Part shown: positions 1 through 64,000 of the stretch, one piece after another
Layout: each line of letters begins with the position of its first letter
How positions within the stretch are numbered: the stretch's first letter is position 1
NCBI GenBank assembly: GCA_016208165.1
Contig: JACQYL010000119.1
Coordinates: 947-64,946 of the forward strand
Direction: 5' to 3'
DNA length: 64,000 bases
Origin: Deltaproteobacteria bacterium
GTDB taxonomy: Bacteria > Desulfobacterota > Desulfarculia > JACQYL01
Notes under the pieces: generated by a model
What the model saw: the letters and a program-made list of their open reading frames with translations, nothing else
The model's database searches: none
What the model was told of the DNA's origin: nothing
Translations under genes and position numbers: made by a program

Positions 1-1
1 C

Positions 2-2506
2 CTTTTATGCCTACTCCTCCCGTTGGCCTCCGTGCTCCTCACGCTGTTATGGACGCTCGGCCTCATGGCCTGGACCGGGACGGCCATGTCCATGCTCACC
101 ATGATCGTTCCGGTGTTCCTCATCGCCGTGGGCACGGCCTATTGCCTTCACCTGATGTCCGATTACGTCGATCGGGTGGAGCGATGTCCGTCCCGACGGG
201 AAGCCGTCTTCGAGACCTTCTCCAGGCTCACACTGCCTACGGCTTTGGCGGTTCTGACCACCGCCATAGGTATTGGGTCCCTTCTGGTCAACCGTATCGT
301 CGCCATCCGTGAATTCGCCATTTTCTCCTGCTTCGGAATCTTCAGTCTCCTGATTATCCTGCTCACTTTCTTTCCGTCGGTCCTGGTGCTCGCTCCCACG
401 CCGACGAAAAAGAAACAGGATTCCGCACGCGGTCGGCTCTCCGCCGCTTTCATAGAGTTGGTCATCCGCCTCAATCTCAAGCACCAGCGCGTCGTGTTGC
501 CGGTTCTGGGGATCGTCGCACTCGTCTGCGGCATCGGCGTCTTCCGCTTACAGATCCAGACCAACCCCATAGGGTACTTCAAGGAGAATACCCCGGTGAG
601 CCGTCACTTTCACGACATTTACCGGGACATGTCCGGGAGCTTTCCCATAAACGTGTTCATGAGCGGCTCCACGGACGACTATTTCGAGGACCCCGAACAC
701 GTGGCCGACATCGCCCGTTTTCAGAAGTACGTTGAAACTCTGCCGGAAGTGGACAAAACCATATCCTTCGCCGACTACCTAAAGCTGGTCAACTACGTGC
801 TGAACCGGTTCAATCCGGAATACTACGCCCTGCCCACGCAGGCCTATCAGATCAGGATGTTGATCAACAACTACAAAATCATCCTCGGAGAAGAAATGCT
901 GACCCGGTTCATGAATCCGAACTTCTCCGCAACGAACATCCTGTTGTTAACCCACATTTCGAGCTCCCGCGGTTTCCTGCGGACGCGAGACATGATCCTG
1001 GCCTACGCGCACAGTGATTTTTCGAAGGACATCCGATGGGACGTGACGGGATTCGGAATCGTTCTTTCCGCCAGCAGCCACCTGATCACCACCGGGCAAG
1101 TTAAAAGCCTTTCTCTCACGGTAGTCCTTGTCTTTGGAATCATGTTCCTGCTTTTTCTGTCGAGCAAAGTGGGGCTCATCGCCATTGTGCCCAACCTGTT
1201 TCCCATCGTCATCAACTTCGGAATCATGGGATGGTTCGGTATCGAGCTGTCCATGGTCACCAGCCTCATTGCCGGCATTGCCATCGGCCTGGCCGTGGAC
1301 GATACCATTCACTATCTGGTCCGCTACAATATCGAGTTCAAAAAGGATCTGGACGATACGAACGCTCTCGCCGCAACGCTCAGACATGTGGGCAGGCCGA
1401 TCGTGTTCACCAGCCTCACGATCAGCCTGGGCTTTTCCGTCTTGGCGTTCTCGAGTTTCAATCCAACGGCCGTTTTCGGCGTACTGATGGTCATCACCAT
1501 GATTTCGGCTCTGGTGGGCGATCTGATGATACTTCCATCCCTGATGCAGCACGTCGAGTTGGTCACCATCTGGGATCTGCTCAGATTGAAATTGGGGAAA
1601 GCGCCGGAGCTGGGAATTCCGCTGTTCCGGGGCTTGACCCGGACCCAGCTCCATTACATCCTCATGGCGGGTGCGCTCAGGAAATCCGAGGCGGGCGAAG
1701 TCCTGTTCCGGAAAGGAGATGCAAGCGATTCCATGTACGCGGTCGTATCGGGAGGCATGGACGTAGTGGACCACCCGATAGGAGAAGATCCCTCCAAAAC
1801 CCACGGAATCCAGAAACTGATCTCGCATATCGCGCCCGGCGATTTGGTTGGAGAAATGGGCTTGCTGCGCTCCGCGCCACGATCCGCCACGGTGATCGTC
1901 ACCGAACCCTCCGAGTTGCTCCAGATCAACTGGAAGATGCTCAAAAGGCTCCAGTGGCTCTACCCGCCGGCGGCCCATAAGCTGTTTTATAACCTGATGT
2001 CCTTCCTCTGCGACCGGTTGCAGCAGACCACCGAGTGCCTTTCCCAAACCAGCCACGTGGACGGTCTCACGGGCTTTTACGATCGAGACGATTTTCTCAA
2101 GATTCTGGAGATCGAAACCTACCGGGCGCGTCGCTACGGTACGGATCTCTCCCTGTGCCTCCTGGGAATCGAGTTTCAATCCACGGACCACCATCCCAAG
2201 GAACACGCCAAGGACCAATTGCTCAAACTGCTTGGTAGAAGTCTCTCCAAGGAGGTAAGGGACTGTGACACATTGGCCCGGATAGACGCCCGCACCTTGG
2301 CCCTCCTCCTTCCCCAGACCTCCTTGCCGGACGCCCTGCCGATCTCCGACCGGTTGCGACGCATTCTGCAGGGACCCGACTTTCAGACGGAGACGCTTCG
2401 GATCACGATACAAACAGGAGTGGCCGGTCTGAACCCGGGCGCCGGAGAGACCGGCGGAGAGTTGCTGGCTCATGCCGTGAGCGCCCTGGAAGCAGACGGC
2501 CGATGA
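2..2506 (+). CDS. RND/MMPL exporter fused to cNMP-binding and degenerate GGDEF domains (5' partial)
   Basis: The frame is open from the first bases of the window, so the true start lies upstream; the first in-frame Met is at 23 and gives 827 residues. Residues about 1-515 form an RND exporter half of the HAE3/MMPL type: several hydrophobic segments, a periplasmic loop, then a second hydrophobic block with the motif GIAIGLAVDDTIHYLVRY. Residues about 530-670 are a cyclic-nucleotide-binding domain with a phosphate-cassette-like GEMGLLRSAPRSATV. Residues about 680-825 resemble GGDEF (DGLTGFYDRDDFL, RARRYGTDLSL), but the signature is replaced by RIDART near residue 753, so diguanylate cyclase activity is unlikely. 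Inferred role: a membrane exporter of lipids or hydrophobic compounds controlled by a bound nucleotide. The fusion is unusual; the exporter family is secure, the substrate unknown. Confidence 0.85.
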   Translation, partial: LLCLLLPLASVLLTLLWTLGLMAWTGTAMSMLTMIVPVFLIAVGTAYCLHLMSDYVDRVERCPSRREAVFETFSRLTLPTALAVLTTAIGIGSLLVNRIVAIREFAIFSCFGIFSLLIILLTFFPSVLVLAPTPTKKKQDSARGRLSAAFIELVIRLNLKHQRVVLPVLGIVALVCGIGVFRLQIQTNPIGYFKENTPVSRHFHDIYRDMSGSFPINVFMSGSTDDYFEDPEHVADIARFQKYVETLPEVDKTISFADYLKLVNYVLNRFNPEYYALPTQAYQIRMLINNYKIILGEEMLTRFMNPNFSATNILLLTHISSSRGFLRTRDMILAYAHSDFSKDIRWDVTGFGIVLSASSHLITTGQVKSLSLTVVLVFGIMFLLFLSSKVGLIAIVPNLFPIVINFGIMGWFGIELSMVTSLIAGIAIGLAVDDTIHYLVRYNIEFKKDLDDTNALAATLRHVGRPIVFTSLTISLGFSVLAFSSFNPTAVFGVLMVITMISALVGDLMILPSLMQHVELVTIWDLLRLKLGKAPELGIPLFRGLTRTQLHYILMAGALRKSEAGEVLFRKGDASDSMYAVVSGGMDVVDHPIGEDPSKTHGIQKLISHIAPGDLVGEMGLLRSAPRSATVIVTEPSELLQINWKMLKRLQWLYPPAAHKLFYNLMSFLCDRLQQTTECLSQTSHVDGLTGFYDRDDFLKILEIETYRARRYGTDLSLCLLGIEFQSTDHHPKEHAKDQLLKLLGRSLSKEVRDCDTLARIDARTLALLLPQTSLPDALPISDRLRRILQGPDFQTETLRITIQTGVAGLNPGAGETGGELLAHAVSALEADGR

Positions 2507-2526
2507 ATGCTTCTTGACTTTTGAAT

Positions 2527-2542
2527 CCTTGTAATTACAAGG
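2527..2542. promoter_or_regulatory. 16-bp perfect palindrome
   Basis: CCTTGTAATTACAAGG reads the same on both strands. It lies 20 bases after the exporter gene and about 190 bases before the lipoprotein gene. It could be an operator or a short hairpin; no T-tract follows, so a terminator is not supported. Confidence 0.4.
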
Positions 2543-2733
2543 CTTATAAAGAAGCTGGGTGTGATTGATTCGGAATCCCAGATAGAGATTATATCCATCC
2601 TACAGCGAATGTTCGCGTTCTAAAGCGGCTGAAGAGAGCTCCGCCGGAAAGCGCGGAATCATGCGAACGGTTCGGTCCACTGGTGCGCGATGCGCGCCGT
2701 ACGCAAGCAGAACGGATAAAACGGGAGGCGACG

Positions 2734-3141
2734 ATGGTTAGAAAAGCGCTTTGCATGGTCGCGCTGCTGGCGTTTTTGGGCTGCGCGACACAGAAGCCGG
2801 TTCTGTATCCCAATGCGTATTACCAAAAGGTCGGCGGTTCTCAGGCGGAAACGGACATCGAGGACTGCTCCTTACGCGCCCAAGAATATGTGAACTCGAA
2901 CCAAGCGAGTGGCGTGGCGAAGGATACGGCGGTCGGCGGCGGTTTCGGTGCGGCCGTCGGAGCTGTGGGAGGGGCCGTCGTCGGCTCCGCGGGAAGAGGT
3001 GCGGCGGTTGGTGCGGCGACTGGGGCAACGGCCGGTCTCCTGCGCGGCCTATTCAGATCTTCGGAACCGGATCCCCTCTACAAGAGTTTCATGGAGAAAT
3101 GCCTGAGGGAAAAGGGCTATGAGCCCATGGGCTGGAAATAG
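2734..3141 (+). CDS. Glycine-zipper lipoprotein
   Basis: A 135-residue exported lipoprotein. The ATG at 2734 follows GGGAGG with good spacing and opens a short signal peptide ending in the lipobox-like FLGC, with Cys17 as the lipidated residue. Residues about 72-112 are a Gly/Ala-rich glycine zipper (GGGFGAAVGAVGGAVVG) of the kind that forms tight membrane-associated helices in small outer-membrane lipoproteins. The C-terminus has a further Cys (MEKCLREKGYEPMGW). Longer reading from 2683 is possible but lacks a ribosome site and would bury the signal peptide. Function unknown; probably envelope structure or stress. Confidence 0.8.
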   Translation: MVRKALCMVALLAFLGCATQKPVLYPNAYYQKVGGSQAETDIEDCSLRAQEYVNSNQASGVAKDTAVGGGFGAAVGAVGGAVVGSAGRGAAVGAATGATAGLLRGLFRSSEPDPLYKSFMEKCLREKGYEPMGWK

Positions 3142-3233
3142 CACGCACAGGTTACCATCCCGCGGGGGAGGACCCGGAGCTGAATGCGTGTTTTCTTTGA
3201 AACCTTAAACAATATAACTATCGATGACCTCGC

Positions 3234-3320
3234 AAAAAGTCCCAGGTTGTCGTGCCGGACTTGATTCTGTATCCAGAACTATTTGAAATTGCTGGATTTC
3301 GGCTTTCGCCGGAATGACGG
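3234..3320. repeat. Dispersed intergenic repeat (cgctttcgc-type)
   Basis: The stretch ending GGATTTCGGCTTTCGCCGG followed by aatgacgg resembles the short 'ggattcccgctttcgcgggaatgacgg' repeat that is scattered between genes in many proteobacterial genomes. Its core forms an imperfect hairpin (TTCGGC, loop, GCCGGAA). The surrounding 3142-3528 carries no gene I can support. Recognition is from memory of the repeat type and only one copy is seen here. Confidence 0.35.
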
Positions 3321-3528
3321 AAAACAACCGCCTTCGAGTTTTTACGAGTCTATCGACAGTTCTGAAAATATAGATGAATTGGACTATGATCATGCACACC
3401 AGTAGCGCATTGCAATACGCCCCTACGTCATTCGCGCTCTCATGTATCCCAGCGCCGTCATCATGCCCCGCTGATCACCATGGTTGTGTCCGAAACCTGG
3501 CAGGTCGCTGAGTGCCGAAGTGCTTCCG

Positions 3529-3744
3529 TCAGGCTACGGCCTTTATGTCCGCCGGCAGTCTCTGAAGGCTCAACTCTTTTAACTGCACCTTGGTACTCGC
3601 GTTGTCAATATCGATCCCTACCAGCCGGCCTTCTGCATCATAGTCCAGGACGACCCCCTCGGAGACTTCACGACTTTCCACACTTACCTTCTCCGAAAGA
3701 TCGATATAGAGAGAGTCCGTCTCCGGATAATAGTTCAGCTTCAT
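3529..3744 (-). CDS. DUF2283 family small protein
   Basis: A 71-residue protein with the DUF2283 pattern: an N-terminal YYPETDSLYIDL, then SREVSEGVVLDYDAEG and LVGIDIDNAS. Such proteins are small beta-rich folds of unknown function, usually encoded beside another short gene in toxin-antitoxin-like pairs. The ATG at 3744 overlaps the end of the upstream minus-strand gene by four bases (ATGA), so the two are translationally coupled. An antitoxin-like role is inference from this arrangement only. Confidence 0.8.
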   Translation of the reverse strand: MKLNYYPETDSLYIDLSEKVSVESREVSEGVVLDYDAEGRLVGIDIDNASTKVQLKELSLQRLPADIKAVA

Positions 3745-3995
3745 ACTTTAAACCCCCTGTCGGGAAAAGCGTTATGTATCGTTTTCCTGTCGCTGAGCGT
3801 AATCACTCGTAGTATCCGTCCTGCCAGTTCGGGAACCGCACCCCAGAACCGGAACCGGTTCTGCTCCTGACGTTCGACCTTGATCGGATGTTCTATGATG
3901 CGAATGCACCATTCTTCTTTCAGGTAGGGTCGTTTTCTCAAGACTTCTTTGACGAAGTATTCGGTATATCTGTATTTGTTCGCACCCGTCACCAT
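3741..3995 (-). CDS. Small protein paired with DUF2283 gene, toxin-like position
   Basis: An 84-residue basic protein (RYTEYFVKEVLRKRPYLKEE, then RFWGAVPELAGRILRVITL). The layout of short helices followed by a beta hairpin with a conserved-looking H (IRIIEHP) resembles the small partner proteins found with DUF2283 genes. It is upstream of, and overlaps by four bases, the DUF2283 gene. No strong ribosome site is seen before the ATG at 3995, so a slightly different start is possible. No catalytic motif was identified; calling it a toxin would be a guess. The 240 bases on its upstream side (3996-4236) contain no supported gene. Confidence 0.6.
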   Translation of the reverse strand: MVTGANKYRYTEYFVKEVLRKRPYLKEEWCIRIIEHPIKVERQEQNRFRFWGAVPELAGRILRVITLSDRKTIHNAFPDRGFKV

Positions 3996-4236
3996 GTCTG
4001 CGATAGGCCTTTTGTCTTACCCGCAACATAGAGGTCGCTCTCAAGAACGAGCCACATTTCTTGCATAACCCGGTCGGGAACCGCTCTAACATTGAAGACC
4101 AACAGAATGAGTATTTCATATTATCCCGGAAATGCAAAGGCACAAAGAAGCCGGGGCGATTCGCGCAGCGACGGTGGGCGCGGTTGGCCTTACAGCGGCC
4201 TGTCGCAATACGCACCTACTGCTCTGTGCACGCCGG

Positions 4237-4512
4237 CTACGATCTTGCCTTTTTCACATTGAATCCTTCAGGTAAAATCCAGTCAACCGCTTTTTTCAGA
4301 AAACCGGAAAATAACCCTACGACGGTTCTTCCAATGCCTTCGCGGCATTTGGTTTTGCTACACACCGTTTTCGACGAATCCACATTCGGAACATCTTGGT
4401 CTATTACAAAAAAATCGGATCTTAAATCCGGAAGTTGTAAATACATATGCAGGCGTCGATTAAGATCCGCATCCCTGTATTCCGCTAATATGTTTTCATG
4501 GCTTCCGGTCAT
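4237..4512 (-). CDS. Hypothetical protein, 91 aa
   Basis: A 91-residue soluble protein (MTGSHENILAEYRDADLNRR at its start, a hydrophobic stretch TVVGLFSGFLKKAVDWIL near its end). I do not recognise a family. It is supported by a strong ribosome site, GGGAGGA, eleven bases before the ATG on the minus strand. It is transcribed away from the GlxA-type regulator at 4683, so the 4513-4682 interval is a divergent promoter region and the two may be co-regulated. Confidence 0.55.
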   Translation of the reverse strand: MTGSHENILAEYRDADLNRRLHMYLQLPDLRSDFFVIDQDVPNVDSSKTVCSKTKCREGIGRTVVGLFSGFLKKAVDWILPEGFNVKKARS

Positions 4513-4533
4513 TTTTGATATCCTCCCTGTAGA

Positions 4534-4605
4534 TTAAGTCCTTACCTTTTCCCGTTGAGCGATCGGCTCATCCGGGATTTCGTGCTCCGTCCATTTGGCG
4601 CTCAT
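4534..4605 (-). CDS. Possible 23-aa leader ORF
   Basis: A short ORF (MSAKWTEHEIPDEPIAQREK) with a purine-rich AAGAGA before its ATG, ending 21 bases before the start of the 91-aa gene in the same direction. It may be a small protein or leader peptide, or chance. Codon content looks protein-like but the length does not allow a firm call. Confidence 0.3.
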   Translation of the reverse strand: MSAKWTEHEIPDEPIAQREKVRT

Positions 4606-4633
4606 GATATCTCTTGATTTTTTGTTTCTGAAG

Positions 4634-4647
4634 TGGCATATATGCCA
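4634..4647. promoter_or_regulatory. 14-bp perfect palindrome, candidate operator
   Basis: TGGCATATATGCCA is a perfect palindrome in the divergent interval between the 91-aa gene and the GlxA-type regulator, 35 bases before the regulator start. Its place suggests an operator, perhaps autoregulatory for the AraC-type protein, although AraC proteins usually bind direct repeats. Confidence 0.4.
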
Positions 4648-4682
4648 TATAAAAGTTGGATTACGCCAAACGGAGCGCCGAA

Positions 4683-5657
4683 ATGAAAAAAGTGACCATC
4701 CTGGCCATGCACAACGCCATGGCTTCAACGATTACCGGCCCCATGGACATTTTTTATCAGGCGGGAGTGATGTGGAACCATTTCAACGGGCAAGAGCTGA
4801 CGCCGTACTTTGACGTCAAGATCGTGACCAGTACGGGAAAGCCCTTTAAATGCCTGAACGGAGTTCGGATGCTTCCCCATGGATCCATCCATGACGTACA
4901 GGATACCGACCTGATATTGGTTTCTTCGATTTTGGATATCGAAAAAACCCTCCGAGTTCAAAGCGAGGTCATCGATTGGTTAAGAGATCGTTATCGCTTG
5001 GGTTCTCATATCGGCACCATCTGCAACGGCGCCTTCGTGCTGGCTGAAACCGGATTGCTGGACGGGAAAACCGCCACAACCCATTGGGCTTACGCGAAGC
5101 AGTTCCAAGAACGCTATCCAAGGATCGAACTCAAGCCCGAGCGTCTGATTACAGACGAGGGGGATCTGTTCTGCTCGGGCGGTTTTTACGCCGGGTTGGA
5201 TCTTTCTCTTTATCTGGTGGAAAAGTACTGTGGTCATGAAACGGCCTTAAAATCCTCGAAGTCCATCATTCACGATATCGGGCGTACGTCCCAGGCGCCT
5301 TATGCGATTTTCCGGTTTCAAAAAGATCATAAGGACCAACAGATTCTGGCGGTACAGGAGTGGATCGAAAACAACTTCGACCAAAACTTTGATTATGACG
5401 GCCTGGCGTTTGATCACCGTATGAGCCGGCGCACGCTGGAAAGAAGATTTAAAACGGCCACCGGTGACACCCCATTGACCTATCAGCAGCGTATCCGGGT
5501 GGAGGCTTCCAAACGACTGCTGGAAAACGGAGACCTTTCGTTTGATGAAATCACTTACCGGGTGGGTTACGAAGACAGCAGCTCCTTTCGTAAAGTCTTT
5601 TTGAAACGAACGGGCTTGCTGCCGACGGAATACAGGAAGAAATTCCAGAGGGCGTAG
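4683..5657 (+). CDS. GlxA family transcriptional regulator (DJ-1/PfpI + AraC HTH)
   Basis: A 324-residue regulator. The N-terminal half is a DJ-1/PfpI (class I glutamine amidotransferase-like) fold with the nucleophile-elbow-like GTICNGAFVLAETGLLDG (Cys114) and ATTHW; in this family the fold normally acts as a ligand sensor rather than an enzyme. The C-terminal 100 residues are an AraC-type double HTH (FDHRMSRRTLERRFK; FDEITYRVGYEDSSSFRKVF). The ATG at 4683 is chosen over one at 4656 because GGAG lies eight bases before it. It stands divergent from the 91-aa gene, with a palindrome between, and has its own terminator at 5732. The ligand is unknown. Confidence 0.92.
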   Translation: MKKVTILAMHNAMASTITGPMDIFYQAGVMWNHFNGQELTPYFDVKIVTSTGKPFKCLNGVRMLPHGSIHDVQDTDLILVSSILDIEKTLRVQSEVIDWLRDRYRLGSHIGTICNGAFVLAETGLLDGKTATTHWAYAKQFQERYPRIELKPERLITDEGDLFCSGGFYAGLDLSLYLVEKYCGHETALKSSKSIIHDIGRTSQAPYAIFRFQKDHKDQQILAVQEWIENNFDQNFDYDGLAFDHRMSRRTLERRFKTATGDTPLTYQQRIRVEASKRLLENGDLSFDEITYRVGYEDSSSFRKVFLKRTGLLPTEYRKKFQRA

Positions 5658-5660
5658 CAT

Positions 5661-5700
5661 GTAGGCCGGGTTAGCGAACGCAGCGCGCGTAACCCGGCAT
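5661..5700. repeat. REP-like palindromic element
   Basis: GCCGGGTTA (5664-5672) and TAACCCGGC (5691-5699) form a perfect 9-bp inverted repeat around a GC-rich loop. A related GGGTTA...TAACCC element is found at 39351-39370, so this is probably a dispersed extragenic palindrome. Confidence 0.55.
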
Positions 5701-5731
5701 AGGCCATCAGCCTGTCCGGCCCGCTTTATCC

Positions 5732-5752
5732 GTCCGGGCGACCGGACTTTTT
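5732..5752 (+). terminator. Intrinsic terminator after the GlxA-type gene
   Basis: GTCCGG, loop GCGA, CCGGAC, then TTTTT. It would end transcription from the regulator gene about 75 bases after its stop codon. Confidence 0.75.
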
Positions 5753-5755
5753 GAT

Positions 5756-5784
5756 TTGACACACCCCGTGCCGAATGTTATCGC
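5756..5784 (+). promoter_or_regulatory. Possible sigma-70 promoter for the HTH/methylase genes
   Basis: TTGACA at 5756-5761 is followed after 17 bases by TATCGC at 5779-5784, a weak -10. It sits just after the terminator of the previous gene and about 40 bases before the HTH gene. Confidence 0.3.
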
Positions 5785-5825
5785 TCTTTATCGTTTGGTA
5801 GCGAAGAAGAGATGAGAGGTTCCCG

Positions 5826-6035
5826 ATGGATCAAGGTAAGTGGTTGACCATGGACGAACTGGCCGAGTACCTGAAGATGGGCCGGACAAAGCTGTATCGC
5901 ATGGCGCAGGAAGGGGAAATTCCCGCTTCCAAGGTCGGCAATCAATGGCGCTTTGACCGGGAGGAAATCGACCAGTGGATGAAAAGCCAGCGGCCTTTCA
6001 GCGCCGGTCAGAAGCAGGAGGGCGTTGCACGATGA
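5826..6035 (+). CDS. Excisionase-type helix-turn-helix protein
   Basis: A 69-residue DNA-binding protein of the HTH_17/excisionase (MerR-like winged helix) type: WLTMDELAEYLKMGRTKLYR followed by GEIPASKVGNQWRFDREEID. Proteins of this type act as transcription regulators of mobile or defence genes or as recombination directionality factors. It ends in a TGA that overlaps the ATG of the methyltransferase (ATGA), so the two are translationally coupled. No integrase is nearby, so a regulatory role for the methylase gene is more likely. Confidence 0.85.
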   Translation: MDQGKWLTMDELAEYLKMGRTKLYRMAQEGEIPASKVGNQWRFDREEIDQWMKSQRPFSAGQKQEGVAR

Positions 6036-8242
6036 TCGAGAAAAACTTCGACATATCGTTTATCGCCGACCTTGCCCTGCGGGAAACACAGATTCAGCAG
6101 AACTACCGGCCCATCATCGCGGTTCATAAATGGTTTGCCCGTAGGCCGGGCACGCTGTTTCGGGGCCTTTTGCTGTCCGAGTTTTCTGATAGCCCATTGC
6201 GGGATGCCTTTTACAGGCCAAATGACTTTCCGAACGTCAGGGTCGCGGACCCATTTATGGGGGGCGGCACGCCTCTCTTGGAAGCGAACCGCGTCGGCTG
6301 CGACGTAGTCGGTTTCGATATCAATCCGATGTCCTACTGGATCGTGAAGCAGGAAATCGAGCACCTTAATCTGGCCGCTTATGATAGAGCGGCCGACTTC
6401 CTGCGCGGCGAACTCGAAAAGGATATCGGCCGCTTGTATCGAACGAAATGCGTCATCTGCGGTAACGAGGATTCTCACGTAAAATATTTCCTGTGGGTGA
6501 AAACGACTGTATGCCAAGACTGTGGAAAGGATATCGACCTTTTCCCAGGCTATCTGCTTTCCTCGGATGCAAGGCATCCGAGAAACGTTTTCGTGTGTTC
6601 TTCCTGTGGCCAATTGACGGAAACCGGAGAAAGAAACAATCCAGGCAAATGCGGTTATTGCGGCATTCCACTTTTGCTGAACGGGCCAGCAAGCAGGAAC
6701 CGTTGCAGATGTTCTCATTGCGGAGCAGGAAATAGCTTCCCCAACGCGGATTTCGGGCCTCCAAGACACCGTCTTTTTGCAATGGAATATTATTGCCCTT
6801 CCTGTAAAAGCGGCCATGCCGGACGATTCTTCAAGGCGCCTGACGAACAGGACCTTAGCCGGTTAGCGGAAGCCGAGGCGAGATGGGCTAACACGAGATC
6901 ACGGTTCGTCCCCGACGATGAGATCCCCTCGGGTGACGAGACGAATCGCCTCCACCGATGGGGATATAGGCGGTATCGGGAAATGTTCAACGCCCGGCAA
7001 CTTCTGGGGCTCGAACTGTCAGCCCGGATCATATCAAGAACTTCGAACGAACGTGTTCGAAACGCCCTAGCGACGAACCTGTCCGATCTTCTTCGTTACC
7101 AGAACATGCTTTGCCGCTATGACACTATGGCGCTTAAGTCACTCGACATCTTCTCCGTGCACGGATTTCCGGTGGGGCTTATTCAATGCGAATCCAATTT
7201 CTTGGGGATTCTGGACGCGAACAAGAGCGTTTGCGTGGGAAGCGGCGGATGGAAGAACATTATAGATAAATTTCGCAAGGCGAAGGCCTACTGCGACGCT
7301 CCGTTTGAAGTGAGACACGGGGGCCAACGAAAAGAAATAATGCCGATCAGGGGCGAATGGATCGGCGATCGTCTCAACGGTGGGACCACGGGGAAACACA
7401 GGGTAGTGGAAATTCATTGCGGAGATTCTGCCGCCGGCGACTTGCCGGAATCTTCGCTCGATGCGGTGTTTACCGACCCTCCTTACTTCGGGAATGTCCA
7501 GTATGCTGAATTGATGGACTTTTGTTATGTCTGGTTGCGACGATTGATCGGTGAAAAGGTTGAAGCATTTGGGAACGCATCAACGAGAAGCCGACAGGAG
7601 TTGACCGGCAACATAGATATGGGAAGGGATTTGCAGCACTTCACGGAAGGACTTTCTTCTGTTTTCCAGCGGATGGCAAAAGCGTTAAAACCAGGAGCGC
7701 CGTTGGCCTTCACATATCACCACAGCACGATCCAAGCCTACCTGCCTGTAGCCATCGCGATTCTTGACGCGGGTTTGACTTGTTCGGCTTCGTTGCCATG
7801 TCCTGCGGAAATGGGTGCTTCCATCCACATCAACGGCACGGGTTCTTCTATTATCGACACCGTATTTGTATGCCGAACGACTGGGATCGTTTCAAGAAAG
7901 ACTTTACCCCGTTCAGCGGAAGGGGTTGCCTCCCTCGTCCACGGAGATTTGGCTGACCTTCAAAAAGGCAATGTGAAGCCATCAATAGGGGACACGCGCT
8001 GTATTGCGTACGGTCATCTTGTCCGACTGGCGGTATGGAACCTACGGGGAGCTTGGGACGAGACAGCCGCCACATCCGAGAAGATTGCGGCGGTCTCCGA
8101 CTGGCTCCGGGATTTCGGCGGATGGGTTGAAGTCGAAAAACATCTCTGCGAGTCAAATTCTTGTCGTCGCCATGAACCTCTGTTCGCAGTGCGCGAATCC
8201 ACCGAGAAATACGGAATTGAATATGCCGACGTTTCCTTTTGA
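6032..8242 (+). CDS. DUF1156-type adenine-specific DNA methyltransferase with zinc ribbons
   Basis: A 736-residue protein of the DUF1156 / COG1743 DNA methylase type. Residues 1-60 carry the DUF1156 start (QQNYRPIIAVHKWFARRPGT). Motif I is DPFMGGGT at residue 73, followed by CDVVGFDINPMSYW, and motif IV is DPPY at residue 482, giving the order expected for an amino-methyltransferase acting on adenine or cytosine. Between them, residues about 140-270 hold six CxxC pairs (CVIC, CQDC, CSSC, CGYC, CSHC, CPSC), which should form several zinc ribbons for DNA recognition. GCAGGAGGG supports the ATG at 6032. Related enzymes belong to defence or modification loci, but none of the usual large ATPase partners follows here. 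Confidence 0.9.
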   Translation: MIEKNFDISFIADLALRETQIQQNYRPIIAVHKWFARRPGTLFRGLLLSEFSDSPLRDAFYRPNDFPNVRVADPFMGGGTPLLEANRVGCDVVGFDINPMSYWIVKQEIEHLNLAAYDRAADFLRGELEKDIGRLYRTKCVICGNEDSHVKYFLWVKTTVCQDCGKDIDLFPGYLLSSDARHPRNVFVCSSCGQLTETGERNNPGKCGYCGIPLLLNGPASRNRCRCSHCGAGNSFPNADFGPPRHRLFAMEYYCPSCKSGHAGRFFKAPDEQDLSRLAEAEARWANTRSRFVPDDEIPSGDETNRLHRWGYRRYREMFNARQLLGLELSARIISRTSNERVRNALATNLSDLLRYQNMLCRYDTMALKSLDIFSVHGFPVGLIQCESNFLGILDANKSVCVGSGGWKNIIDKFRKAKAYCDAPFEVRHGGQRKEIMPIRGEWIGDRLNGGTTGKHRVVEIHCGDSAAGDLPESSLDAVFTDPPYFGNVQYAELMDFCYVWLRRLIGEKVEAFGNASTRSRQELTGNIDMGRDLQHFTEGLSSVFQRMAKALKPGAPLAFTYHHSTIQAYLPVAIAILDAGLTCSASLPCPAEMGASIHINGTGSSIIDTVFVCRTTGIVSRKTLPRSAEGVASLVHGDLADLQKGNVKPSIGDTRCIAYGHLVRLAVWNLRGAWDETAATSEKIAAVSDWLRDFGGWVEVEKHLCESNSCRRHEPLFAVRESTEKYGIEYADVSF

Positions 8243-8426
8243 AGCAGCGTTCGAAGAAGTACTGAAAGATCCGGAAAGCTATGTCGATGCCGTATTTTCC
8301 TGCCTCGAATCAGAGTTCCTGGTCATGCCAAAAGGGGCCGGATTCGTCGAATACCCCGTTTCCGAGCGCGGTTACGAAGCGAGGCGAAGATTACAGAGGA
8401 CGACGGTACAGCACGGGACAAGGTGA
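8223..8426 (+). CDS. Short ORF after the methylase, possible 5' remnant of a restriction partner
   Basis: A 67-residue ORF starting 20 bases inside the methyltransferase gene (MPTFPFEAAFEEVLKDPESY, then SEFLVMPKGAGFVEYPVSER). The sequence looks like a genuine protein N-terminus that suddenly becomes low-quality (RRRLQRTTVQHGTR) before the stop. It overlaps the next ORF by four bases (GTGA). One reading is two coupled small genes; the other, which I prefer, is a restriction-type gene that has lost its middle. The nuclease idea rests on position and weak resemblance, not on a visible catalytic motif. Confidence 0.45.
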   Translation: MPTFPFEAAFEEVLKDPESYVDAVFSCLESEFLVMPKGAGFVEYPVSERGYEARRRLQRTTVQHGTR

Positions 8427-8650
8427 CTCGAATTCAGCATCTCGGCGAACTGAGCCTAGCGGGACGCCCTAAGGACAAACCAAAATATGAGGTCATAGCG
8501 TGCATCGGTGGCCGTGGTTTCGGGGTCAGGCGTGAAGACATGAAGAAAATGATTCTTGCGACACGGGGCAAGGTTTTCACCGTCAAGACCCTCGATCGGC
8601 TTGTTGAACATACGCGTCTGATGGAATTTCGAACAAAATCGATCGCTTGA
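8423..8650 (+). CDS. Short ORF, possible 3' remnant of the same gene
   Basis: A 75-residue ORF with a GTG start at 8423 that overlaps the preceding stop. Its end (MKKMILATRGKVFTVKTLDR, then EHTRLMEFRTKS) reads like the C-terminal helix region of a larger enzyme, and the frame differs from that of 8223-8426. Together the two fragments would encode only about 140 residues. If intact as is, it is an unrecognised small basic protein. Confidence 0.4.
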   Translation: MTRIQHLGELSLAGRPKDKPKYEVIACIGGRGFGVRREDMKKMILATRGKVFTVKTLDRLVEHTRLMEFRTKSIA

Positions 8651-8725
8651 CATCTCATAGCCATTCGTCTCCCCCTCCGGCGAGCCTGACCGCCGGACCG
8701 CTCGTCGCGTTCGCCGGGGGAACCC

Positions 8726-8760
8726 CGCGCCCTCTGGTCGCATGCCGTCCAGAGGGCGCG
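8726..8760. other. 12-bp perfect inverted repeat (hairpin)
   Basis: CGCGCCCTCTGG at 8726-8737 pairs perfectly with CCAGAGGGCGCG at 8749-8760 across an 11-base loop. It is about 75 bases after the last ORF of the methylase cluster. No T-tract follows, so it is either an RNA-stabilising hairpin or a poor terminator. Confidence 0.5.
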
Positions 8761-8799
8761 CTAAGGGCCTCCGACTCGGCCGAAAAAGACGGTGCGCAT

Positions 8800-8817
8800 T
8801 TGTGAACGAATACACAA
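8800..8817. promoter_or_regulatory. Rex/HcpR-like operator upstream of qrc
   Basis: TTGTGAACGAATACACAA is an 18-base near-palindrome. It matches the known Rex pattern TTGTGAA-N4-TTCACAA with a single difference, and also the CRP/FNR-type HcpR pattern TTGTGA-N6-TCACAA with one. It lies 26 bases before a TTGACA box and 150 bases before qrcA. Rex (NADH/NAD+ sensing) control of energy genes is known in sulfate reducers; which regulator acts here is inference. Confidence 0.5.
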
Positions 8818-8843
8818 AACACGCCCGCAACCCGGTTTTTTTC

Positions 8844-8872
8844 TTGACAAGAATCGCCCCTAACGTTAATTC
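8844..8872 (+). promoter_or_regulatory. Candidate promoter of the qrc operon
   Basis: A perfect TTGACA at 8844-8849 is followed after 17 bases by TAATTC at 8867-8872. The -10 box is weak, which would fit an activated or repressible promoter. It is the best candidate between the hairpin at 8760 and the start of qrcA. Confidence 0.4.
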
Positions 8873-8967
8873 ATTCACTTGATTCGATTCTCATATGGGC
8901 GGTCCGGCTTGAAATCCCTCGCGGACCATTTTTCGTTGTTCAATCTCATCTTTCACGAGGGACATGT

Positions 8968-9555
8968 ATGGCGAAGCAACGACTCGTTACAAACCGCGGA
9001 ACAGGATGGCTGTTCTTCGTTGCTGGATTGGTGTTGATGCTTTTTGTCGGCTGGTTCCTGTTTCCAAAAGCTCTTTATTCCACCAAAACCCAGCCCTTCG
9101 AGTTCAGCCACGCGACCCACGGACCGCAGGGAGCCGCCGGCAATGAGTGTACTGATTGCCATGCTTTTCGCGATGACGGTTCCTATCAGGGAATTCCCCC
9201 CCTCTCCAAGTGCATGGAATGTCATGAGGAGTTGATAGGCGAATCGGAAGCTGAAAGGGAATTTCACGAAAAAGCGTTGGAAATGGCGGAGAATGATGAA
9301 CAAGTCCCGTGGCTGATCTACTCCCGGCAGCCCGTGTGTGTCTATTTCTCCCATGCCGCTCACGTCAAAATGGCTGAACTCGAGTGTACTTCGTGCCATC
9401 CGGATGTCACCAATCAAAAGGCGCCCCTGCCGTACTTTCAGAATCGCATCACCGGATATTCCAAGGATGTGTGGGACCGGATGAAGATGTCGGACTGCGG
9501 GGATTGCCACGAGAAGCACGGCGCCAACAACGCCTGCTTCGTCTGCCACAAGTGA
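8968..9555 (+). CDS. qrcA: Menaquinone reductase, multiheme cytochrome c subunit QrcA
   Basis: A 195-residue membrane-anchored periplasmic cytochrome. Residues 12-32 form an uncleaved signal anchor. Five CxxCH heme motifs start at residues 61 (CTDCH), 82 (CMECH), 140 (CTSCH), 177 (CGDCH) and 190 (CFVCH); between them CVYFSHAAH supplies His ligands and may mark a sixth, non-standard site, since the Desulfovibrio protein is described as hexaheme. QrcA takes electrons from the periplasmic type I cytochrome c3 pool, which is reduced by hydrogenases and formate dehydrogenases. GAGG at 8957-8960 fits the ATG at 8968. It is the first gene of a tight qrcABCD operon, which makes the call firm. Confidence 0.93.
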   Translation: MAKQRLVTNRGTGWLFFVAGLVLMLFVGWFLFPKALYSTKTQPFEFSHATHGPQGAAGNECTDCHAFRDDGSYQGIPPLSKCMECHEELIGESEAEREFHEKALEMAENDEQVPWLIYSRQPVCVYFSHAAHVKMAELECTSCHPDVTNQKAPLPYFQNRITGYSKDVWDRMKMSDCGDCHEKHGANNACFVCHK

Positions 9556-9571
9556 TCGAGGGGTAGATTCT

Positions 9572-11980
9572 ATGAAGTTGGATCGAAGAGGGTTTGTAAA
9601 ATTTCTGGTCGGAGGTGTCGTTGGGACGATGTTGTCCCCGATTCCCTGGAAGCTCACGGACGACATTGCCATATGGACGCAGAACTGGCCATGGGTTCCG
9701 AATCCTCCGAACGGGGCAAATTCGTTCAAGAACACTATAAGCCCGTTCAGGGGCGATGGGATCGGTGTCTCGGTCCGGCTGATCGACCAAAAGCGCGCCG
9801 TCACGTTGTCCGGCGTGCCGGACAACCCCATCAACCAAGGCGGAATGTCGTGCATCGACCTTTCCGGAGTTCAGTATCATTACAATCAGGCCGTTCGTGT
9901 CAAATCTCCCATGGTATTCAGAGACGGCGCCTTTCACGCCATCTCCTGGGAAGAAGCCACGGGTCTGTTTATCGGCAAGCTGAAAGAGATCAGGGACCAG
10001 GGAACGCCGGAAAAAGTGGCGCTGGTCGATGGTTCCGGACCCGGCACCATGAAGGACTTGCTCGGGCGTTTCATGGCCTGCTACGGATCCCCCAATTACA
10101 TGAGTATGCCGAACGCCTCGGATACCGAAGCGCAGATCTTGAAACTGATGTACGGCGCCGGCGGCACCATGGGCTACGACCTGGAGAACGCGGACTTCAT
10201 CATCAGCTTCGGGTGCGGCCTTCTCGAAGGATGGGGCTCCCAACGGACCTTGCTGGCGTATAAGGATTGGCGACAGGAAGGAAATCGAGGCAAGACGACG
10301 CTCATCCAGGTGGCGGCCAACGCATCGACGACCTCCAGCAAAGCGGACCAGTGGGTCGCCATTGCCCCCGGCGCCGAGGGAGCTTTCGCCCTGGGGCTGG
10401 CTCACGTGATTTTGAAAGAGAACTTGGGCAATCTGGGCGCCCTGACGGGGCGCGCTTTTGGACTTGGAAGCGGCGTGGACTCCCAAGCCATGTCCTTCTC
10501 CGGTTTCCGCGACCTGGTCCTCGAGGAGTACGGTCCGGATAAGGTGACTCAAGTTACCGGCGTTTCGCCGGAAAAGATCCAGGACCTGGCCCGGCGATTC
10601 GCTAAGGCCAAGAGTCCCCTGGCCTTACCCGGTCGGGGCAAAGGCACGATGCCCGGAGGATTGTACGAATTCATGGCCGTACACTCTCTGAATGCGCTGG
10701 TGGGCGCCGTGAACCGATCCGGAGGCGTGGGGCCGGTCATGAGTCCTCCACTCACGTCCTGGCCGGAGCCGGCTCTGGACTCCGTGGCGGAAAAAGGTCT
10801 CCGGAACGCCCGCATTGACGGCGCCGGGTCCCGATATCCGTTTTCATCGAGCCTGCTCCATCAGTTCGCTGACGTTGTGGCGGAGGCCCCGAAGTCACCT
10901 GTGGAAATGCTCGTCGTGTACAAATCCAATCCCGCGCATAACGCACCGAGTAGCAAGGAATTTAATCGGGCCCGGTCCAAGGTGCCGTTTGTGGTCAGCT
11001 TTTCTTCGTTCTGGGACGAAACCACCAAAAACGCCAACCTCGTGATGCCCAACCACTCTTTTCTCGAGCGGTGGGAAGACGGCACCACTCCGGCCGGTGT
11101 ACCTTTCCCGACCTACGTGTTGGGTGCCCCCGTTCTGCCCCCCCTGTTCGACACCAGGCCGACAGCGGACGTGATCCTGGAAACGACAAAGGCATTGGGC
11201 GGATCGATCGCTACCTCCTTTCCATGGAAATCGTACGAAGATCTGCTCAAATTCCGCGTGGCGGGAATTGCGGCCAGCCAGCAGGGGGTCGTCTCCGTTC
11301 CGGGCAGCCTTGCCGAACAGCAGCCCAGAGGATTCTCCAGCGCTGGAGACCTATGGTCAAGCCTCACGGAAAACGGATGCTGGTACGACCCAAGTCAGAG
11401 GATCGGTAAGACGGCCACGGGTTTTAACACGCCGAGCGGGAAATTCGAGTTCTACTGCAACGGGATCTCCGAGGGTCTTCGACAGGCCGGTCTTGATCCC
11501 AAACGCCTGAACGTATCGGTCCAGGGCGAGGCTGTTTGCATGGCGCACTTCGAACCCGCGGAGGTCGAAGGAGACCCGCAAAGATACCCGTTGCTCATGG
11601 CGCCCGAAGAACTGGCCTATGTATTCGAAGGAGAGGTTCCCTCTTCCCCATACATGACCAAGATCTGGCCGGATACCCTGCTTAAGGGGAACACCCTGGT
11701 CATTCACATCAATCCCGAAGACGCTCATAACCAGCATCTGTACGAGGGAGACCCGGTTATGATCGAGTCGCTCAAGGGGAGCGCCGAGGTGCGCGTGCAT
11801 CTGTTCAACGGAGTCCGGCCGGGAACCGTGTCCATGGCGGAAGGTTTCGGCCATACGGGTTTCGACGGGTATATACGCGATAAAGGCGCCAATACCAGGG
11901 ACATGACCACCGTAGCCTCCGATGCCCTGAGCGGCATGCCTTTGTGGTGGGGCACTCGGGTCAAATTAACCAAAGTATGA
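9572..11980 (+). CDS. qrcB: Menaquinone reductase, molybdopterin-oxidoreductase-like subunit QrcB
   Basis: An 802-residue protein with a Tat signal (MKLDRRGFVKFLVGGVVG) and the overall fold of the molybdopterin oxidoreductase (CISM) catalytic subunit, with a C-terminal molydopterin-dinucleotide-binding-like domain (PEDAHNQHLYEGDPVMIESL). The usual N-terminal 4Fe-4S Cys motif of the family is not seen, in agreement with knowledge that QrcB carries no molybdenum cofactor and serves as a structural or docking subunit. It would be folded in the cytoplasm and exported to the periplasm with QrcC. It follows qrcA by 16 bases and precedes qrcC by 17. Confidence 0.93.
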   Translation: MKLDRRGFVKFLVGGVVGTMLSPIPWKLTDDIAIWTQNWPWVPNPPNGANSFKNTISPFRGDGIGVSVRLIDQKRAVTLSGVPDNPINQGGMSCIDLSGVQYHYNQAVRVKSPMVFRDGAFHAISWEEATGLFIGKLKEIRDQGTPEKVALVDGSGPGTMKDLLGRFMACYGSPNYMSMPNASDTEAQILKLMYGAGGTMGYDLENADFIISFGCGLLEGWGSQRTLLAYKDWRQEGNRGKTTLIQVAANASTTSSKADQWVAIAPGAEGAFALGLAHVILKENLGNLGALTGRAFGLGSGVDSQAMSFSGFRDLVLEEYGPDKVTQVTGVSPEKIQDLARRFAKAKSPLALPGRGKGTMPGGLYEFMAVHSLNALVGAVNRSGGVGPVMSPPLTSWPEPALDSVAEKGLRNARIDGAGSRYPFSSSLLHQFADVVAEAPKSPVEMLVVYKSNPAHNAPSSKEFNRARSKVPFVVSFSSFWDETTKNANLVMPNHSFLERWEDGTTPAGVPFPTYVLGAPVLPPLFDTRPTADVILETTKALGGSIATSFPWKSYEDLLKFRVAGIAASQQGVVSVPGSLAEQQPRGFSSAGDLWSSLTENGCWYDPSQRIGKTATGFNTPSGKFEFYCNGISEGLRQAGLDPKRLNVSVQGEAVCMAHFEPAEVEGDPQRYPLLMAPEELAYVFEGEVPSSPYMTKIWPDTLLKGNTLVIHINPEDAHNQHLYEGDPVMIESLKGSAEVRVHLFNGVRPGTVSMAEGFGHTGFDGYIRDKGANTRDMTTVASDALSGMPLWWGTRVKLTKV

Positions 11981-11997
11981 GGCAGACGAGGTAAGTA

Positions 11998-12792
11998 ATG
12001 GAAAAACGTCACGGAATCGGCGAAGGTGTCAAGTATGGCATGGTGATCGATCTGGATAAGTGCATCGGATGCGGAGCCTGCGTGACGGCCTGCGTGGCTG
12101 AAAACAACAATACCATTCTCGAAGATGAGACCAATAAGCTGAAGAGCATCACCTGGTTGCGGCTGTACAAATTCGACAACAAGAAACCTTACCCGGAAAC
12201 GGAAATAGGTTACCTTCCGCGCCCGTGCATGCAGTGCGATTCCCATACGCCGTGCGTCTCAGTGTGTCCGGCCACGGCTACGGATTACGATCCTGATACC
12301 GGCATTGTCAGCCAAATCTATACCCGATGCATCGGATGCCGGTATTGCGTGGCCGCCTGTCCGTACCATGTCCGTTACTTCAACTGGTTCGATGCAGTAT
12401 GGCCCGAAGGGACTGAAGCCTGCCTCAACCCGGACGTATCGCCGAGAATGCGCGGATGCGTGGAGCAATGCACCTTTTGCCACCATCGTTTGATGGCGGC
12501 CAAAAATAAGGCGGCAATGAACGGCTCCCGCGAAGTTGCCGAGATGGATTATCAACCCGCTTGTGTCGAAGCGTGTCCTACCCGGGCTATTGTCTTCGGG
12601 GACTTGAACAACAGCAAGCACAGAGTGTACGAACTTAAACAAAGCCCTCGAGCTTTCCGCCTCCTGGAAAGATTGGGGACTCAGCCCAAAGTTTACTATA
12701 CGACCACGCACGAGTGGATACGAGGCATGTCGGACAATTGGATCGACAAAGAAAAGGGAAAAGAAAAGGAAAAGGCGAAAGCTCACTCTTAA
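11998..12792 (+). CDS. qrcC: Menaquinone reductase, iron-sulfur subunit QrcC
   Basis: A 264-residue ferredoxin-like subunit with the four-cluster pattern of CISM electron-transfer proteins: CIGCGACVTAC near residue 22, CMQCDSHTPCVSVC near 79, CIGCRYCVAAC near 111, and CTFCHHR plus CVEACP further on. These clusters pass electrons from QrcA/QrcB to the membrane subunit. It has no signal peptide and is presumably exported together with the Tat-dependent QrcB. The C-terminus is a lysine/glutamate-rich tail of about 15 residues. The gene lies between qrcB and qrcD in the same direction. Confidence 0.93.
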   Translation: MEKRHGIGEGVKYGMVIDLDKCIGCGACVTACVAENNNTILEDETNKLKSITWLRLYKFDNKKPYPETEIGYLPRPCMQCDSHTPCVSVCPATATDYDPDTGIVSQIYTRCIGCRYCVAACPYHVRYFNWFDAVWPEGTEACLNPDVSPRMRGCVEQCTFCHHRLMAAKNKAAMNGSREVAEMDYQPACVEACPTRAIVFGDLNNSKHRVYELKQSPRAFRLLERLGTQPKVYYTTTHEWIRGMSDNWIDKEKGKEKEKAKAHS

Positions 12793-12846
12793 CCGGATCG
12801 AATCGTTTTTAGGGTGACCGCGTAATATATTAGAGAGGAACGCTTT

Positions 12847-14103
12847 ATGGATTCGGCACTTTTTCCAGAAGGAACCAAACGCTGCTCGATCAAGATATTC
12901 GGGTTTTGGTTCTCCGTTTGGAGTCTGATTGTCCTCTGGGGTCTCGTAGGTGCTTATTTCTGCCTGCGATACGGCCTTAACAAGACCAACATGAACGATT
13001 TCTTCGCCTTCGGAGTCTGGATCGTCGTGGACCTGGCCGTCATTGCTTTGGGCGCCGGAGCCTTTTTTACCGGCTTTCTGACGTACATCATAGGCAAAAA
13101 AGAACTCAAAGCCATTATCAATGCGACCGTGATCATCGGGTTCATCTGCTACAGCGGCGCCATATTGATGCTGATGGTGGATATCGGTCAACCCTTACGG
13201 GGATGGTTCGGCTTCTGGCACGCGAACGTACACTCCATGCTCACGGAAGTGATGTTCTGCATCACCACGTACTTGACGGTTCTGATCATCGAGTTTGTAC
13301 CCCTGATTCTGGAAAACCGCCAACTGGACAAGGTCCCGGAACTGCATAATTTCAGTCACCGCCTGCACGAGATCATGTTCGTGTTCGCCGGCGTGGGCAC
13401 ATTTCTCTCGTTTTTTCACCAAGGCAGCCTGGGAGGAATGTACGGTGTCCTGTATGCGCGTCCGTTCGCATTTCGTACCGGCTTCATGATATGGCCCTGG
13501 ACATTCTTCCTCTTTATTCTTTCCGCCATCGCAACGGGGCCGTGCTTTACCATGCTGATCGTATGGATCACTCAGAAAGTCAGTGGAAAACAGTTGGTCA
13601 AGCGTAGCGTTTTCAATCTCTTGGCCAAGATCGCAGGTACGCTCCTTTTAACATATGTCATTCTCAAGATTCTCGATACCTGGTACTGGGCCATATTTAC
13701 GGCCCCGAGCCTGGGATTCGATCTTATGGATTTCTATGCCGGTGGTCCTTATGGTTTCTGGCTTGTAATCCTGGAAATTGGTATATGCGGGATTGTGCCG
13801 GCGTTTCTCCTCCTTTCCCCCAAAGCTCGGGAAAGCAATGTCGTGCTGATCTCGGCGTGCATATTGGCCTGTATCGGAGTTACGCTGAATCGCTTCGTAT
13901 TTGTCGTCCAGACCCTGGCCATCCCGGTCCTGCCCTTCGAAGATTTTTACGGATATCTACCCAGTTGGCAGGAATGGGCCATATCTTCGGCGATTCTGGG
14001 ATACGGCGGCATCATCTACAGTCTGGCCTACCGGTATCTTCCGGTTTTCCCCCAGGAAGTGGAATTGTACCCGGAGAACTTACAGCCCCAGACCGAGGGA
14101 TGA
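12847..14103 (+). CDS. qrcD: Menaquinone reductase, integral membrane subunit QrcD
   Basis: A 418-residue NrfD/PsrC-family membrane protein with about ten hydrophobic segments (for example FWFSVWSLIVLWGLVGAYFC at the start and FAGVGTFLSFFHQGSLGGMY in the middle, the latter resembling the quinone-site region). It binds and reduces menaquinone at the periplasmic side and completes the Qrc complex. In known Qrc this links periplasmic hydrogen and formate oxidation to sulfate reduction and contributes to energy conservation. GAGAGGAACGCTTT precedes the ATG. A strong terminator follows at 14129, closing the operon. Confidence 0.93.
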   Translation: MDSALFPEGTKRCSIKIFGFWFSVWSLIVLWGLVGAYFCLRYGLNKTNMNDFFAFGVWIVVDLAVIALGAGAFFTGFLTYIIGKKELKAIINATVIIGFICYSGAILMLMVDIGQPLRGWFGFWHANVHSMLTEVMFCITTYLTVLIIEFVPLILENRQLDKVPELHNFSHRLHEIMFVFAGVGTFLSFFHQGSLGGMYGVLYARPFAFRTGFMIWPWTFFLFILSAIATGPCFTMLIVWITQKVSGKQLVKRSVFNLLAKIAGTLLLTYVILKILDTWYWAIFTAPSLGFDLMDFYAGGPYGFWLVILEIGICGIVPAFLLLSPKARESNVVLISACILACIGVTLNRFVFVVQTLAIPVLPFEDFYGYLPSWQEWAISSAILGYGGIIYSLAYRYLPVFPQEVELYPENLQPQTEG

Positions 14104-14128
14104 GTGTAGACCCGGTTTGCTGACGATA

Positions 14129-14178
14129 ACGAACAAAAAACCCGGAGCGCGAAACGCGTTCCGGGTTTTTTGTTCGTT
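14129..14178. terminator. Strong bidirectional terminator after qrcD
   Basis: A nearly perfect inverted repeat of 23-24 bases with core CCCGGAGCGCG-AAA-CGCGTTCCGGG, flanked by AAAAAA on the left and TTTTTT on the right. It can stop qrc transcripts on the plus strand and the small membrane-protein transcript on the minus strand. Confidence 0.9.
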
Positions 14179-14195
14179 AGAATACTGAGATCGGT

Positions 14196-14348
14196 TTAGT
14201 GGTGATCTTTCGGGTTCTTAAGGTCTTTCAGCGTCCTTATCGACGCGATGAACAGACTCGTTCCGATCACGGTCAAAGCCAGATAGAACAATCCGAAAAA
14301 GATGATATGACCCACGTCCCACTGCCACTCGAAATTAAAAGGCAACAT
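14196..14348 (-). CDS. Small membrane protein, 50 aa
   Basis: A 50-residue protein with an acidic/aromatic N-terminus (MLPFNFEWQWDVGHIIFFGL), one membrane helix to about residue 35 and a charged His-ending tail (LKDLKNPKDHH). The ATG at 14348 is chosen because GGAGGA lies just before it; an upstream in-frame Met at 14381 has none. Its place convergent with qrcD and its type (small single-helix proteins often found near respiratory genes) suggest an accessory to a membrane complex, which is inference. The minus-strand arm of the 14129 terminator would end its mRNA. Confidence 0.7.
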   Translation of the reverse strand: MLPFNFEWQWDVGHIIFFGLFYLALTVIGTSLFIASIRTLKDLKNPKDHH

Positions 14349-14604
14349 GGCTTCCTCCGATTGTGAAAATTCTAACAGCATTATTTTTTATTGCCGAACG
14401 AGTGTCAAGGAAAATCGCGCCCTCCTTTGTTACCAACCGGTTTACTCCGGGAGGCTTTTGTGATTAGAATACGCGTCGAACAAATCGTCTTACCCGATTG
14501 AAACCCTACAAGGGTTCGGTCCTCACGAGTACTCCGTAGAGGATTTCTTCGAAGCTGCAGCGTGGGGCTCGGCCCTTGATAACTTGATTAAGGAGGACAC
14601 GTTC

Positions 14605-15615
14605 ATGTTTCATCCGACTCTGAAGGACCGTATGTATCTTCTCGGGATCCTTCTGGTGGTATTTTGTCTCTCTGTACCTGCGTTCGCCGAACCTAAAATT
14701 TCGGTGGACAGCCTCAAATACGAGTTCGGCGAGCACTGGGAAGACAGTCAAATCTCACACACCTTTACTGTCGAAAACACGGGAGACCAGGAACTCATTA
14801 TTGAAAAGGTCCGCACTTCTTGAGGATGCACCGCGGTCAAGTTTGATCGCCAAATTGCTCCCGGTGCAAAGGGAAATGTCACCTTGTCCGTGAACACAAA
14901 GGGACTGAAAGGCCAGTTTCACAAAACCGCCAACATCGTATCCAATGCCCCTTCAAGCCCGGAGGTGCAGTTGGAGCTCTCGGGGTTCGTCAAGAATTAC
15001 ATCGAGGTGAAGCCATCCACGTATGTCCAGTTGCGGTCCACGGGAGGGAAACCGGCTTCACAAACGGTGGAATTCAACTCGGGGGTTCCGGGTGAGTTGC
15101 TTTTCACCAAAATGGAGGTCTCCCCCGGCATCCAGCAAGGCATTGAGACCAAACTCGTTCGGGGCGAGGACAAAAGATCGTACACCCTTGAAATCACAAG
15201 TCTTTATAAAGAGATTGGAAATAATCAGGGACAAATCCTCATCCAAACCAACAATGAGAAGAAACCCGAGATTTCACTTCGAATCATTGCGGTGGTCCAG
15301 GGCCCCATCCAGGTGGCGCCACAGCGCCTTCATTTTGGCAATGTAAGGAGGCCCGCCCAACCGGGCGCCCTGAAGCGTACGATCTGGTTGAAAAAGACGC
15401 AGGGAGCGGACTTCAAGATCACCGGCCTGGAATACGATCACGACGCGTTCGAACTGCAGGTCGTGGACCGTAAACCCGGTGAAGAATACATCATCATGGT
15501 GTCTCTGAAGCCGGAAAAATTAAAACAGGGCCTTCAGAACGAAACCATCCTGATCAAGACGGACCATGAAGAAATGAAGAGCATCAGTATTCCGGTGGTA
15601 TTGGTGGTACAGTGA
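14605..15615 (+). CDS. Exported DUF1573 protein with in-frame TGA, probable selenoprotein
   Basis: A 336-residue exported protein read through an in-frame TGA at 14821-14823 (residue 73). AGGAGG at 14591 supports the ATG at 14605, and a signal peptide ends near AFA/EP. DUF1573 domains have a hallmark Cys-Gly-Cys-Thr after the first strands; here the text is VRTS-U-GCTAVKFD, so the TGA sits exactly at the first conserved Cys. Downstream the reading continues without fault: IAPGAKGNVTLSVNTKGLKG, then two more Ig-like repeats to the TGA at 15613-15615. A SECIS-like hairpin begins 11 bases after the TGA. I therefore read residue 73 as selenocysteine. A U-G-C pair suggests a redox or metal-binding role in the periplasm. 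A sequencing error or pseudogene is the alternative, less likely given the hairpin. Confidence 0.85.
14827..14868 (+). promoter_or_regulatory. Bacterial SECIS-like stem-loop
   Basis: CGGTCA (14834-14839) pairs with TGATCG (14844-14849), with one G-U pair, around the loop AGTT. The loop starts 16 bases after the TGA and has G as its second base, as the bacterial SECIS consensus asks. An outer 7-bp stem TGCACCG (14827-14833) with CGGTGCA (14862-14868) can add support. Confidence 0.65.
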
Positions 15616-15731
15616 GAGTTCGCAGGTCGCGAACCATTCTGCGAAGAAGGTCGGCGAGCCTCCGGTTCTTGGCTGTATTGGCGCTTTCTCCGCATTAAGT
15701 GCCGGAGGAGCCGATCTGTACCTCTCCCTCC

Positions 15732-15829
15732 GAGGCTGTCGATAAATGGGGTTTCGGCATAGTAAGGCATAGTAAAATTAATAAGTTAAAGGAGCCAAGT
15801 GGGGCGAAACCCGCCAAATCGACAGCCTC
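15732..15829. repeat. MITE-like 98-bp inverted-repeat element
   Basis: GAGGCTGTCGAT at 15732-15743 is the exact reverse complement of ATCGACAGCCTC at 15818-15829, and a second pair, GGGTTTCG with CGAAACCC, lies five bases further in on each side. The centre is AT-rich with a direct GGCATAGTAA doublet. It looks like a miniature inverted-repeat element between genes. The rest of 15616-16039 has no supported gene. Confidence 0.5.
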
Positions 15830-16039
15830 CTCCGGGAGAAGTCGGGGGGCAAGAGTGGAAGGCAATTCAACATGACCTCGGTATCTCACGAGGGCGCCTG
15901 CCGAGACTCGGGCAACTCGAACGTGTGGAATTCCACTTCCCCCGGCATTTCAGAGATCGCCTTATCGTGCTGAAATGGAATTCTTGCCCGCGACACGAAA
16001 TACGTTTGCGGGTGGTCCGGCATTGTCATCCACGTCCGT

Positions 16040-17650
16040 TTACGCCGTTTCCGTTTTTCCGACCCACCACCGCATCAGCAACGTCTGAACGCCTGAGAGC
16101 AACACAAAGTACCCCATCCATGAGGGGAACCCGCCCAGCGTGCTCTTGGACGAATCCCATTGCCACCAGTCTATGGAGAGCACAAAGAGACCGGCGAACG
16201 CGATGCTGAACCCGATGGTTCGCCTGTCCGGTAATGCGAGCGCCATCCGACCGATGGAAGGTAAAAACGCCACAGCCGCATACGTCAGGAACGTGACGGC
16301 TATGATGGGTACGGCGGGAAGGAAGTCGCCCGAAGGAATCAGCTTGAAATAATAGAGCGCCACGAGAATCTCTCCCACTAGGATCGAGATAAAGGCCGCC
16401 GCGGCCTTGGGTCGCTCGGAATACAGGCCGAACAGCACGGTGGGAAACAGCACCGCCAGACCGGTGAATGTTTGAGTGGCGATCTGAATAATGGTGGACC
16501 ACGGACGTATGGCCAGCCACAGACCTACGGACGCAAGCGCCAGGACGAACAGACGACCGGGCATCGAGCTATGCCCTTCCCTTCCTCCGAAAAGCGGATA
16601 AATGTCCCTCGTGAATATGGCGCTGAGTGTCAACAACTGAGAGTCCATGGTTGACATCAGGGCCGCAAGGCCGGCCGAGATGATGAGCGCTCCCATAAAA
16701 TCGCCGCCAATCCGGCTCATCATCAGAGGAAGAATCCGATCGGTTTCCTTTCCTGTAAGACCGGGAAAGGAAAGATGCCCCAGGACCCCCAGGGTCACGG
16801 GCAGAAAAAACACCAGGGTACAGATGAAAGGGTAGAACATCATCGTACGCCGGATGGCGGTCGGGTTCCGCGCGCTGAAAAATCGCTGCAGTAACTGGGG
16901 AAACATCGGATCGCAAAAGAACCAGAGCATAAGGAAGCTAAACCAGAGAGACGCTCCAAAACGTCCCTCACCTCCGGGCCGGGACAGGAGTTCCGGCCAT
17001 CCTTCCCGAATGGCTTGGTTAGCCACGGAAAACCCGCCGAAGTGCTGCGCCACAAGCAGGAGGGCCGCCACCATCATAATGACCATGAACAATCCCTGAA
17101 ACACATCCGTCCAGGCCACCGCCTTCATGCCGCCGCGAAACGTGTATAAGACAATGGCCAGGGTGATGATGGTTGCGCCCAGTGCATGCGGCATTCCGAA
17201 CAGTTCGCTCAACGCATATCCGCCGGCCATGGGCTGCAGCGCCAGGTAGGGGATTGTGAACACAACCATTACGAGCGCGAACAAGACGGATAACGGCCGG
17301 CTGTTATAGAGAGAAGCCACCAATTCCGCCGGGGATACGATGCCTCTGACTTTCCCCACCTGCCAGATTCTTTTCCCGATCAGCCAAAACGTGAGCGCCA
17401 TGAAACCCGTCCCGAATCCAACGATGGGAAAGAATGCATAGCCGTCTCGATACCCGGCGCCGGAGGCCCCAAATACGGTGAACGCCGAAAAATTCGTTGC
17501 GGCCATGGTCCCGAGAAAAACAAAGCTTCCGAGTCCTCGTCCGGCAAGAAAGTATTCTTCCGGTGTGGCTTTCCAGCGCGTTCTTGCGACGAACCCTATG
17601 GCGAGAACTGAAATAAAGTAGACAGAGATGACGATGATACGAACTTCCAT
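16040..17650 (-). CDS. Sodium:solute symporter family protein
   Basis: A 536-residue membrane protein of the SSS family with about thirteen hydrophobic segments. Family signs are RTRWKATPEEYFLAGRGLG near the first loop, FGASGAGYRDGYAFFPIVG, YTFRGGMKAVAWTDVFQGLF (the classic GG-A-TD pattern after TM5) and ALMSTMDSQLLTLSAIF near TM8. It would use a sodium gradient to import an organic substrate that the sequence does not reveal. The start at 17650 gives the usual N-terminus MEVRIIVISVYFISVL and has GGAGGAGGG upstream; longer in-frame starts would read through a terminator hairpin. It is alone and divergent from the exonuclease gene. Confidence 0.92.
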   Translation of the reverse strand: MEVRIIVISVYFISVLAIGFVARTRWKATPEEYFLAGRGLGSFVFLGTMAATNFSAFTVFGASGAGYRDGYAFFPIVGFGTGFMALTFWLIGKRIWQVGKVRGIVSPAELVASLYNSRPLSVLFALVMVVFTIPYLALQPMAGGYALSELFGMPHALGATIITLAIVLYTFRGGMKAVAWTDVFQGLFMVIMMVAALLLVAQHFGGFSVANQAIREGWPELLSRPGGEGRFGASLWFSFLMLWFFCDPMFPQLLQRFFSARNPTAIRRTMMFYPFICTLVFFLPVTLGVLGHLSFPGLTGKETDRILPLMMSRIGGDFMGALIISAGLAALMSTMDSQLLTLSAIFTRDIYPLFGGREGHSSMPGRLFVLALASVGLWLAIRPWSTIIQIATQTFTGLAVLFPTVLFGLYSERPKAAAAFISILVGEILVALYYFKLIPSGDFLPAVPIIAVTFLTYAAVAFLPSIGRMALALPDRRTIGFSIAFAGLFVLSIDWWQWDSSKSTLGGFPSWMGYFVLLSGVQTLLMRWWVGKTETA

Positions 17651-17673
17651 GCCTTGACGCCCTCCTCCCAAAT

Positions 17674-17704
17674 AAAAAAGGCCACCCCACAAGTTGGGAT
17701 GGCC
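17674..17704 (-). terminator. Terminator/attenuator in the symporter leader
   Basis: On the minus strand GGCCATCCCA pairs with TGGGGTGGCC (one U-G pair) and is followed by six Ts. It ends 23 bases before the symporter start, yet no minus-strand gene lies upstream of it. It is therefore more likely a leader attenuator of the symporter than a gene-end terminator. Confidence 0.6.
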
Positions 17705-17831
17705 AGGACCTAAACATAACTTGCATGCTGCGCAAATTTTGGACAGAATCATAGCAGGCGGTTCGAGAAAATACAACTGGAAACTGGGATTGATTTCACC
17801 CGCCGGATCGCTGACTTCAGGAGGTGATGGT

Positions 17832-18626
17832 GTGAGTTGGAGAATCGCTACATTCAATGCCAATTCGATCCGGACGCGGCTCCACGTCGTGTTGAACTGG
17901 CTGCAAAAGCACCGCCCGGATGCGCTGTGCCTGCAGGAAACCAAGGTCCAGGATCCGGACTTCCCCGTCGATGCTTTCCGCGAGACCGGATACCAGATCG
18001 TTTACCATGGGCAGAAAAGCTATAATGGAGTGGCCTTGGCCACCTTGAGACCGCCTGATGACGTTCGGATCGGCTTCGATGACGGCGAAGGGGAAACGGA
18101 AGCCCGGATACTGACCGCTCGAGTTGACGGAATCTTCATCGTAAATACGTACGTTCCGCAGGGCAGAGAGCCGGACACGGAGTTTTTTCAAGCCAAGATT
18201 CGGTTTTTTGAACGACTGAAACGGTTCTTCCAGCGGAATTTCACTTTGGACAGCCTTCTTGCCTGGGCCGGGGACTTCAACGTTGCCCCGGAACCCACCG
18301 ACGTGTTCGATCCCGATCGGCTGCGGGGACACGTGGGCTTCCATCCGGATGAGCATCGAGCGCTGGGGCAAGTGAAGGACTGGGGGTTCACGGATGTCTT
18401 TCGCAAACACAACCCGGACCCCAAACAGTACACGTTCTGGGATTATCGGCTTCCCAAATCGTTCGAGCGCAATCTCGGCTGGCGCCTGGATCATATCTGG
18501 ACCAGCCGGGCTCTGACGGATCGCTCCGTCGGCGCCTGGATTGACCGCGAACCGAGGGGATCGGAAAAACCTTCGGATCATACCTTCCTGATCGCGGATT
18601 TTGACTTGGAACGCCGGACTTCTTAG
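17832..18626 (+). CDS. xth: Exodeoxyribonuclease III
   Basis: A 264-residue DNA repair nuclease of the exonuclease III/AP-endonuclease family. Visible motifs: ATFNANSIRTR (metal-site Asn), LQETKVQD (catalytic Glu), SYNGVALATL, GDFNVAPEPTDVFDPD (catalytic Asp-Asn) and a final SDHTFL (Asp-His pair). It cuts at abasic sites and degrades 3' ends. The start is GTG at 17832, seven bases after a perfect AGGAGG; no in-frame ATG gives a better beginning. Divergent from the symporter, with overlapping leader regions. Confidence 0.93.
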   Translation: MSWRIATFNANSIRTRLHVVLNWLQKHRPDALCLQETKVQDPDFPVDAFRETGYQIVYHGQKSYNGVALATLRPPDDVRIGFDDGEGETEARILTARVDGIFIVNTYVPQGREPDTEFFQAKIRFFERLKRFFQRNFTLDSLLAWAGDFNVAPEPTDVFDPDRLRGHVGFHPDEHRALGQVKDWGFTDVFRKHNPDPKQYTFWDYRLPKSFERNLGWRLDHIWTSRALTDRSVGAWIDREPRGSEKPSDHTFLIADFDLERRTS

Positions 18627-18718
18627 AGCCGAGGACAACATCGGTCCCCATCCCCATGACGGCTGATCATGGATTGGAACCAGGGGAACATTTCAAAGTC
18701 CGTCCGGGAAATGAGAAA

Positions 18719-18748
18719 CCCCACCAGCAAAGGGGTGAACTGGTGGGG
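18719..18748. other. 9-bp inverted repeat in a gene-poor interval
   Basis: CCCCACCAG at 18719-18727 and CTGGTGGGG at 18740-18748 form a hairpin with a 12-base loop. It lies about 95 bases after the exonuclease gene and lacks a T-tract. The interval 18627-19191 has an open frame at 18669-19085 with no ribosome site and no protein-like features, which I do not count as a gene. Confidence 0.4.
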
Positions 18749-19118
18749 CAGAAGGGCGATTAAGCAGGCCATGAGTACCCCTTTCTGTGACTTAAAGCAA
18801 GTATCGTGCCTGAATCGCGGCTTGATACATAGCCCGGAAACACGGTCTTTTGAAGGGAATGTAACCTACAGTCGGATTTTATGTTACAATAAAGATATTC
18901 GGGTATCCTTTCCGTTACTCGAAGGAATGAATCGGGACACTTCGGAGGCTGGCAAGAGTCGGAGCTTGAAACAGCCGCAGTATTCTTCTAAATTGGTGTC
19001 AGTCTTACGACACAACCGTCAACCTTTTCTACACCGCCGGCTGCCCACGTTGCAGTTGGGTTTGTTTGCCATCGGGACGTTCTGACGGCTGTATGGACAA
19101 TCATCGATTTAGAAGATT

Positions 19119-19167
19119 ACCGGCAGTTGAGTTCCGCTTCTCGCCTCCGACGCGGCGAACTGCCGGT
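19119..19167. promoter_or_regulatory. 10-bp inverted repeat before the lipoprotein gene
   Basis: ACCGGCAGTT (19119-19128) is the exact reverse complement of AACTGCCGGT (19158-19167). The pair sits 24 bases before the ATG at 19192, where a hairpin or bound protein could affect expression. Confidence 0.4.
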
Positions 19168-19191
19168 CCAAGGAACGAGGGAACGCCATTC

Positions 19192-19749
19192 ATGAGATGG
19201 GCTCGGACAGGTCTGGGAATTCTGTTGATCCTGTGTTTCGCGAGCGCGTGCTCGCGGCCTCCCAGCAAGGAGGCAATCGAGTTTCAAAACCGTGTGATTT
19301 CCGATCTAGGGGAATTGGTGCCGCCCCTCGTGCAGGTTTTGCCTACCAAGTCGACGGATTCCGTGTCAAAGCTCCTAGTGGGGTTCTTCAACGCGAACCC
19401 GAACCGGGCAAAGCTTTTTGCCGGCTTCATCGTGTTCGATGACGAAGGACGAGTAATCAGCGCCTACAGCCCTTTTGAAGACGCCACTCAGGTCAACGGC
19501 CAAGACTTCTCCAGTTACGAAGAAGTGAAACGCACACTCAAAAAGCACGACACTACCACGATGGTGCTCTACTATCTTTCCAACGGCCGAAGAATGACCC
19601 TCCCGGCCGTCAACCTGCCCCTCAAAAAAGGGGGCGCTTTCGAGGGGATCCTGTCGGCGTTCTTTCTGAAATCGGCTCTGGACGAGGAATACAGAATTTC
19701 GCTGGAGGACTTCAGACGGCTGAAATTCAGTGACCTCCGGGCCGGCTGA
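19192..19749 (+). CDS. Lipoprotein with a Cache/PDC-like sensor fold
   Basis: A 185-residue protein with a signal peptide ending in FASAC (lipidation Cys20). The body looks like a single PDC/Cache-type extracytoplasmic sensor domain: a long N-terminal helix (ELVPPLVQVLPTKSTDSVSK), then AGFIVFDDEGRVISAYSP and a second half LYYLSNGRRMTLPAVNLPLK with a small closing FEGILSAFFL. Such domains bind small ligands; without a signalling module it would have to act with a partner. AGGAACGAGGG precedes the ATG. No obvious partner gene is adjacent, so the role stays open. Confidence 0.7.
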   Translation: MRWARTGLGILLILCFASACSRPPSKEAIEFQNRVISDLGELVPPLVQVLPTKSTDSVSKLLVGFFNANPNRAKLFAGFIVFDDEGRVISAYSPFEDATQVNGQDFSSYEEVKRTLKKHDTTTMVLYYLSNGRRMTLPAVNLPLKKGGAFEGILSAFFLKSALDEEYRISLEDFRRLKFSDLRAG

Positions 19750-20129
19750 ACCGGGAAGAATCCCCCGTATCGATGTAGAGTCCTCATCCACGGCCCACGC
19801 CCCCCGGAGGTCCTTCAGAATAGGCTTCACGGACCCATGACCGTGTCGGCATTGCCCCTCGAAGCCTGAACGGAAAACGGTAGAGAAGATGCGGAGGGCG
19901 AACGTTTCTGCCCGTGAAAGATGACGGCAGTTTATGGTCGGCGAGGAAGCGGATCGCTCATTCCGCTCCTTCCCGGTCCCGCTCGAAGGTGTTCACACGA
20001 AAAGATCCGGGCGCATCCCGTTGGAATGGGCCGATATCGTAGGCATTCCGATAGGCTGCGCATCGGCGGCAATTGTCGATATGTGCCACCTCGCCCCCAG
20101 CCTCTTCCTATGACCGGGGAAAAGCTCCA

Positions 20130-20318
20130 TTACTGCCTTTGGGACAGGTAGGCGTTTACCAGGCCGAGTCGCCGGTCCATCAGCGAGTCCATGGTGCGCC
20201 ACAGCTTCTGCTCCTTCAGTATGTCCCCTTGTACGATGCTTTCGTGGATCCGCTGTCTTAACTTGCTGATCACGTTATTCATCACCCTTATTTTGGTCTT
20301 GATGTCGTAGCAATACAT
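20130..20318 (-). CDS. Small helical protein, 62 aa
   Basis: A 62-residue, strongly helical and charged protein (KIRVMNNVISKLRQRIHESI, then KLWRTMDSLMDRRLGLVNAY). GGAG lies eight bases before the ATG at 20318; a GTG twelve bases further up is the other choice. I do not recognise the family. It lies in a long interval poor in genes, with 19750-20129 showing nothing I can support. It may be real, as composition and ribosome site are good, but length limits certainty. Confidence 0.45.
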   Translation of the reverse strand: MYCYDIKTKIRVMNNVISKLRQRIHESIVQGDILKEQKLWRTMDSLMDRRLGLVNAYLSQRQ

Positions 20319-21077
20319 CCTATTCTCCACGAACGGTACATACGCTGTTTCGAGTTCAGGCGCCGCTGTCTTGCTTTGCTCTTTTCACTAAACCAGGGCG
20401 CTGGATTCGACGGTTCTTTCCACGTGCTCGGTCATGTGTCGGCGCCTTGGATCAACACCGCAACCATGAATATGAAACCACCGTAAGAAACGGGTGATTG
20501 CAAAAAACGCTCGCAATTGTAAATCAGGTGAGCAAATGGTATGCCAATTTCCAGCACACCGGGCTATCGATGTAACTTTTTGATAATACATCTATTTTAT
20601 TGGCGAAGCCAAGGTTTGAACGAAACGGGCCATTGATTGGATGTAAAATTTTTCTACGGATTGGTAACTTCGGATGTCACGGAAATGCCCATTTGGTAGG
20701 ATTCGACACCATCCAAACACGTGAAAGGCTCGTAGCAGCAACGTAAAAGTTTTTTTACCAAAAGCGCCCCCGCGACGGTTGTCCGTATGTCCCTTTCAAA
20801 CCGCCTGTCTCCCTCCCCTCCCGAGGAGGAAATCGCAGGTCCCGGACAGGGACGGATGTGGGCGCCTCTGTTCCTTGGCGATCAGGCCCTTGTCTTCGAA
20901 TCGTGATGAACCCGATACGGGCCCATACGCGGTAAGGCCGGGGTGAGGATATAAGACGGGGGATAATCGTAGCGGAGTGGAAGAGATTTTTCCGTCCGAG
21001 GAAAGATCCTCAATCAGCCGCACGGCGGATATCCGGATCCCTGAAGGTCGCCTGGAGAGCCGACCGTCGATTTCGAA
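20319..21077. other. Interval without a supported gene
   Basis: About 760 bases with only short overlapping frames, none with a good ribosome site or protein-like composition. The left part is AT-rich and the right part GC-rich, so it may hold decayed coding sequence or regulatory DNA. I see no repeat or RNA gene in it. Confidence 0.5.
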
Positions 21078-21374
21078 TCAGAGCGGGCGTATCTCCATGA
21101 GAACGGTGCCTCCGCGGGGGCTCTTGCAGGGGTCGGGACAGTGCACCAGCGCCACTTCCGGGACGCCCTCCGCCGCCAATCCGAGATTCTCCGCCAGAAC
21201 ACCTTTACTCAAGGCCACGTAGAACGGCATGAGGGCCGAGAGGGAGTGCATGCAGATGGGCAGGTCGCGTTCCGTGCGCAGAACGTATCCCCGGTCAATC
21301 AGAAATTCGTCTCCGATTTCGTATACGGAGCACATGCCCCTGATCTCTTTAATCGTTACCTTGAGGCTCCGCAA
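21078..21374 (-). CDS. TIGR04076-like small protein
   Basis: A 98-residue protein with the pattern of the TIGR04076 family: a short first strand (LKVTIKEIRGMCSVYEIGDE), a central PICMHSLSALMPFYVALSKG, and a Cys-containing end (VALVHCPDPC). In the family the Cys residues suggest metal or redox binding; the function is unknown. The start is TTG at 21374 with AGGAG six bases before it, inside the end of the hydrolase gene, giving a 26-base overlap and translational coupling. It is the last gene of the minus-strand fabD-kor operon. Confidence 0.7.
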   Translation of the reverse strand: MRSLKVTIKEIRGMCSVYEIGDEFLIDRGYVLRTERDLPICMHSLSALMPFYVALSKGVLAENLGLAAEGVPEVALVHCPDPCKSPRGGTVLMEIRPL

Positions 21375-21972
21375 ACCATCTCCTGACCGTGTCTTCGATA
21401 AGGGTTTCCCTTCCGGAATAAAAATGATCCGTGCCTTTCAGGATCTCCGCGTCCGCCAGCGTGGGCAGGCTTTGCAGAAACGGCTCCAACCGCTCCAGGG
21501 GGCAGAATGGATCCCCATCGGATCCTATTACATAGACCGGTGCTTCCGCTTGGAGCAGACCGCTGAAATCCCAATACGCCAAGGGCGGTGAGACCACCAG
21601 TATGCAAGAAGGATGCAAGCGGCTCAAAGTCCGCTCCGCGACCCAGGCCCCGAAAGAGTACCCGGACAGAATGTTCCCGGACAGCCCCCTGGTTTCAAGG
21701 TAACGGAAAGCCGCCATGAGATCTTCCTGTTCACCCTTCCCCTTGTCGTAAGCGCCCGTGCTGGCGCCCACCCCTCGAAAGTTAAACAACAGGGTGGCGA
21801 GTCCCGCCGCTCCAAAACCGGCGGCCAGGGCCTCCACCACGTTGTTGTCCATGCTTCCGCCGTAGGCGGGATGAGGGTGCGCTACCACGGCGCCCCGATC
21901 CACCTGTCCGGGCGTCCACAGGCTTTCCAATCCAACAGGGCCGCTCTGGATGACTATACGCTCCGGCGGCAT
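21349..21972 (-). CDS. Alpha/beta hydrolase, dienelactone-hydrolase-like
   Basis: A 207-residue serine hydrolase. Signs are HPHPAYGGSMDNNVV near the start, LLFNFRGVGASTGAYD (oxyanion region), the nucleophile elbow SGYSFGAWVA (Ser in GYSFG) and a late GTDHFYSGRETL carrying the catalytic His, with Asp supplied by GSDGDPFC. This is the short-form hydrolase seen as a CoA- or acyl-ester hydrolase companion in many genomes. It follows korC after an 82-base gap in the same direction. The substrate cannot be told. Confidence 0.88.
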   Translation of the reverse strand: MPPERIVIQSGPVGLESLWTPGQVDRGAVVAHPHPAYGGSMDNNVVEALAAGFGAAGLATLLFNFRGVGASTGAYDKGKGEQEDLMAAFRYLETRGLSGNILSGYSFGAWVAERTLSRLHPSCILVVSPPLAYWDFSGLLQAEAPVYVIGSDGDPFCPLERLEPFLQSLPTLADAEILKGTDHFYSGRETLIEDTVRRWFAEPQGND

Positions 21973-22054
21973 TCTCGGGGTCCTCTTCCGCAGGCGTTCA
22001 GCGGGTGTTTGTGTAATCCGCTTCCAGCGGGATACTAAAGGCTACCTCGAAGGG

Positions 22055-22600
22055 CTACCCCTTTTGAACATGGGCGGCGCCCGCTTCTAAAGCAGCGCGG
22101 TTAATGTCCAGCAAATCCTGATACTTGCCCGCCAGCGTCTCTTTCAGGGCCTTGTCGATGCTCTCGATCGAAACGACGCCGGTTTTCGCTACAAAAGCTC
22201 CCATCATAACCATGTTGGCCAGTTGTTCCCTACCCACAGCGGAAGCCAATTCCAGGGTAGGCACACCTTGGATGTCGATATGTTGGAAGGCGGCCTCTTT
22301 CATGTCGATGAGCGAACTATTGACCATCAGAAGCCCTTTTTTCTTCACACGGGGTCCGAACTTCAGCAGGGAAGGCAGGTTCATCACGATGCTCGAACGA
22401 GGCATTTCGATGATCGGCGATCCGATCTCGCGATCCGAAATGACCACGGTGCAATTGGCGGTGCCGCCTCGCATTTCAACACCATACACCGGCATGTAAG
22501 TCGTGTTCCGGTTCTCGTACATGCCGGCCATGGCCAAAAGGTTCCCCATGAACATGACTCCCTGGCCGCCAAAACCGGCGATGATCGTATCATAGTACAT
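22055..22600 (-). CDS. korC: 2-oxoacid:ferredoxin oxidoreductase, gamma subunit
   Basis: A 181-residue subunit of the pyruvate/ketoisovalerate oxidoreductase gamma type, with the typical start IAGFGGQGVMFMGNLLAMAG and the middle VYGVEMRGGTANCTVVISD. It contributes to CoA binding in the complex that oxidatively decarboxylates 2-oxoacids to acyl-CoA while reducing ferredoxin. AGAAGGA precedes its ATG inside the end of korB. Gene order here is ferredoxin, alpha, beta, gamma, the four-subunit form in which each is separate. Confidence 0.9.
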   Translation of the reverse strand: MYYDTIIAGFGGQGVMFMGNLLAMAGMYENRNTTYMPVYGVEMRGGTANCTVVISDREIGSPIIEMPRSSIVMNLPSLLKFGPRVKKKGLLMVNSSLIDMKEAAFQHIDIQGVPTLELASAVGREQLANMVMMGAFVAKTGVVSIESIDKALKETLAGKYQDLLDINRAALEAGAAHVQKG

Positions 22601-22604
22601 GAAA

Positions 22605-23357
22605 TCAGTCCTTCTCGGTAGATGCAGCGTCCTTGAAGACGCCCAGAGGAAAGCATGGGACCATCACGTCGGCGACGTGCCTGTTCGCTTTCAACGGCGA
22701 CATTTTCCAGTTGGTGGGACAGGCGGACAGGAACTCCACGAACCCCAATCCCTCTCTGTTGAGTTGGCACTCGAACGCCCTGTTCAACGCCTTCTTCGCT
22801 TTCATCAAGTGCTTCGGATCGTGCACGGAAACCCGGGCCGCATAGGCGACTCCCCCGAGTTGGGCCATAATCTCGGACATCTTTATCGGATATCCCGCAT
22901 CTTCGGTGGACCGGCCGTACGGCGAAGTGGTCGTGGTCTGCCCCGGCATGGTGGTAGGCGCCATCTGCCCGCCGGTCATGCCGTACGTGGTGTTATTTAC
23001 GAAAACCACGGTAATGCGCTCGCCCCGGTTGGCCGCATGCATGATTTCCGCCGTGCCTATGGCTGCCAGGTCGCCGTCTCCCTGGTAAGTAAAAACGAAA
23101 TTCCGAGGGCGCGCGCGTTTAACACCCGTGGCGACAGCCGCGGCCCTTCCGTGGGGAGCTTCGAGCACATCCGTGTCGAAATAATCGTACATGAAAACCG
23201 AACAGCCTACTGAAGCCACTCCTATGGTCTTTTCCCGGAGGTCGTACCTGTCGATGGCTTCCGCCACCAGCCTGTGGATTATCCCATGGTGGCAACCGGG
23301 GCAGAAATGAAACGGAACATCGATCAGACTTGTCGGCCGCTTAAACACCTGCTTCAT
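22605..23357 (-). CDS. korB: 2-oxoacid:ferredoxin oxidoreductase, beta (TPP-binding) subunit
   Basis: A 250-residue thiamine-diphosphate-binding subunit: FHFCPGCHHGIIHRL at the start, the TPP/Mg motif GDGDLAAIGTAEIMHAANRG ending in VNNTTYGMTGGQ. The early Cys residues and FCPGCHH usually help to hold a 4Fe-4S cluster. The ATG at 23357 overlaps the korA stop by four bases (ATGA); a longer in-frame start would overlap korA by 100 bases and is not needed. With KorA it forms the catalytic core in the cytoplasm. Confidence 0.92.
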   Translation of the reverse strand: MKQVFKRPTSLIDVPFHFCPGCHHGIIHRLVAEAIDRYDLREKTIGVASVGCSVFMYDYFDTDVLEAPHGRAAAVATGVKRARPRNFVFTYQGDGDLAAIGTAEIMHAANRGERITVVFVNNTTYGMTGGQMAPTTMPGQTTTTSPYGRSTEDAGYPIKMSEIMAQLGGVAYAARVSVHDPKHLMKAKKALNRAFECQLNREGLGFVEFLSACPTNWKMSPLKANRHVADVMVPCFPLGVFKDAASTEKD

Positions 23358-24412
23358 GACATCCTCTTGAGGGCTTTTTTGATTTCTTTGAACAACTCGT
23401 CCGGCGTTGGGATAGCGCCCGGAGGCTTGCCGAAAAACTCCACTTTCGCCCGATCGCACAAGCTGAGTTTCACATCCTCGACCATCTGGCCCGTGTTCAA
23501 CTCGATCACGATAAATTTCTTTGTAAATCCCGCCGCCTTTTGTAGGGCTTCCGTCGGGAAAGGATATAAGGTGATGGGCCGGATGAGACCTACGCGCATG
23601 CCTTTTTCCCGAGCCATCTCGAGGGAGGTCTTGGCAATGCGCGCCACGGATCCAAAGGCTACTACAATGACTTCCGCGTCCTCGGTGCGTACGGACTCGA
23701 ACATCACTTCCTTGCGCATCTTCTGGTACTTCTTATATAATCGCCAGTTGTGCTTTGTCAGCTCCCCGTCGGAAAGGTACAACGACTTGAGAAGACGGGC
23801 CTTCCGGCCTTCGCATCCGGTCAACACCCACTCTCTATCTTGTTCTTTTCGTGGTTTGGGGGGCTTCAGCGCCACCGGTTCCTTGATCTGTCCCAGGATG
23901 GCGTCGCCCAGCACCACCACCGGGTTTCGGTACCTGTCCGCCAAATCGAACGCTTTGATGGTCAGATCGTAGTTCTCCTGGACCGAGTGGGGAGCCAACA
24001 CCAGTGTTCTGTAATCGCCGTGCCCGCCTCCGCGCGTGGCCTGAAAATAATCGCCCTGGGACGGATCGATCCCTCCCAGGCCGGGTCCGCTGCGGCTCAT
24101 GTTCACAATAACACCTGGAATTTCGCTGCCGGCCATGTAGGAAATGCCTTCCTGTTTAAGGCTGATGCCCGGACTGGAAGAGGAGGTCATAACCCGTACT
24201 CCTGTGGCGGCGGCTCCCATTACCATGTTAATGGACGCAATTTCGCTTTCGGCCTGCAAAAACACGCCTCCCACCTTGGGCAGATGAGCGGCCATATACT
24301 CCGGAATCTGGTTCTGAGGCGTGATCGGATAGCCGAAATAGAGCCGGCACCCCGCATCGATGGCCCCCATGGCTATGGCCTCGTTCCCGTTTACCAGCTT
24401 TCTATTCGCCAT
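23354..24412 (-). CDS. korA: 2-oxoacid:ferredoxin oxidoreductase, alpha subunit (VorB-like)
   Basis: A 352-residue subunit with GNEAIAMGAIDAGCRLYFGY and PITPQNQIPEYM at the start, then FLQAESEIASINMVMGAAAT and SSSPGISLKQEGISYMAGSE, the pattern of the alpha subunit often named 3-methyl-2-oxobutanoate dehydrogenase VorB. That name would point to branched-chain keto acids, which fits a branched-chain amino acid transporter elsewhere in this window, but 2-oxoglutarate or aromatic 2-oxoacids cannot be excluded. It follows the ferredoxin gene by 12 bases. Confidence 0.92.
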   Translation of the reverse strand: MANRKLVNGNEAIAMGAIDAGCRLYFGYPITPQNQIPEYMAAHLPKVGGVFLQAESEIASINMVMGAAATGVRVMTSSSSPGISLKQEGISYMAGSEIPGVIVNMSRSGPGLGGIDPSQGDYFQATRGGGHGDYRTLVLAPHSVQENYDLTIKAFDLADRYRNPVVVLGDAILGQIKEPVALKPPKPRKEQDREWVLTGCEGRKARLLKSLYLSDGELTKHNWRLYKKYQKMRKEVMFESVRTEDAEVIVVAFGSVARIAKTSLEMAREKGMRVGLIRPITLYPFPTEALQKAAGFTKKFIVIELNTGQMVEDVKLSLCDRAKVEFFGKPPGAIPTPDELFKEIKKALKRMS

Positions 24413-24424
24413 AGCATTTCCTCC

Positions 24425-24628
24425 CTATTTCCAAACCTCGATGACGACATCGGGGCACATCTCCGCGCAAAGCGCACAACCAGTGCAGCGTTCCGGCGCC
24501 TCGCATTCGGCAACGGCGTATCCTTGTCGGTTAAAACGTTTCGAGATGACCAGACAGTCCTTGGGACACGTTTCCACACAGAGACCGCATCCCTTGCACC
24601 GTTCGTCGAAAAAATCCACTCTTGGCAT
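24425..24628 (-). CDS. korD: 2[4Fe-4S] ferredoxin, delta subunit of the 2-oxoacid oxidoreductase
   Basis: A 67-residue ferredoxin with two full cluster motifs, CKGCGLCVETCPKDCLV and CTGCALCAEMCPDVVIEV. The ATG at 24628 gives the usual N-terminus MPRVDFFDERC; a longer reading to 24691 is not supported. It passes electrons from the TPP site to free ferredoxin. First of the four kor genes, 113 bases after fabD. Confidence 0.9.
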   Translation of the reverse strand: MPRVDFFDERCKGCGLCVETCPKDCLVISKRFNRQGYAVAECEAPERCTGCALCAEMCPDVVIEVWK

Positions 24629-24741
24629 AACGTCGTCTTTCTCTCGATCGTCTGAATATTTAACATAAGCCCGCTGCCTGAAATCCACCATCGACGAGAC
24701 AATCGGTATCGAAAAGGGACTCGGCCGGGCATGGCTCCTGA

Positions 24742-25686
24742 CTAAGACTGCAACTGAGCGACCAGGAGCCTGAGTCCCTCTACGTCTTCCACCTGGTAAG
24801 CCGAATAGGGAGCCGATTTTGGCAAAATTCTCTTGAGCATGTTCGACAGCACCTTTTTCGGCCCCACCTCAACGAACCGGTCCACTCCTTCCCGAACCAT
24901 CCGCTCGATGGCCGGGTGCCACAGCACCGGTTCAGTAATCTGACGGATCATCAGATCCTTGATCTTCTCCGGATCTCGTTGCGCTTCGGCCGTCACATTG
25001 AACAGCACCGGGAGGCCGGCCTCCAGGAATTCGATTTCCCGGACCCGGCCTGCGAATCGAACGCGCGCTTGTTCCATGAGCGCACTGTGCCACGCTCCAC
25101 TGACCTGCAAGGGGACCGCTTTTCCCCCCTCCTCCTGTACGGCGCCGGCCGCTCGATCGACGAGCGCTTTCTCTCCGGATATGACAATCTGCTCGGGGGT
25201 GTTGTGGTTCGCGATGCCGACGACACCCTGGTTTTGAAACCGCTTCAAGATGTCGGCCACACGGTTCGCGGACAGTCCCAGCACAGCGACCATGGCCCCT
25301 TCCTGTTTGCGGGCCGCCTCATCCATCAGCTCCCCCCTCGCATCCACGAGCCGCAACGTATCGTCGATGCCGAGCACCCCTGCCGCAAACAGAGCCGAAT
25401 ACTCTCCCAGGCTGTGTCCCGCGGCATACTCCGCTTCAATCCCGTGTTCCTCTTTCAGGATGCGGACCAGAGATAGATTGACAGCCGTTATGGCGGGCTG
25501 GAGATTGACCGTCCTGGTGAGATCCTCCATCGGACCGCTGAAGCACAGTTTCTTTATGGGCTTTCGGGTAACTTCCTCGGCCCGCTCGAACACTTCCCGC
25601 GCAAGGGGACTATGCTCGTACAGGTCGCTTCCCATACCGACATACTGGGATCCCTGTCCCGGAAACAAGAAAGCGGTTTTTGACAT
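24742..25686 (-). CDS. fabD: Malonyl CoA-acyl carrier protein transacylase
   Basis: A 314-residue enzyme that moves malonyl groups from CoA to acyl carrier protein for fatty acid synthesis. Motifs: FLFPGQGSQYVGMGSDLYE at the N-terminus, the active-site GHSLGEYSALFAAG, an Arg-containing RGELMDEAARKQEGAMVAVL, and QVSGAWHSALM with the active-site His. AAGGAG precedes the ATG at 25686. The gene is not beside other fab genes; instead it leads, with a 113-base gap, into the kor cluster in the same direction, so it may be co-transcribed with it. Confidence 0.93.
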   Translation of the reverse strand: MSKTAFLFPGQGSQYVGMGSDLYEHSPLAREVFERAEEVTRKPIKKLCFSGPMEDLTRTVNLQPAITAVNLSLVRILKEEHGIEAEYAAGHSLGEYSALFAAGVLGIDDTLRLVDARGELMDEAARKQEGAMVAVLGLSANRVADILKRFQNQGVVGIANHNTPEQIVISGEKALVDRAAGAVQEEGGKAVPLQVSGAWHSALMEQARVRFAGRVREIEFLEAGLPVLFNVTAEAQRDPEKIKDLMIRQITEPVLWHPAIERMVREGVDRFVEVGPKKVLSNMLKRILPKSAPYSAYQVEDVEGLRLLVAQLQS

Positions 25687-25983
25687 CACCTGCTCCTTAC
25701 CAGAGTACGAATTTTTCCTTATAAGCAAGTACACAGCCCAAATGCAAGTGGTATTTGTTCTCCGGCTCTGGTATAGAGATGACGAATCCGGATCAAGAAG
25801 GATTTCGGATCGCAATCGTTCCACTGTCTATTGACGGTCGTTTTTCGATTCTGATAGAGAACCTGTAAGCCCGCATCAAATCGGTGCTCGCCCGAAAAAG
25901 ACTTCCGCCATTCCATCGATCGAGTCGGGAGTTACGGTGCAAAGGCGCCGATCGATGATTCACCACTCACATCCGGAGGCGAT

Positions 25984-26403
25984 ATGCATGTTTCCGCGCT
26001 GACGCGCTCTGATAGTCCCGATTTCTCCAACCGTTTCGGATGTTGGATCATCAGGCTGTTCTTTTTGGCTGTTATGATGATCTGCATCCAGTGGATGTAC
26101 CCCATCGGTCTAGCTCAGGCTGCCGAAGATGCCTCCATGCCCACCCTCTCCGGAACGGAAACCGATATGAACACAGGGACCTCGCCCGGTCCCCAGCCGA
26201 CACCAGCGCAGAAATTCGAGGAACTCAGCCAGAGATGCGAGGAACAGAGGAAGGAACTGACGGAACTTCGGGAAGAATATGAACGGTTACGCGTATCTCG
26301 CCAGGTTCGCTGGTACCTCCTCGGGGCCGGCGTATTCCTGGTAGGCTGGATCATCGGGTTTTCCGCCCGCAGAAAACCGAAAAGATATACATTGGAAACC
26401 TGA
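25984..26403 (+). CDS. Membrane protein with coiled coil
   Basis: A 139-residue protein with an N-terminal membrane segment or signal (RLFFLAVMMICIQWMYPIGL, then AQAAED), a polar Thr/Pro linker, a coiled coil of about 30 residues (KFEELSQRCEEQRKELTELR) and a C-terminal membrane helix (WYLLGAGVFLVGWIIGFSA) with a basic end. The C-terminal half resembles the end of TIGR04211-type SH3 proteins, but the SH3 domain is absent. GGAGG sits four bases before the ATG. The histidine kinase gene follows 58 bases later, so it may be an accessory to that sensor. Confidence 0.65.
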   Translation: MHVSALTRSDSPDFSNRFGCWIIRLFFLAVMMICIQWMYPIGLAQAAEDASMPTLSGTETDMNTGTSPGPQPTPAQKFEELSQRCEEQRKELTELREEYERLRVSRQVRWYLLGAGVFLVGWIIGFSARRKPKRYTLET

Positions 26404-26461
26404 AAAGGCCCGACAGTGGTTCCGCCGGTTCTTTCATAGCCCACACCCGTTTTTTAACGAT

Positions 26462-28327
26462 TTGGAAGAGGCTGCCTACCGACATATCTTTCAGCGTTAT
26501 CCCGACGCTGTTTTCATCCTGGATGCCCGGTTCCGCATTCTGGAAGTGAACCCATGCGCCTGCGATACGCTGGGTTTTTCACGTGAGGAACTGCTGAGTT
26601 TCCATTTCATGGGCCTGCTGGCCGATGCGCCCCTGGATGCGGCGTTTCTCGTTTCCATCGAGAGAGACGGCCTCCGGGAAATGGAAACCGCTCTAAAGAC
26701 CCGAGAAGGAAAGCTCCTGCATGTGCTCCTGAAGATCCGCACGTTCACGGACGGGCTCAACGAGCGCGTTCTTCTGGTCGGACAGGACATATCCAAAGTC
26801 AGAACGATGGAAGCCCTCCTTCGGCGTGAGGCCGACGTGTCCAGTTCCATCACGGAAACGGCAAACGCCCTCATGATGGCGCTGGATCCGGAGGGCAAAC
26901 TGATCTTTTTCAACCGCGCGGCCGAAGAAATCACCGGATACAATCGTGTCGAGGCAGCCGGCAAGGGATGGCTGGAAACGTTCGTTCCCGAAAGCGAACG
27001 TAAACGCGTATCCGCCAATGTGTCCCTTGAAGATCACTCGAACCGGATGGGGACCTTCCAATCCCTTCTTATGACGAGAGCCGGCGGTGAGCGCTTCATC
27101 AGCTGGAACAGCTCCGTCCTGGAAGACGCCTCCGGCCGACCATGGGGAATTCTTCTTATAGGTCTGGATCTTACGGACCAGAGAGTTCTCGAAGAGCACC
27201 TCTTTCAAGCGGAAAAGCTGTCTTCCATCGGTCAGCTTGTAGCGGGGGTCGCTCATGAATTGAACAACCCCCTGACGAGCATATTGGGCTTTGCCGAGCA
27301 CCTGCAGGAACAGCCCGCGCTTCCCGATCAGGCCGTTCGGCCTTTGCAGATCATCTGTGAAGAAGCCCGGCGGTCGGCGGAACTAGTAAAGAGGTTGCTT
27401 ACTTTCGCCCGACAGCACAAGACGGAGAGAGAGAGCTGCAACCTCAACGCCATCGTCAACACCATACTGGACATACAGCGGTATCAATTCAAGAAAAGCG
27501 GTTTGGTTCTGCTCAGGGAATTGGACCCCGGCCTGCCCCCAATCCACGCGGACCCCGTCCAGATCCAGCAGGTCATCGTGAATCTGGTGAGTAACGCCCT
27601 CGAAGCGCTGAGGGACGCCGAAATGGCGGACCGCCCGGGCATCGTCACCGTACGGACCCGGACCAGCGAGGAATATGTGATTTTAGAAGTGGAAGACAAT
27701 GGTCCGGGTATTCCCGAGGAACACAGGAGAAAACTGTTCGATCCTTTCTTTACCACCAAGCCTCCCGGCAAGGGAACCGGTCTGGGATTGTCCATATCCT
27801 ACGGAATCGTCAAGGAACACGGCGGGAACATTCACTGCCGGAATCTGCCGGGGGCGGGGGTTCGCTTCGTAGTCGAACTGCCCAGGGAAACCTCACCCTT
27901 TAAGGAACGCGAGGAAAGCCGGACCGACGATCAAGCCCTGATCGTTACGGACGACACGCTGCTGTCGGACCGGGTGAGGGACGTCCTCAAAGAAGAAAGC
28001 ATTACCCTTCACGGGGTGGGATCCGTGAGCGCCGCCTTGACCTACCTTAAGTTGAACCCGGTACACCTGCTGATCGTGGACAACAAGATTCAGGGCGGAG
28101 AGGGCTTGCGAATATACGATCGGATCTTGGCCTCATACCCGAAGTTCCGGAATCGCACCCTGTTTCTGGCGAACGGTCTCCAAGAGGACCGCCACAAGAA
28201 GGTCGAACCCGAAGAAGGGGTCCTCCTGGCGAGTCCTTTTCAGCGCGTCGAACTCAAACGCGCGCTGCGCGAACTGTGCGGACGATTCGAGGATACGAGA
28301 GATGAACCTCAGAATACTGGTGATTGA
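26462..28327 (+). CDS. PAS-domain sensor histidine kinase with C-terminal receiver-like domain
   Basis: A cytoplasmic kinase of about 621 residues. Two PAS domains (about 5-120 and 125-250), HisKA with H-box [20 protein letters not shown], HATPase with [22 protein letters not shown] and [20 protein letters not shown]. The last 130 residues look like a receiver ([37 protein letters not shown]) in which the phospho-acceptor Asp region reads VDNKIQ; activity is uncertain. The start is doubtful: TTG at 26462 has no strong ribosome site and the frame stays open upstream. It overlaps the regulator gene by 26 bases, so the two are a pair. Confidence 0.88.
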
Positions 28328-29705
28328 CGACGAGCCGCATATCCTCGAGCTGCTTGCCATGCGATTGTCCGAGTGGGGACATGAAGTCACGGCGGTTTCG
28401 GACGGCGAGCAGGGTTTGGAGCTGCTGGGAAGCAAACCCCACGACGTCGTGGTCACCGACCTTATGATGCCGGGTCTGTCGGGCGTCGAAGTCGTAAAGG
28501 AAGTGAAACAACGGTTTCCCGGGACCGAGGTTCTCGTGATCACCGGATTCGGGACCGTCGGGTCGGCCGTGGAAGTGATGAAAGCCGGCGCTTTCGATTA
28601 CCTTTTGAAGCCTCTGAACTTTGCGCATATTAAGATTATTTTGAACAAGATTGAGCAGTCCAACGCGCTTAAATCGGAAAACGAGCGCTTGTCCGTCCAA
28701 TGCGAAGACTTGCGACAGCTTGTCGAGGATCGTTACGACTTTTCAGGCATGATAGGCCATAGTCCGGCCATGAAGGCCATCTTCGAACTCGTGCGCACCA
28801 TCGGAGATGTGGACTCCACCGTGCTGATCACCGGTGAAACGGGCGCCGGGAAGGAACTGCTGGCCAGAACCATTCATTTCAACAGCATTCGCAAAGACGG
28901 CCCGTTCCTCGCCCTGGACTGCGGCGCCGTCCCTGAAAATCTCCTCGAAAGCGAGCTGTTCGGGCATGAGAAAGGCGCTTTTACCGGAGCCGTGGGCAGA
29001 AAGAGGGGGCGCTTCGAGCGGGCCCATGGGGGAACCTTGTTCCTGGACGAAATCGGGAACACCACCCCGACCGTTCAGCAGAAGCTGCTCCGCGTGCTCC
29101 AGGAACGGGCTTTCGAACGAGTGGGCGGTGAAGAACTTCTCCATGTGGACGTGCGGGTTTTGGCGGCCACGAATCGTAATCTCGAACAGGACATCGAGGA
29201 AGAACGATTCCGAATGGACCTCTTCTACCGTCTGAACGTCATTCCCCTGCGGCTGCCTCCTCTGAGGGAGCGGAAAGAAGACATTCCGCCGCTGGCCCGC
29301 CACTTCCTTCGAAAGTACGCGGAGCGCTTCGACAGGCCGGCCCAGTCCCTGAGCGAGGACGCCGTTCAACAGATTCTGTCGCACTCCTGGCCCGGCAATG
29401 TACGCGAATTGGAGAATGTCATCGAACGCGCGGTTATTCTTTCAAAAAGTCCACGGATTACGAATGTGGATCTCCCCATATCGAAAACGGAGTTGCCGAG
29501 TCCGGAAAGATTGGACACGTCCAAACCGCTCAAATCGGTCAAAGACGAGATGGTCGGTAAGATAGAGGCCCGGTATTTGAAAGACGTCTTGGCCGAAACA
29601 TCCGGGAACATTCAGAAGACCGCCCTTCGCGCGGGCATCGACGAAAAAACGCTGTATACCAAAATGAAAATATACCACCTGACCAAAGAGGAATTCAGGA
29701 GATAG
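28302..29705 (+). CDS. NtrC-family sigma-54-dependent response regulator
   Basis: A 467-residue regulator. Receiver: [14 protein letters not shown] with Asp53 in [12 protein letters not shown]. Central AAA+ domain: Walker [16 protein letters not shown], the sigma-54 contact GAFTGA in [15 protein letters not shown], Walker [12 protein letters not shown]-terminal Fis-type HTH ([20 protein letters not shown]). Phosphorylated by the preceding kinase, it should activate promoters read by sigma-54 RNA polymerase. I could not find a convincing -24/-12 site near by. The MoxR gene follows 24 bases after its stop. Confidence 0.93.
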
Positions 29706-29729
29706 GACGCGCCGAGCCGGCACACAGAC

Positions 29730-30689
29730 ATGGAATCGAATGCCAACCCCTATCGTGATCGTTTCTTGTCGATCGACCAGGTCCAACGGGGATTCGAGGC
29801 CGCCGGCTACGTCTGCGGCCGAGCCATCGCCACCACGTTGTACGTAGGATGTCATCTCAACAAACCCATCCTGGTCGAAGGACCCGCCGGAGTGGGAAAG
29901 ACGGAACTCGCCAACGTCATGGCCGCGTACCTCGGCGTTCCCCTGATTCGGCTCCAATGCTACGAAGGTCTGGACGAATCCAAAGCGCTTTATGAATGGA
30001 AGTACGGGAAACAGCTGCTCTATACGCAGATACTCCGGGATCGGATGAACGACCTCGTCAAAGGGGTCGATGGTCTGGAAGCAGCCATGGATCGGCTGCA
30101 TCAATACGACGACGTTTTCTTCTCGATCAACTTCCTCGAACCCCGCCCGCTGCTGAAAGCCCTTCAGGAAAAGGGCGGTGCGGTCCTGCTCATCGACGAG
30201 GTGGATAAGTCCGATCCGGAATTCGAGGCCTTCCTTTTGGAGATTCTGTCCGACTTCCAGGTCTCGATACCCGAAATCGGCACGTTGAAAGCCGCCTCGA
30301 CGCCCTTCGTTTTTCTTACCAGCAACAACACGCGCGAAATGAGCGAAGCCCTTAAACGTCGCTGTCTTCATCTGTACATTCCTTTCCCGGATCCCAAGAT
30401 CGAACGGGCCATTGTTCGCATGAAGGTTCCGGCCGTGCCGGAGCTGCTCCGGTCCCAACTCGTATCTTTCATCCACCAGGTCCGAAATCTCGACCTGAAA
30501 AAGGCGCCCTCCGTGAGTGAGACCATCGATTGGGCGCGTGTGCTGCTGTTACTCCATGCGGAGGTCCTGACGCCCGACCTCGTTCAGGAAACGTTGAACG
30601 TGTTTCTGAAATTCGAACAGGACGTTGAAGTCGTGACAGCCCGAATCCCGGAGTTGACGCTCAAATCGACGCGGGAATTCCCGGTATGA
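29730..30689 (+). CDS. MoxR-family AAA ATPase
   Basis: A 319-residue AAA+ protein of the MoxR type: Walker A EGPAGVGKTELANVMAAYL, Walker B AVLLIDEVDKSDPEFEAFLL, sensor 1 FVFLTSNNTREMSEALKRRC. MoxR ATPases act as chaperones that insert metals or mature complexes together with a VWA partner; the CoxE-type VWA gene starts only four bases later. A sigma-54 regulator and kinase directly upstream in the same direction suggest that this maturation pair is under two-component control, which is inference. Confidence 0.92.
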   Translation: MESNANPYRDRFLSIDQVQRGFEAAGYVCGRAIATTLYVGCHLNKPILVEGPAGVGKTELANVMAAYLGVPLIRLQCYEGLDESKALYEWKYGKQLLYTQILRDRMNDLVKGVDGLEAAMDRLHQYDDVFFSINFLEPRPLLKALQEKGGAVLLIDEVDKSDPEFEAFLLEILSDFQVSIPEIGTLKAASTPFVFLTSNNTREMSEALKRRCLHLYIPFPDPKIERAIVRMKVPAVPELLRSQLVSFIHQVRNLDLKKAPSVSETIDWARVLLLLHAEVLTPDLVQETLNVFLKFEQDVEVVTARIPELTLKSTREFPV

Positions 30690-30693
30690 ACGG

Positions 30694-32040
30694 ATGGAAA
30701 GGACCCTGATCGAATTTATTACGGCGTTGCGCCGATCCGGGGTCCGGGTGTCCGTATCGGAGACCCTGGACGCCTTCCGTACGGCCGAGCTGGTCGGCTA
30801 CGGGAATCGTGAACGCTTGAAAGACGCCCTGGCGGCCGCGCTTGCCAAATCCCTAGCCGAAAAAGAGACGTTCCTGTCCTGCTTTTCCCGCTTCTTCACC
30901 AGGGACGATTTCTCGCAATCGGACTGGGTCTTCCCCGACAACGACGACCTGGAACTCCGGGAAGAAGACGCCCCATTGACCCGGATGCTCCTCTCCGGAG
31001 ACCTGCCCGGCCTGTCCGTATCCATGATGAATGCGTCCCGGAGCATCGACTTGACCGCCATTCGCTTCTTTACTCAAAAAAGCTTCTATGTACGAAAAAT
31101 ACTGAATGGGATGGGGCTGGAGCAGCTGGAACAGGATATCCGGAGATTGAAAAAAAGTGACCGGCCCGGTTCGAACGAGAAAGGAGCCGCCCTCGAGAAC
31201 GCCCGGCAGATGCTGTTCGAAAACGTCCGGGATTTTGTCGAAAAGCAGTACGATCTGTTCGCCCGATCCGTTTCCGACGAGCTCATCGAAAACTACCTGA
31301 AAGAGATCAGACTGTCCAACGTCGAACGCAGAGACTTTCAGCGGATGCAGGCGATCATCCGGAGGATGGTCAAGCGCCTGCAGGACCGGCACTCGAGGCG
31401 ACGCAAGAAAGCCAAGAAAGGCCGGCTGGACTTCAGAAAGACGCTCCGGGATAACACCGTGTACCAGGGCCCTTTGTTCGATCTCCGATGGAAAACCAAG
31501 AGAATCGAACGTCCGGACATCGTGGCCATTTGCGATCTGAGCCGTTCGGTGGAAGCGGTCGCCCGATTCATGCTCCTGTTTCTCTACAGCCTGAACGAGG
31601 CCGTGGCCCGCATCCGCACCTTTGTATTCTGTTCCAACCTTGCGGAAGCAAGTCCGATCTTCGAGGAATATGGGGTGGAAGAGGCCCTCGACCGGTTGCT
31701 TCGGGGAGTCGGAGTTCCCGTCATGTTCGGCAGAACGGACTACGGCCAGGCCCTGAGGGATTTCGAGGACGGCTGGATCGACACCGTTACCAAGAAGACC
31801 ACGGTGCTCGTGCTGGGCGACGCCCGAAGCAATTTCGGCGATCCCGGAACGGGCGTACTGAAGCGGATCCACCGGCGGTGCAGACGCGTGCTCTGGCTGA
31901 ACCCCGAGCCCCCGTCGTTCTGGGGCACGGGAGATTCGGAAATGAAGCGGTACCTGCCCTTCTGCCGGCCGGCGAGAGAATGCAGCACCTTGAACCACCT
32001 GGAACGGGTGGTGGATGTCCTGCTCACGATGCCGAAATGA
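30694..32040 (+). CDS. VWA domain protein, CoxE type
   Basis: A 448-residue partner of the MoxR ATPase. The C-terminal half is a von Willebrand A domain with an intact MIDAS: AICDLSRSVEAVARF (DxSxS), the Thr in RTDYGQALRDF, and VLVLGDARSNFGDPG. The N-terminal half is helical and charged (RMVKRLQDRHSRRRKKAKKG). In carbon monoxide dehydrogenase systems CoxD/CoxE mature the metal centre; no such enzyme is encoded within this window, so the client is unknown. Starts with ATG four bases after the MoxR stop. Confidence 0.9.
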   Translation: MERTLIEFITALRRSGVRVSVSETLDAFRTAELVGYGNRERLKDALAAALAKSLAEKETFLSCFSRFFTRDDFSQSDWVFPDNDDLELREEDAPLTRMLLSGDLPGLSVSMMNASRSIDLTAIRFFTQKSFYVRKILNGMGLEQLEQDIRRLKKSDRPGSNEKGAALENARQMLFENVRDFVEKQYDLFARSVSDELIENYLKEIRLSNVERRDFQRMQAIIRRMVKRLQDRHSRRRKKAKKGRLDFRKTLRDNTVYQGPLFDLRWKTKRIERPDIVAICDLSRSVEAVARFMLLFLYSLNEAVARIRTFVFCSNLAEASPIFEEYGVEEALDRLLRGVGVPVMFGRTDYGQALRDFEDGWIDTVTKKTTVLVLGDARSNFGDPGTGVLKRIHRRCRRVLWLNPEPPSFWGTGDSEMKRYLPFCRPARECSTLNHLERVVDVLLTMPK

Positions 32041-32252
32041 ACGATGAACAGATACCGGAGCCCCTATCAGACCGCGCAGTCGTCCGGACGCAAACTTCTT
32101 CTCTCCCAGGGACAGGATCGGGATGAGGCCTCTCTGCTTGGAATTGCGATGTCAGGCCCTGCACACGGAGTCCGATTATGTTCGGGCAGAGAGCTATGCG
32201 GATGGCCGGGACAATTCGCCGAAAGCCTATATGAGGGGCGGGAGGAGATTGG

Positions 32253-32687
32253 TCAATCATACGCGCTTTCAACACTGGCACAGTTAGCGATTTCTTGATG
32301 AATAATGTCACTCTCCGGGTTGCCAGGCAATCCGTAAACGCCGCTATGTGACGGATCTTCTTGCTCACCTAATGTCATCACAGAGAGGTCATGGCCGTTT
32401 GAATTTCCGACATTCCTTATCTTCAGACAGTTAACTACGGCAAATGCGGAGTCACGCTTGACGTCATATTTCCTTATTTCCAGTAAGACCTTGCAGATTT
32501 GATTAAGCTGCTCCCTTGGCGTCCCTTCAAAATATTCGACCCAATCAACAGAAAGGAATTCTTCCCCAGGTCTCGGCACAAAAGCCTCAGCCTCCACACG
32601 ACGTTCTCCTGTGAGAGTTTTGAAGGTATGGCTATTCTTCACGTGTCGTGAAACATGGTGCTCATCGGGAATCATCCGAACTGTCAT
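32253..32687 (-). CDS. Hypothetical protein of AT-rich cassette, 144 aa
   Basis: A 144-residue soluble protein (MTVRMIPDEHHVSRHVKNSH, later DWVEYFEGTPREQLNQICKV and a polar end). I do not recognise it. It is the last of three minus-strand genes and begins 26 bases inside the end of the preceding one. The bulk of the cassette is visibly richer in A and T than its neighbours on both sides, which suggests transfer. The 212 bases between its stop and the VWA gene carry nothing I can support. Confidence 0.6.
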   Translation of the reverse strand: MTVRMIPDEHHVSRHVKNSHTFKTLTGERRVEAEAFVPRPGEEFLSVDWVEYFEGTPREQLNQICKVLLEIRKYDVKRDSAFAVVNCLKIRNVGNSNGHDLSVMTLGEQEDPSHSGVYGLPGNPESDIIHQEIANCASVESAYD

Positions 32688-33510
32688 CGGTCATCCATTC
32701 TATCGCCCGGAGTTCTATTGCTCTATTGCAAACAGAAGAAAGAGTCGACCATCCAGCAGTGCGCTCAATTCCGTCAGACCGTTCTTTATTTGGAACGAAA
32801 GCAAGATAACGGACATCATCACTCTCGGAAAACTGGATCCAAAAAATCTCACTATTTGATTTCTGCCATATGGCTTTTACGTTTCCATCATTTGTTAAAG
32901 TTATTGCTGGTTCTCTTAACTCGCGATGTCCTGAAAGAAATCGTAGCAGTTGTTTAACTGAGAGAAGATTGACGGGCTCTTTGTCTGATATAAATTCACA
33001 AAGACGATCAGCTGTAGCTTCAAAATCTCCAATTCTTGCTATTGCTATAATTTCTCCTTCTGTATGTACTCCTTCTAAACACTTGAAGACATCGTGAATC
33101 ATAAGATTACTATTAAAATTTGTCAATTGGTCTCTTCCTTCGAATTTTATCGCCAAATGCCTAACTGCCAAAACCGTCTGTTCTATCCGCTCTTTTATCA
33201 ATGGAAGAACTTCGGATGTTGTAGTCCAGGAAGCATAATGTGTTGCCGGAGTTTGGCATACACCCAAATTTGCGCTTTGTGCATAATCTTCATACACAGA
33301 CCATGCACTTGCAATGTCAAGGCTCGGGCTTTGTCCATACGCAGACCCCGCAGTTGCGATCTCCAGGATCCCGGACTCTTGAATAGATCCACTGAGCGAG
33401 CGAGCATGTCTTTCTATGGTGTCTACATCGCTATTAAAAAAGGCCCGAAAGCGCCGCTCATTTTCCTGGGCATCGTCATAGGCAGTATTCTTCTTATCTA
33501 AATTAGCCAT
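32662..33510 (-). CDS. Hypothetical protein of AT-rich cassette, 282 aa
   Basis: A 282-residue soluble protein without signal or membrane segment. N-terminal part is polar (AYDDAQENERRFRAFFNSDV), the middle rich in small residues (LEIATAGSAYGQSPSLDIAS), and the C-terminal part contains a likely alpha/beta region (GNVKAIWQKSNSEIFWIQFS). No known domain is evident to me. AGAGGT precedes the ATG. It starts four bases after the upstream gene ends and overlaps the next by 26 bases, so the three were kept together as an operon. Confidence 0.65.
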   Translation of the reverse strand: MANLDKKNTAYDDAQENERRFRAFFNSDVDTIERHARSLSGSIQESGILEIATAGSAYGQSPSLDIASAWSVYEDYAQSANLGVCQTPATHYASWTTTSEVLPLIKERIEQTVLAVRHLAIKFEGRDQLTNFNSNLMIHDVFKCLEGVHTEGEIIAIARIGDFEATADRLCEFISDKEPVNLLSVKQLLRFLSGHRELREPAITLTNDGNVKAIWQKSNSEIFWIQFSESDDVRYLAFVPNKERSDGIERTAGWSTLSSVCNRAIELRAIEWMTDDSSDDSR

Positions 33511-33514
33511 TCAA

Positions 33515-34168
33515 TTAGACCTCTGTGAGCAATTTTGGCAACATCTTCCGTATATAATCTTCTCTTGCTCTCCATTGTTTCACTCTTCTGTTGATCTCTT
33601 GATGCGAAAAGGGTCCCTTATGATGGAAATTGACGTTAGCTATAACGGCAGAGTATTCTCTACTTGCCACTTTGGCTCGACCAGGAACAAGATTCAAATT
33701 GCATAGTGTATTTCTTACTTCAAACGAAATATTGACTGATGAACTTAAAATATCTAATCTACTATCTCTAAAAGGTTTGCAGTTTACAAATGTATTAGTA
33801 ATATATTTCTCTGGTTCCTCTTTCTCTATAGAAACTTGCCAATTAAGCCCCATGGTAGTGTAACGTACATAAGGAAGCAGCTTAACATATTTTGAAGCCA
33901 AATCGTAAATGTAATAATTCTCCAAAAAATCACCGCCGCATTCTTGTTTTATTTCAAGTCGTTCCCGGTCTACAAAAAACGATACTCCGGCGACAAACTT
34001 CACGCTCGCAAATGCAGGAGTAATTAGATTTTCTGCAACTTGCCAGTCCTGAGGAACGACCTTTTTCCCCTTCAAAAAATCCGGATTCAGTATAGAAGGA
34101 TTATGGAATTCAGCAAGAATAACAACGTTTACCCAATGTAGGGCCAGAAAATTAGAACTTATAGTCAT
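33515..34168 (-). CDS. Hypothetical protein of AT-rich cassette, 217 aa
   Basis: A 217-residue protein, first gene of the cassette, with GGGGAG seven bases before its ATG. The sequence (LALHWVNVVILAEFHNPSIL at the start; VRYTTMGLNWQVSIEKEEPE in the middle; a charged end HQEINRRVKQWRAREDYIRK) alternates strands and has no transmembrane segment. It loosely recalls TIGR04255-type beta-rich proteins of unknown role, but I would not assign it. Composition is AT-rich compared with the flanking genes. Confidence 0.65.
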   Translation of the reverse strand: MTISSNFLALHWVNVVILAEFHNPSILNPDFLKGKKVVPQDWQVAENLITPAFASVKFVAGVSFFVDRERLEIKQECGGDFLENYYIYDLASKYVKLLPYVRYTTMGLNWQVSIEKEEPEKYITNTFVNCKPFRDSRLDILSSSVNISFEVRNTLCNLNLVPGRAKVASREYSAVIANVNFHHKGPFSHQEINRRVKQWRAREDYIRKMLPKLLTEV

Positions 34169-34438
34169 GGAAGTTTCTCCCCTACTACTTAGAGTGCACC
34201 GTCAAAGCCAACAAGGCCAACAAAAACCGCTTCGCCTTCCGTAACTAGCCTGTGGCGCAAAAAGGGCAACGTATATCAAAGGGATGATAAGTCAATCAAA
34301 TCCTGAGCTTCGAACTGGACCTTTGTCTATGTTGTCATTCTGCCTAAGAGCTGTCAAGATGATAGGGACCTTCATTACCGGATCGATAGGTAGGCAAAGA
34401 AAAAGTTATCTCCACGTAAAAAGCCACGTACCTGCTTT

Positions 34439-34546
34439 TCATTCGGACCCGTGATCTCTCTTTTCGAGCCGATGATTTATTCTGGCCACAACATGGTAAT
34501 GATGGGGGCCTTCGGGATCGTGCAAGACTTTGCCGCCCAAGCGCAT
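34439..34546 (-). pseudogene. 35-codon fragment, possibly of a REP-associated transposase
   Basis: An open frame ending in TGA reads MRLGGKVLHDPEGPHHYHVV and ARINHRLEKRDHGSE. The PHHYHVVAR pattern recalls the beginning of Y1/REP-associated transposases, whose HUH-type start often has YHV. Upstream the frame is closed by a stop. It may be a truncated insertion scar at the edge of the AT-rich cassette, or chance. The rest of 34169-34663 has no supported gene. Confidence 0.25.
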
Positions 34547-34663
34547 TCCCACCCTGCTGCCCGCTCCTAAAAGCCTACCTGATTTATGACGCTACGTTCA
34601 TCTTGAATTGCAGAATATAAGACCTACTCACGCCGTTAAAGCCGGGCTGAGGGTGGAATGAGT

Positions 34664-35233
34664 CTATGCATCCGGTTTCCGGCACACCAACTGGGCCACG
34701 GCCCGGTCGGGGTTGCTCTTGATGCCTTCGAAATAGTGCAGCACTTCCCAGTCCCGGAACGCGTCTCGGAGTTCACCTGGTTTCAGCAGGAAATCGGGAT
34801 TGCGCGGTTTGCCGAAGCGGGCCTGGTCCACGGTGAAGGTCTCGTAGATCAGCACGCCGCCGGGCTTCAGCGCCTTTCGGATGCAGGGAAACAGAGGACG
34901 ATATAGGTATCTAAACACCAATACGGCTCCGTAGGTCTCCTCGGCCGGAATCGGAGGGTCTCCCTGTTCCAAATCGACCTGGTGAATTTCAATGGAAACG
35001 CCGTAGGTTCGAGCAAGCGATTCAGCCCTGGACAACGCCTCCCTCGAGACATCGCAGCAATGCACGGCGTGTCCCAGGCGGGCCGCCTCGATGCCGTTCC
35101 GGCAGTCCCCGCAGGCCAGATCCAGCACCGGACCGGGAAGCGGCTTCCCGCGAAACAGCCAAAGAAAATCGACCAGAAGCTCCGCCGCCTCCTGATCGGA
35201 ATGAGACGAAAGGCTTTCGTGTTCCAAGTTCAT
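34664..35233 (-). CDS. Class I SAM-dependent methyltransferase coupled to rtcA
   Basis: A 189-residue methyltransferase of the TehB/methyltransferase-25 type. Motif I is PVLDLACGDCRNGIEAARLG, followed by VHCCDVSREALSRAESLART and a later FRYLYRPLFPCIRKALKPGG (motif III region) and VLIYETFTVDQARFG. The ATG at 35233 overlaps the rtcA stop by four bases, so translation is coupled. The methyl acceptor is unknown; the place behind an RNA end-processing enzyme raises the idea of an RNA-related substrate, without direct proof. Confidence 0.87.
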   Translation of the reverse strand: MNLEHESLSSHSDQEAAELLVDFLWLFRGKPLPGPVLDLACGDCRNGIEAARLGHAVHCCDVSREALSRAESLARTYGVSIEIHQVDLEQGDPPIPAEETYGAVLVFRYLYRPLFPCIRKALKPGGVLIYETFTVDQARFGKPRNPDFLLKPGELRDAFRDWEVLHYFEGIKSNPDRAVAQLVCRKPDA

Positions 35234-36285
35234 CTCCCTGACCCGCCGGGCCGAAGGCCCACGCCCTCGATCTCGAGCAGATGGTCCTTGAGGTCCGTCC
35301 GGGCGCCCAGGATGCGTTCGACCAGCCAGCGATTGGATTCCACATGGTCCGTGACCGCGGGGATGCCGATTGCAGACGCGCCTTCCGCCAAAGCCGCAAA
35401 GAGTATGAGCTGGTCCGCCAGGTGCCTGTCCACCGCGCCACCGGACCGGATATCTTCCAACAGGTTCCGGACCACATTCCCGGCAATGGATTCGGATCTC
35501 CTTCCCCGTTTACCCGCCTGATCGGCGCCTATCAGCGCGCCGGTATCGCTCTCCGCCCATAAACACAAGGCCGCGCCTCTTTGCACGGCCGAATCGTCGT
35601 CCATCGTTTGGATCGCACCCACAAGTCCTGCCCGATCGAGCAGAGCGACACACTTTTCCGCCATGCGCTCGCTTACCCGCTGCGATGCGAGATGCGAGGA
35701 CAGGGCCATGCCCTCGACACGGTTGAACGTTCCCGGCTGGGTCAGCCGAAGCGGATCGAGTGTACTCGTCACCGGGCGAACGTCGAGCTGAATCTTGCCC
35801 TGCCCTTTGGGCACGTACCCCGGGCGAAGCATGGTCAGACCAATCTCGCCCCCCATTCGCCGCACCAGGGGTATGAGCGCATGCTGCATATGGAAACACG
35901 TAGGCGCGAAATCCTGGAACAGGCCTCCCGTAATCGTGAACCGGCACGTCTTCTCTGCAAAAAGCGCAAGAGGAATCAGGGTAAATGATAGCATGGTGGC
36001 GGACCCGGCCGTGCCGATGTCCCAGTCGAAGGATCCGCCTGAAATCGTCCGGCCCGGATGGTAGACGATCTCGCGGGACCCCACTTCGTCCCCCTGCAAT
36101 TGTCCGTTCGACAGCCGGGCGCAGGCGCGTACGGCCTGAAGGTGCTGGGGGCGGAGACCGGGTTTGTCCCTTCGAGCCCGGATGTTGAATACGCGCAGAG
36201 GTTCCCCCGTCAGTGAAGAGAGGGCCACCCCGTAACGCAGGATGGTTCCGCTTCCGGAATAGGTCGAGCCGTCGATGGCGATCAT
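35230..36285 (-). CDS. rtcA: RNA 3'-terminal phosphate cyclase
   Basis: A 351-residue enzyme that uses ATP to turn an RNA 3'-phosphate into a 2',3'-cyclic phosphate. It shows the family start MIAIDGSTYSGSGTILRYGV, RPQHLQAVRACARLSNG, GSREIVYHPG, a DIGTAGSATMLSFTLIPLAL stretch and the active-site HLADQLILFAAL (nucleophile His). The usual GEGGGQ glycine run near the start reads YSGSGT here, a small deviation. In many bacteria rtcA stands with rtcB under a sigma-54 regulator; here it stands instead with a methyltransferase. It begins just beyond the prophage remnant. Confidence 0.92.
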   Translation of the reverse strand: MIAIDGSTYSGSGTILRYGVALSSLTGEPLRVFNIRARRDKPGLRPQHLQAVRACARLSNGQLQGDEVGSREIVYHPGRTISGGSFDWDIGTAGSATMLSFTLIPLALFAEKTCRFTITGGLFQDFAPTCFHMQHALIPLVRRMGGEIGLTMLRPGYVPKGQGKIQLDVRPVTSTLDPLRLTQPGTFNRVEGMALSSHLASQRVSERMAEKCVALLDRAGLVGAIQTMDDDSAVQRGAALCLWAESDTGALIGADQAGKRGRRSESIAGNVVRNLLEDIRSGGAVDRHLADQLILFAALAEGASAIGIPAVTDHVESNRWLVERILGARTDLKDHLLEIEGVGLRPGGSGR

Positions 36286-36362
36286 ACGAAACGCGCTTTC
36301 CCCGACATGGTAGAGGCAAAAGATTTAATGAACCGTTGGGAGTGAATATACTACCGCGCCGC

Positions 36363-36590
36363 TCACACGGCAACCGAACCTCCGATCTCCCGCCAGAGCT
36401 GTTGGAGCCGGACCTGTCTTCGGTGTTGGCGGCGTTCCCCGACATCGAGCGTATTCAGGGCCCTTCGGATCCGGACGGCCCGGGCCCGGGCCTCCGTCTC
36501 CGAATCGTTGTCCTTCATACACCAGCGCGTGAGCGTATCGAGGCTCATGGAACCGCGCGCCGCTTCACCTGTGTAGGGTCGCTTAACCAT
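36363..36590 (-). CDS. Small phage-type hypothetical protein, 75 aa
   Basis: A 75-residue basic helical protein (SMSLDTLTRWCMKDNDSETE, then ERRQHRRQVRLQQLWREIGG). It overlaps the preceding HTH gene by eight bases and ends the minus-strand string that starts with the Gam gene. No family recognised. The compact overlapping layout is typical of phage early regions. Confidence 0.5.
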   Translation of the reverse strand: MVKRPYTGEAARGSMSLDTLTRWCMKDNDSETEARARAVRIRRALNTLDVGERRQHRRQVRLQQLWREIGGSVAV

Positions 36591-36984
36591 GTTGAATACC
36601 TCTCGTCCTTTTTCCGGGCAGTCCTCGCTTGATTTTCAGCCGCTTCTTGACCCGCCACACCGTTCCCTTGCCGACGCCCAGCAAACTCGATATCTGACGC
36701 TCCGTATAGCCGATGCGAAACATTTCCTCGACCTTCCCGTCCAACAGTCCTCCGTTTCGATGGTATTTCAGGTCGTAAGCCCAGATCAACGCATTTTCCA
36801 GGTTTTCCCGGCGGCGATACGTGTCCTGCGTCTTGCGTACGGTCATGGTCTGCGCATGAGTGCGTGTCCCGCTTTCTCGAGATTTCCCGCGAACGCCGTG
36901 GCGGGATAGTTCCGTCTCGATGAGTCCGCTGACGGACTGTAACTGAAGATCCACCACGAGCTGAAAAGGGTCGTTTAGTTCCAC
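36583..36984 (-). CDS. Phage-type HTH protein, 133 aa
   Basis: A 133-residue protein whose C-terminal third has a clear helix-turn-helix: YTERQISSLLGVGKGTVWRV followed by the basic KKRLKIKRGLPGKR. The first half is charged. Probably a DNA-binding regulator of the prophage remnant. Exact family not recognised. It lies between the zinc-ribbon gene and the 75-aa gene, same strand. Confidence 0.6.
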   Translation of the reverse strand: MELNDPFQLVVDLQLQSVSGLIETELSRHGVRGKSRESGTRTHAQTMTVRKTQDTYRRRENLENALIWAYDLKYHRNGGLLDGKVEEMFRIGYTERQISSLLGVGKGTVWRVKKRLKIKRGLPGKRTRGIQHG

Positions 36985-37077
36985 CTATTTCACCTGGTTC
37001 CTTTCCCCGTTTTTCGAACTGGTAAAGACCGACAATCTTGGGTTCCGTCTACATCGAAGACCGGATCCGGCACCGCT

Positions 37078-37626
37078 TCACGGCCGTTCCATGTCCTGGA
37101 GACCCTTTTTCACGGTATACAGGAGTTGGGCCTCGATCGTTCGGTATTCGCGATCCGCAATCCGGCGGATCCGTTCCAGCAGGTCCGGTTCCCCCGAAAA
37201 GTCCAATCGTACGGTGGAGGCGCGCCTCGATGCTTTCCGGGCGCGGAGAAGCCGCCCCATGCATTCACTGCATTTCCCGTTGATAACCTGACCGTTTTCC
37301 CGGACCATGGCCGGTTGTGCTCCGCACTGGGAACAAAGCTGTTGCGTCTCGTTCATCGTCCTTCCTCCGGATTGATTTTGTCGCCGAGATCCCCGATCCC
37401 TCGTCCGGATCGAGGGCCCTTGGTCGAGCGAACATACTTGCCCAAGAGCTTCCTTCATCGCTGCGGCGCTTCGATTTTTCAGGCCCTGGGGACAGTCGAC
37501 GCACTCAAGGTGCCGAGGCAATCCCTTCCAGTCTTTCAGGGTCTGGCGGATCAGGCACACGCTCTTCCTGAGCCGGCACTTCATCCGCTCACACAGCATC
37601 CATTCAAGATCAGCCGTTGCTTTCAT
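37078..37626 (-). CDS. Phage-type protein with Cys clusters (possibly two genes in one frame)
   Basis: One open frame of 182 codons. The first 60 residues have MLCERMKCRLRKSVC and ECVDCPQG, a likely zinc site. From residue 91 a second unit begins (MNETQQLCSQCGAQPAMVRE, then GKCSECMGRLLRARK) with another zinc ribbon and an Arc/CopG-like end (DLLERIRRIADREYRTIEAQ). A very good ribosome site, CCGGAGGAAGGACG, stands before that internal Met at 37356, and another, GAGGAA, before the first Met at 37626. So either a 182-residue protein or a 92-residue one with an own start is made, perhaps both. Confidence 0.55.
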   Translation of the reverse strand: MKATADLEWMLCERMKCRLRKSVCLIRQTLKDWKGLPRHLECVDCPQGLKNRSAAAMKEALGQVCSLDQGPSIRTRDRGSRRQNQSGGRTMNETQQLCSQCGAQPAMVRENGQVINGKCSECMGRLLRARKASRRASTVRLDFSGEPDLLERIRRIADREYRTIEAQLLYTVKKGLQDMERP

Positions 37627-37708
37627 TTTCGGGCTTCCTCTTTTCCGATGCGGTCCTGAACGCTCCCAAGCCGGGGCATGGAAGCCGCTCGCGGTCCTTC
37701 TTCCCGGA

Positions 37709-38233
37709 TCAGGCCGACAGGGCCAGTTTGTCCGAAACGGAATCCCGGCTCAGTTCATACCAGAAGGTTTCGAGTTCCATCCTTCCGGCTCCCACTTCCA
37801 TCAGTTTCTCATCGCTCCAACGATGCAGGGCTTCGCGGTCTAAATCCTCCCGAACGCGCACGGCCTCGACGAGACCCAAGCTTCTGACGCGGTCGAGCAC
37901 TTTCGCCCAGGTCCACTTGGGCTGCGGGTTGATCCGGATGGATCTCCTCCAGCCGAACGCTCCGAAAACGAGCTGTACGGTGCGCCGTTCGCGGAAGAGA
38001 CGTTCACGTTCGCAGGCGGCGAACAGGTTGAGACCGGCTTCGAGTTCCTGCAATCGCTGTCTCAATGGGGTGGCTTTGGTTAGGGCGTCGGACTTGAGTG
38101 CGTCGATGCGATCGCGAACCTCCCGGTCGATCTCCTCGAGCCCGGTCTGCAAACGACACATCTCTTTCAGTACCTGATTCGCTTCGCTCAGATCACGAAT
38201 GAGGACGGCCGGAGCCGGTTTGTTACGGGGCAT
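37709..38233 (-). CDS. gam: Mu Gam-like host-nuclease inhibitor
   Basis: A 174-residue protein of the Mu Gam type, which binds double-strand DNA ends and protects phage DNA from host exonucleases; related to Ku. Visible features are a long coiled N-terminal helix (MCRLQTGLEEIDREVRDRID, ALKSDALTKATPLRQRLQEL) and the family stretch RRTVQLVFGAFGWRRS followed by TWAKVLDRVRSLGL. The start at 38233 follows a perfect AAGGAGGTG; an upstream Met at 38281 has none. First gene of the minus-strand prophage string, driven by the promoter at 38335-38363. Confidence 0.85.
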   Translation of the reverse strand: MPRNKPAPAVLIRDLSEANQVLKEMCRLQTGLEEIDREVRDRIDALKSDALTKATPLRQRLQELEAGLNLFAACERERLFRERRTVQLVFGAFGWRRSIRINPQPKWTWAKVLDRVRSLGLVEAVRVREDLDREALHRWSDEKLMEVGAGRMELETFWYELSRDSVSDKLALSA

Positions 38234-38285
38234 GGGGGTCACCTCCTTGGAACGATAGGGCTGTGTTTTTTCTAAGAACAAAGAG

Positions 38286-38315
38286 TTGACGTCTAAGCTA
38301 CGAACGTGGTAGCAT
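38286..38315 (+). promoter_or_regulatory. Possible repressor promoter
   Basis: TTGACG at 38286-38291 and TAGCAT at 38310-38315 are separated by 18 bases and face the repressor gene at 38394. The -10 box is weak, so this is a suggestion. Confidence 0.35.
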
Positions 38316-38334
38316 TAGGTATACGTTGGAATCC

Positions 38335-38363
38335 ATTATGCCAGATTAGTGGATGTTCGTCAA
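38335..38363 (-). promoter_or_regulatory. Early promoter of the prophage remnant
   Basis: On the minus strand TTGACG (38358-38363) and CATAAT (38335-38340) are 17 bases apart, a near-consensus sigma-70 promoter reading toward the Gam gene. It lies 30 bases before the divergently transcribed repressor gene, as in an immunity region. Confidence 0.7.
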
Positions 38364-38393
38364 CGGATAAAGTGGTTTTTCGTGGACTAACCG

Positions 38394-39194
38394 ATGAACA
38401 CACAGACAAACGGAGCCTATATGGACCGTCGTCCGGCGCCGGAACAGTCCGACCCTCGCGGGCGGAGCCCCGATGTCCTGTCCGGGGATTTTACCGATGA
38501 AAGCCTTAGTTCCATAGGAGACAGGCTTCGGATGGCCTGGAAAGGATCCGGGTTGACCCAACAGGAGTTCGCCGACCGCATCGGTATCGAGAAGTCTACA
38601 TTTAACAACTACATTATAGGCAAACGTGTACCTAAAACCACGACCTTATTACGTTTGAATACCATTTTCCATGTCCGTCCCGGATGGATGCTGACCGGAA
38701 AAGGCTCCATGTACGAGGAAGGACCCAAGGGCGACGACCGGTTCTTCTTTGTCCCGCTCATGGAATCCCGGGTTACGGCCGGTCCTGAGGGGGAGTTGCT
38801 GTGCGAGGAGATCTCCGACGAGTACCCCTTTCAGCAATGGTGGATTCAGAAACTGGTGGGCAAGGACCCCCAGCGGCAGAAAGCCCTCTGTCTGGTCCGG
38901 GTGCGGGGCGATTCCATGATCCCCACCATCAACCCCAATGAAACGATTCTGGTGGACACCAGTGAAAACGAACGGTCCCAGATTCGACCCGGGAAAATAT
39001 ACCTCGTCCGGCAGCCGGATGGGGGAGTGTCCGTGAAACGGCTGGTGCTCAACGAGAAGCCGGGACGTCCGTCCCTGATTTCCATGTCCGACAACCCGTC
39101 CTTCCAGCCCTTCGAAATCGAACTGGAGGGAGATAAAGGCGTGACCTATTACGTGCTCGGCAGGGTTCGGTGGGTGGGCAAAGAGATCGACTGA
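38394..39194 (+). CDS. Phage repressor, XRE HTH + S24 peptidase
   Basis: A 266-residue CI/LexA-type repressor. An XRE helix-turn-helix (LTQQEFADRIGIEKSTFNNY, with IIGKRVPKTTTLLRLNTIF) lies at about residues 50-95. The C-terminal S24 domain has the nucleophile Ser in RGDSMIPTINPNE and the general-base Lys in SVKRLVLNEK, so self-cleavage on DNA damage is expected. ATG at 38394 has no clear ribosome site; the in-frame ATG at 38421 has GGAG five bases before it and may be the true start. It is divergent from the Gam string, the classic lysogeny-control layout. Confidence 0.85.
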   Translation: MNTQTNGAYMDRRPAPEQSDPRGRSPDVLSGDFTDESLSSIGDRLRMAWKGSGLTQQEFADRIGIEKSTFNNYIIGKRVPKTTTLLRLNTIFHVRPGWMLTGKGSMYEEGPKGDDRFFFVPLMESRVTAGPEGELLCEEISDEYPFQQWWIQKLVGKDPQRQKALCLVRVRGDSMIPTINPNETILVDTSENERSQIRPGKIYLVRQPDGGVSVKRLVLNEKPGRPSLISMSDNPSFQPFEIELEGDKGVTYYVLGRVRWVGKEID

Positions 39195-39350
39195 CCGCGA
39201 GAAGCTCCCACTTCTCTCCGAAAGATCCGTCCGGCCCAAATCTTCATAAACCCTTCCATAGATGCGCGGTTTCAGGCATACTCGTGGTAAACATGAAAAC
39301 CGGGAGGTACACCGGTTTGTTCCATCAGAGAGACCTATAGCGCATCGGTC

Positions 39351-39370
39351 GGGTTACGCTCGCTAACCCA
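39351..39370. repeat. REP-like element, second related copy
   Basis: GGGTTA, a short GC-rich core and TAACCC form a hairpin similar to the element at 5661-5700. It lies in the 39195-39481 interval, which holds no gene I can support. Confidence 0.45.
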
Positions 39371-39481
39371 AGCCTCGCTTCTGCTCCGTATTTCGGAACG
39401 GAATCACCGGAAAAAGCATCAAAGGAACCGGGTTATGGTGGTAGAAAAGGAAATCTGTGCGAATCGGCGAGGAGAAGTAGC

Positions 39482-40369
39482 GTGGCGCGAGTGAAGGCAA
39501 ACGGGATCGAGATCGAATTCGACACCTTCGGCTACGGCGGCGCGCGTCCGTTGCTGCTCATCATGGGGCTTGCCGGCCAATTGGTGGCTTGGCCCGTTGA
39601 ATTCTGTGAAAAGCTGGTCGCGAGAGGTCATTTTGTCATTCGTTTTGACAACCGCGACGTAGGACTTTCCACGAAAATGGAGGATGCCGGTCTGCCCAGG
39701 GTTATGGCCGCCCTGGGCCAATACAGGAACGGCCGGCCGGTGAATGCGCCTTACACCCTGTCCGACATGGCCTTGGACGCTATTGGATTGATGGACGCCC
39801 TGGGGATCGAGAGGGCCCACGTCTGCGGCCTGTCCATGGGCGGGATGATCGTACAGACCATGGCCGGCACTCACCCGGAACGGGTCCGGAGCCTCATTTC
39901 CATGGAATGCGGCACGGGCGATCCCACGCTGCCTCCTCCGTCCCCCGAGGCCATACGGGCCATGATGAGCCCGCCGCCGCAGGATCGAACCGGCAACATC
40001 GAGCACATGGTGGGCGTCATGCGAGCCTTTTCCGGTGGGTCGCCATTGTTTGACGCAAACGTGGAACGCCATGCGGCGGAACTGTCCTACGACCGGTCTT
40101 TCTACCCGGTCGGCTTTGCCCGCCAATTGACGGCCATATACGCTTCTGGAAATCGCACGCAGCAACTCGGCTCGGTGAGCGCCCCTACGTTGGTGATTCA
40201 CGGGGCGGCCGATCCTCTGGCGCCCCTCGAGCACGGCAAAGCCACGGCTGCCGCCATAAACGGCGCCAAACTGTTCGTGATTCAAGGCCTGGGCCACGGC
40301 ATTTCTTATCCCGCGCTATGGGATACGATAGTGGATGAGATAGCGGCGCATACGGCAAGGGCTTCCTGA
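39482..40369 (+). CDS. Alpha/beta hydrolase
   Basis: A 295-residue serine hydrolase of the alpha/beta fold: LLLIMGLAGQLVAWP (oxyanion hole region), FDNRDVGLSTKMED, nucleophile elbow VCGLSMGGMIVQTM, acid in IHGAADPLAPLEHG and His in GLGHGISYP. The family pattern recalls AB-hydrolases of the lipase/esterase 'FDNRD' group. GAGGAG lies seven bases before the GTG start at 39482. It stands just after the prophage remnant and 50 bases before the arylsulfotransferase-like gene, so it may share a transcript with it. Confidence 0.88.
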   Translation: MARVKANGIEIEFDTFGYGGARPLLLIMGLAGQLVAWPVEFCEKLVARGHFVIRFDNRDVGLSTKMEDAGLPRVMAALGQYRNGRPVNAPYTLSDMALDAIGLMDALGIERAHVCGLSMGGMIVQTMAGTHPERVRSLISMECGTGDPTLPPPSPEAIRAMMSPPPQDRTGNIEHMVGVMRAFSGGSPLFDANVERHAAELSYDRSFYPVGFARQLTAIYASGNRTQQLGSVSAPTLVIHGAADPLAPLEHGKATAAAINGAKLFVIQGLGHGISYPALWDTIVDEIAAHTARAS

Positions 40370-40419
40370 TCGATCGGACGTTTTTGGGCAGGATCGCACT
40401 AGCGTTAAGGAGAATATCT

Positions 40420-42495
40420 ATGAAAAAGCTCTTCACGATCGCGGCGTTGTGTCTGTGCTGGACCATGACGACGGACGTTGTTCATGGCTATGAAGCATTG
40501 CGAGGGCCGACGGAGTTGCTTCATTGGGACGAAGCAAGAGCCTACAACGGATATACGTTGTTTGCATCCGCCGGACGAACGTTCCTCATCGATATGTCGG
40601 GAAGCCTGGTCAATCAATGGCCCATAGGAATCAATCCCCGGCTGTTGGAGAACGGTCACCTTTTGTCCGCCGTCACCGACGAGACGCTTGGGCTGAAAGG
40701 TTTCCAGGAGCTGGATTGGGAGGGAAACCTTATCTGGGAGTATTGGGAGCGGCGCGAAGAGTACGATCCCCATCACGATTTCATTCGCATTTTCAATACG
40801 AAACTCAATGCCTATACCACGCTGTACATCGCCAACAAATCCATAACCCACGACGAAGCCATCGCGGCGGGATGCGACCCGGCTCACGGCCCTTACGACG
40901 GCTCCCAGATGGACGCCGTTGTTGAAGTGGATATGCAGGGTAATATCGTGTGGGAATGGTGGTTCTTCGATCATGTGGTTCAGGACGTCGATCCGAGCAA
41001 GGCGAATTACGTAGGCGCCGGCAAGAGTATGGCGGACTATCCGGGAAGAATTAACATCAATCTTCCCGGACGATGGTTGAAAAGGGACTGGCTGCACTGC
41101 AATGCGATGGATCATAACGGTGCGTCGGACCAGATTGTGATCAATTCCGTGCAGGGCGAATTCTATGTGATCGACCACGGAAACACGTTCATTCCGGGCA
41201 ACGCGGCGGGGAGCATTGCCCTGGCCGCCGGGCCCGACGGGGATTTCCTGTATCGATTTGGGGATCCGGCTCGATACCGGCAGGGCTCGCCGCCTTCCAT
41301 ACTCGAAGATTGGACGGCTTCGACCACGGGTCACAAGCAGATCGGAGGGTCACACAGTGTTCAATGGATCAGGCCGGGCCTGCCGGGGGAGGGACATTTC
41401 CTGGTTTTTAACAACGGACAGTACCTCTTTGAAAGGACTCCTCAATCCTACATCTTCGAAATCAACGGGTTTCTGGACGCGGACCTAAAAGACACGGGAA
41501 ATTATGTGAACCCGCCCGACGCCGGTTACTATACGTGGACAACGAACAGCAGGGATACTCATAAGCAGCCCAAACAAATGTCCAATCAGATCGTCTGGAT
41601 CTATCATGCCAAGAGCAACCAGAGTTTTTTCAGTCACATCGCTTCCGGCTGCCAGCGGCTTCCCAACGGGAACACGCTGATTTGCGCCTCGACGGAGGGG
41701 CATATGTTCGAAGTCACTCCCCAAGGCGACATTGTATGGGAATATATCAATCCGGTCACCCTTTACGAGGTTTTGGCCGAGATCGTCGATAACGCCCCCA
41801 TGTTCAATACGGCGTTCAGAGCCTACCGTTACGGACCGGATCATCCGGCGCTTGCGGGACGAGACCTGACGCCAAGAGGCTCCATCACGTCATTAAGCAG
41901 GAAACAGGCTGTGGATGGAATCTGGCGCAGCTCCAATGAAGATGTCTTGATTGTTCAGAAGTACACGGAGAGCGACTTCCTCTGTCTGAGGATCTCGGAT
42001 GGGTGGAAACTCATTCCATTTCGCATCAGCCGATTGGAAGACGGCCTCTATGAGGGGGACGACATCGCGGCAAGCGGAAACTCTTATCATCTCCGGATGA
42101 CCTTCACCTCGTCCGGCAACGCTACGTATACGTTCACCGAAGGGAACACCGGATTCCAGGAGACCCACGCCATGAACCTGGAGTCTAAAGCTCAAACAAA
42201 AGCCGATGCGGACGGCATCTGGAAAAGCACGTCCCAACCGATCCAGAATTTCTGCTACCAGAGTTATGACAACGGCAGCGCCCTGCTTCTGAGAAGCCCG
42301 GACGGCTTTTCGTGCGAGATTTTCCAAGGTTCGGAGGTTACATCATCCCTGTTCCAGGGTTATGATATGTTCACACCGCAGGCGGCGTCGGTGGAGTTCT
42401 CCTTTACCGACCATGCCGGGGGAACGATCACACGTCGCTCCGCGGACGGCGGGCAGCAGACCTGGACGGTGATCAGGCTGGTGGGGGCTCAGTGA
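40420..42495 (+). CDS. Exported aryl-sulfate sulfotransferase-like protein with extra C-terminal region
   Basis: A 691-residue exported protein. The ATG at 40420 follows AAGGAGAAT and opens a signal peptide ending near VVHG/YE. Residues about 25-490 resemble the beta-propeller arylsulfotransferases: AYNGYTLFASAGRTFLIDM, repeated GNIVWEWW-type blades, DWLHCNAMDHNGASDQIVIN and RLPNGNTLICASTEGHMFEV. Such enzymes move sulfate between phenols without PAPS. The last 190 residues do not belong to the propeller and have beta-rich, repeat-like texture (SADGIW-type: DGIWRSSNEDVLIV and DGIWKSTSQPIQNF). The usual DsbA/DsbB-like helpers are not adjacent. Function by similarity; substrate unknown. Confidence 0.82.
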   Translation: MKKLFTIAALCLCWTMTTDVVHGYEALRGPTELLHWDEARAYNGYTLFASAGRTFLIDMSGSLVNQWPIGINPRLLENGHLLSAVTDETLGLKGFQELDWEGNLIWEYWERREEYDPHHDFIRIFNTKLNAYTTLYIANKSITHDEAIAAGCDPAHGPYDGSQMDAVVEVDMQGNIVWEWWFFDHVVQDVDPSKANYVGAGKSMADYPGRININLPGRWLKRDWLHCNAMDHNGASDQIVINSVQGEFYVIDHGNTFIPGNAAGSIALAAGPDGDFLYRFGDPARYRQGSPPSILEDWTASTTGHKQIGGSHSVQWIRPGLPGEGHFLVFNNGQYLFERTPQSYIFEINGFLDADLKDTGNYVNPPDAGYYTWTTNSRDTHKQPKQMSNQIVWIYHAKSNQSFFSHIASGCQRLPNGNTLICASTEGHMFEVTPQGDIVWEYINPVTLYEVLAEIVDNAPMFNTAFRAYRYGPDHPALAGRDLTPRGSITSLSRKQAVDGIWRSSNEDVLIVQKYTESDFLCLRISDGWKLIPFRISRLEDGLYEGDDIAASGNSYHLRMTFTSSGNATYTFTEGNTGFQETHAMNLESKAQTKADADGIWKSTSQPIQNFCYQSYDNGSALLLRSPDGFSCEIFQGSEVTSSLFQGYDMFTPQAASVEFSFTDHAGGTITRRSADGGQQTWTVIRLVGAQ

Positions 42496-42651
42496 CAGCC
42501 GTTCGCCGGCTCGCGTGCGTTCTCTGCAACGCATGGCGCAGCGGCTAAGCGTGTGGGGTTTCGAACCGCACCCGACGTTTCGGTCTTTGCTTCTCTGCAC
42601 AGGGACAGGATATAAACCTGTCCGAACGAATTAGAAAGAGAGGTAAGTCAC

Positions 42652-43269
42652 ATGAAAGCCGAACATATTCTATCGAGTGAAGATTTCAAGAAATGCGCCG
42701 ACTTCCATGGCCACGTCTGCCCGGGCCTGGCGATCGGTTACCGGGTCGCCAAGGCCGGCCTGGATTGGCTCGAGGAGCACCGTTCCATGGACGAGGAATT
42801 GGTGGCCATTGTCGAGACCGATGCCTGCGGCGTGGACGCCATTCAGGTCCTGACCGGATGCACGTTCGGTAAAGGCAATCTGATCTACGAAGACGTCGGC
42901 AAGCAGGCCTTCACCTTGTTGGGCCGAAAAGCGGGAAAAGGCGTCCGGGCCGCTCTGAAGCCCGGCGTGCCCCACCGTGGTGACCGGCACTGGGAGCTGA
43001 TGGACAAAGTCAGGAACGAGACGGCCTCCGAGAAAGAGCTGAAGGAGTTTAACGATTCCCGACAACAGGCCATCCATGAAATCCTTTCCATGCCTTTGGA
43101 AAAGCTGCTGAACATGGAGGCCGTCGAAGTTCCATTACCTTCCAAGGCTCGCATCGAGCCCTCCGTCATCTGTGACGGGTGCGGTGAGCCGACCATGGCC
43201 TCCAAACTGGTGAATGCGGAGGGCCGCAAACTCTGCAGAACGTGCTACGATAAAGCATTAGCAGGGTAG
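42652..43269 (+). CDS. FmdE family protein with zinc ribbon
   Basis: A 205-residue protein of the formylmethanofuran dehydrogenase subunit E family. The N-terminal domain has KCADFHGHVCPGLAIGYRVA and IVETDACGVDAIQVLTGCTF with metal-binding Cys and His; the C-terminal 40 residues are a zinc ribbon (CDGCGEPTMASKLV, CRTCYDKALAG). In sulfate reducers such proteins occur alone, without methanofuran chemistry, and are thought to serve in molybdenum or other metal-cofactor handling. GAGAGGTAAGTCAC precedes the ATG. The 156 bases upstream show no RNA structure I can name. Confidence 0.88.
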   Translation: MKAEHILSSEDFKKCADFHGHVCPGLAIGYRVAKAGLDWLEEHRSMDEELVAIVETDACGVDAIQVLTGCTFGKGNLIYEDVGKQAFTLLGRKAGKGVRAALKPGVPHRGDRHWELMDKVRNETASEKELKEFNDSRQQAIHEILSMPLEKLLNMEAVEVPLPSKARIEPSVICDGCGEPTMASKLVNAEGRKLCRTCYDKALAG

Positions 43270-43348
43270 TCAATCCGACGGCGGACTCCCGACGTTCAGC
43301 CATGGGGACAAGCGCGGCTTGGAAGGAATCGACCATAAGAGCGGACGA

Positions 43349-44421
43349 ATGAACCGCAAATGGAGCAATTTAGGGCTGTTGCTGCTGGCCGAGATGCTGG
43401 CTGTATCCCTCTGGTTTTCGGGTACGGCCGTCGTTCCCCAACTGACTCGAGAGTGGGGGCTGACGGGGGGACAGGCCGCCTGGATGACCATGGCTGTGCA
43501 GATCGGATTTGCCGCGGGGGCGCTTGTGAGCGCGGCCCTGAATCTGGCCGATCGCATCGACGTACCCCGCCTGATCAGCCTTAGCGCGCTTTTGGGTGCT
43601 GTTTTCAATGCAGCGATCGCGCTGGGAGTAGACCGTCCCGAGCCGGCGTTGGTCCTACGCTTTCTCACAGGCGCGGCCCTCGCCGGCGTGTATCCTCCCG
43701 GCATGAAGCTGGTGGCAAGCTGGTGCAAGCAGGACCGTGGCCTGGGGATCGGCCTGCTCATCGGGGCCATAACCGTAGGCTCGGGCATACCCCATCTGAT
43801 GCATGCCGCGCCTGACCTTGGCGGGCGCTTCGCGTTCACTTCCTGGCGCCTCCTGCTGCTGGCGTCTTCTGTCTGCGCCGTGTGCTCCGCATGGATCTCC
43901 GAACGGTACATCGCTTCAGGACCTTGAGCTATCACCAGGCCGGATGGACCGAAGCCGGGGCCAGGGTGGCCGCTTTCGCCGTTTTTGCGGTCGGCGGAGT
44001 CGGCAGTGCCGTTACGGGTATACTGAGCGACCGGCTGGGGCGCACCATGACATCCATGGCCAGTCTTGCACTCAGCGGAAGCGCGGCCCTGATTGTGGGG
44101 CTGTTTTTCGGCTCGCCCCTAATATTGACCGGCATATGCCTGGTCTGGGGGTTCGCCGTGGTGGCCGACAGCGCTCAGTTCAGTACGGCCGTGAGCGAAC
44201 TTGGCGATCCCCGATACGTGGGCACTGCTCTGAGCGTGCAGACCAGCCTCGGATTCCTGTTGACGTTGATTTCCATTCGTCTGATTCCGCTGCTGGTGGA
44301 ACGAATCGGATGGGAATGGGCCTTCGTTTTTTTGACGCCCGGACCCGTGTTCGGCGTTTTGAGCATGCTGCGCCTGCGCGCATTGCCCGAGGCGGAAACC
44401 ATGGCCTCCGGAAACCGATAG
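43349..44421 (+). pseudogene. MFS transporter, broken by frameshift and apparent deletion
   Basis: Two frames together resemble one major facilitator transporter. The first (ATG 43349 to TGA 43927) encodes TM1-6: LLLAEMLAVSLWFSGTAVVP, FLTGAALAGVYPPGMKLVAS, RLLLLASSVCAVCSAWIS. The second, in another frame from about 43882 to 44421, gives the C-terminal half: AVFAVGGVGSAVTGILSDRL, VWGFAVVADSAQFSTAVSEL, and ends EAETMASGNR. The piece expected between, covering the cytoplasmic loop and TM7 (some 40-50 residues), is missing, so a deletion of a length not divisible by three is likely rather than a single-base error. It is therefore probably not functional. Confidence 0.75.
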
Positions 44422-44558
44422 TGTTGATAGCCGAGGGAAGCGTCAAAAAATTCCCCTCAGCCCCCTAGTATGTTCTCACCAGTGCCGCACGGCCCATGGC
44501 GGAACGGCTGAGCCGATGGGATGGACCCGGCTGTCTCGAACCGAGTGTCAAAACCCTT

Positions 44559-44719
44559 AACAGGCTGTTGAAAAACGCGATCTGCGGCGTTGCGCTTCAT
44601 CCCTCGTCACTGCGACGTACTCTATGTACGCCTCATTCCTCGAGATTTGCGCGCCTTGCATCTCATCGTTTTTCAACGGCCTGTAACAACCCGTCTTTTT
44701 CAACGGGCTGTTAAGTCTG
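44559..44719. repeat. 161-bp palindromic repeat, copy 1
   Basis: A 161-base element starting AACAGGCTGTTGAAAAACGC and ending ACGGGCTGTTAAGTCTG. The two halves are imperfect inverted copies of about 60 bases meeting at GTACTCTATGTAC, so the RNA or single strand would fold as one long hairpin. A second copy of exactly the same length is at 53943-54103. No reading frame inside looks real. It follows the broken MFS gene. Confidence 0.85.
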
Positions 44720-44882
44720 CTAGGCGACCTGTTGCCCGACCGCGCCCTTTCATCCATTGGACCCATCGTCATGGTGGAAAAACCGGGTCCGCTTGTGATA
44801 CACTGCGTCGCCGTTCGGAGGAGAATGTTGGCGCAAAGACGTTCCCAACGAAGTTCAAGAACTCTGCATTTTGGAGCTGAAG

Positions 44883-45350
44883 ATGAAAAAACTGAATCCC
44901 CAGTGGACAAGCTTAATTCAGGACCAGGTCAATGCCTGTCCGTACTTCTCCCTGCAATCCATGGAAATCAAGGAACTCTCGTTCGGTGCGTCGCTAATCG
45001 AGATTGACGTTCAAAACAAGCACCTGCAACCTTTCGGCAACGTGCACGGAGGCGTCTTTTCGACCCTGATCGATGCGGCCGGCTTCTGGGCGTTGTATAC
45101 CGAAATCGAACCCGGTATGGGCATGACCACGGTCGAGATGAAATTAAATTATCTGGCGCCCGCATCGGACGGACGTCTCATCGGCTTTGGAAAGACCATC
45201 AAGATGGGCCGGACATTGGGACTGGCGGACGCGAGAATCGAGGATCAACGGGGCCGACTGCTGGCTCACGGCACGGTGACCCTTATGGTCCTGCGAGACC
45301 TGAAGCTGGAAGGACAGGAAGGACTGCCGGCGAAATTCCTGCCCGAATGA
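44883..45350 (+). CDS. PaaI-type hotdog thioesterase
   Basis: A 155-residue hotdog-fold acyl-CoA thioesterase of the PaaI/YdiI kind. The signature NVHGGVFSTLIDAAGFWALY has the catalytic HGG-x(7)-D layout, followed by TTVEMKLNYLAPASDGRLIG. It hydrolyses acyl- or aryl-CoA thioesters in the cytoplasm. The ATG at 44883 is preferred to a TTG at 44871 because GGAG lies six bases before it. It is convergent with the response regulator gene 15 bases away. Confidence 0.88.
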   Translation: MKKLNPQWTSLIQDQVNACPYFSLQSMEIKELSFGASLIEIDVQNKHLQPFGNVHGGVFSTLIDAAGFWALYTEIEPGMGMTTVEMKLNYLAPASDGRLIGFGKTIKMGRTLGLADARIEDQRGRLLAHGTVTLMVLRDLKLEGQEGLPAKFLPE

Positions 45351-45364
45351 GCGGATGGACCGCC

Positions 45365-46006
45365 TCAAGCCAAACGAATGATTTTTTCCCTTATGGCGTA
45401 CTTCACGATCCCGGCCGTGTCGCGGATGTTGAGTTTTTTCTTGATGTTGTCCTTGTGTCCTTCCACGGTTTTCACGCTCAGGTGCAGAAGATCGGCAATC
45501 TCCTTGTTGGTTCTGCCTTCCGCCACAAGCTGCAACACCTCGATTTCCCTGGACGACAGAATACGGTCCGAGGTGTCCAGCTCTTTGATGTAATCTTCCA
45601 GAACGATCTTCGATATGGAGGGACTGAAAAAAGCCTCTCCTTTGAGCACGGCTTCTATGGCATCGAACAGCTGGCTCACCGCCGACTTTTTCACCACATA
45701 GCCGGACGCCCCGCATTGCAGCATCTGGCGAATGGATTCCTTGTCTTCATACATGGTGAGGACCAGGATTTTGCAGTCGGGAAAGCGCTTCTTGATTTGT
45801 CGGGTCGCTTCCAGACCGTTCAGGTCAGGCATGGAAACGTCCATGATGACGATGTCCGGATGCAGCTCTTCCACTTCCCGGATGGCTTCCCTTCCCGTGG
45901 AGGCTTCACCGACAACGATGAAATCCTCCCTTGCCTCGAGAAGAGAACGAATGCCCTCCCTGACAATGGTGTGATCGTCCGCGATCACAATTCGGCGCTT
46001 ATTCAT
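45365..46006 (-). CDS. LuxR/NarL-family response regulator
   Basis: A 213-residue regulator: receiver with Asp10/Asp11, phospho-acceptor Asp56 in IVIMDVSMPDLNG, and a late KKSAVSQLFDAI; a C-terminal LuxR HTH (LSSREIEVLQLVAEGRTNKE, IADLLHLSVKTVEGHKDNIK). It should be phosphorylated by the kinase whose gene overlaps its start by four bases (ATGA at 46003-46006). It is the last gene of the solute-binding protein / kinase / regulator operon. Confidence 0.93.
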   Translation of the reverse strand: MNKRRIVIADDHTIVREGIRSLLEAREDFIVVGEASTGREAIREVEELHPDIVIMDVSMPDLNGLEATRQIKKRFPDCKILVLTMYEDKESIRQMLQCGASGYVVKKSAVSQLFDAIEAVLKGEAFFSPSISKIVLEDYIKELDTSDRILSSREIEVLQLVAEGRTNKEIADLLHLSVKTVEGHKDNIKKKLNIRDTAGIVKYAIREKIIRLA

Positions 46007-47856
46007 AAGAAGTCCTTAAAGGGTTCTTGGCGCAGGGGGACCTGTACGAGCAGCTTCGTCCCGCCGCCATTGGAATTCGATTCCACATCGAGTCTGCCTC
46101 CATAGACCGCTACTCGCTCCCGAATTCCGAACAGCCCCATTCCACCCGCGCGACTCGCGTACCGGCTGCGCCGATCTTCCGCATTGAAGCCCTTGCCGTC
46201 GTCCGCGATCGTCAGGCTGATCCCTTTTCCCCGGTAGTCCACCAACACGTCCGTTTTCGTGGCCTCCGCGTGTTTCGAGACGTTGGTCAGCGCCTCCTGG
46301 GTGACACGATAAATCAGGGTTTCGATGTCGGGAGACAGTTTGGACGCTTCCCCTTCGAGGTGAAGCCTCACGCGAATTCCGGTCCGGTCCTCGAAGCTTT
46401 CCGTATACCATCGAAGCGCGGACACCAGCCCGAAGTCGTCGAGCAGGTGCGGTCTCAAGTCGTAGGCGATGCGGTGAATGTCGTCAATCGACTTCTCAAC
46501 CAGGGTTCGTATGTCGCGGAGTCTCTTCGCCGAGGCATCGGACAGGATGTTCCCGGTCCTTTCAAGCATTTCGACGTTGATGTTGATGGCGGAGAGCGCC
46601 TGACCGACTTCGTCGTGCAATTCCTGTGAAATTCGTTTTCGCTCCTCCTCCTGGGCATGAACCAGCTTCTCTGAAAGATCGATGAGGTCCCGTTCGTACC
46701 TGAGCCGCTCCGATATGTCCCTTATGATCACCAGAACGGCGTTTCTATTCTTATATACGATCAACCCGGCATTGACCTCGACTTCCCTGACCTCTCCGTT
46801 CTTACAGGCCACTTTGGTTTCGTATATGGACGGCACTTTGGCGCCTCTGATCCTCTTTTCATGGATGTTCTTCACGTAGTCCACGCAGTCCGAGGAAAGA
46901 ACTCCGAAGTAATCGATGCCCTGAAGCTCCTGGGCGGCGTACCCGGTGATATCTACAAATTTTTGATTCACAAACACATACTTTCCGTCCTGGATGATCA
47001 CAATACCATCATTGGCCTTTTCCACCAGGGTCGAATACTTCTCCTCGGACTCTTTCAACACCTGTATGTTCTCTTCGAGCCTGGACACCATGTGATTGAA
47101 GGCATTGCCGAGTACACCCAGTTCGTCGCCCCGCTTTATGGGAATCCGATGAGAGATGTCTCCTCTCGATATCTTATGCGCGGCGCGGACCACGTCTTTC
47201 AGAGGGGTAGTAATGTGGTTCGATAAGACAAAGCCGGTGAGCACGCTGACCAGCAAACTGACGAGGGCGAGAAGCATGAGGGATTTCTTTGTGGAAACAG
47301 CTACCTCCAGAGCCGATCCGGATTTCTCCGCCATGTCGCTCTCCGCAATGTCGATGAGTTCGTTCGTTACGGCTTTCAGTCCTCTCAGAATCAGCCGTCC
47401 GTGTCTGTCGGTATTGGATATCGAAGAAATATACTCATCGAAATCGATTTCCCCGTAGTCCATCTCCTGGCGCATCTCTTTTTCGACTTCAGCGATCTTG
47501 TCCTCCCATTCGTTGGCCAATTTTTCATAACGGTCGATCACCTGCAGGTATCGATCGTCCTCCCGCTGCAGCTCCCTTCCCTTGTTGATGAGTGATTTGA
47601 TCGGAAGGATGTGTTCAGTGTAGGCCACCAGATATCTGGTTTTTCCGGTCAGCAGGAAACCTCGAATGCTGGCCTGTCGATCTACGATTCGGTACGTCAG
47701 TTCTTGCGCCATCTTGACGGTCTGATAGTATTTACTGTATACTTCCTCATACCGTCGGAACACTGTATTGTAATTTTCTATTGCAATGATGGCAAAGGAT
47801 GGAATAATCAGAATGACAATGAAACAGACGGAAATGATCTTAAGTTTTAGACTCAT
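46003..47856 (-). CDS. NarL-type sensor histidine kinase with CHASE3-like sensor, HAMP and PAS
   Basis: A 617-residue membrane kinase. TM1 at residues 5-26 (IISVCFIVILIIPSFAIIAI), a CHASE3-like periplasmic helical domain (RIVDRQASIRGFLLTGKTRY is typical), TM2 near residue 195, HAMP (TTPLKDVVRAAHKISRGDIS), a PAS domain (LVEKANDGIVIIQDGKYVFV), then HisKA_3 with the phospho-His in RISQELHDEVGQALSAININ and an HATPase end (ADDGKGF, GMGLFGIRERVAVYGG). It follows the binding-protein gene by 42 bases and overlaps the LuxR regulator. The periplasmic ligand may come through that binding protein, which is inference. Confidence 0.92.
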   Translation of the reverse strand: MSLKLKIISVCFIVILIIPSFAIIAIENYNTVFRRYEEVYSKYYQTVKMAQELTYRIVDRQASIRGFLLTGKTRYLVAYTEHILPIKSLINKGRELQREDDRYLQVIDRYEKLANEWEDKIAEVEKEMRQEMDYGEIDFDEYISSISNTDRHGRLILRGLKAVTNELIDIAESDMAEKSGSALEVAVSTKKSLMLLALVSLLVSVLTGFVLSNHITTPLKDVVRAAHKISRGDISHRIPIKRGDELGVLGNAFNHMVSRLEENIQVLKESEEKYSTLVEKANDGIVIIQDGKYVFVNQKFVDITGYAAQELQGIDYFGVLSSDCVDYVKNIHEKRIRGAKVPSIYETKVACKNGEVREVEVNAGLIVYKNRNAVLVIIRDISERLRYERDLIDLSEKLVHAQEEERKRISQELHDEVGQALSAININVEMLERTGNILSDASAKRLRDIRTLVEKSIDDIHRIAYDLRPHLLDDFGLVSALRWYTESFEDRTGIRVRLHLEGEASKLSPDIETLIYRVTQEALTNVSKHAEATKTDVLVDYRGKGISLTIADDGKGFNAEDRRSRYASRAGGMGLFGIRERVAVYGGRLDVESNSNGGGTKLLVQVPLRQEPFKDFL

Positions 47857-47898
47857 TTTATTGAATCTCCGTCATTGTATTGTTATTAATGATATATT

Positions 47899-49434
47899 TT
47901 ACATTGTCGCTTCTTTTAAATAGATCATTCCGGTTATGTAGGGATTGTACTCCACGTTTTTCCGCATCGCGTATAACTTTATTTCTTGATACGTAAAAAT
48001 CGAAAACGCTTCCTCACGTATCATATTTTCCAATTGATGGCACAGCTTGGTTTGCTGCTTCAGATTCACAGTTCGTATGATGCGATGGTACACATCATCG
48101 AAGCCCGTGTGATTCATCAGACTCCAGGGAGAATTCGACGCGTACCACACCATGCCTTCATTAAAAATAATGTGCGACAAGGGATCCGGGCAGCTCCGGG
48201 CAAAGATATCGAGATCAAATTTCGGCAGCGAGGAATCGTACTTGGGATTGACCACGCGAAGAGCGCCGTTTCCTCCTTCAATCTTCAGATCGATATTCAA
48301 CTTTTTTAATTGTCGTTTCAGCACCTCCCCGAGAACGCTTTCCTTTCCCCCGTCGATATCATCGATCATCATGCTTGCCGTAAAGCCTTCAGGATATCCG
48401 GCCTGGGACAGCAGCTCCTTTGCTTTTTCAAAATCATAGCTGTACGGTTTGATGTACGGATTGTAGCCGAATTCACCCGGCATTCCGAGGGTGGCCCGCC
48501 GGATGCCGTTGCCTTGCCGCACGTTTTCGATCAATTCATCTACATTTACCGCATAGTTGAGCGCCTGACGGACGCGCCTGTCCTGGAACGGCCCCTGTTT
48601 CAACAAATTGAAATTGATGGCCATGATGGTAAACGAAGGTTCCTTGATGGTCTTGAACCCGTTTTTCCGTATTTTTTCCAAATCCAGCGGTTTAAAACTG
48701 GTGATCAGGTCGACTTCGCCGCCCATCAGCATATCTACGCGTTCTTGGGTATCCGCAAAAATAAATACGATCTTGCCGATCTTCGGCAGACCGTCGCGCC
48801 AGTAGTTCTCGTTCCGGACCAGAGTGAGTCGCCGGCCCTTCACCCACCCGGCGAATTTAAATGGTCCCGTGCCAACGGGATGGTTCTCGAATGCTTCCGG
48901 CCCTACCGTACGGCAGTACTTGGGCGGAACGATGTAGCCGAATTGGGATAGTCGGTTGAACAGAATCCCGTCAGGATACTTTGTTACGATATTAAACGTG
49001 TATTCATCAATGATTTCGACCCGGTCGATGGAATCGAGCATGTGAGCGCTGGGGGAATTCAGCTCCGGTGACAGGTTCCTTTCCAGGCTGAACTTCACTG
49101 AGTACGCGTCCAGCGCCTCGCCGTTATGGAAAAAAATATTCGGATGAAGCTTGAACTGAACGGTGAGTTCATCCAATCTTCTCCAACTCCGGGCCAGGTT
49201 TGGAGAAGGGTTGCCGTCAATGTCAAATTCCAGCAGATGCTCGAATAGTTGATTGAGAATGTTGTCGTTGCGCTCGTCGAACTCCCTGTGGGGGTCCATT
49301 CTTACATGGGCGTCATTGCCCAGATCGCAGATTCTCAATACACTCTTGTTGTCAATGGGATATGCAGGGTGGGAAAGAGGAAACAGCTCGAGCACGAGGA
49401 GGAGGGCCGGCCAACAAAAGATCCTTAGCCTCAT
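47899..49434 (-). CDS. Family 5 extracellular solute-binding protein (Dpp/Opp/Nik type)
   Basis: A 511-residue exported protein with an N-terminal signal (LRIFCWPALLLVLELFPLSH) and the SBP_bac_5 pattern: LLEFDIDGNPSPNLARSWRR, VQFKLHPNIFFHNGEALDAY, FNIVTKYPDGILFNRLSQFG, VGTGPFKFAGWVKGR and DRRVRQALNYAVNVDELIEN. Family members bind peptides, nickel or other oligomers for ABC import. No permease or ATPase gene accompanies it; instead the kinase and regulator follow. It may therefore act as the ligand receptor for that kinase. The signal has no lipobox, so it would be soluble in the periplasm. Confidence 0.9.
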   Translation of the reverse strand: MRLRIFCWPALLLVLELFPLSHPAYPIDNKSVLRICDLGNDAHVRMDPHREFDERNDNILNQLFEHLLEFDIDGNPSPNLARSWRRLDELTVQFKLHPNIFFHNGEALDAYSVKFSLERNLSPELNSPSAHMLDSIDRVEIIDEYTFNIVTKYPDGILFNRLSQFGYIVPPKYCRTVGPEAFENHPVGTGPFKFAGWVKGRRLTLVRNENYWRDGLPKIGKIVFIFADTQERVDMLMGGEVDLITSFKPLDLEKIRKNGFKTIKEPSFTIMAINFNLLKQGPFQDRRVRQALNYAVNVDELIENVRQGNGIRRATLGMPGEFGYNPYIKPYSYDFEKAKELLSQAGYPEGFTASMMIDDIDGGKESVLGEVLKRQLKKLNIDLKIEGGNGALRVVNPKYDSSLPKFDLDIFARSCPDPLSHIIFNEGMVWYASNSPWSLMNHTGFDDVYHRIIRTVNLKQQTKLCHQLENMIREEAFSIFTYQEIKLYAMRKNVEYNPYITGMIYLKEATM

Positions 49435-50055
49435 GACACGTCCCGGGAATGCCGTTTGAAAGATGGACCGCCGATTCCACGGGGAAGGTTAGGAACTTGA
49501 GATACCGGCGGGAGCGACGATAGCGATTCGTCGTATGATACAGTAGCGATATACCGTATCCTTGGGTTCTCGTCCAGTAAAGAAACCGTTCGAGGCCCGT
49601 ATGTTACATCGGAAACCCGCTACGGGATGCGTAGAGCTTCCGCGTAGAAGAAGGCAAATCAACTCCTCTTTCTTTGGACCGATACGAGTTTTGTGTTTTT
49701 CGCCTCCAAGGGTTTCCTACATCAAAAACGGGGAAACGTCATCCGGTAAACGGAGGGATTCCCCATTGTGGACGTCATCGTCCTGAGTCATAATTCCGAT
49801 TTATGAGTCGAGATGGATGCTTTGGGTGTCCTTTGAGATCGGGCGGCCCTGTTTCGATGAAGAGACCGACTCTTCTGTTGTTCCTGGAAAGGATCCTCAA
49901 ACAGAGACACACGTGAACACACGGGTGACGGCGACCCGTTTAACCGCCCCTTCGAGATTCCTCAATCAACCTCAGTCCTTACGGAAAGGATGGGGTGCTC
50001 TTGTTCGTCTGTTCCGAAGAACGTTATAACCGCACCATCATACCGGGAGGGAACT
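49435..50055. other. Interval without a supported gene
   Basis: About 620 bases between divergent genes (binding protein on the minus strand, SDR gene on the plus strand). Only short frames are open and none has a good ribosome site. Promoters for both sides must lie here, but no consensus box stands out to me. Confidence 0.5.
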
Positions 50056-50823
50056 ATGGGAAGGCTCAGCGAGAAAGTAGCCGTCATCACCGGCGCTGCG
50101 GGTGACATAGGACTGGCCGCCGCTCAGCTCTTTGCCAAAGAAGGCGGCAAGGTCGTGCTGGTGGACGTCAATGGAGACGCCTTGAACGCCGCGGCTCGAA
50201 CCATCGGAAACCATACCGCCAGCCTTGTCCTCGCGGACGTAACGGATCCAATACAAGTTCAACAGTATATCCAAAGCGCTCTCGATCGCCATGGTCGCGT
50301 CGACGTGTTCGTAAACAACGCCGGCATAGAGGGCGTAGTGAAACCGATCCCTGAATATCCGGTGGAAGTCTTCGATCGGGTGATGGCTGTCAACGTGCGC
50401 GGAGTCTGGCTGGGGATGAAATATATGATACCGGTAATGATGAAGGCCGGCGGCGGCAGTATTATCATTACTTCGTCGATTGCAGGTATTAAGGGATCCC
50501 CGCTCGTTTCAGCCTACATCGCCAGCAAACACGCCTGCGTCGGCATCATGCGCGCCGCGGCCATGGAATGCGCCGAGGCGGGTATCCGAGTGAATACGGT
50601 GAACCCGGCGCCCATCGAAACGCGCATGATGCGTTCTCTGGAAAAGGGCCTCATGCCGGAAACGCCGTCCGAGGCCAAGGGATTGTTTCAACAAATGATG
50701 CCTCTTGGACATTACGGAACTCCGGAAGATGTGGCCTACCTGATGTTGTTTCTCGCCAGTGATGAAAGCCGTTATTGCACGGGAGGGGTCTACATGGTGG
50801 ACGGTGGAACGTCCGCCGCTTAG
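50056..50823 (+). CDS. Short-chain dehydrogenase/reductase
   Basis: A 255-residue SDR-family NAD(P)-dependent oxidoreductase. Cofactor motif TGAAGDIGLAAAQLF, structural NNAG in VFVNNAGIEGV, catalytic Ser in IIITSSIAGIKGS, and YIASK (Tyr/Lys of YxxxK). The closing YLMLFLASDESRYCTGGVYM and VDGGTSAA are typical of the family. An Asp after the second strand (VLVDVNGDAL) suggests preference for NAD. GGGAGG precedes the ATG at 50056. Substrate unknown; the binding-protein genes begin 480 bases further on. Confidence 0.92.
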   Translation: MGRLSEKVAVITGAAGDIGLAAAQLFAKEGGKVVLVDVNGDALNAAARTIGNHTASLVLADVTDPIQVQQYIQSALDRHGRVDVFVNNAGIEGVVKPIPEYPVEVFDRVMAVNVRGVWLGMKYMIPVMMKAGGGSIIITSSIAGIKGSPLVSAYIASKHACVGIMRAAAMECAEAGIRVNTVNPAPIETRMMRSLEKGLMPETPSEAKGLFQQMMPLGHYGTPEDVAYLMLFLASDESRYCTGGVYMVDGGTSAA

Positions 50824-51301
50824 CCTGATTCGCGCCGCCCTGCAAACCGGCAAATCAGGCTATGTGACGGTTCCGGGTTAGGAGGCGGTCCCAGGAATCG
50901 GATTTACCGCCCGATAGAACCGACCCGGAATGTACCGGGGCAGGTTCGGCCCCCGTCGAAAATTCGCTTGCAAGGATCCGATCCGAGCGGTATTTTCAAA
51001 ATAGCCGGTAGAAAACGGTTCAGGCGGGTTTACCACGGTTTGACACTGTTTTGGCCTGTGCCGGAACGATTTACGCCTTGAATGTCCTTGAATTTTTCAA
51101 ATATCGGCAGGCAGGAATGCGGAACTTGCTTCGAAGGAGTTGCCGCGGATTTCGGGTAACGACGGATAACGTTGCCGGTTTGTCGGTGATGGTTCTTTGC
51201 TTGAGACAGGAATCCCAACGAACAAAGGAGGTGATCGGGAAGACTAAGAAGACTTGGATGGTGCTCCGACCTATGCTGACTCTTACTTGGGGAGGTCTCG
51301 A
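50824..51301. other. Leader interval before the tandem binding proteins
   Basis: About 480 bases without a supported gene. A TTGACA-like box is present at about 51039 (GGTTTGACACTG) but no convincing -10 follows at the right distance. The strength expected of binding-protein expression suggests a promoter here. Confidence 0.35.
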
Positions 51302-52522
51302 ATGAAAGCAACAAACCTGTTAAGGGTGCTGCAACGCTTTCTCCTGGTCCCGATGTTGGGAGTGGCGCTGTTTTCGATGTCGCTTGTAGCGTCACCCGCG
51401 GCAATGGGCGATGAACCCAAAACACTCGAGATTGGTGTGCTTGGCGCTCTGACCGGCTTCGGATCCGCGGCGGAAACCCTGATCGTGCAGGGAACCGAGG
51501 TGGCAAAGGACTGGCTTAACGAACAGGGCGGAATAGCGGTAAATAACCAGAAGTATCTGATCAAGCTGGTCATCGAAGACACTAAGAGTACGGCCACGGG
51601 GACCGTGGCGGCAGCCACCAAGCTAGTATACGACGACAAGGTGAAGTTCATTGTCGGTCTGGTGGTGCCGTACATGGTGGAAGCGGGAGGCACGGTGACC
51701 GAACCGGCCGAGGTTTTACGCGTCCTTGCTTACAATTGCGCCATGCCTTCCGAATACGGTCCCAAAACCCCTTACACATTCGTGGGAGAAAACGCCAGCG
51801 TGGAAGGCGCCATTGCCTCCCTGTCCTATCTCGTCGAGTCGCACCCGGAAGTGAAATCGGTCGTGTTCATCATTCCGGATGACGGCTCCATCCCTTTTCT
51901 CGGCGAAACGGTCAAAAAGCTGGCTGAAGAACGCGATCTTACCGTAAAGGGTATCATCGGATGGACCCACGATACGGTGGACTTTACGCCTATAGCGGCA
52001 AAGGCCATCGCCCGTGATGCGGACGCCATACACATGACCAACGGGTGGCCCGGACCCTTGGGCTCCATTCTCAAGGCCGCTCGCGAGGCCGGATATACCA
52101 AACCCATCGTGGCTTTCAACAACCCCGCCCCGGATGTCACGATGGTCGCCGGAAAGGCAGCGTCCACGAATTTCATCACGAACGGCATTATCTGGGACGC
52201 GGAAGGCAACCCCCCCATGATCAAGGAGCTCGGAGCCCGGTTTGTGAAGAAATATGGGAACGCCTTCTACTACCACTTCTGCGGAGTCAACATACTGTAC
52301 CATCTGGTGCAAGCCATCGAGAAAGCTCAGAGTCTGGATCCGAAGGTCGTGAAAACCCAATGGGAGGAGATGGACACCATCGAAACGGTGTACGGAACCG
52401 GACGCATGTGCGGAGAAAAGACGTACGGGATCAAGCATACGGTATGCCACCCCGTGGCCATCCAGGTGCTCGAGGACGGTCAGGTGACTCAAGTTAAATG
52501 GGTGGATGTGTACACTCCTTAG
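51302..52522 (+). CDS. Branched-chain-type ABC substrate-binding protein, copy 1
   Basis: A 406-residue exported protein of the LivK/type I periplasmic-binding family. Signal peptide to about ASPAAMGDE; then TLEIGVLGALTGFGSAAETL, TKSTATGTVAAATKLVYDDK, VLRVLAYNCAMPSEYGPKTP and KSVVFIIPDDGSIPFLGETV. It would deliver amino acids or similar small carboxylates to the LivHMGF transporter downstream. GGGGAGG precedes the ATG. It is followed after 200 bases by a close paralogue of the same length (406 residues), so the pair arose by tandem duplication. Confidence 0.92.
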   Translation: MKATNLLRVLQRFLLVPMLGVALFSMSLVASPAAMGDEPKTLEIGVLGALTGFGSAAETLIVQGTEVAKDWLNEQGGIAVNNQKYLIKLVIEDTKSTATGTVAAATKLVYDDKVKFIVGLVVPYMVEAGGTVTEPAEVLRVLAYNCAMPSEYGPKTPYTFVGENASVEGAIASLSYLVESHPEVKSVVFIIPDDGSIPFLGETVKKLAEERDLTVKGIIGWTHDTVDFTPIAAKAIARDADAIHMTNGWPGPLGSILKAAREAGYTKPIVAFNNPAPDVTMVAGKAASTNFITNGIIWDAEGNPPMIKELGARFVKKYGNAFYYHFCGVNILYHLVQAIEKAQSLDPKVVKTQWEEMDTIETVYGTGRMCGEKTYGIKHTVCHPVAIQVLEDGQVTQVKWVDVYTP

Positions 52523-52723
52523 ACCGGTCCAAAGAACTTATCGTGCACGATCTGTGTCATGCCGGGATCGAGGAGGTGTTTCCCCATGTTGCACCGAAGG
52601 ATCGAGCGGCGGTGCGGCTGCAATCCTCCTGCAGGGTCCGTCACGAACAGGTGTTTAGGTATTACCGTTTGGGCTTTGGGATCTGCTTTGACCGACGCGA
52701 ACGTTCAGTTAAGGAGGCTTCGA

Positions 52724-53944
52724 ATGAAAGCAAGGAATGTGTTAGCGACGCTGGGTAGTTTTCTTCTGATCTTAGGATTGGGAGCCATACCGTTTTCGAT
52801 GTCCCTTACCACATCACCCGCCTTCGCAGCCGAAGACAAAACCCTCGAGATCGGAGTGCTTGCCGCGTTGACGGGCTTTGGTTCCGCGGCGGAAACCCTG
52901 ATTGCCCAAGGTGCGGAGGTGGCGCAGGACTGGGTCAACGAGAAAGGTGGAATAACGGTCGACAACCAGAAGTACATGGTCAAACTCGTGGTCGAAGACA
53001 CCAAAAGCACCGCTACGGGAACCGTGGCGGCGGCCACCAAACTGGTCTTTGACGACAAGGTGAAGTTCATTCTTGGAACCGTGGTGCCGTACATGGTGGA
53101 AGCAGGCGGCACGGTGACCGAGCCGGCCGAAGTGCTGCGTGTCCTGGCCTACAATTGCGCCATGCCTTCCGAATACGGCCCCAAAACGCCCTATACCTTC
53201 CTGGGCCAGGATGCCAGCGTGGAAGGGGCCATCGCCTCTCTGACCTATCTGGTCGAGTCCCACCCGGAGGTGAAATCGGTCGTGTTCATCATTCCGGATG
53301 ACGGCTCCATACCCTATCTCGGCAAGGTGGTCAAACAATTGGCCGAGGAGCGCGGTCTCACCGTAAAGGGTGAGGTCATCGGCTGGACGCACGACACGGT
53401 GGACTTTACGCCCATAGCGGCGAAGGCCACCGCCCGCGATCCGGACGCCATACATATGACCAACGGGTGGCCCGGACCTCTGGGCTCCATCCTCAAGGCG
53501 GCTCGTGAAGCCGGCTACACCAAACCCATCGTTTCCTTCCACAATCCCGCCCCGGATGTCAAAATGGTTGCCGGCGAGGCGGCGTCCACCAATTTCATTA
53601 CCAACGGCATTATTTATGACGACCCGGGCAACCCGCCCATGATCAAAGAACTCGGAGACCGGTTCGTTAAGAAATACGGCAACGCTTTCTACTACCACTA
53701 TTGGGGATTCAACCTGCTTTATCATCTCGCACAGGCCATCGAAGCCGCCGACAGCATCGACCCCAAAGTGGTGAAGACCAAATGGGAAACCATGGATACC
53801 ATTGACACCGTTTACGGACCCGGGCGTATGTGCGGAGAAAAGACCTACGGATTCAAGCACACCGTATGTCATCCCGTCGCCATTCAGGTTCTGGACGAGG
53901 GGAAGGTGACCCAGGTCAAGTGGGTCGATGTGGTTACGCCGTAA
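52724..53944 (+). CDS. Branched-chain-type ABC substrate-binding protein, copy 2
   Basis: A 406-residue paralogue of the preceding gene, colinear throughout (TLEIGVLAALTGFGSAAETL; KSVVFIIPDDGSIPYLGKVV; AIHMTNGWPGPLGSILKAAR). Differences cluster in the signal peptide and in scattered positions of the mature part, such as HNPAPDVKMVAGEAAS against NNPAPDVTMVAGKAAS, so affinity may differ a little. One extra residue is seen in VKGEVIGW against VKGIIGW. AAGGAGG precedes the ATG. Its stop codon lies inside the first bases of the 161-bp repeat. Confidence 0.92.
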   Translation: MKARNVLATLGSFLLILGLGAIPFSMSLTTSPAFAAEDKTLEIGVLAALTGFGSAAETLIAQGAEVAQDWVNEKGGITVDNQKYMVKLVVEDTKSTATGTVAAATKLVFDDKVKFILGTVVPYMVEAGGTVTEPAEVLRVLAYNCAMPSEYGPKTPYTFLGQDASVEGAIASLTYLVESHPEVKSVVFIIPDDGSIPYLGKVVKQLAEERGLTVKGEVIGWTHDTVDFTPIAAKATARDPDAIHMTNGWPGPLGSILKAAREAGYTKPIVSFHNPAPDVKMVAGEAASTNFITNGIIYDDPGNPPMIKELGDRFVKKYGNAFYYHYWGFNLLYHLAQAIEAADSIDPKVVKTKWETMDTIDTVYGPGRMCGEKTYGFKHTVCHPVAIQVLDEGKVTQVKWVDVVTP

Positions 53945-54103
53945 CAGGCGGTTCAAAAACGCGATCTGCGGCGTTGCGCTTCATCCCTCGTCACGCCGAC
54001 GTACTCTATGTACGCCTTGTTCCTCGGGATTTGCGCGCCTTGCATCTCATCGTTTTTCAACGGCCTGTAACAACCCGGCCTTTTCAACGGGCTGGTAAGT
54101 CTG
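53943..54103. repeat. 161-bp palindromic repeat, copy 2
   Basis: The same 161-base element as at 44559-44719 and in the same orientation, differing at scattered positions (for example AACAGGCGGTTCAAAAACGC at the start). It begins at the stop codon of the second binding-protein gene, so it lies in the transcript between the binding proteins and livH and could act as an RNA hairpin there. Confidence 0.85.
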
Positions 54104-54228
54104 ATCACACGGGGGAAAACTTTTGAAACCCCGCCGCGGGCGGGGTTCCCCCGTACCCTTTTTCAAAACTTTTCAGGTGGGGGGCGCCGCTCCGCGAAGG
54201 CGGTGCGGCATGCTTAGGGAGTCTGAGT

Positions 54229-54249
54229 CCCGCCGGAGGCGGGCTTTTT
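54229..54249 (+). terminator. Intrinsic terminator between binding proteins and livH
   Basis: CCCGCC, loop GGA, GGCGGG, then CTTTTT. It lies 50 bases before livH and would reduce permease and ATPase expression relative to the binding proteins. Confidence 0.75.
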
Positions 54250-54300
54250 AAAGTCTTCCTCAGTTAAATTCAAAAAAAATCCCTCAGCAGAGCTCAACCG

Positions 54301-55161
54301 ATGGAAACCGCTGTAAATGCCATCATAGGGGCGCTTGTACTCTCTTCCATGTATATCCTGGTGGCGTTGGGTTTCGCGCTGCTTCTCAGCATCATGGGCG
54401 CTCTCAATTTCGCCCACGGCGCCATATACATGGTGGGGGGCTACATATGCTATCAATTTGCCGCTGAGTTCGGTCTCAATCAATGGCTGTCCTTGCTCAT
54501 TTCCGTCATCATCATGAGCGCATTCGGATTGCTCCTCGAGAAGTTCTGTTTCCGGCCGTTCTTTGGGGACATGAATCGAACCATTGTGATGTCCATAGCC
54601 ATTGTTCTCGTCCTCGAAACCACGGTGAACATTCTGGTCGGCGTTCATGTAAGGTCGTTGCCGGCCTTTGTTCCGGGGATTTTGAGGGTCGGAGCCATTT
54701 CACTGAGCGCCGAAAGGCTGATCACCTTCATCATAGGAATTCTTCTGCTGGCGGCTCTGATCGCGTTTATACACAAAACAAAGACGGGTCAGCAGATGCT
54801 GGCCGTTTCTCAAGAACCTGAAGGAGCCGCCCTGCAGGGAATCGAGATCCACCGGATATCCGCCCTGGCCTGCGCCATGGGTTGCGGCCTGGCTGCAGTG
54901 GCCGGGAGTTTGATGGGCGCCGTGTTCGAGTTGAGTCCTTTCATGGGGGACTACATGCTGGTCAAAGCCATTCAGCTGGTCATCCTGGGAGGGATAGGGA
55001 GCATCGTCGGCGTTTTGGCCGGAGGGCTCATCGTAGGCGCCATAGATGCCGTATTGCCCTTGTTCACAAGCGGCGCGGTTACTCAAACGGTCGGTCTTGC
55101 CATTATCATCGTTCTCCTGCTGCTGAGGCCTCAGGGCTTGTTCGGCCGCGAGGTATCGTAA
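54301..55161 (+). CDS. livH: Branched-chain amino acid ABC transporter permease LivH
   Basis: A 286-residue membrane protein of the LivH type with about eight helices: LVALGFALLLSIMGALNFAH (the conserved N-terminal GALNFAHG motif), GLNQWLSLLISVIIMSAFGL, and the EAA-like KAIQLVILGGIGSIVGVLAG near the end. With LivM it forms the channel. No good ribosome site is visible before the ATG at 54301, which fits low expression after the terminator at 54229. LivM follows after ten bases. Confidence 0.92.
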   Translation: METAVNAIIGALVLSSMYILVALGFALLLSIMGALNFAHGAIYMVGGYICYQFAAEFGLNQWLSLLISVIIMSAFGLLLEKFCFRPFFGDMNRTIVMSIAIVLVLETTVNILVGVHVRSLPAFVPGILRVGAISLSAERLITFIIGILLLAALIAFIHKTKTGQQMLAVSQEPEGAALQGIEIHRISALACAMGCGLAAVAGSLMGAVFELSPFMGDYMLVKAIQLVILGGIGSIVGVLAGGLIVGAIDAVLPLFTSGAVTQTVGLAIIIVLLLLRPQGLFGREVS

Positions 55162-55171
55162 ACGAGGCATT

Positions 55172-56158
55172 ATGACGCGGAACACCGTTTCTCCCGCCGG
55201 GAGCGACAGACGGATCACGATCGCTTTGTACGCCGGCCTGTTGATTATCGTCCTGGCGGCGCCGTTGTTCATCAAGTCACGTTACCTGATTCATATTTTC
55301 AACCTGACGCTCATCAACATCATAGCCGCCGCCAGCCTTCGATTCATCGCCGTGTCGGGTCAACTCTCCCTCGCCCACGCCGCCTTTATGAGCATCGGAG
55401 CCTATACGGCCGGTATATTGGCCAAGCATCTCGGATTGGGGCCCTGGATCACGATTCCCGCCGGAGCGCTGGTGACCATGGGGGTGGCCATTTTGATCGG
55501 CTATCCGTTGGCCCGACTGCGGGCGATCTACTTCTCCATGGTCAGCCTGTTTTTCGGCATCGGGATTCTGGCCGTTAACCAGGTCCTCGAAAAGTACACG
55601 GGCGGATATTCCGGCCTCATCGGTATCCCTCCCCTGTTTTCCGGGTCCAAGGTCGCGAATTACTACTTCTTTACCGGGCTCACCGTTTTTAGTCTGGTCG
55701 TTCTTCATCGGCTCGAATTCTGCCGCATCGGCATGACTCTCAAGAGCATCGCCCAGTCCCATATGGTGGCGTCCAGTGTGGGCATCAACGAGTCGGGGTA
55801 CCGGATTTTTGCCCTGGCCATAGGGTGTTTGTTTGTGGGTGTGGCCGGCGCGGGCTTTGCCTACTACTCGGCCGTCCTGTCACACAGCGCTTTCAACTTT
55901 CTGGCGAGCGTCAATTTCCTGGTATATGTATTGGTGGGCGGCATCGGACATTTCGCGGGACCCATCGTCGGAACGGCCGTGCTCATCATCATTCCGGAGC
56001 TTTTCCGCGCGTTGAAAGGGTTCGTCCCTTTCATTTTTGCCGGTATCATGATTCTCGTGATTTTTGTGATGCCCCTGGGCTTGGTGGGTCTGCCCTCGCA
56101 GATCGCATCCTCAGTCAAAAAAATCCGCGAGAGAAAGGCGTTTCCGGATGCTCCTTGA
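55172..56158 (+). CDS. livM: Branched-chain amino acid ABC transporter permease LivM
   Basis: A 328-residue membrane protein of the LivM type: about ten helices, SGQLSLAHAAFMSIGAYTAG (family motif), PLARLRAIYFSMVSLFFGIG, and VYVLVGGIGHFAGPIVGTAV (coupling-loop region for the ATPase). It pairs with LivH. Its last codons overlap livG by 11 bases, so the permease and ATPase are translated together. Confidence 0.92.
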   Translation: MTRNTVSPAGSDRRITIALYAGLLIIVLAAPLFIKSRYLIHIFNLTLINIIAAASLRFIAVSGQLSLAHAAFMSIGAYTAGILAKHLGLGPWITIPAGALVTMGVAILIGYPLARLRAIYFSMVSLFFGIGILAVNQVLEKYTGGYSGLIGIPPLFSGSKVANYYFFTGLTVFSLVVLHRLEFCRIGMTLKSIAQSHMVASSVGINESGYRIFALAIGCLFVGVAGAGFAYYSAVLSHSAFNFLASVNFLVYVLVGGIGHFAGPIVGTAVLIIIPELFRALKGFVPFIFAGIMILVIFVMPLGLVGLPSQIASSVKKIRERKAFPDAP

Positions 56159-56909
56159 AGTCAAAGGTCTGACCCGGCATTTTGGCGGGTTGGCCGCTGT
56201 TTCCATGTTGGATCTGCACGTGGACCACGGCGAAACGGTGGGTTTGATCGGACCCAACGGCGCCGGCAAGAGCACGGTGTTCAATCTGATTACCGGATTT
56301 CTGCGACCCACGAGCGGGACCATATGGTTCGACGGGAAGAATATCACAGGCAAGAAACCGCACCTGAACGCCAAACTCGGAATCGGCCGCGCCTTTCAAC
56401 TTGCGCCTGTTTTTCGGGACTTTACCGTACTCCAGAACGTGATCGCATCGTTTCATCTGAACCCAAAGTTGCGTCTGTGGCACGCCTTTTTCAATACGCC
56501 CACGTATCGCCGCAACGAAGCGCATATCCTCGACCGGTCTTTGGAGATTTTGGACCTGCTGGGACTCGGTTCCGTGAAACACGATCTCGGCAGAAATCTG
56601 CCCCACGGCCACCAGAAGATGCTCGGCATTGCCAGGGCCCTGGCCATTCGTCCCAAGTTACTGCTATTGGACGAACCTATAGGCGGGATGAATCCGGAGG
56701 AAATCAACTTCGCGAGGACGTCCATCCGGAAAATGCAGGAGCAGGGGGTCAGTATTCTGCTGGTCGAGCATAACATGCAGATCATGGATCTTTGCGATCG
56801 CATCATTGTGATCAACTTCGGGAGAAAAATCGCCGAAGGCTCGATGGCTGAAGTGAGGGAGAACAAGGAAGTGATCCAGGCCTACTTCGGGGGTGGACAT
56901 GCTGCTTAG
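56148..56909 (+). CDS. livG: Branched-chain amino acid ABC transporter ATPase LivG
   Basis: A 253-residue ABC ATPase: Walker A GLIGPNGAGKSTVFNLITGF, a Q-loop in AFQLAPVFRD, and Walker B LLLLDEPIGGMNPEEI with the H-loop VEHNMQ. The ABC signature reads NLPHGHQKMLGIARAL, so the usual LSxGQ is replaced by LPHGH; this is a deviation that might slow the ATPase, though the last part (Q and following) is kept. It forms the LivG/LivF heterodimer on the cytoplasmic side. Overlaps livM at the start and livF at the end. Confidence 0.92.
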   Translation: MLLEVKGLTRHFGGLAAVSMLDLHVDHGETVGLIGPNGAGKSTVFNLITGFLRPTSGTIWFDGKNITGKKPHLNAKLGIGRAFQLAPVFRDFTVLQNVIASFHLNPKLRLWHAFFNTPTYRRNEAHILDRSLEILDLLGLGSVKHDLGRNLPHGHQKMLGIARALAIRPKLLLLDEPIGGMNPEEINFARTSIRKMQEQGVSILLVEHNMQIMDLCDRIIVINFGRKIAEGSMAEVRENKEVIQAYFGGGHAA

Positions 56910-57606
56910 TGTTCACGATCTGACGGTCCACTACGGCAAAGCCTTGGCATTGGACCGGGTTTCTCTCGAAGTGGCCGAAGGAGCCGTGGTGAGTATTATC
57001 GGCGCCAACGGCGCGGGTAAGAGCACCATCCTGAAGGCTGTGTCCGGGATGACCCCTTTGACCTCCGGAGCCATATCCTTCCGGGACAGAAGCATAGCCG
57101 GCTTGAAAACGCCCGCCACCGTAAAATTGGGTCTCGTTCACGTTCCCGAAGGCCGCAAGTTGTTCCCTTTTCTCACGGTCCGGAGCAATATCGAGCTCGG
57201 CGCCAGCACGCGAAAGGACCGGGACGGCATCAGGAAGGACATGGAGGAAGTATTCAGGTACTTCCCCATTCTGGAAACGAGAAATGCTCAAAAGGCGGGG
57301 ACCCTGAGCGGGGGCGAACAACAGATGCTGGCCATTGCCCGCGGCCTGATGGCTAAACCGAAACTGCTCATGTTGGACGAGCCGTCTCTGGGCCTGGCCC
57401 CCCTCATTGTCGCCTCCCTGGTTCCGGTCATCAGGACCATCCATCAAAGAGGCGTTGGTGTTTTGCTGGTCGAGCAGAACATTCCCCTGGCTCTCCAGGT
57501 GGCCGACACAGGGTACGCTCTGCGCGTGGGCCGCATCGTCCTCCAGGGCCCCATCAACGAGTTCAAGACCAGCGAAGTGGTCAAAGAGGCGTATTTGGGG
57601 GGGTGA
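56899..57606 (+). CDS. livF: Branched-chain amino acid ABC transporter ATPase LivF
   Basis: A 235-residue ABC ATPase: Walker A IIGANGAGKSTILKAVSGMT, signature TLSGGEQQMLAIARGLM (intact), Walker B LLMLDEPSLGLAPL and the H-region LVEQN. With LivG it drives import through LivHM. The ATG at 56899 gives the normal start MLLSVHDLTVHYG; a GTG six bases earlier is possible. Last gene of the liv operon; no clear terminator follows. Confidence 0.92.
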   Translation: MLLSVHDLTVHYGKALALDRVSLEVAEGAVVSIIGANGAGKSTILKAVSGMTPLTSGAISFRDRSIAGLKTPATVKLGLVHVPEGRKLFPFLTVRSNIELGASTRKDRDGIRKDMEEVFRYFPILETRNAQKAGTLSGGEQQMLAIARGLMAKPKLLMLDEPSLGLAPLIVASLVPVIRTIHQRGVGVLLVEQNIPLALQVADTGYALRVGRIVLQGPINEFKTSEVVKEAYLGG

Positions 57607-57815
57607 ATCGGCCTCCGGATGATCGTTACGTTTCATGGATCAAATCCCTTCTCGGGAAATGCCGGTGGGAGAATCAGAAACCGATGGTAGGGGTTATAAT
57701 TGAATTATATTATCTTCATCATCTTCAAAGCAGGGTTGCATAAGAGTCAAGAGCGGATTTGACCCCTTAGCCATTTTATTTGGATGCGAAGCACACAATA
57801 GGTGGCGATTTGGAT

Positions 57816-59810
57816 CTATCTTTTCTCCAGCGCCTCCCTTACGGCTACCGCCACCTCACGAATCTCCAGGGGTTTCATCAGGACGCGCTTGACTCCGACA
57901 CCCTCGGCCCTTTGATTCGATAGCGGCGTGCTGAATCCCGTGCAGATGATGATCGGGATGTCCGGTCGGATGCTAAGTATCTCTTCCGCCAGTTCTATCC
58001 CCGTCATGTTGGGCATGGTGCGGTCGGTGATTACAAGGTGAAAACGATCGGGTTTCGCCTTGAAAATCTCCAATGCTTCTATACTCGAGCTCCGGGCGGT
58101 GACTTGGTAGCCGAGGCGTTCCAGCATCGTCCTCCCGATGTCCGTAAGAACCGTTTCGTCGTCAACAAAGAGGATGTGCTCCGTGCCCGAAGGAAGGGGG
58201 CCTGCATCACCCGGAACGTCCTCTTCCACCCCGGTTTTCAACAAAGGCAGGTAGACGCGAAACTCGGAACCTTTGCCCGGCTCGCTGTCAACCGTTATGG
58301 CCCCCCCATGCGCTTTCACGATGCCGTGCACCACCGAAAGCCCCATGCCCGTGCCCTGGCCCGTGTCTTTGGTGGTGAAAAACGGTTCGAATACTCTTTC
58401 GAGGGTATCTTTATCCATGCCTTCTCCGGTGTCCGAGACGGTCAGTTCGGCGTACACCCCTGGAGCCAATTCAGCAACCCCGGATGCCGTCCCGATACCC
58501 AGTTCGACCCGTTCAAGGCGGACTTTGAGGACTCCTCCCTTTTCTCCCATGGCATGGGCAGCGTTCGCGCCCAAGTTCATAAGCATTTGGTGGACTTGGG
58601 TTGGATCGGCCGACACGATGTGCGGTCCCGATTCCATCTCCTGCACGATCTCGATCGTAGCTGGTAGTGTCGATCGAAGAAGCTTGATTGTTTCTACCAT
58701 GACAGGGGCTAACTGAATGGTCTTTCTTTCCGGATCGGTTCGTCTGCTGAATCTCAATATCTGTTGAACCAAATTCTTGGCCCGAAGTCCCGATTTGAGA
58801 ACCTGTTCCAACTGTCTTTTTGCCGGCAGCCCTTCTGGGATATCATAAAGGGCAAGCTCGGTGTAACCCATCATGGCCGCCAGAATGTTGTTGAAGTCAT
58901 GAGCGATACCTCCGGCCAACGTGCCGAGGGCTTCCATCTTCTGCGCCTGGCGAAGCTGAGCCTCCAGCCGAGCCCTCTCCTCCTCGGCCCGCTTCCGTTC
59001 GGTGATATCCCTTACCCAGACTTGAAGGCCGAGTTCTCCTTCGAAATTGATAACCCGGACACGGACTTCCCCATAAAGCCATGATCCGTCCTTGCGCTGA
59101 AGCTTCACTTCATAACGGGATATTATGTTCTCACCTCGCATACGTGCTTGCGCCCGCGCTCGAGTCAGTTCCTGGTCGTCAGGGTGGTATAGAAGCCAGT
59201 GGTCCAAGCCCAATAACTCACCTTCTTCATAACCCAGCATTTCGTTCAAGCGCTGATTTGTAAATATGATCTTTGGTCCTTTTTGAACGAAGATACCATC
59301 GAAACTCTCCTCTACCAGGGTTCGGTACTTCTGTTCACTTTGCCTGAACGCCTCCTCGGCGCGCTTGCGTTCGGTAATGTCGCGCCAGATGCAGTGGTAA
59401 ACCGAACGGCCGGAGATATCAATCCTCTGCGCCGATATATGAACATGCCTGAGTTCACCTTGCTTGGTACGCTGAATGGTTTCAAAATCATCCAAGCCAA
59501 GCTTAAGTACTTTCTGAATGTGCGCCCGTGTTTCTTCGGCGGTTTCAGAGGCTTCGATATCCGGCAATCGCAAATGGGCAAACTCCTCTCGCGAATAACC
59601 TAGCTGCCGACAGACCTGATCGTTGAAAATGACGGGCCGGGCGGTTTCAGGGTCCAGAACCACAACACCATCGGTCCCGTGTTCGAAAAAGGCCCGATAA
59701 TAGCTTTCAGCCTCCTCAAGCGATTTCTCGGCCTGCCTGGAATCTTCAAGTTTCCTTTCTAAGGTTTGAACCTTTTGTTCTAGTTCTTCATAGGTCGGTT
59801 TTTCAGACAT
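57816..59810 (-). CDS. Hybrid PAS sensor histidine kinase with receiver
   Basis: A 664-residue soluble hybrid kinase. A short N-terminal coiled coil (YEELEQKVQTLERKLEDSRQ), two PAS domains with PAC ends (HCIWRDITERKRAEEAFRQS; LQVWVRDITERKRAEEERAR), HisKA with LGTLAGGIAHDFNNILAAMM, HATPase (LMNLGANAAHAM, VSDTGEGMDKDTLERVFEPF, GTGMGLSVVHGIVKAHGG) and a C-terminal receiver (ILFVDDETVLTDIGRTML, phospho-acceptor in VITDRTMPNMTG). It is convergent with the liv operon and has no dedicated regulator gene next to it, so it must signal to a distant partner or within itself. Confidence 0.92.
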   Translation of the reverse strand: MSEKPTYEELEQKVQTLERKLEDSRQAEKSLEEAESYYRAFFEHGTDGVVVLDPETARPVIFNDQVCRQLGYSREEFAHLRLPDIEASETAEETRAHIQKVLKLGLDDFETIQRTKQGELRHVHISAQRIDISGRSVYHCIWRDITERKRAEEAFRQSEQKYRTLVEESFDGIFVQKGPKIIFTNQRLNEMLGYEEGELLGLDHWLLYHPDDQELTRARAQARMRGENIISRYEVKLQRKDGSWLYGEVRVRVINFEGELGLQVWVRDITERKRAEEERARLEAQLRQAQKMEALGTLAGGIAHDFNNILAAMMGYTELALYDIPEGLPAKRQLEQVLKSGLRAKNLVQQILRFSRRTDPERKTIQLAPVMVETIKLLRSTLPATIEIVQEMESGPHIVSADPTQVHQMLMNLGANAAHAMGEKGGVLKVRLERVELGIGTASGVAELAPGVYAELTVSDTGEGMDKDTLERVFEPFFTTKDTGQGTGMGLSVVHGIVKAHGGAITVDSEPGKGSEFRVYLPLLKTGVEEDVPGDAGPLPSGTEHILFVDDETVLTDIGRTMLERLGYQVTARSSSIEALEIFKAKPDRFHLVITDRTMPNMTGIELAEEILSIRPDIPIIICTGFSTPLSNQRAEGVGVKRVLMKPLEIREVAVAVREALEKR

Positions 59811-60060
59811 GATGTGTATCTAAGCCTTTTCGATCCTTCCAAGTTGCGATTACTCGCATATGATGTCAGCCGGCGCCGTACAGCCATACCCGATGAGTCC
59901 TTCAGAATCCGGCAGACGCATTTGTGGCCCCAAGCTCGCCGGAATGAGATGAGGAAAACTGGAAATCGGAGGGGGTGTCGCCGGGACCCAAGTATATCAA
60001 AAATACGGCCAAACACAAGTTGCGGGGTTACTCCGAAAAGGAAGATCCGGAACTCGAGCC

Positions 60061-60093
60061 AAAAGAGAGCCTCCTGTAAGGAGGCTCTCTTTT
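60061..60093 (-). terminator. Perfect terminator after the exported protein gene
   Basis: AAAAGAGAGCCTCC, loop TGTAA, GGAGGCTCTCTTTT, a perfect 14-bp stem with A/T tails on both sides. It is about 30 bases after the stop of the minus-strand gene at 60124 and may also work on the other strand. Confidence 0.88.
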
Positions 60094-60123
60094 GCCTTTA
60101 TGCGCCAAGCGGTTATTTGCGAA

Positions 60124-61674
60124 TTATTCTGCTATAGTCCCCATGATGATAAAGCCGGGTACGGCATCCAATACTTCCAATGTGGCCGGATCCCCGAGGA
60201 TGCATTTTCGGATCATGGGGAAGATGGCTCCCCAACTCTCGGCCGCCGTTCCCAGACCCTCGTTGGTGGTCCAGCCCAGAATCTGCAAGGCGTTGCCGAA
60301 CGGCGTCGTGTTTTGAAGCCCTGCGTCACTGCAGCTTACGTTAATGGGAAGGAAATTCAGAATAGTATTTCCAACGCAGGTGTACAGATCCGCATTCGCC
60401 GGCGACACCGCATCGGCTACGCTTCTCCAGTAGGCGATCATGCGTTGTTTGGCGCCCGGATTCTCGATCTGCCGGGTATGGAAGTAGATGAAGCCGGCCA
60501 GGACATCGGCCACCACCTCATCCAACCGGTGGATGTTCAACTCGTCCGGTACGAGCAGGGGGAAGGAATGACAGCCTTCGTCCTCGTCGCACACCACGAG
60601 GACCACGCTCCGGCCCGTGGAGTTGGTGTCCATCCACAGGACCAGGCGGTTGTTGAAATTGGAAATGGCGCCGCCCGAGGGATTGCGGAAGAATCGTCCG
60701 AACAGCATCATGCCTCCGCGATACTCGTCAACGAACGCTTCCCCGCCGTCGTAAGGCAACTCGTCGCAGGAAGGATTCCGGCCCAGCCAGGTATCGTCGC
60801 TGGTCACGGCCTTGCCCGTGGTCAAAAGCGACACATTCACGCAAGACGTGGCGTCAAATCGTTCGTAAACGAATCCCACCTCGAACTCCTCGAAAAAGAA
60901 CTCGTCCAAACTGCAGTTCCAGAGGAAGGAGGAAAACGGACCGACGGTGTTGCCCGTGAGCTGGCCGAGAAAATAGCCAACACCCGCCCACCACCACGAA
61001 CGGTTCCAGAAATCGGCGGAAAAGGAGAGCATGAACGCCAGTTCCATGCTGCCGGCCCTGAGCAGGGCGCTTTCCACCGACACCATGGCGTAGCCGTCCG
61101 TGCGGCCGTCGAGCAGATCCACCACATAGACCCAGCCGCCCAGCACGTTCAGGTACGCGTGGGGATAATTCAGTTCGTACGGTTTGGCCGATCCCACTGA
61201 AACCAAGACCACGGTGGCGGTCCAGTAGCCGCGATATCGTTCGACCTCGACGCCGTCAAGGGTCACCTTCTCCGTGATCTGGGCTCTTTGTGCGGAAGCC
61301 ATTCCGTCACCGATGGTATTTTCGATAATGTCCCGGATGCTGGCGTCGGTCCAGACGTCCCAGGGCGAAAGCCGGAGGTTCTTGTCCCATACGTGGTTGC
61401 TGTTTACGTCCCAGATGATGAGATGCACGCGATAGGAGTTACTCGAAGCCGATCCCAGATCCGTTGTGGACATGTTCACGATGACGGGCAGCACGTTGTC
61501 CGTGCCGTTCTTGTCGATGTCGAACCAGCCCATCACCATGGAGCCCGTGGTGGGGTCGGGCGAGCCGAAAGCGCCGGAGCCGAGTCCGTAGTCAAATTGC
61601 GCCCAGCCTGTACCTGCCAGAGCGCAGACAGCCAAAAAGGCCAGTAACACGGACGCTGTTTTGCTCTTCTTCAT
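60124..61674 (-). CDS. Exported protein of unknown function, 516 aa
   Basis: A 516-residue secreted or envelope protein. The ATG at 61674 follows GAGGAGG and opens a signal peptide (SKTASVLLAFLAVCALAGTG) cleaved near WA/QF. The mature part begins AQFDYGLGSGAFGSPDPTTG, is rich in aromatic residues, and has scattered Cys pairs (VVCDEDEGCHS; NPSCDELPY) that could form disulfides. The next exported gene in the window, at 63556, starts its mature part in a like manner (AQFDFGAGSSSF). I know no family for it. A longer frame to 61788 lacks a ribosome site. It is monocistronic with a perfect terminator. Confidence 0.8.
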   Translation of the reverse strand: MKKSKTASVLLAFLAVCALAGTGWAQFDYGLGSGAFGSPDPTTGSMVMGWFDIDKNGTDNVLPVIVNMSTTDLGSASSNSYRVHLIIWDVNSNHVWDKNLRLSPWDVWTDASIRDIIENTIGDGMASAQRAQITEKVTLDGVEVERYRGYWTATVVLVSVGSAKPYELNYPHAYLNVLGGWVYVVDLLDGRTDGYAMVSVESALLRAGSMELAFMLSFSADFWNRSWWWAGVGYFLGQLTGNTVGPFSSFLWNCSLDEFFFEEFEVGFVYERFDATSCVNVSLLTTGKAVTSDDTWLGRNPSCDELPYDGGEAFVDEYRGGMMLFGRFFRNPSGGAISNFNNRLVLWMDTNSTGRSVVLVVCDEDEGCHSFPLLVPDELNIHRLDEVVADVLAGFIYFHTRQIENPGAKQRMIAYWRSVADAVSPANADLYTCVGNTILNFLPINVSCSDAGLQNTTPFGNALQILGWTTNEGLGTAAESWGAIFPMIRKCILGDPATLEVLDAVPGFIIMGTIAE

Positions 61675-62877
61675 AATTTCCTCCTCGATTCCCCTTCCTT
61701 TTGATTTAGACGCTTGGACGACCCTGAGGACGGATCCCCTGTCCGGATCCCGTGAATCGGACTCGGACTGAAGGCCCCGCACAACCAACGCTCAGGAACC
61801 TTTCTCCAAACTATTCAATTTTAACCGGTTGTTTCCACTCTATTCAAGTCCAAAACAGCGGGTGGGGATTTATTGCACGTATCGCCGGAATTCCGGCAAA
61901 TATGGCTATTGAGCACGGCGGTAACCAAAATGGTTACGATGACGCTCCGGGTGCCCCGATGGATCGTACGACGCGCGGTGGGTATGGGAGCGAGCTGATC
62001 CTTTTGATTTTCCAAACCGACCGTATGCCGATCCCAAGAAAGGAAGCGTCGGTGTTATGGGTTACCCTCGTCGGCACTACAAAGCTCAATATCGATCGGA
62101 AACGGGTTACAATTGAATTCTCGAAGATCTCGGACTGCATTTCAGCACTCGGCGACGTTTCGAGCCTCCGGAATTCCGATCGATAAAGCAGTTCCTTCAA
62201 CAGGACATGATGAATTCGCCGATGATCGGTACCCGGATCATGGGCGTCAAGCTCACGAGTACGAGATCCGATGCAATCGACTACGAGGGCGGCGGGCTGA
62301 ATTATGTCAGTATATCAGAAACCATGCCTGATACAAGGTACCGGCTGTTCCAAATCACACGCCGGCTGCAAATGGATTATCCTTATCCCCCAATCCGTCG
62401 ATGGCTCTTTCCTCCATACCGGCAGGCAAACCAGGCTTCGTCCGTACTCCGGGTTAGAACGGACATTGCGCCCGGCTTTCCCGGACCCGAGCTTAGCCCA
62501 ACGTGTCGGCCGACGCGCTTGGGCTACGTTCCTCCATCCGAGGTCGTGGCCGGAATCCGGCCTCCGGCGGATAGGGAGGCTCCGACTTCGGAACCGGTTT
62601 CATCGCTTCGCCTCCGCAATTTGAACCGGCTTATCCACGAGTTCCTCAGGCGACCACTTCCAACCGCCAACCCGGTTACAACCAATGCCGTCATACGATG
62701 TACGATCTAAATCGCCCACTTTTGTGCTTGAAATCCCCGGCGGGTTTGTTACATCATAGCCCATTATTACAACGGAGATCAGGGCTCACGAAGGGCGGCC
62801 GGCGCGCCGTCTTTTTGATGACGGGCAAAATCCAACCGTATCGGGGCTTCTCCTCCAGGAATGAAGAGGTACCCTCT
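61675..62877. other. 1.2-kb interval without a supported gene
   Basis: Two open frames of 144 and 167 codons (61752-62186 and 62207-62710) lack ribosome sites, and their translations are low-complexity Arg/Pro/Ser-rich, so I treat them as chance. Base composition is mixed and no repeat, RNA gene or terminator was seen. Confidence 0.5.
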
Positions 62878-63204
62878 ATGGCCGTGGAAGTAAGGACCAT
62901 TAAAGAACTCAAAAGTGCGATCCAAGGGCAGAACATGGAGATTCTCCTCGCAGACCCCGATCTGTCTGACAAGATCTCCAGATTCAAACAGCTCAAAGAT
63001 ATCACCGTGCCCAAGCTGGTGGACGGTATGACGGCGTATCTGTCGCCCGCCGAGAATACAATCATTCAGACCGTTGCCTACATTGGAGTGGGCGAGCTGT
63101 TTGAGCTATATGAACGCTACGACATTGAAGAAACCAATGAAATGGACTCCTCGAAAAACAGGCAACAGGCCATTCAAAAGTTGAGAAGAAAGAAGCCCGA
63201 CTAA
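62878..63204 (+). CDS. Hypothetical protein, 108 aa
   Basis: A 108-residue charged helical protein (MAVEVRTIKELKSAIQGQNM, then LLADPDLSDKISRFKQLKDI, and an end SSKNRQQAIQKLRRKKPD). The ATG at 62878 has GAGG ten bases before it; the frame is open further up but the upstream text is not protein-like. No domain recognised. It is single, with 350 gene-free bases on the right. Confidence 0.6.
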   Translation: MAVEVRTIKELKSAIQGQNMEILLADPDLSDKISRFKQLKDITVPKLVDGMTAYLSPAENTIIQTVAYIGVGELFELYERYDIEETNEMDSSKNRQQAIQKLRRKKPD

Positions 63205-63555
63205 GTTCGAGTCGATTCCTCGGTGATCCGCCGGACTGCCGCCACTTGCCTTGGGAAATCCCGCGGCTACCCAATAAGAGCCGGCGCGCTCTTCACGCTG
63301 AGACTACAATTCTTTCGCACACGGCCTTCCGGTGTATAAAAGTAGTTCACCGGCCGGACGGCCCCCTATTTCCGGCCTTTTCCGTTACGACATAAACGGA
63401 CCTCTCTTCCATCCGAACTCCACAAAAACGCTCAAGTGTTCATCGGATTCGCCGATAAAAAACGATAGTTTTTGTCGAGCAGAAGCCGGGAAACACGGCG
63501 CCGGCGGGGTCATGCCGCCAAACAACGGAACACTTCCACCAGACAAGGAGCGACG

Positions 63556-64000
63556 ATGATGAAGGGTAACTGCTACAAGGCAGGAATATCCGTAGTATTG
63601 GTTCTATTCCTGGCTTCGTTTTCATGGGCCGCAAAGCCTTTCGCCGCACCGGCCCAATTTGATTTCGGCGCCGGCTCCAGTTCGTTTAATGTGCAGATGA
63701 CTGTGGAGGGAGGATTACAGAGCACCTTGCCCGTGTCTTTCAGCCCCATGCCCGTGCCCATCACCGGCATATTGAAGGTGACCCAACTCGAAACGGCAAC
63801 CGGTTCTTTTTCGGGCGCCATCAAACAGCTTGGAGGTCAGACGACCGCATCCGTGACCGGACTGCCTTCGTTCAGCGTGACCCTCACTCTGGATGGGGGC
63901 GTATCAGGCGTTTTTAGATGGAGTTCCAATTCGGTTTTCATCTACCCCACGAGTCTCACGGCCACACTGGACCTGGGCGTTGCCTCCTATGCGGTCCCCA
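63556..64000 (+). CDS. Exported protein of unknown function (3' partial)
   Basis: An open frame from ATG 63556 (AAGGAG five bases upstream) to the window end, at least 148 codons. The first 30 residues form a signal peptide (GISVVLVLFLASFSWAAKPF) with cleavage near AAP/AQ. The mature part AQFDFGAGSSSFNVQMTVEG is Gly/Ser/Thr-rich and predicted to be all beta (SFSVTLTLDGGVSGVFRWSS). It resembles the beginning of the exported protein at 60124-61674 only over the first dozen mature residues. The 63205-63555 interval before it has TATAAA near 63336 but nothing firm. Confidence 0.7.
   Translation, partial: MMKGNCYKAGISVVLVLFLASFSWAAKPFAAPAQFDFGAGSSSFNVQMTVEGGLQSTLPVSFSPMPVPITGILKVTQLETATGSFSGAIKQLGGQTTASVTGLPSFSVTLTLDGGVSGVFRWSSNSVFIYPTSLTATLDLGVASYAVP

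Follow-up and report, generated by a model that had tools for sequence, protein, structure and literature searches.

DUF1573 (PF07610) with the motif UGC appears among the prokaryotic selenoprotein families listed in PMC9312934 and PMC13188914, both of which cite Zhang and Gladyshev (2007) for its first report, in the delta1 symbiont of Olavius algarvensis. No function is given for the domain by the titles or abstracts of the literature searched. Another system compared is the N-terminal domain of DsbD (nDsbD), an Ig-like periplasmic thiol carrier according to the title of a paper by Goulding et al. (2002) that PMC7347389 cites. The gene described here lies in a window of 64,000 nucleotides, which is the whole stretch of DNA that was analysed. 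It shares with the DUF1573 'UGC' family the domain, the UGC motif, the position of selenocysteine (Sec), the SECIS directly downstream, and the broad bacterial group (the former Deltaproteobacteria). No difference in kind was observed; the window protein has two additional Ig-like regions, and its genome encodes a second Sec paralogue. It is one more member of an already catalogued selenoprotein family, which also has its own NCBIfam model (NF041425), and therefore it is not a discovery. What the present analysis contributes is a census across the phylum, the observation of recent exchanges between Sec and Cys, and the finding that thioredoxin, CcdA and DUF1573(Sec) genes recur together in arsenic-type clusters.

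The gene (14605–15615, plus strand) encodes 336 amino acids when its in-frame TGA at 14821–14823 is read as Sec, and ends at the stop codon TGA at 15613–15615. The in-frame TGA is the sole interruption of the frame and corresponds to residue 73, the first of U-G-C, at the first Cys of the Cys-Gly-Cys motif of DUF1573. This position, already proposed by the first-pass annotation, was confirmed by the translation, by the alignment with homologues, and by the two halves of the protein, which match the Pfam DUF1573 model separately (31.3 bits before the TGA and 48.4 bits after). With the TGA read through, residues 33–129 match PF07610 with 94.9 bits, against a gathering score of 26.1, and the NCBIfam model NF041425, OS_HP2 (seleno)protein, is matched with 111.5 bits, against a curated cut-off of 100. 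The export, the ribosome binding site and the long remaining frame claimed earlier also held. The sequence AAGGAGG (14590–14596, plus strand), read from the sequence and scored, lies 8 bases upstream of the ATG, and the hydrophobic N-terminal segment ends in ...SVPAFA followed by EP. This reading, together with a predicted helix at residues 5–21, points to a probable signal peptide in residues 1–28 (14605–14688, plus strand; AFA / EP). Judged from its sequence, the gene very probably encodes an exported selenoprotein of the DUF1573/OS_HP2 family, in which Sec from the in-frame UGA replaces the conserved Cys.

The AlphaFold2 model (49 rows; mean pLDDT 94.8) presents a helix at residues 5–21 and three beta-sandwich regions. 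The first is the DUF1573/HYDIN-VesB Ig-like domain with the UGC loop (14701–14991, plus strand; Pfam residues 33–129), with U73-G74-C75 in a turn between strands 64–71 and 75–80; two more Ig-like regions (15001–15612, plus strand) cover residues ~133–232 and ~235–335, with approximate limits. The only invariant positions in the family are N58, G60, L64, C73, C75, P86, G87 and G90. The best Foldseek matches were HYDIN-type and other Ig-like domains (E 1e-18 to 1e-12), with low TM-scores of ~0.3 and large rmsd, which means agreement by domain and not across the whole chain. Pfam PF22544 also matches the window protein; the HYDIN/ASH-type domains of cilia, however, belong to structural proteins without the Cys/Sec pair. 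The single window protein had no convincing sequence relative of known structure, and the family profile found only the uncharacterised protein 2qsv (E 0.012) among known structures. Cys-type DUF1573 proteins (C-G-C-T), from the same phylum and from Bacteroidota, have the fold, motif position and export of the window protein, with Cys for Sec and without the excess hairpin after the codon. Those from genomes of the same class, the three-domain relatives of family f3 (L012–L034), are all of the Cys type and equal the window protein in length and architecture.

The sole recurrent functional hint is the gene arrangement thioredoxin-CcdA-DUF1573(Sec). In three genomes, from three families, the Sec DUF1573 gene comes directly after genes for DsbD_TM (CcdA) and thioredoxin, with genes for an ArsC-type LMWPc and an ArsP permease nearby and, in L054, also an SBF/ACR3-type transporter. 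These arsenic-type clusters are located at L054 1848–7743, L055 1–7637 and L190 4298–9904. The link with CcdA and thioredoxin, adjacent in these three loci and looser in L229, is absent from most of the 81 neighbourhoods, and neither gene was found near the DUF1573 gene of the window. A two-row profile search of genome contigs returned mostly proteins of Chryseobacterium and other Bacteroidota, and no thioredoxin or CcdA neighbours of these matches were detected by the profiles used.

These clusters suggest a concrete, testable function for DUF1573. The nDsbD domain is likewise Ig-like and periplasmic, and it carries a redox pair of two residues, a role that Sec73 and Cys75 may also have; it sets a precedent for a redox shuttle built on an Ig fold. 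Three relatives of the window gene adjoin CcdA/DsbD_TM and thioredoxin genes. The comparison is an analogy only, as no sequence match was found, and the spacing of the DsbD redox pair differs from the U-x-C of the window protein. Considering the clusters and this precedent, we favour a periplasmic selenol/thiol carrier, whose redox-shuttle part, drawn from the gene neighbourhood of a few relatives, we hold to be slightly the better bet. Sec73 would lie within the Sec-Gly-Cys loop of the first Ig-like domain out of three. Once the protein is exported, the most likely role of Sec73 and Cys75 would be that of a reversible selenenyl-sulphide pair engaged in periplasmic thiol/disulphide exchange. 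The DUF1573 selenoprotein would receive its electrons from the cytoplasm by way of CcdA/DsbD-type carriers in the membrane and thioredoxins in the periplasm. A broader proposal, which we offer tentatively and hold to be less likely than not, is that DUF1573 selenoproteins may be non-thioredoxin Ig-fold periplasmic selenol carriers, from CcdA/thioredoxin to metalloid-detoxifying or respiratory partners, and that the phylum may use many paralogues alternating Sec and Cys.

Another explanation concerns the function only and is compatible with the selenoprotein claim: Sec is inserted, but UGC would be a site for copper or another soft metal, or the protein would be an accessory of Qrc electron transfer, with no thiol/disulphide shuttle. 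C-x-C loops are common metal sites, and some relatives occur in metalloid (ars-type) clusters. The window gene is also downstream of a qrcABCD-type operon (8968–14103, plus strand), in which Pfam recognised a multihaem cytochrome, a molybdopterin-type subunit, a 4Fe-4S protein and NrfD. However, a gap of 501 bases with a promoter-like site separates the operon from the DUF1573 gene, the invariant family positions include no conserved His or Met, and the qrcABCD linkage was found in the window only, being absent from the other DUF1573 neighbourhoods clustered. This explanation is possible but rather improbable, and a functional link with Qrc as a general rule was rejected because no other neighbourhood clustered repeats the linkage. 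The neighbourhoods of three DUF1573 matches in other genomes (L052, L056 and L059) have in common a group of genes that, to judge from their sequences, are pilM/pilO/pilQ-like.

The selenoprotein reading itself has to be weighed against a real stop, that is, a pseudogene, a sequencing or assembly error of a Cys-type DUF1573, or a truncated product of 72 residues. The genome is a draft of 142 contigs in which at least one gene, selA, has a broken frame, which would agree with such an origin, but the homologues make it very unlikely. In the profile alignment of 94 distinct homologues, the codon at the motif column was TGA in 58, TGC in 33 and TGT in 3, and no other codon was present; none of them lacked both Cys and TGA, as the first-pass annotation had expected of a true Sec site. 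The window TGA is thus more than chance, since the column holds TGA in 58 of 94 sequences and Cys in the other 36. There was no further TGA within the aligned domain in 88 of the 94, and in the window gene the frame downstream of the TGA is conserved to its end. A diverged, full-length paralogue of the same genome (G000:C115:32551–33501, L010), 41% identical to the window protein, carries TGA at the same codon (RHVKTTUGCVAVKF) and is the closest relative of the window gene on the tree.

The census gave the same picture at the level of the phylum, where DUF1573 matches were found in 166 of the 395 genomes searched. Among the 150 matches listed, a lone internal TGA, without any other stop, was present in 75; 55 lacked internal stops, and 20 showed other patterns, among them 3 with a single TAA and 3 with a single TAG. 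Because Sec members supplied the query, the proportion of Sec in these counts is biased, while the contrast of TGA with TAA and TAG is unbiased, and the rarity of the latter two argues against a real stop. About half of the listed matches thus have the Sec codon, and the window gene, which ordinary annotation would truncate at the TGA, is a member of this large selenoprotein family.

Translation of the UGA as another residue (e.g. Trp), whether through a suppressor or a genetic code altered throughout the genome, would also leave the frame open once the TGA is read through, but its probability is negligible, given that the window gene itself terminates at the TGA at 15613–15615, that the homologue column has Cys and never Trp, and that the genome possesses tRNA-Sec and SelB.

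The Sec machinery was searched in this genome (G000), a draft assembly of 5.69 Mb in 142 contigs. Among the four sel genes that the first-pass annotation had named as a check, three were found: the tRNA-Sec gene selC in contig C33 (77 bits, anticodon tca), selB in C98 (384 bits, full length), and selD in C58 (362 bits). The fourth, selA, is present in C48 (L043, around 1318–1900), with 536 bits over positions 100–454, but is frame-broken in the assembly: the model positions 1–50 and 100–454 are matched in two frames, with ~50 codons lost near the 5′ end and a frameshift. Since the remainder of selA is well conserved and the genome has a formate dehydrogenase alpha gene with a canonical Sec codon, we interpret the break as probably either a fault in the assembly or a lesion of very recent date. 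The formate dehydrogenase gene (G000:C66:34262–36256, L235; 861 bits) served as a positive control, with an in-frame TGA in ...CARLUHSSTVAG... followed by a hairpin read from the sequence, CCGUGGCA-GGUCU-UGCCACGG, which is a textbook SECIS. SelB was above the cut-off in 31 of 33 TGA-bearing genomes tested and in 24 of 29 Cys-only genomes; its presence is consistent with Sec insertion but weak and not discriminating, because most Cys-only genomes have it too.

A bacterial SECIS-like hairpin, GCGGUCA-AGUU-UGAUCGC, is located at 14833–14850 (plus strand), with the stem formed by 14833–14839 and 14844–14850 and the loop AGUU at 14840–14843. The loop is 16 nt past the TGA and has G second and U third. 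The first-pass annotation was right about this distance, the G and the agreement with the bacterial SECIS rules, while the stem has 7 bp, including one G-U, and is one pair longer than it had stated. The rules given in PMC13188914 are a loop of 3–9 nt, a stem of 4–16 bp, G in the first two loop positions, a spacing of 16–37 nt and an MFE of at most -7.5, and the hairpin agrees with all of them; the folding energy of its region is -14.7 kcal/mol for 49 nt and -10.8 for 36 nt. Taken alone it is modestly unusual (P = 0.04–0.11 against synonymous recodings; z = -1.26 against dinucleotide shuffles).

The comparison across the family was more informative. Each gene was recoded synonymously with its own codon usage, which separates RNA from protein constraint. 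TGA members exceeded their own recodings with a mean z of 1.77 and P<=0.05 in 16 of 30, and their combined P of 3e-13 is optimistic since the compared rows are related; in Cys members the mean z was 0.36, with P<=0.05 in 2 of 24 and a combined P of 0.09. The difference between both groups was significant (P 4e-4). A strict SECIS score pointed in the same direction (mean z 0.76 for TGA against -0.18 for Cys members, P 0.005; per gene, the window gene had P 0.04 and its paralogue P 0.006), as did folding energy alone (P 0.003). Several TGA members had no good element under the strict score, and their hairpins are looser types. The paralogue has the same hairpin loop as the window gene in a stronger hairpin, and additional conservation of synonymous codons around the hairpin between these two genes was not significant (7/13 against 57/119). 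The strength of the hairpin evidence is in the family, and the window hairpin by itself is modest. SelB and Sec-tRNA would decode the UGA at 14821 with the downstream hairpin, which would make residue 73 a selenocysteine. This recoding is strongly supported at the level of sequence, and the claim of Sec at the hallmark Cys, made earlier for this gene, is well supported by the homologue codons, the family hairpins and the sel genes.

Sec and Cys have been exchanged within the family. A rapidly built maximum-likelihood tree (49 proteins) implies at least 5 changes, 3 of them forced by well-supported branches, and near sister genes differ in two cases, L038:481 (Cys) from L088:464 (Sec), and L032 (Cys) from L050 (Sec). 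Pairs of closely related genes that differ in this way offer a natural experiment on the contribution of Sec. Tandem pairs of two-domain DUF1573 genes were also observed in L038 and L088, one genome having Sec+Cys and its relative Sec+Sec. In the window, two more frames are split by a single TGA, at 44799–45593 and 54214–55281, with weak coding scores.
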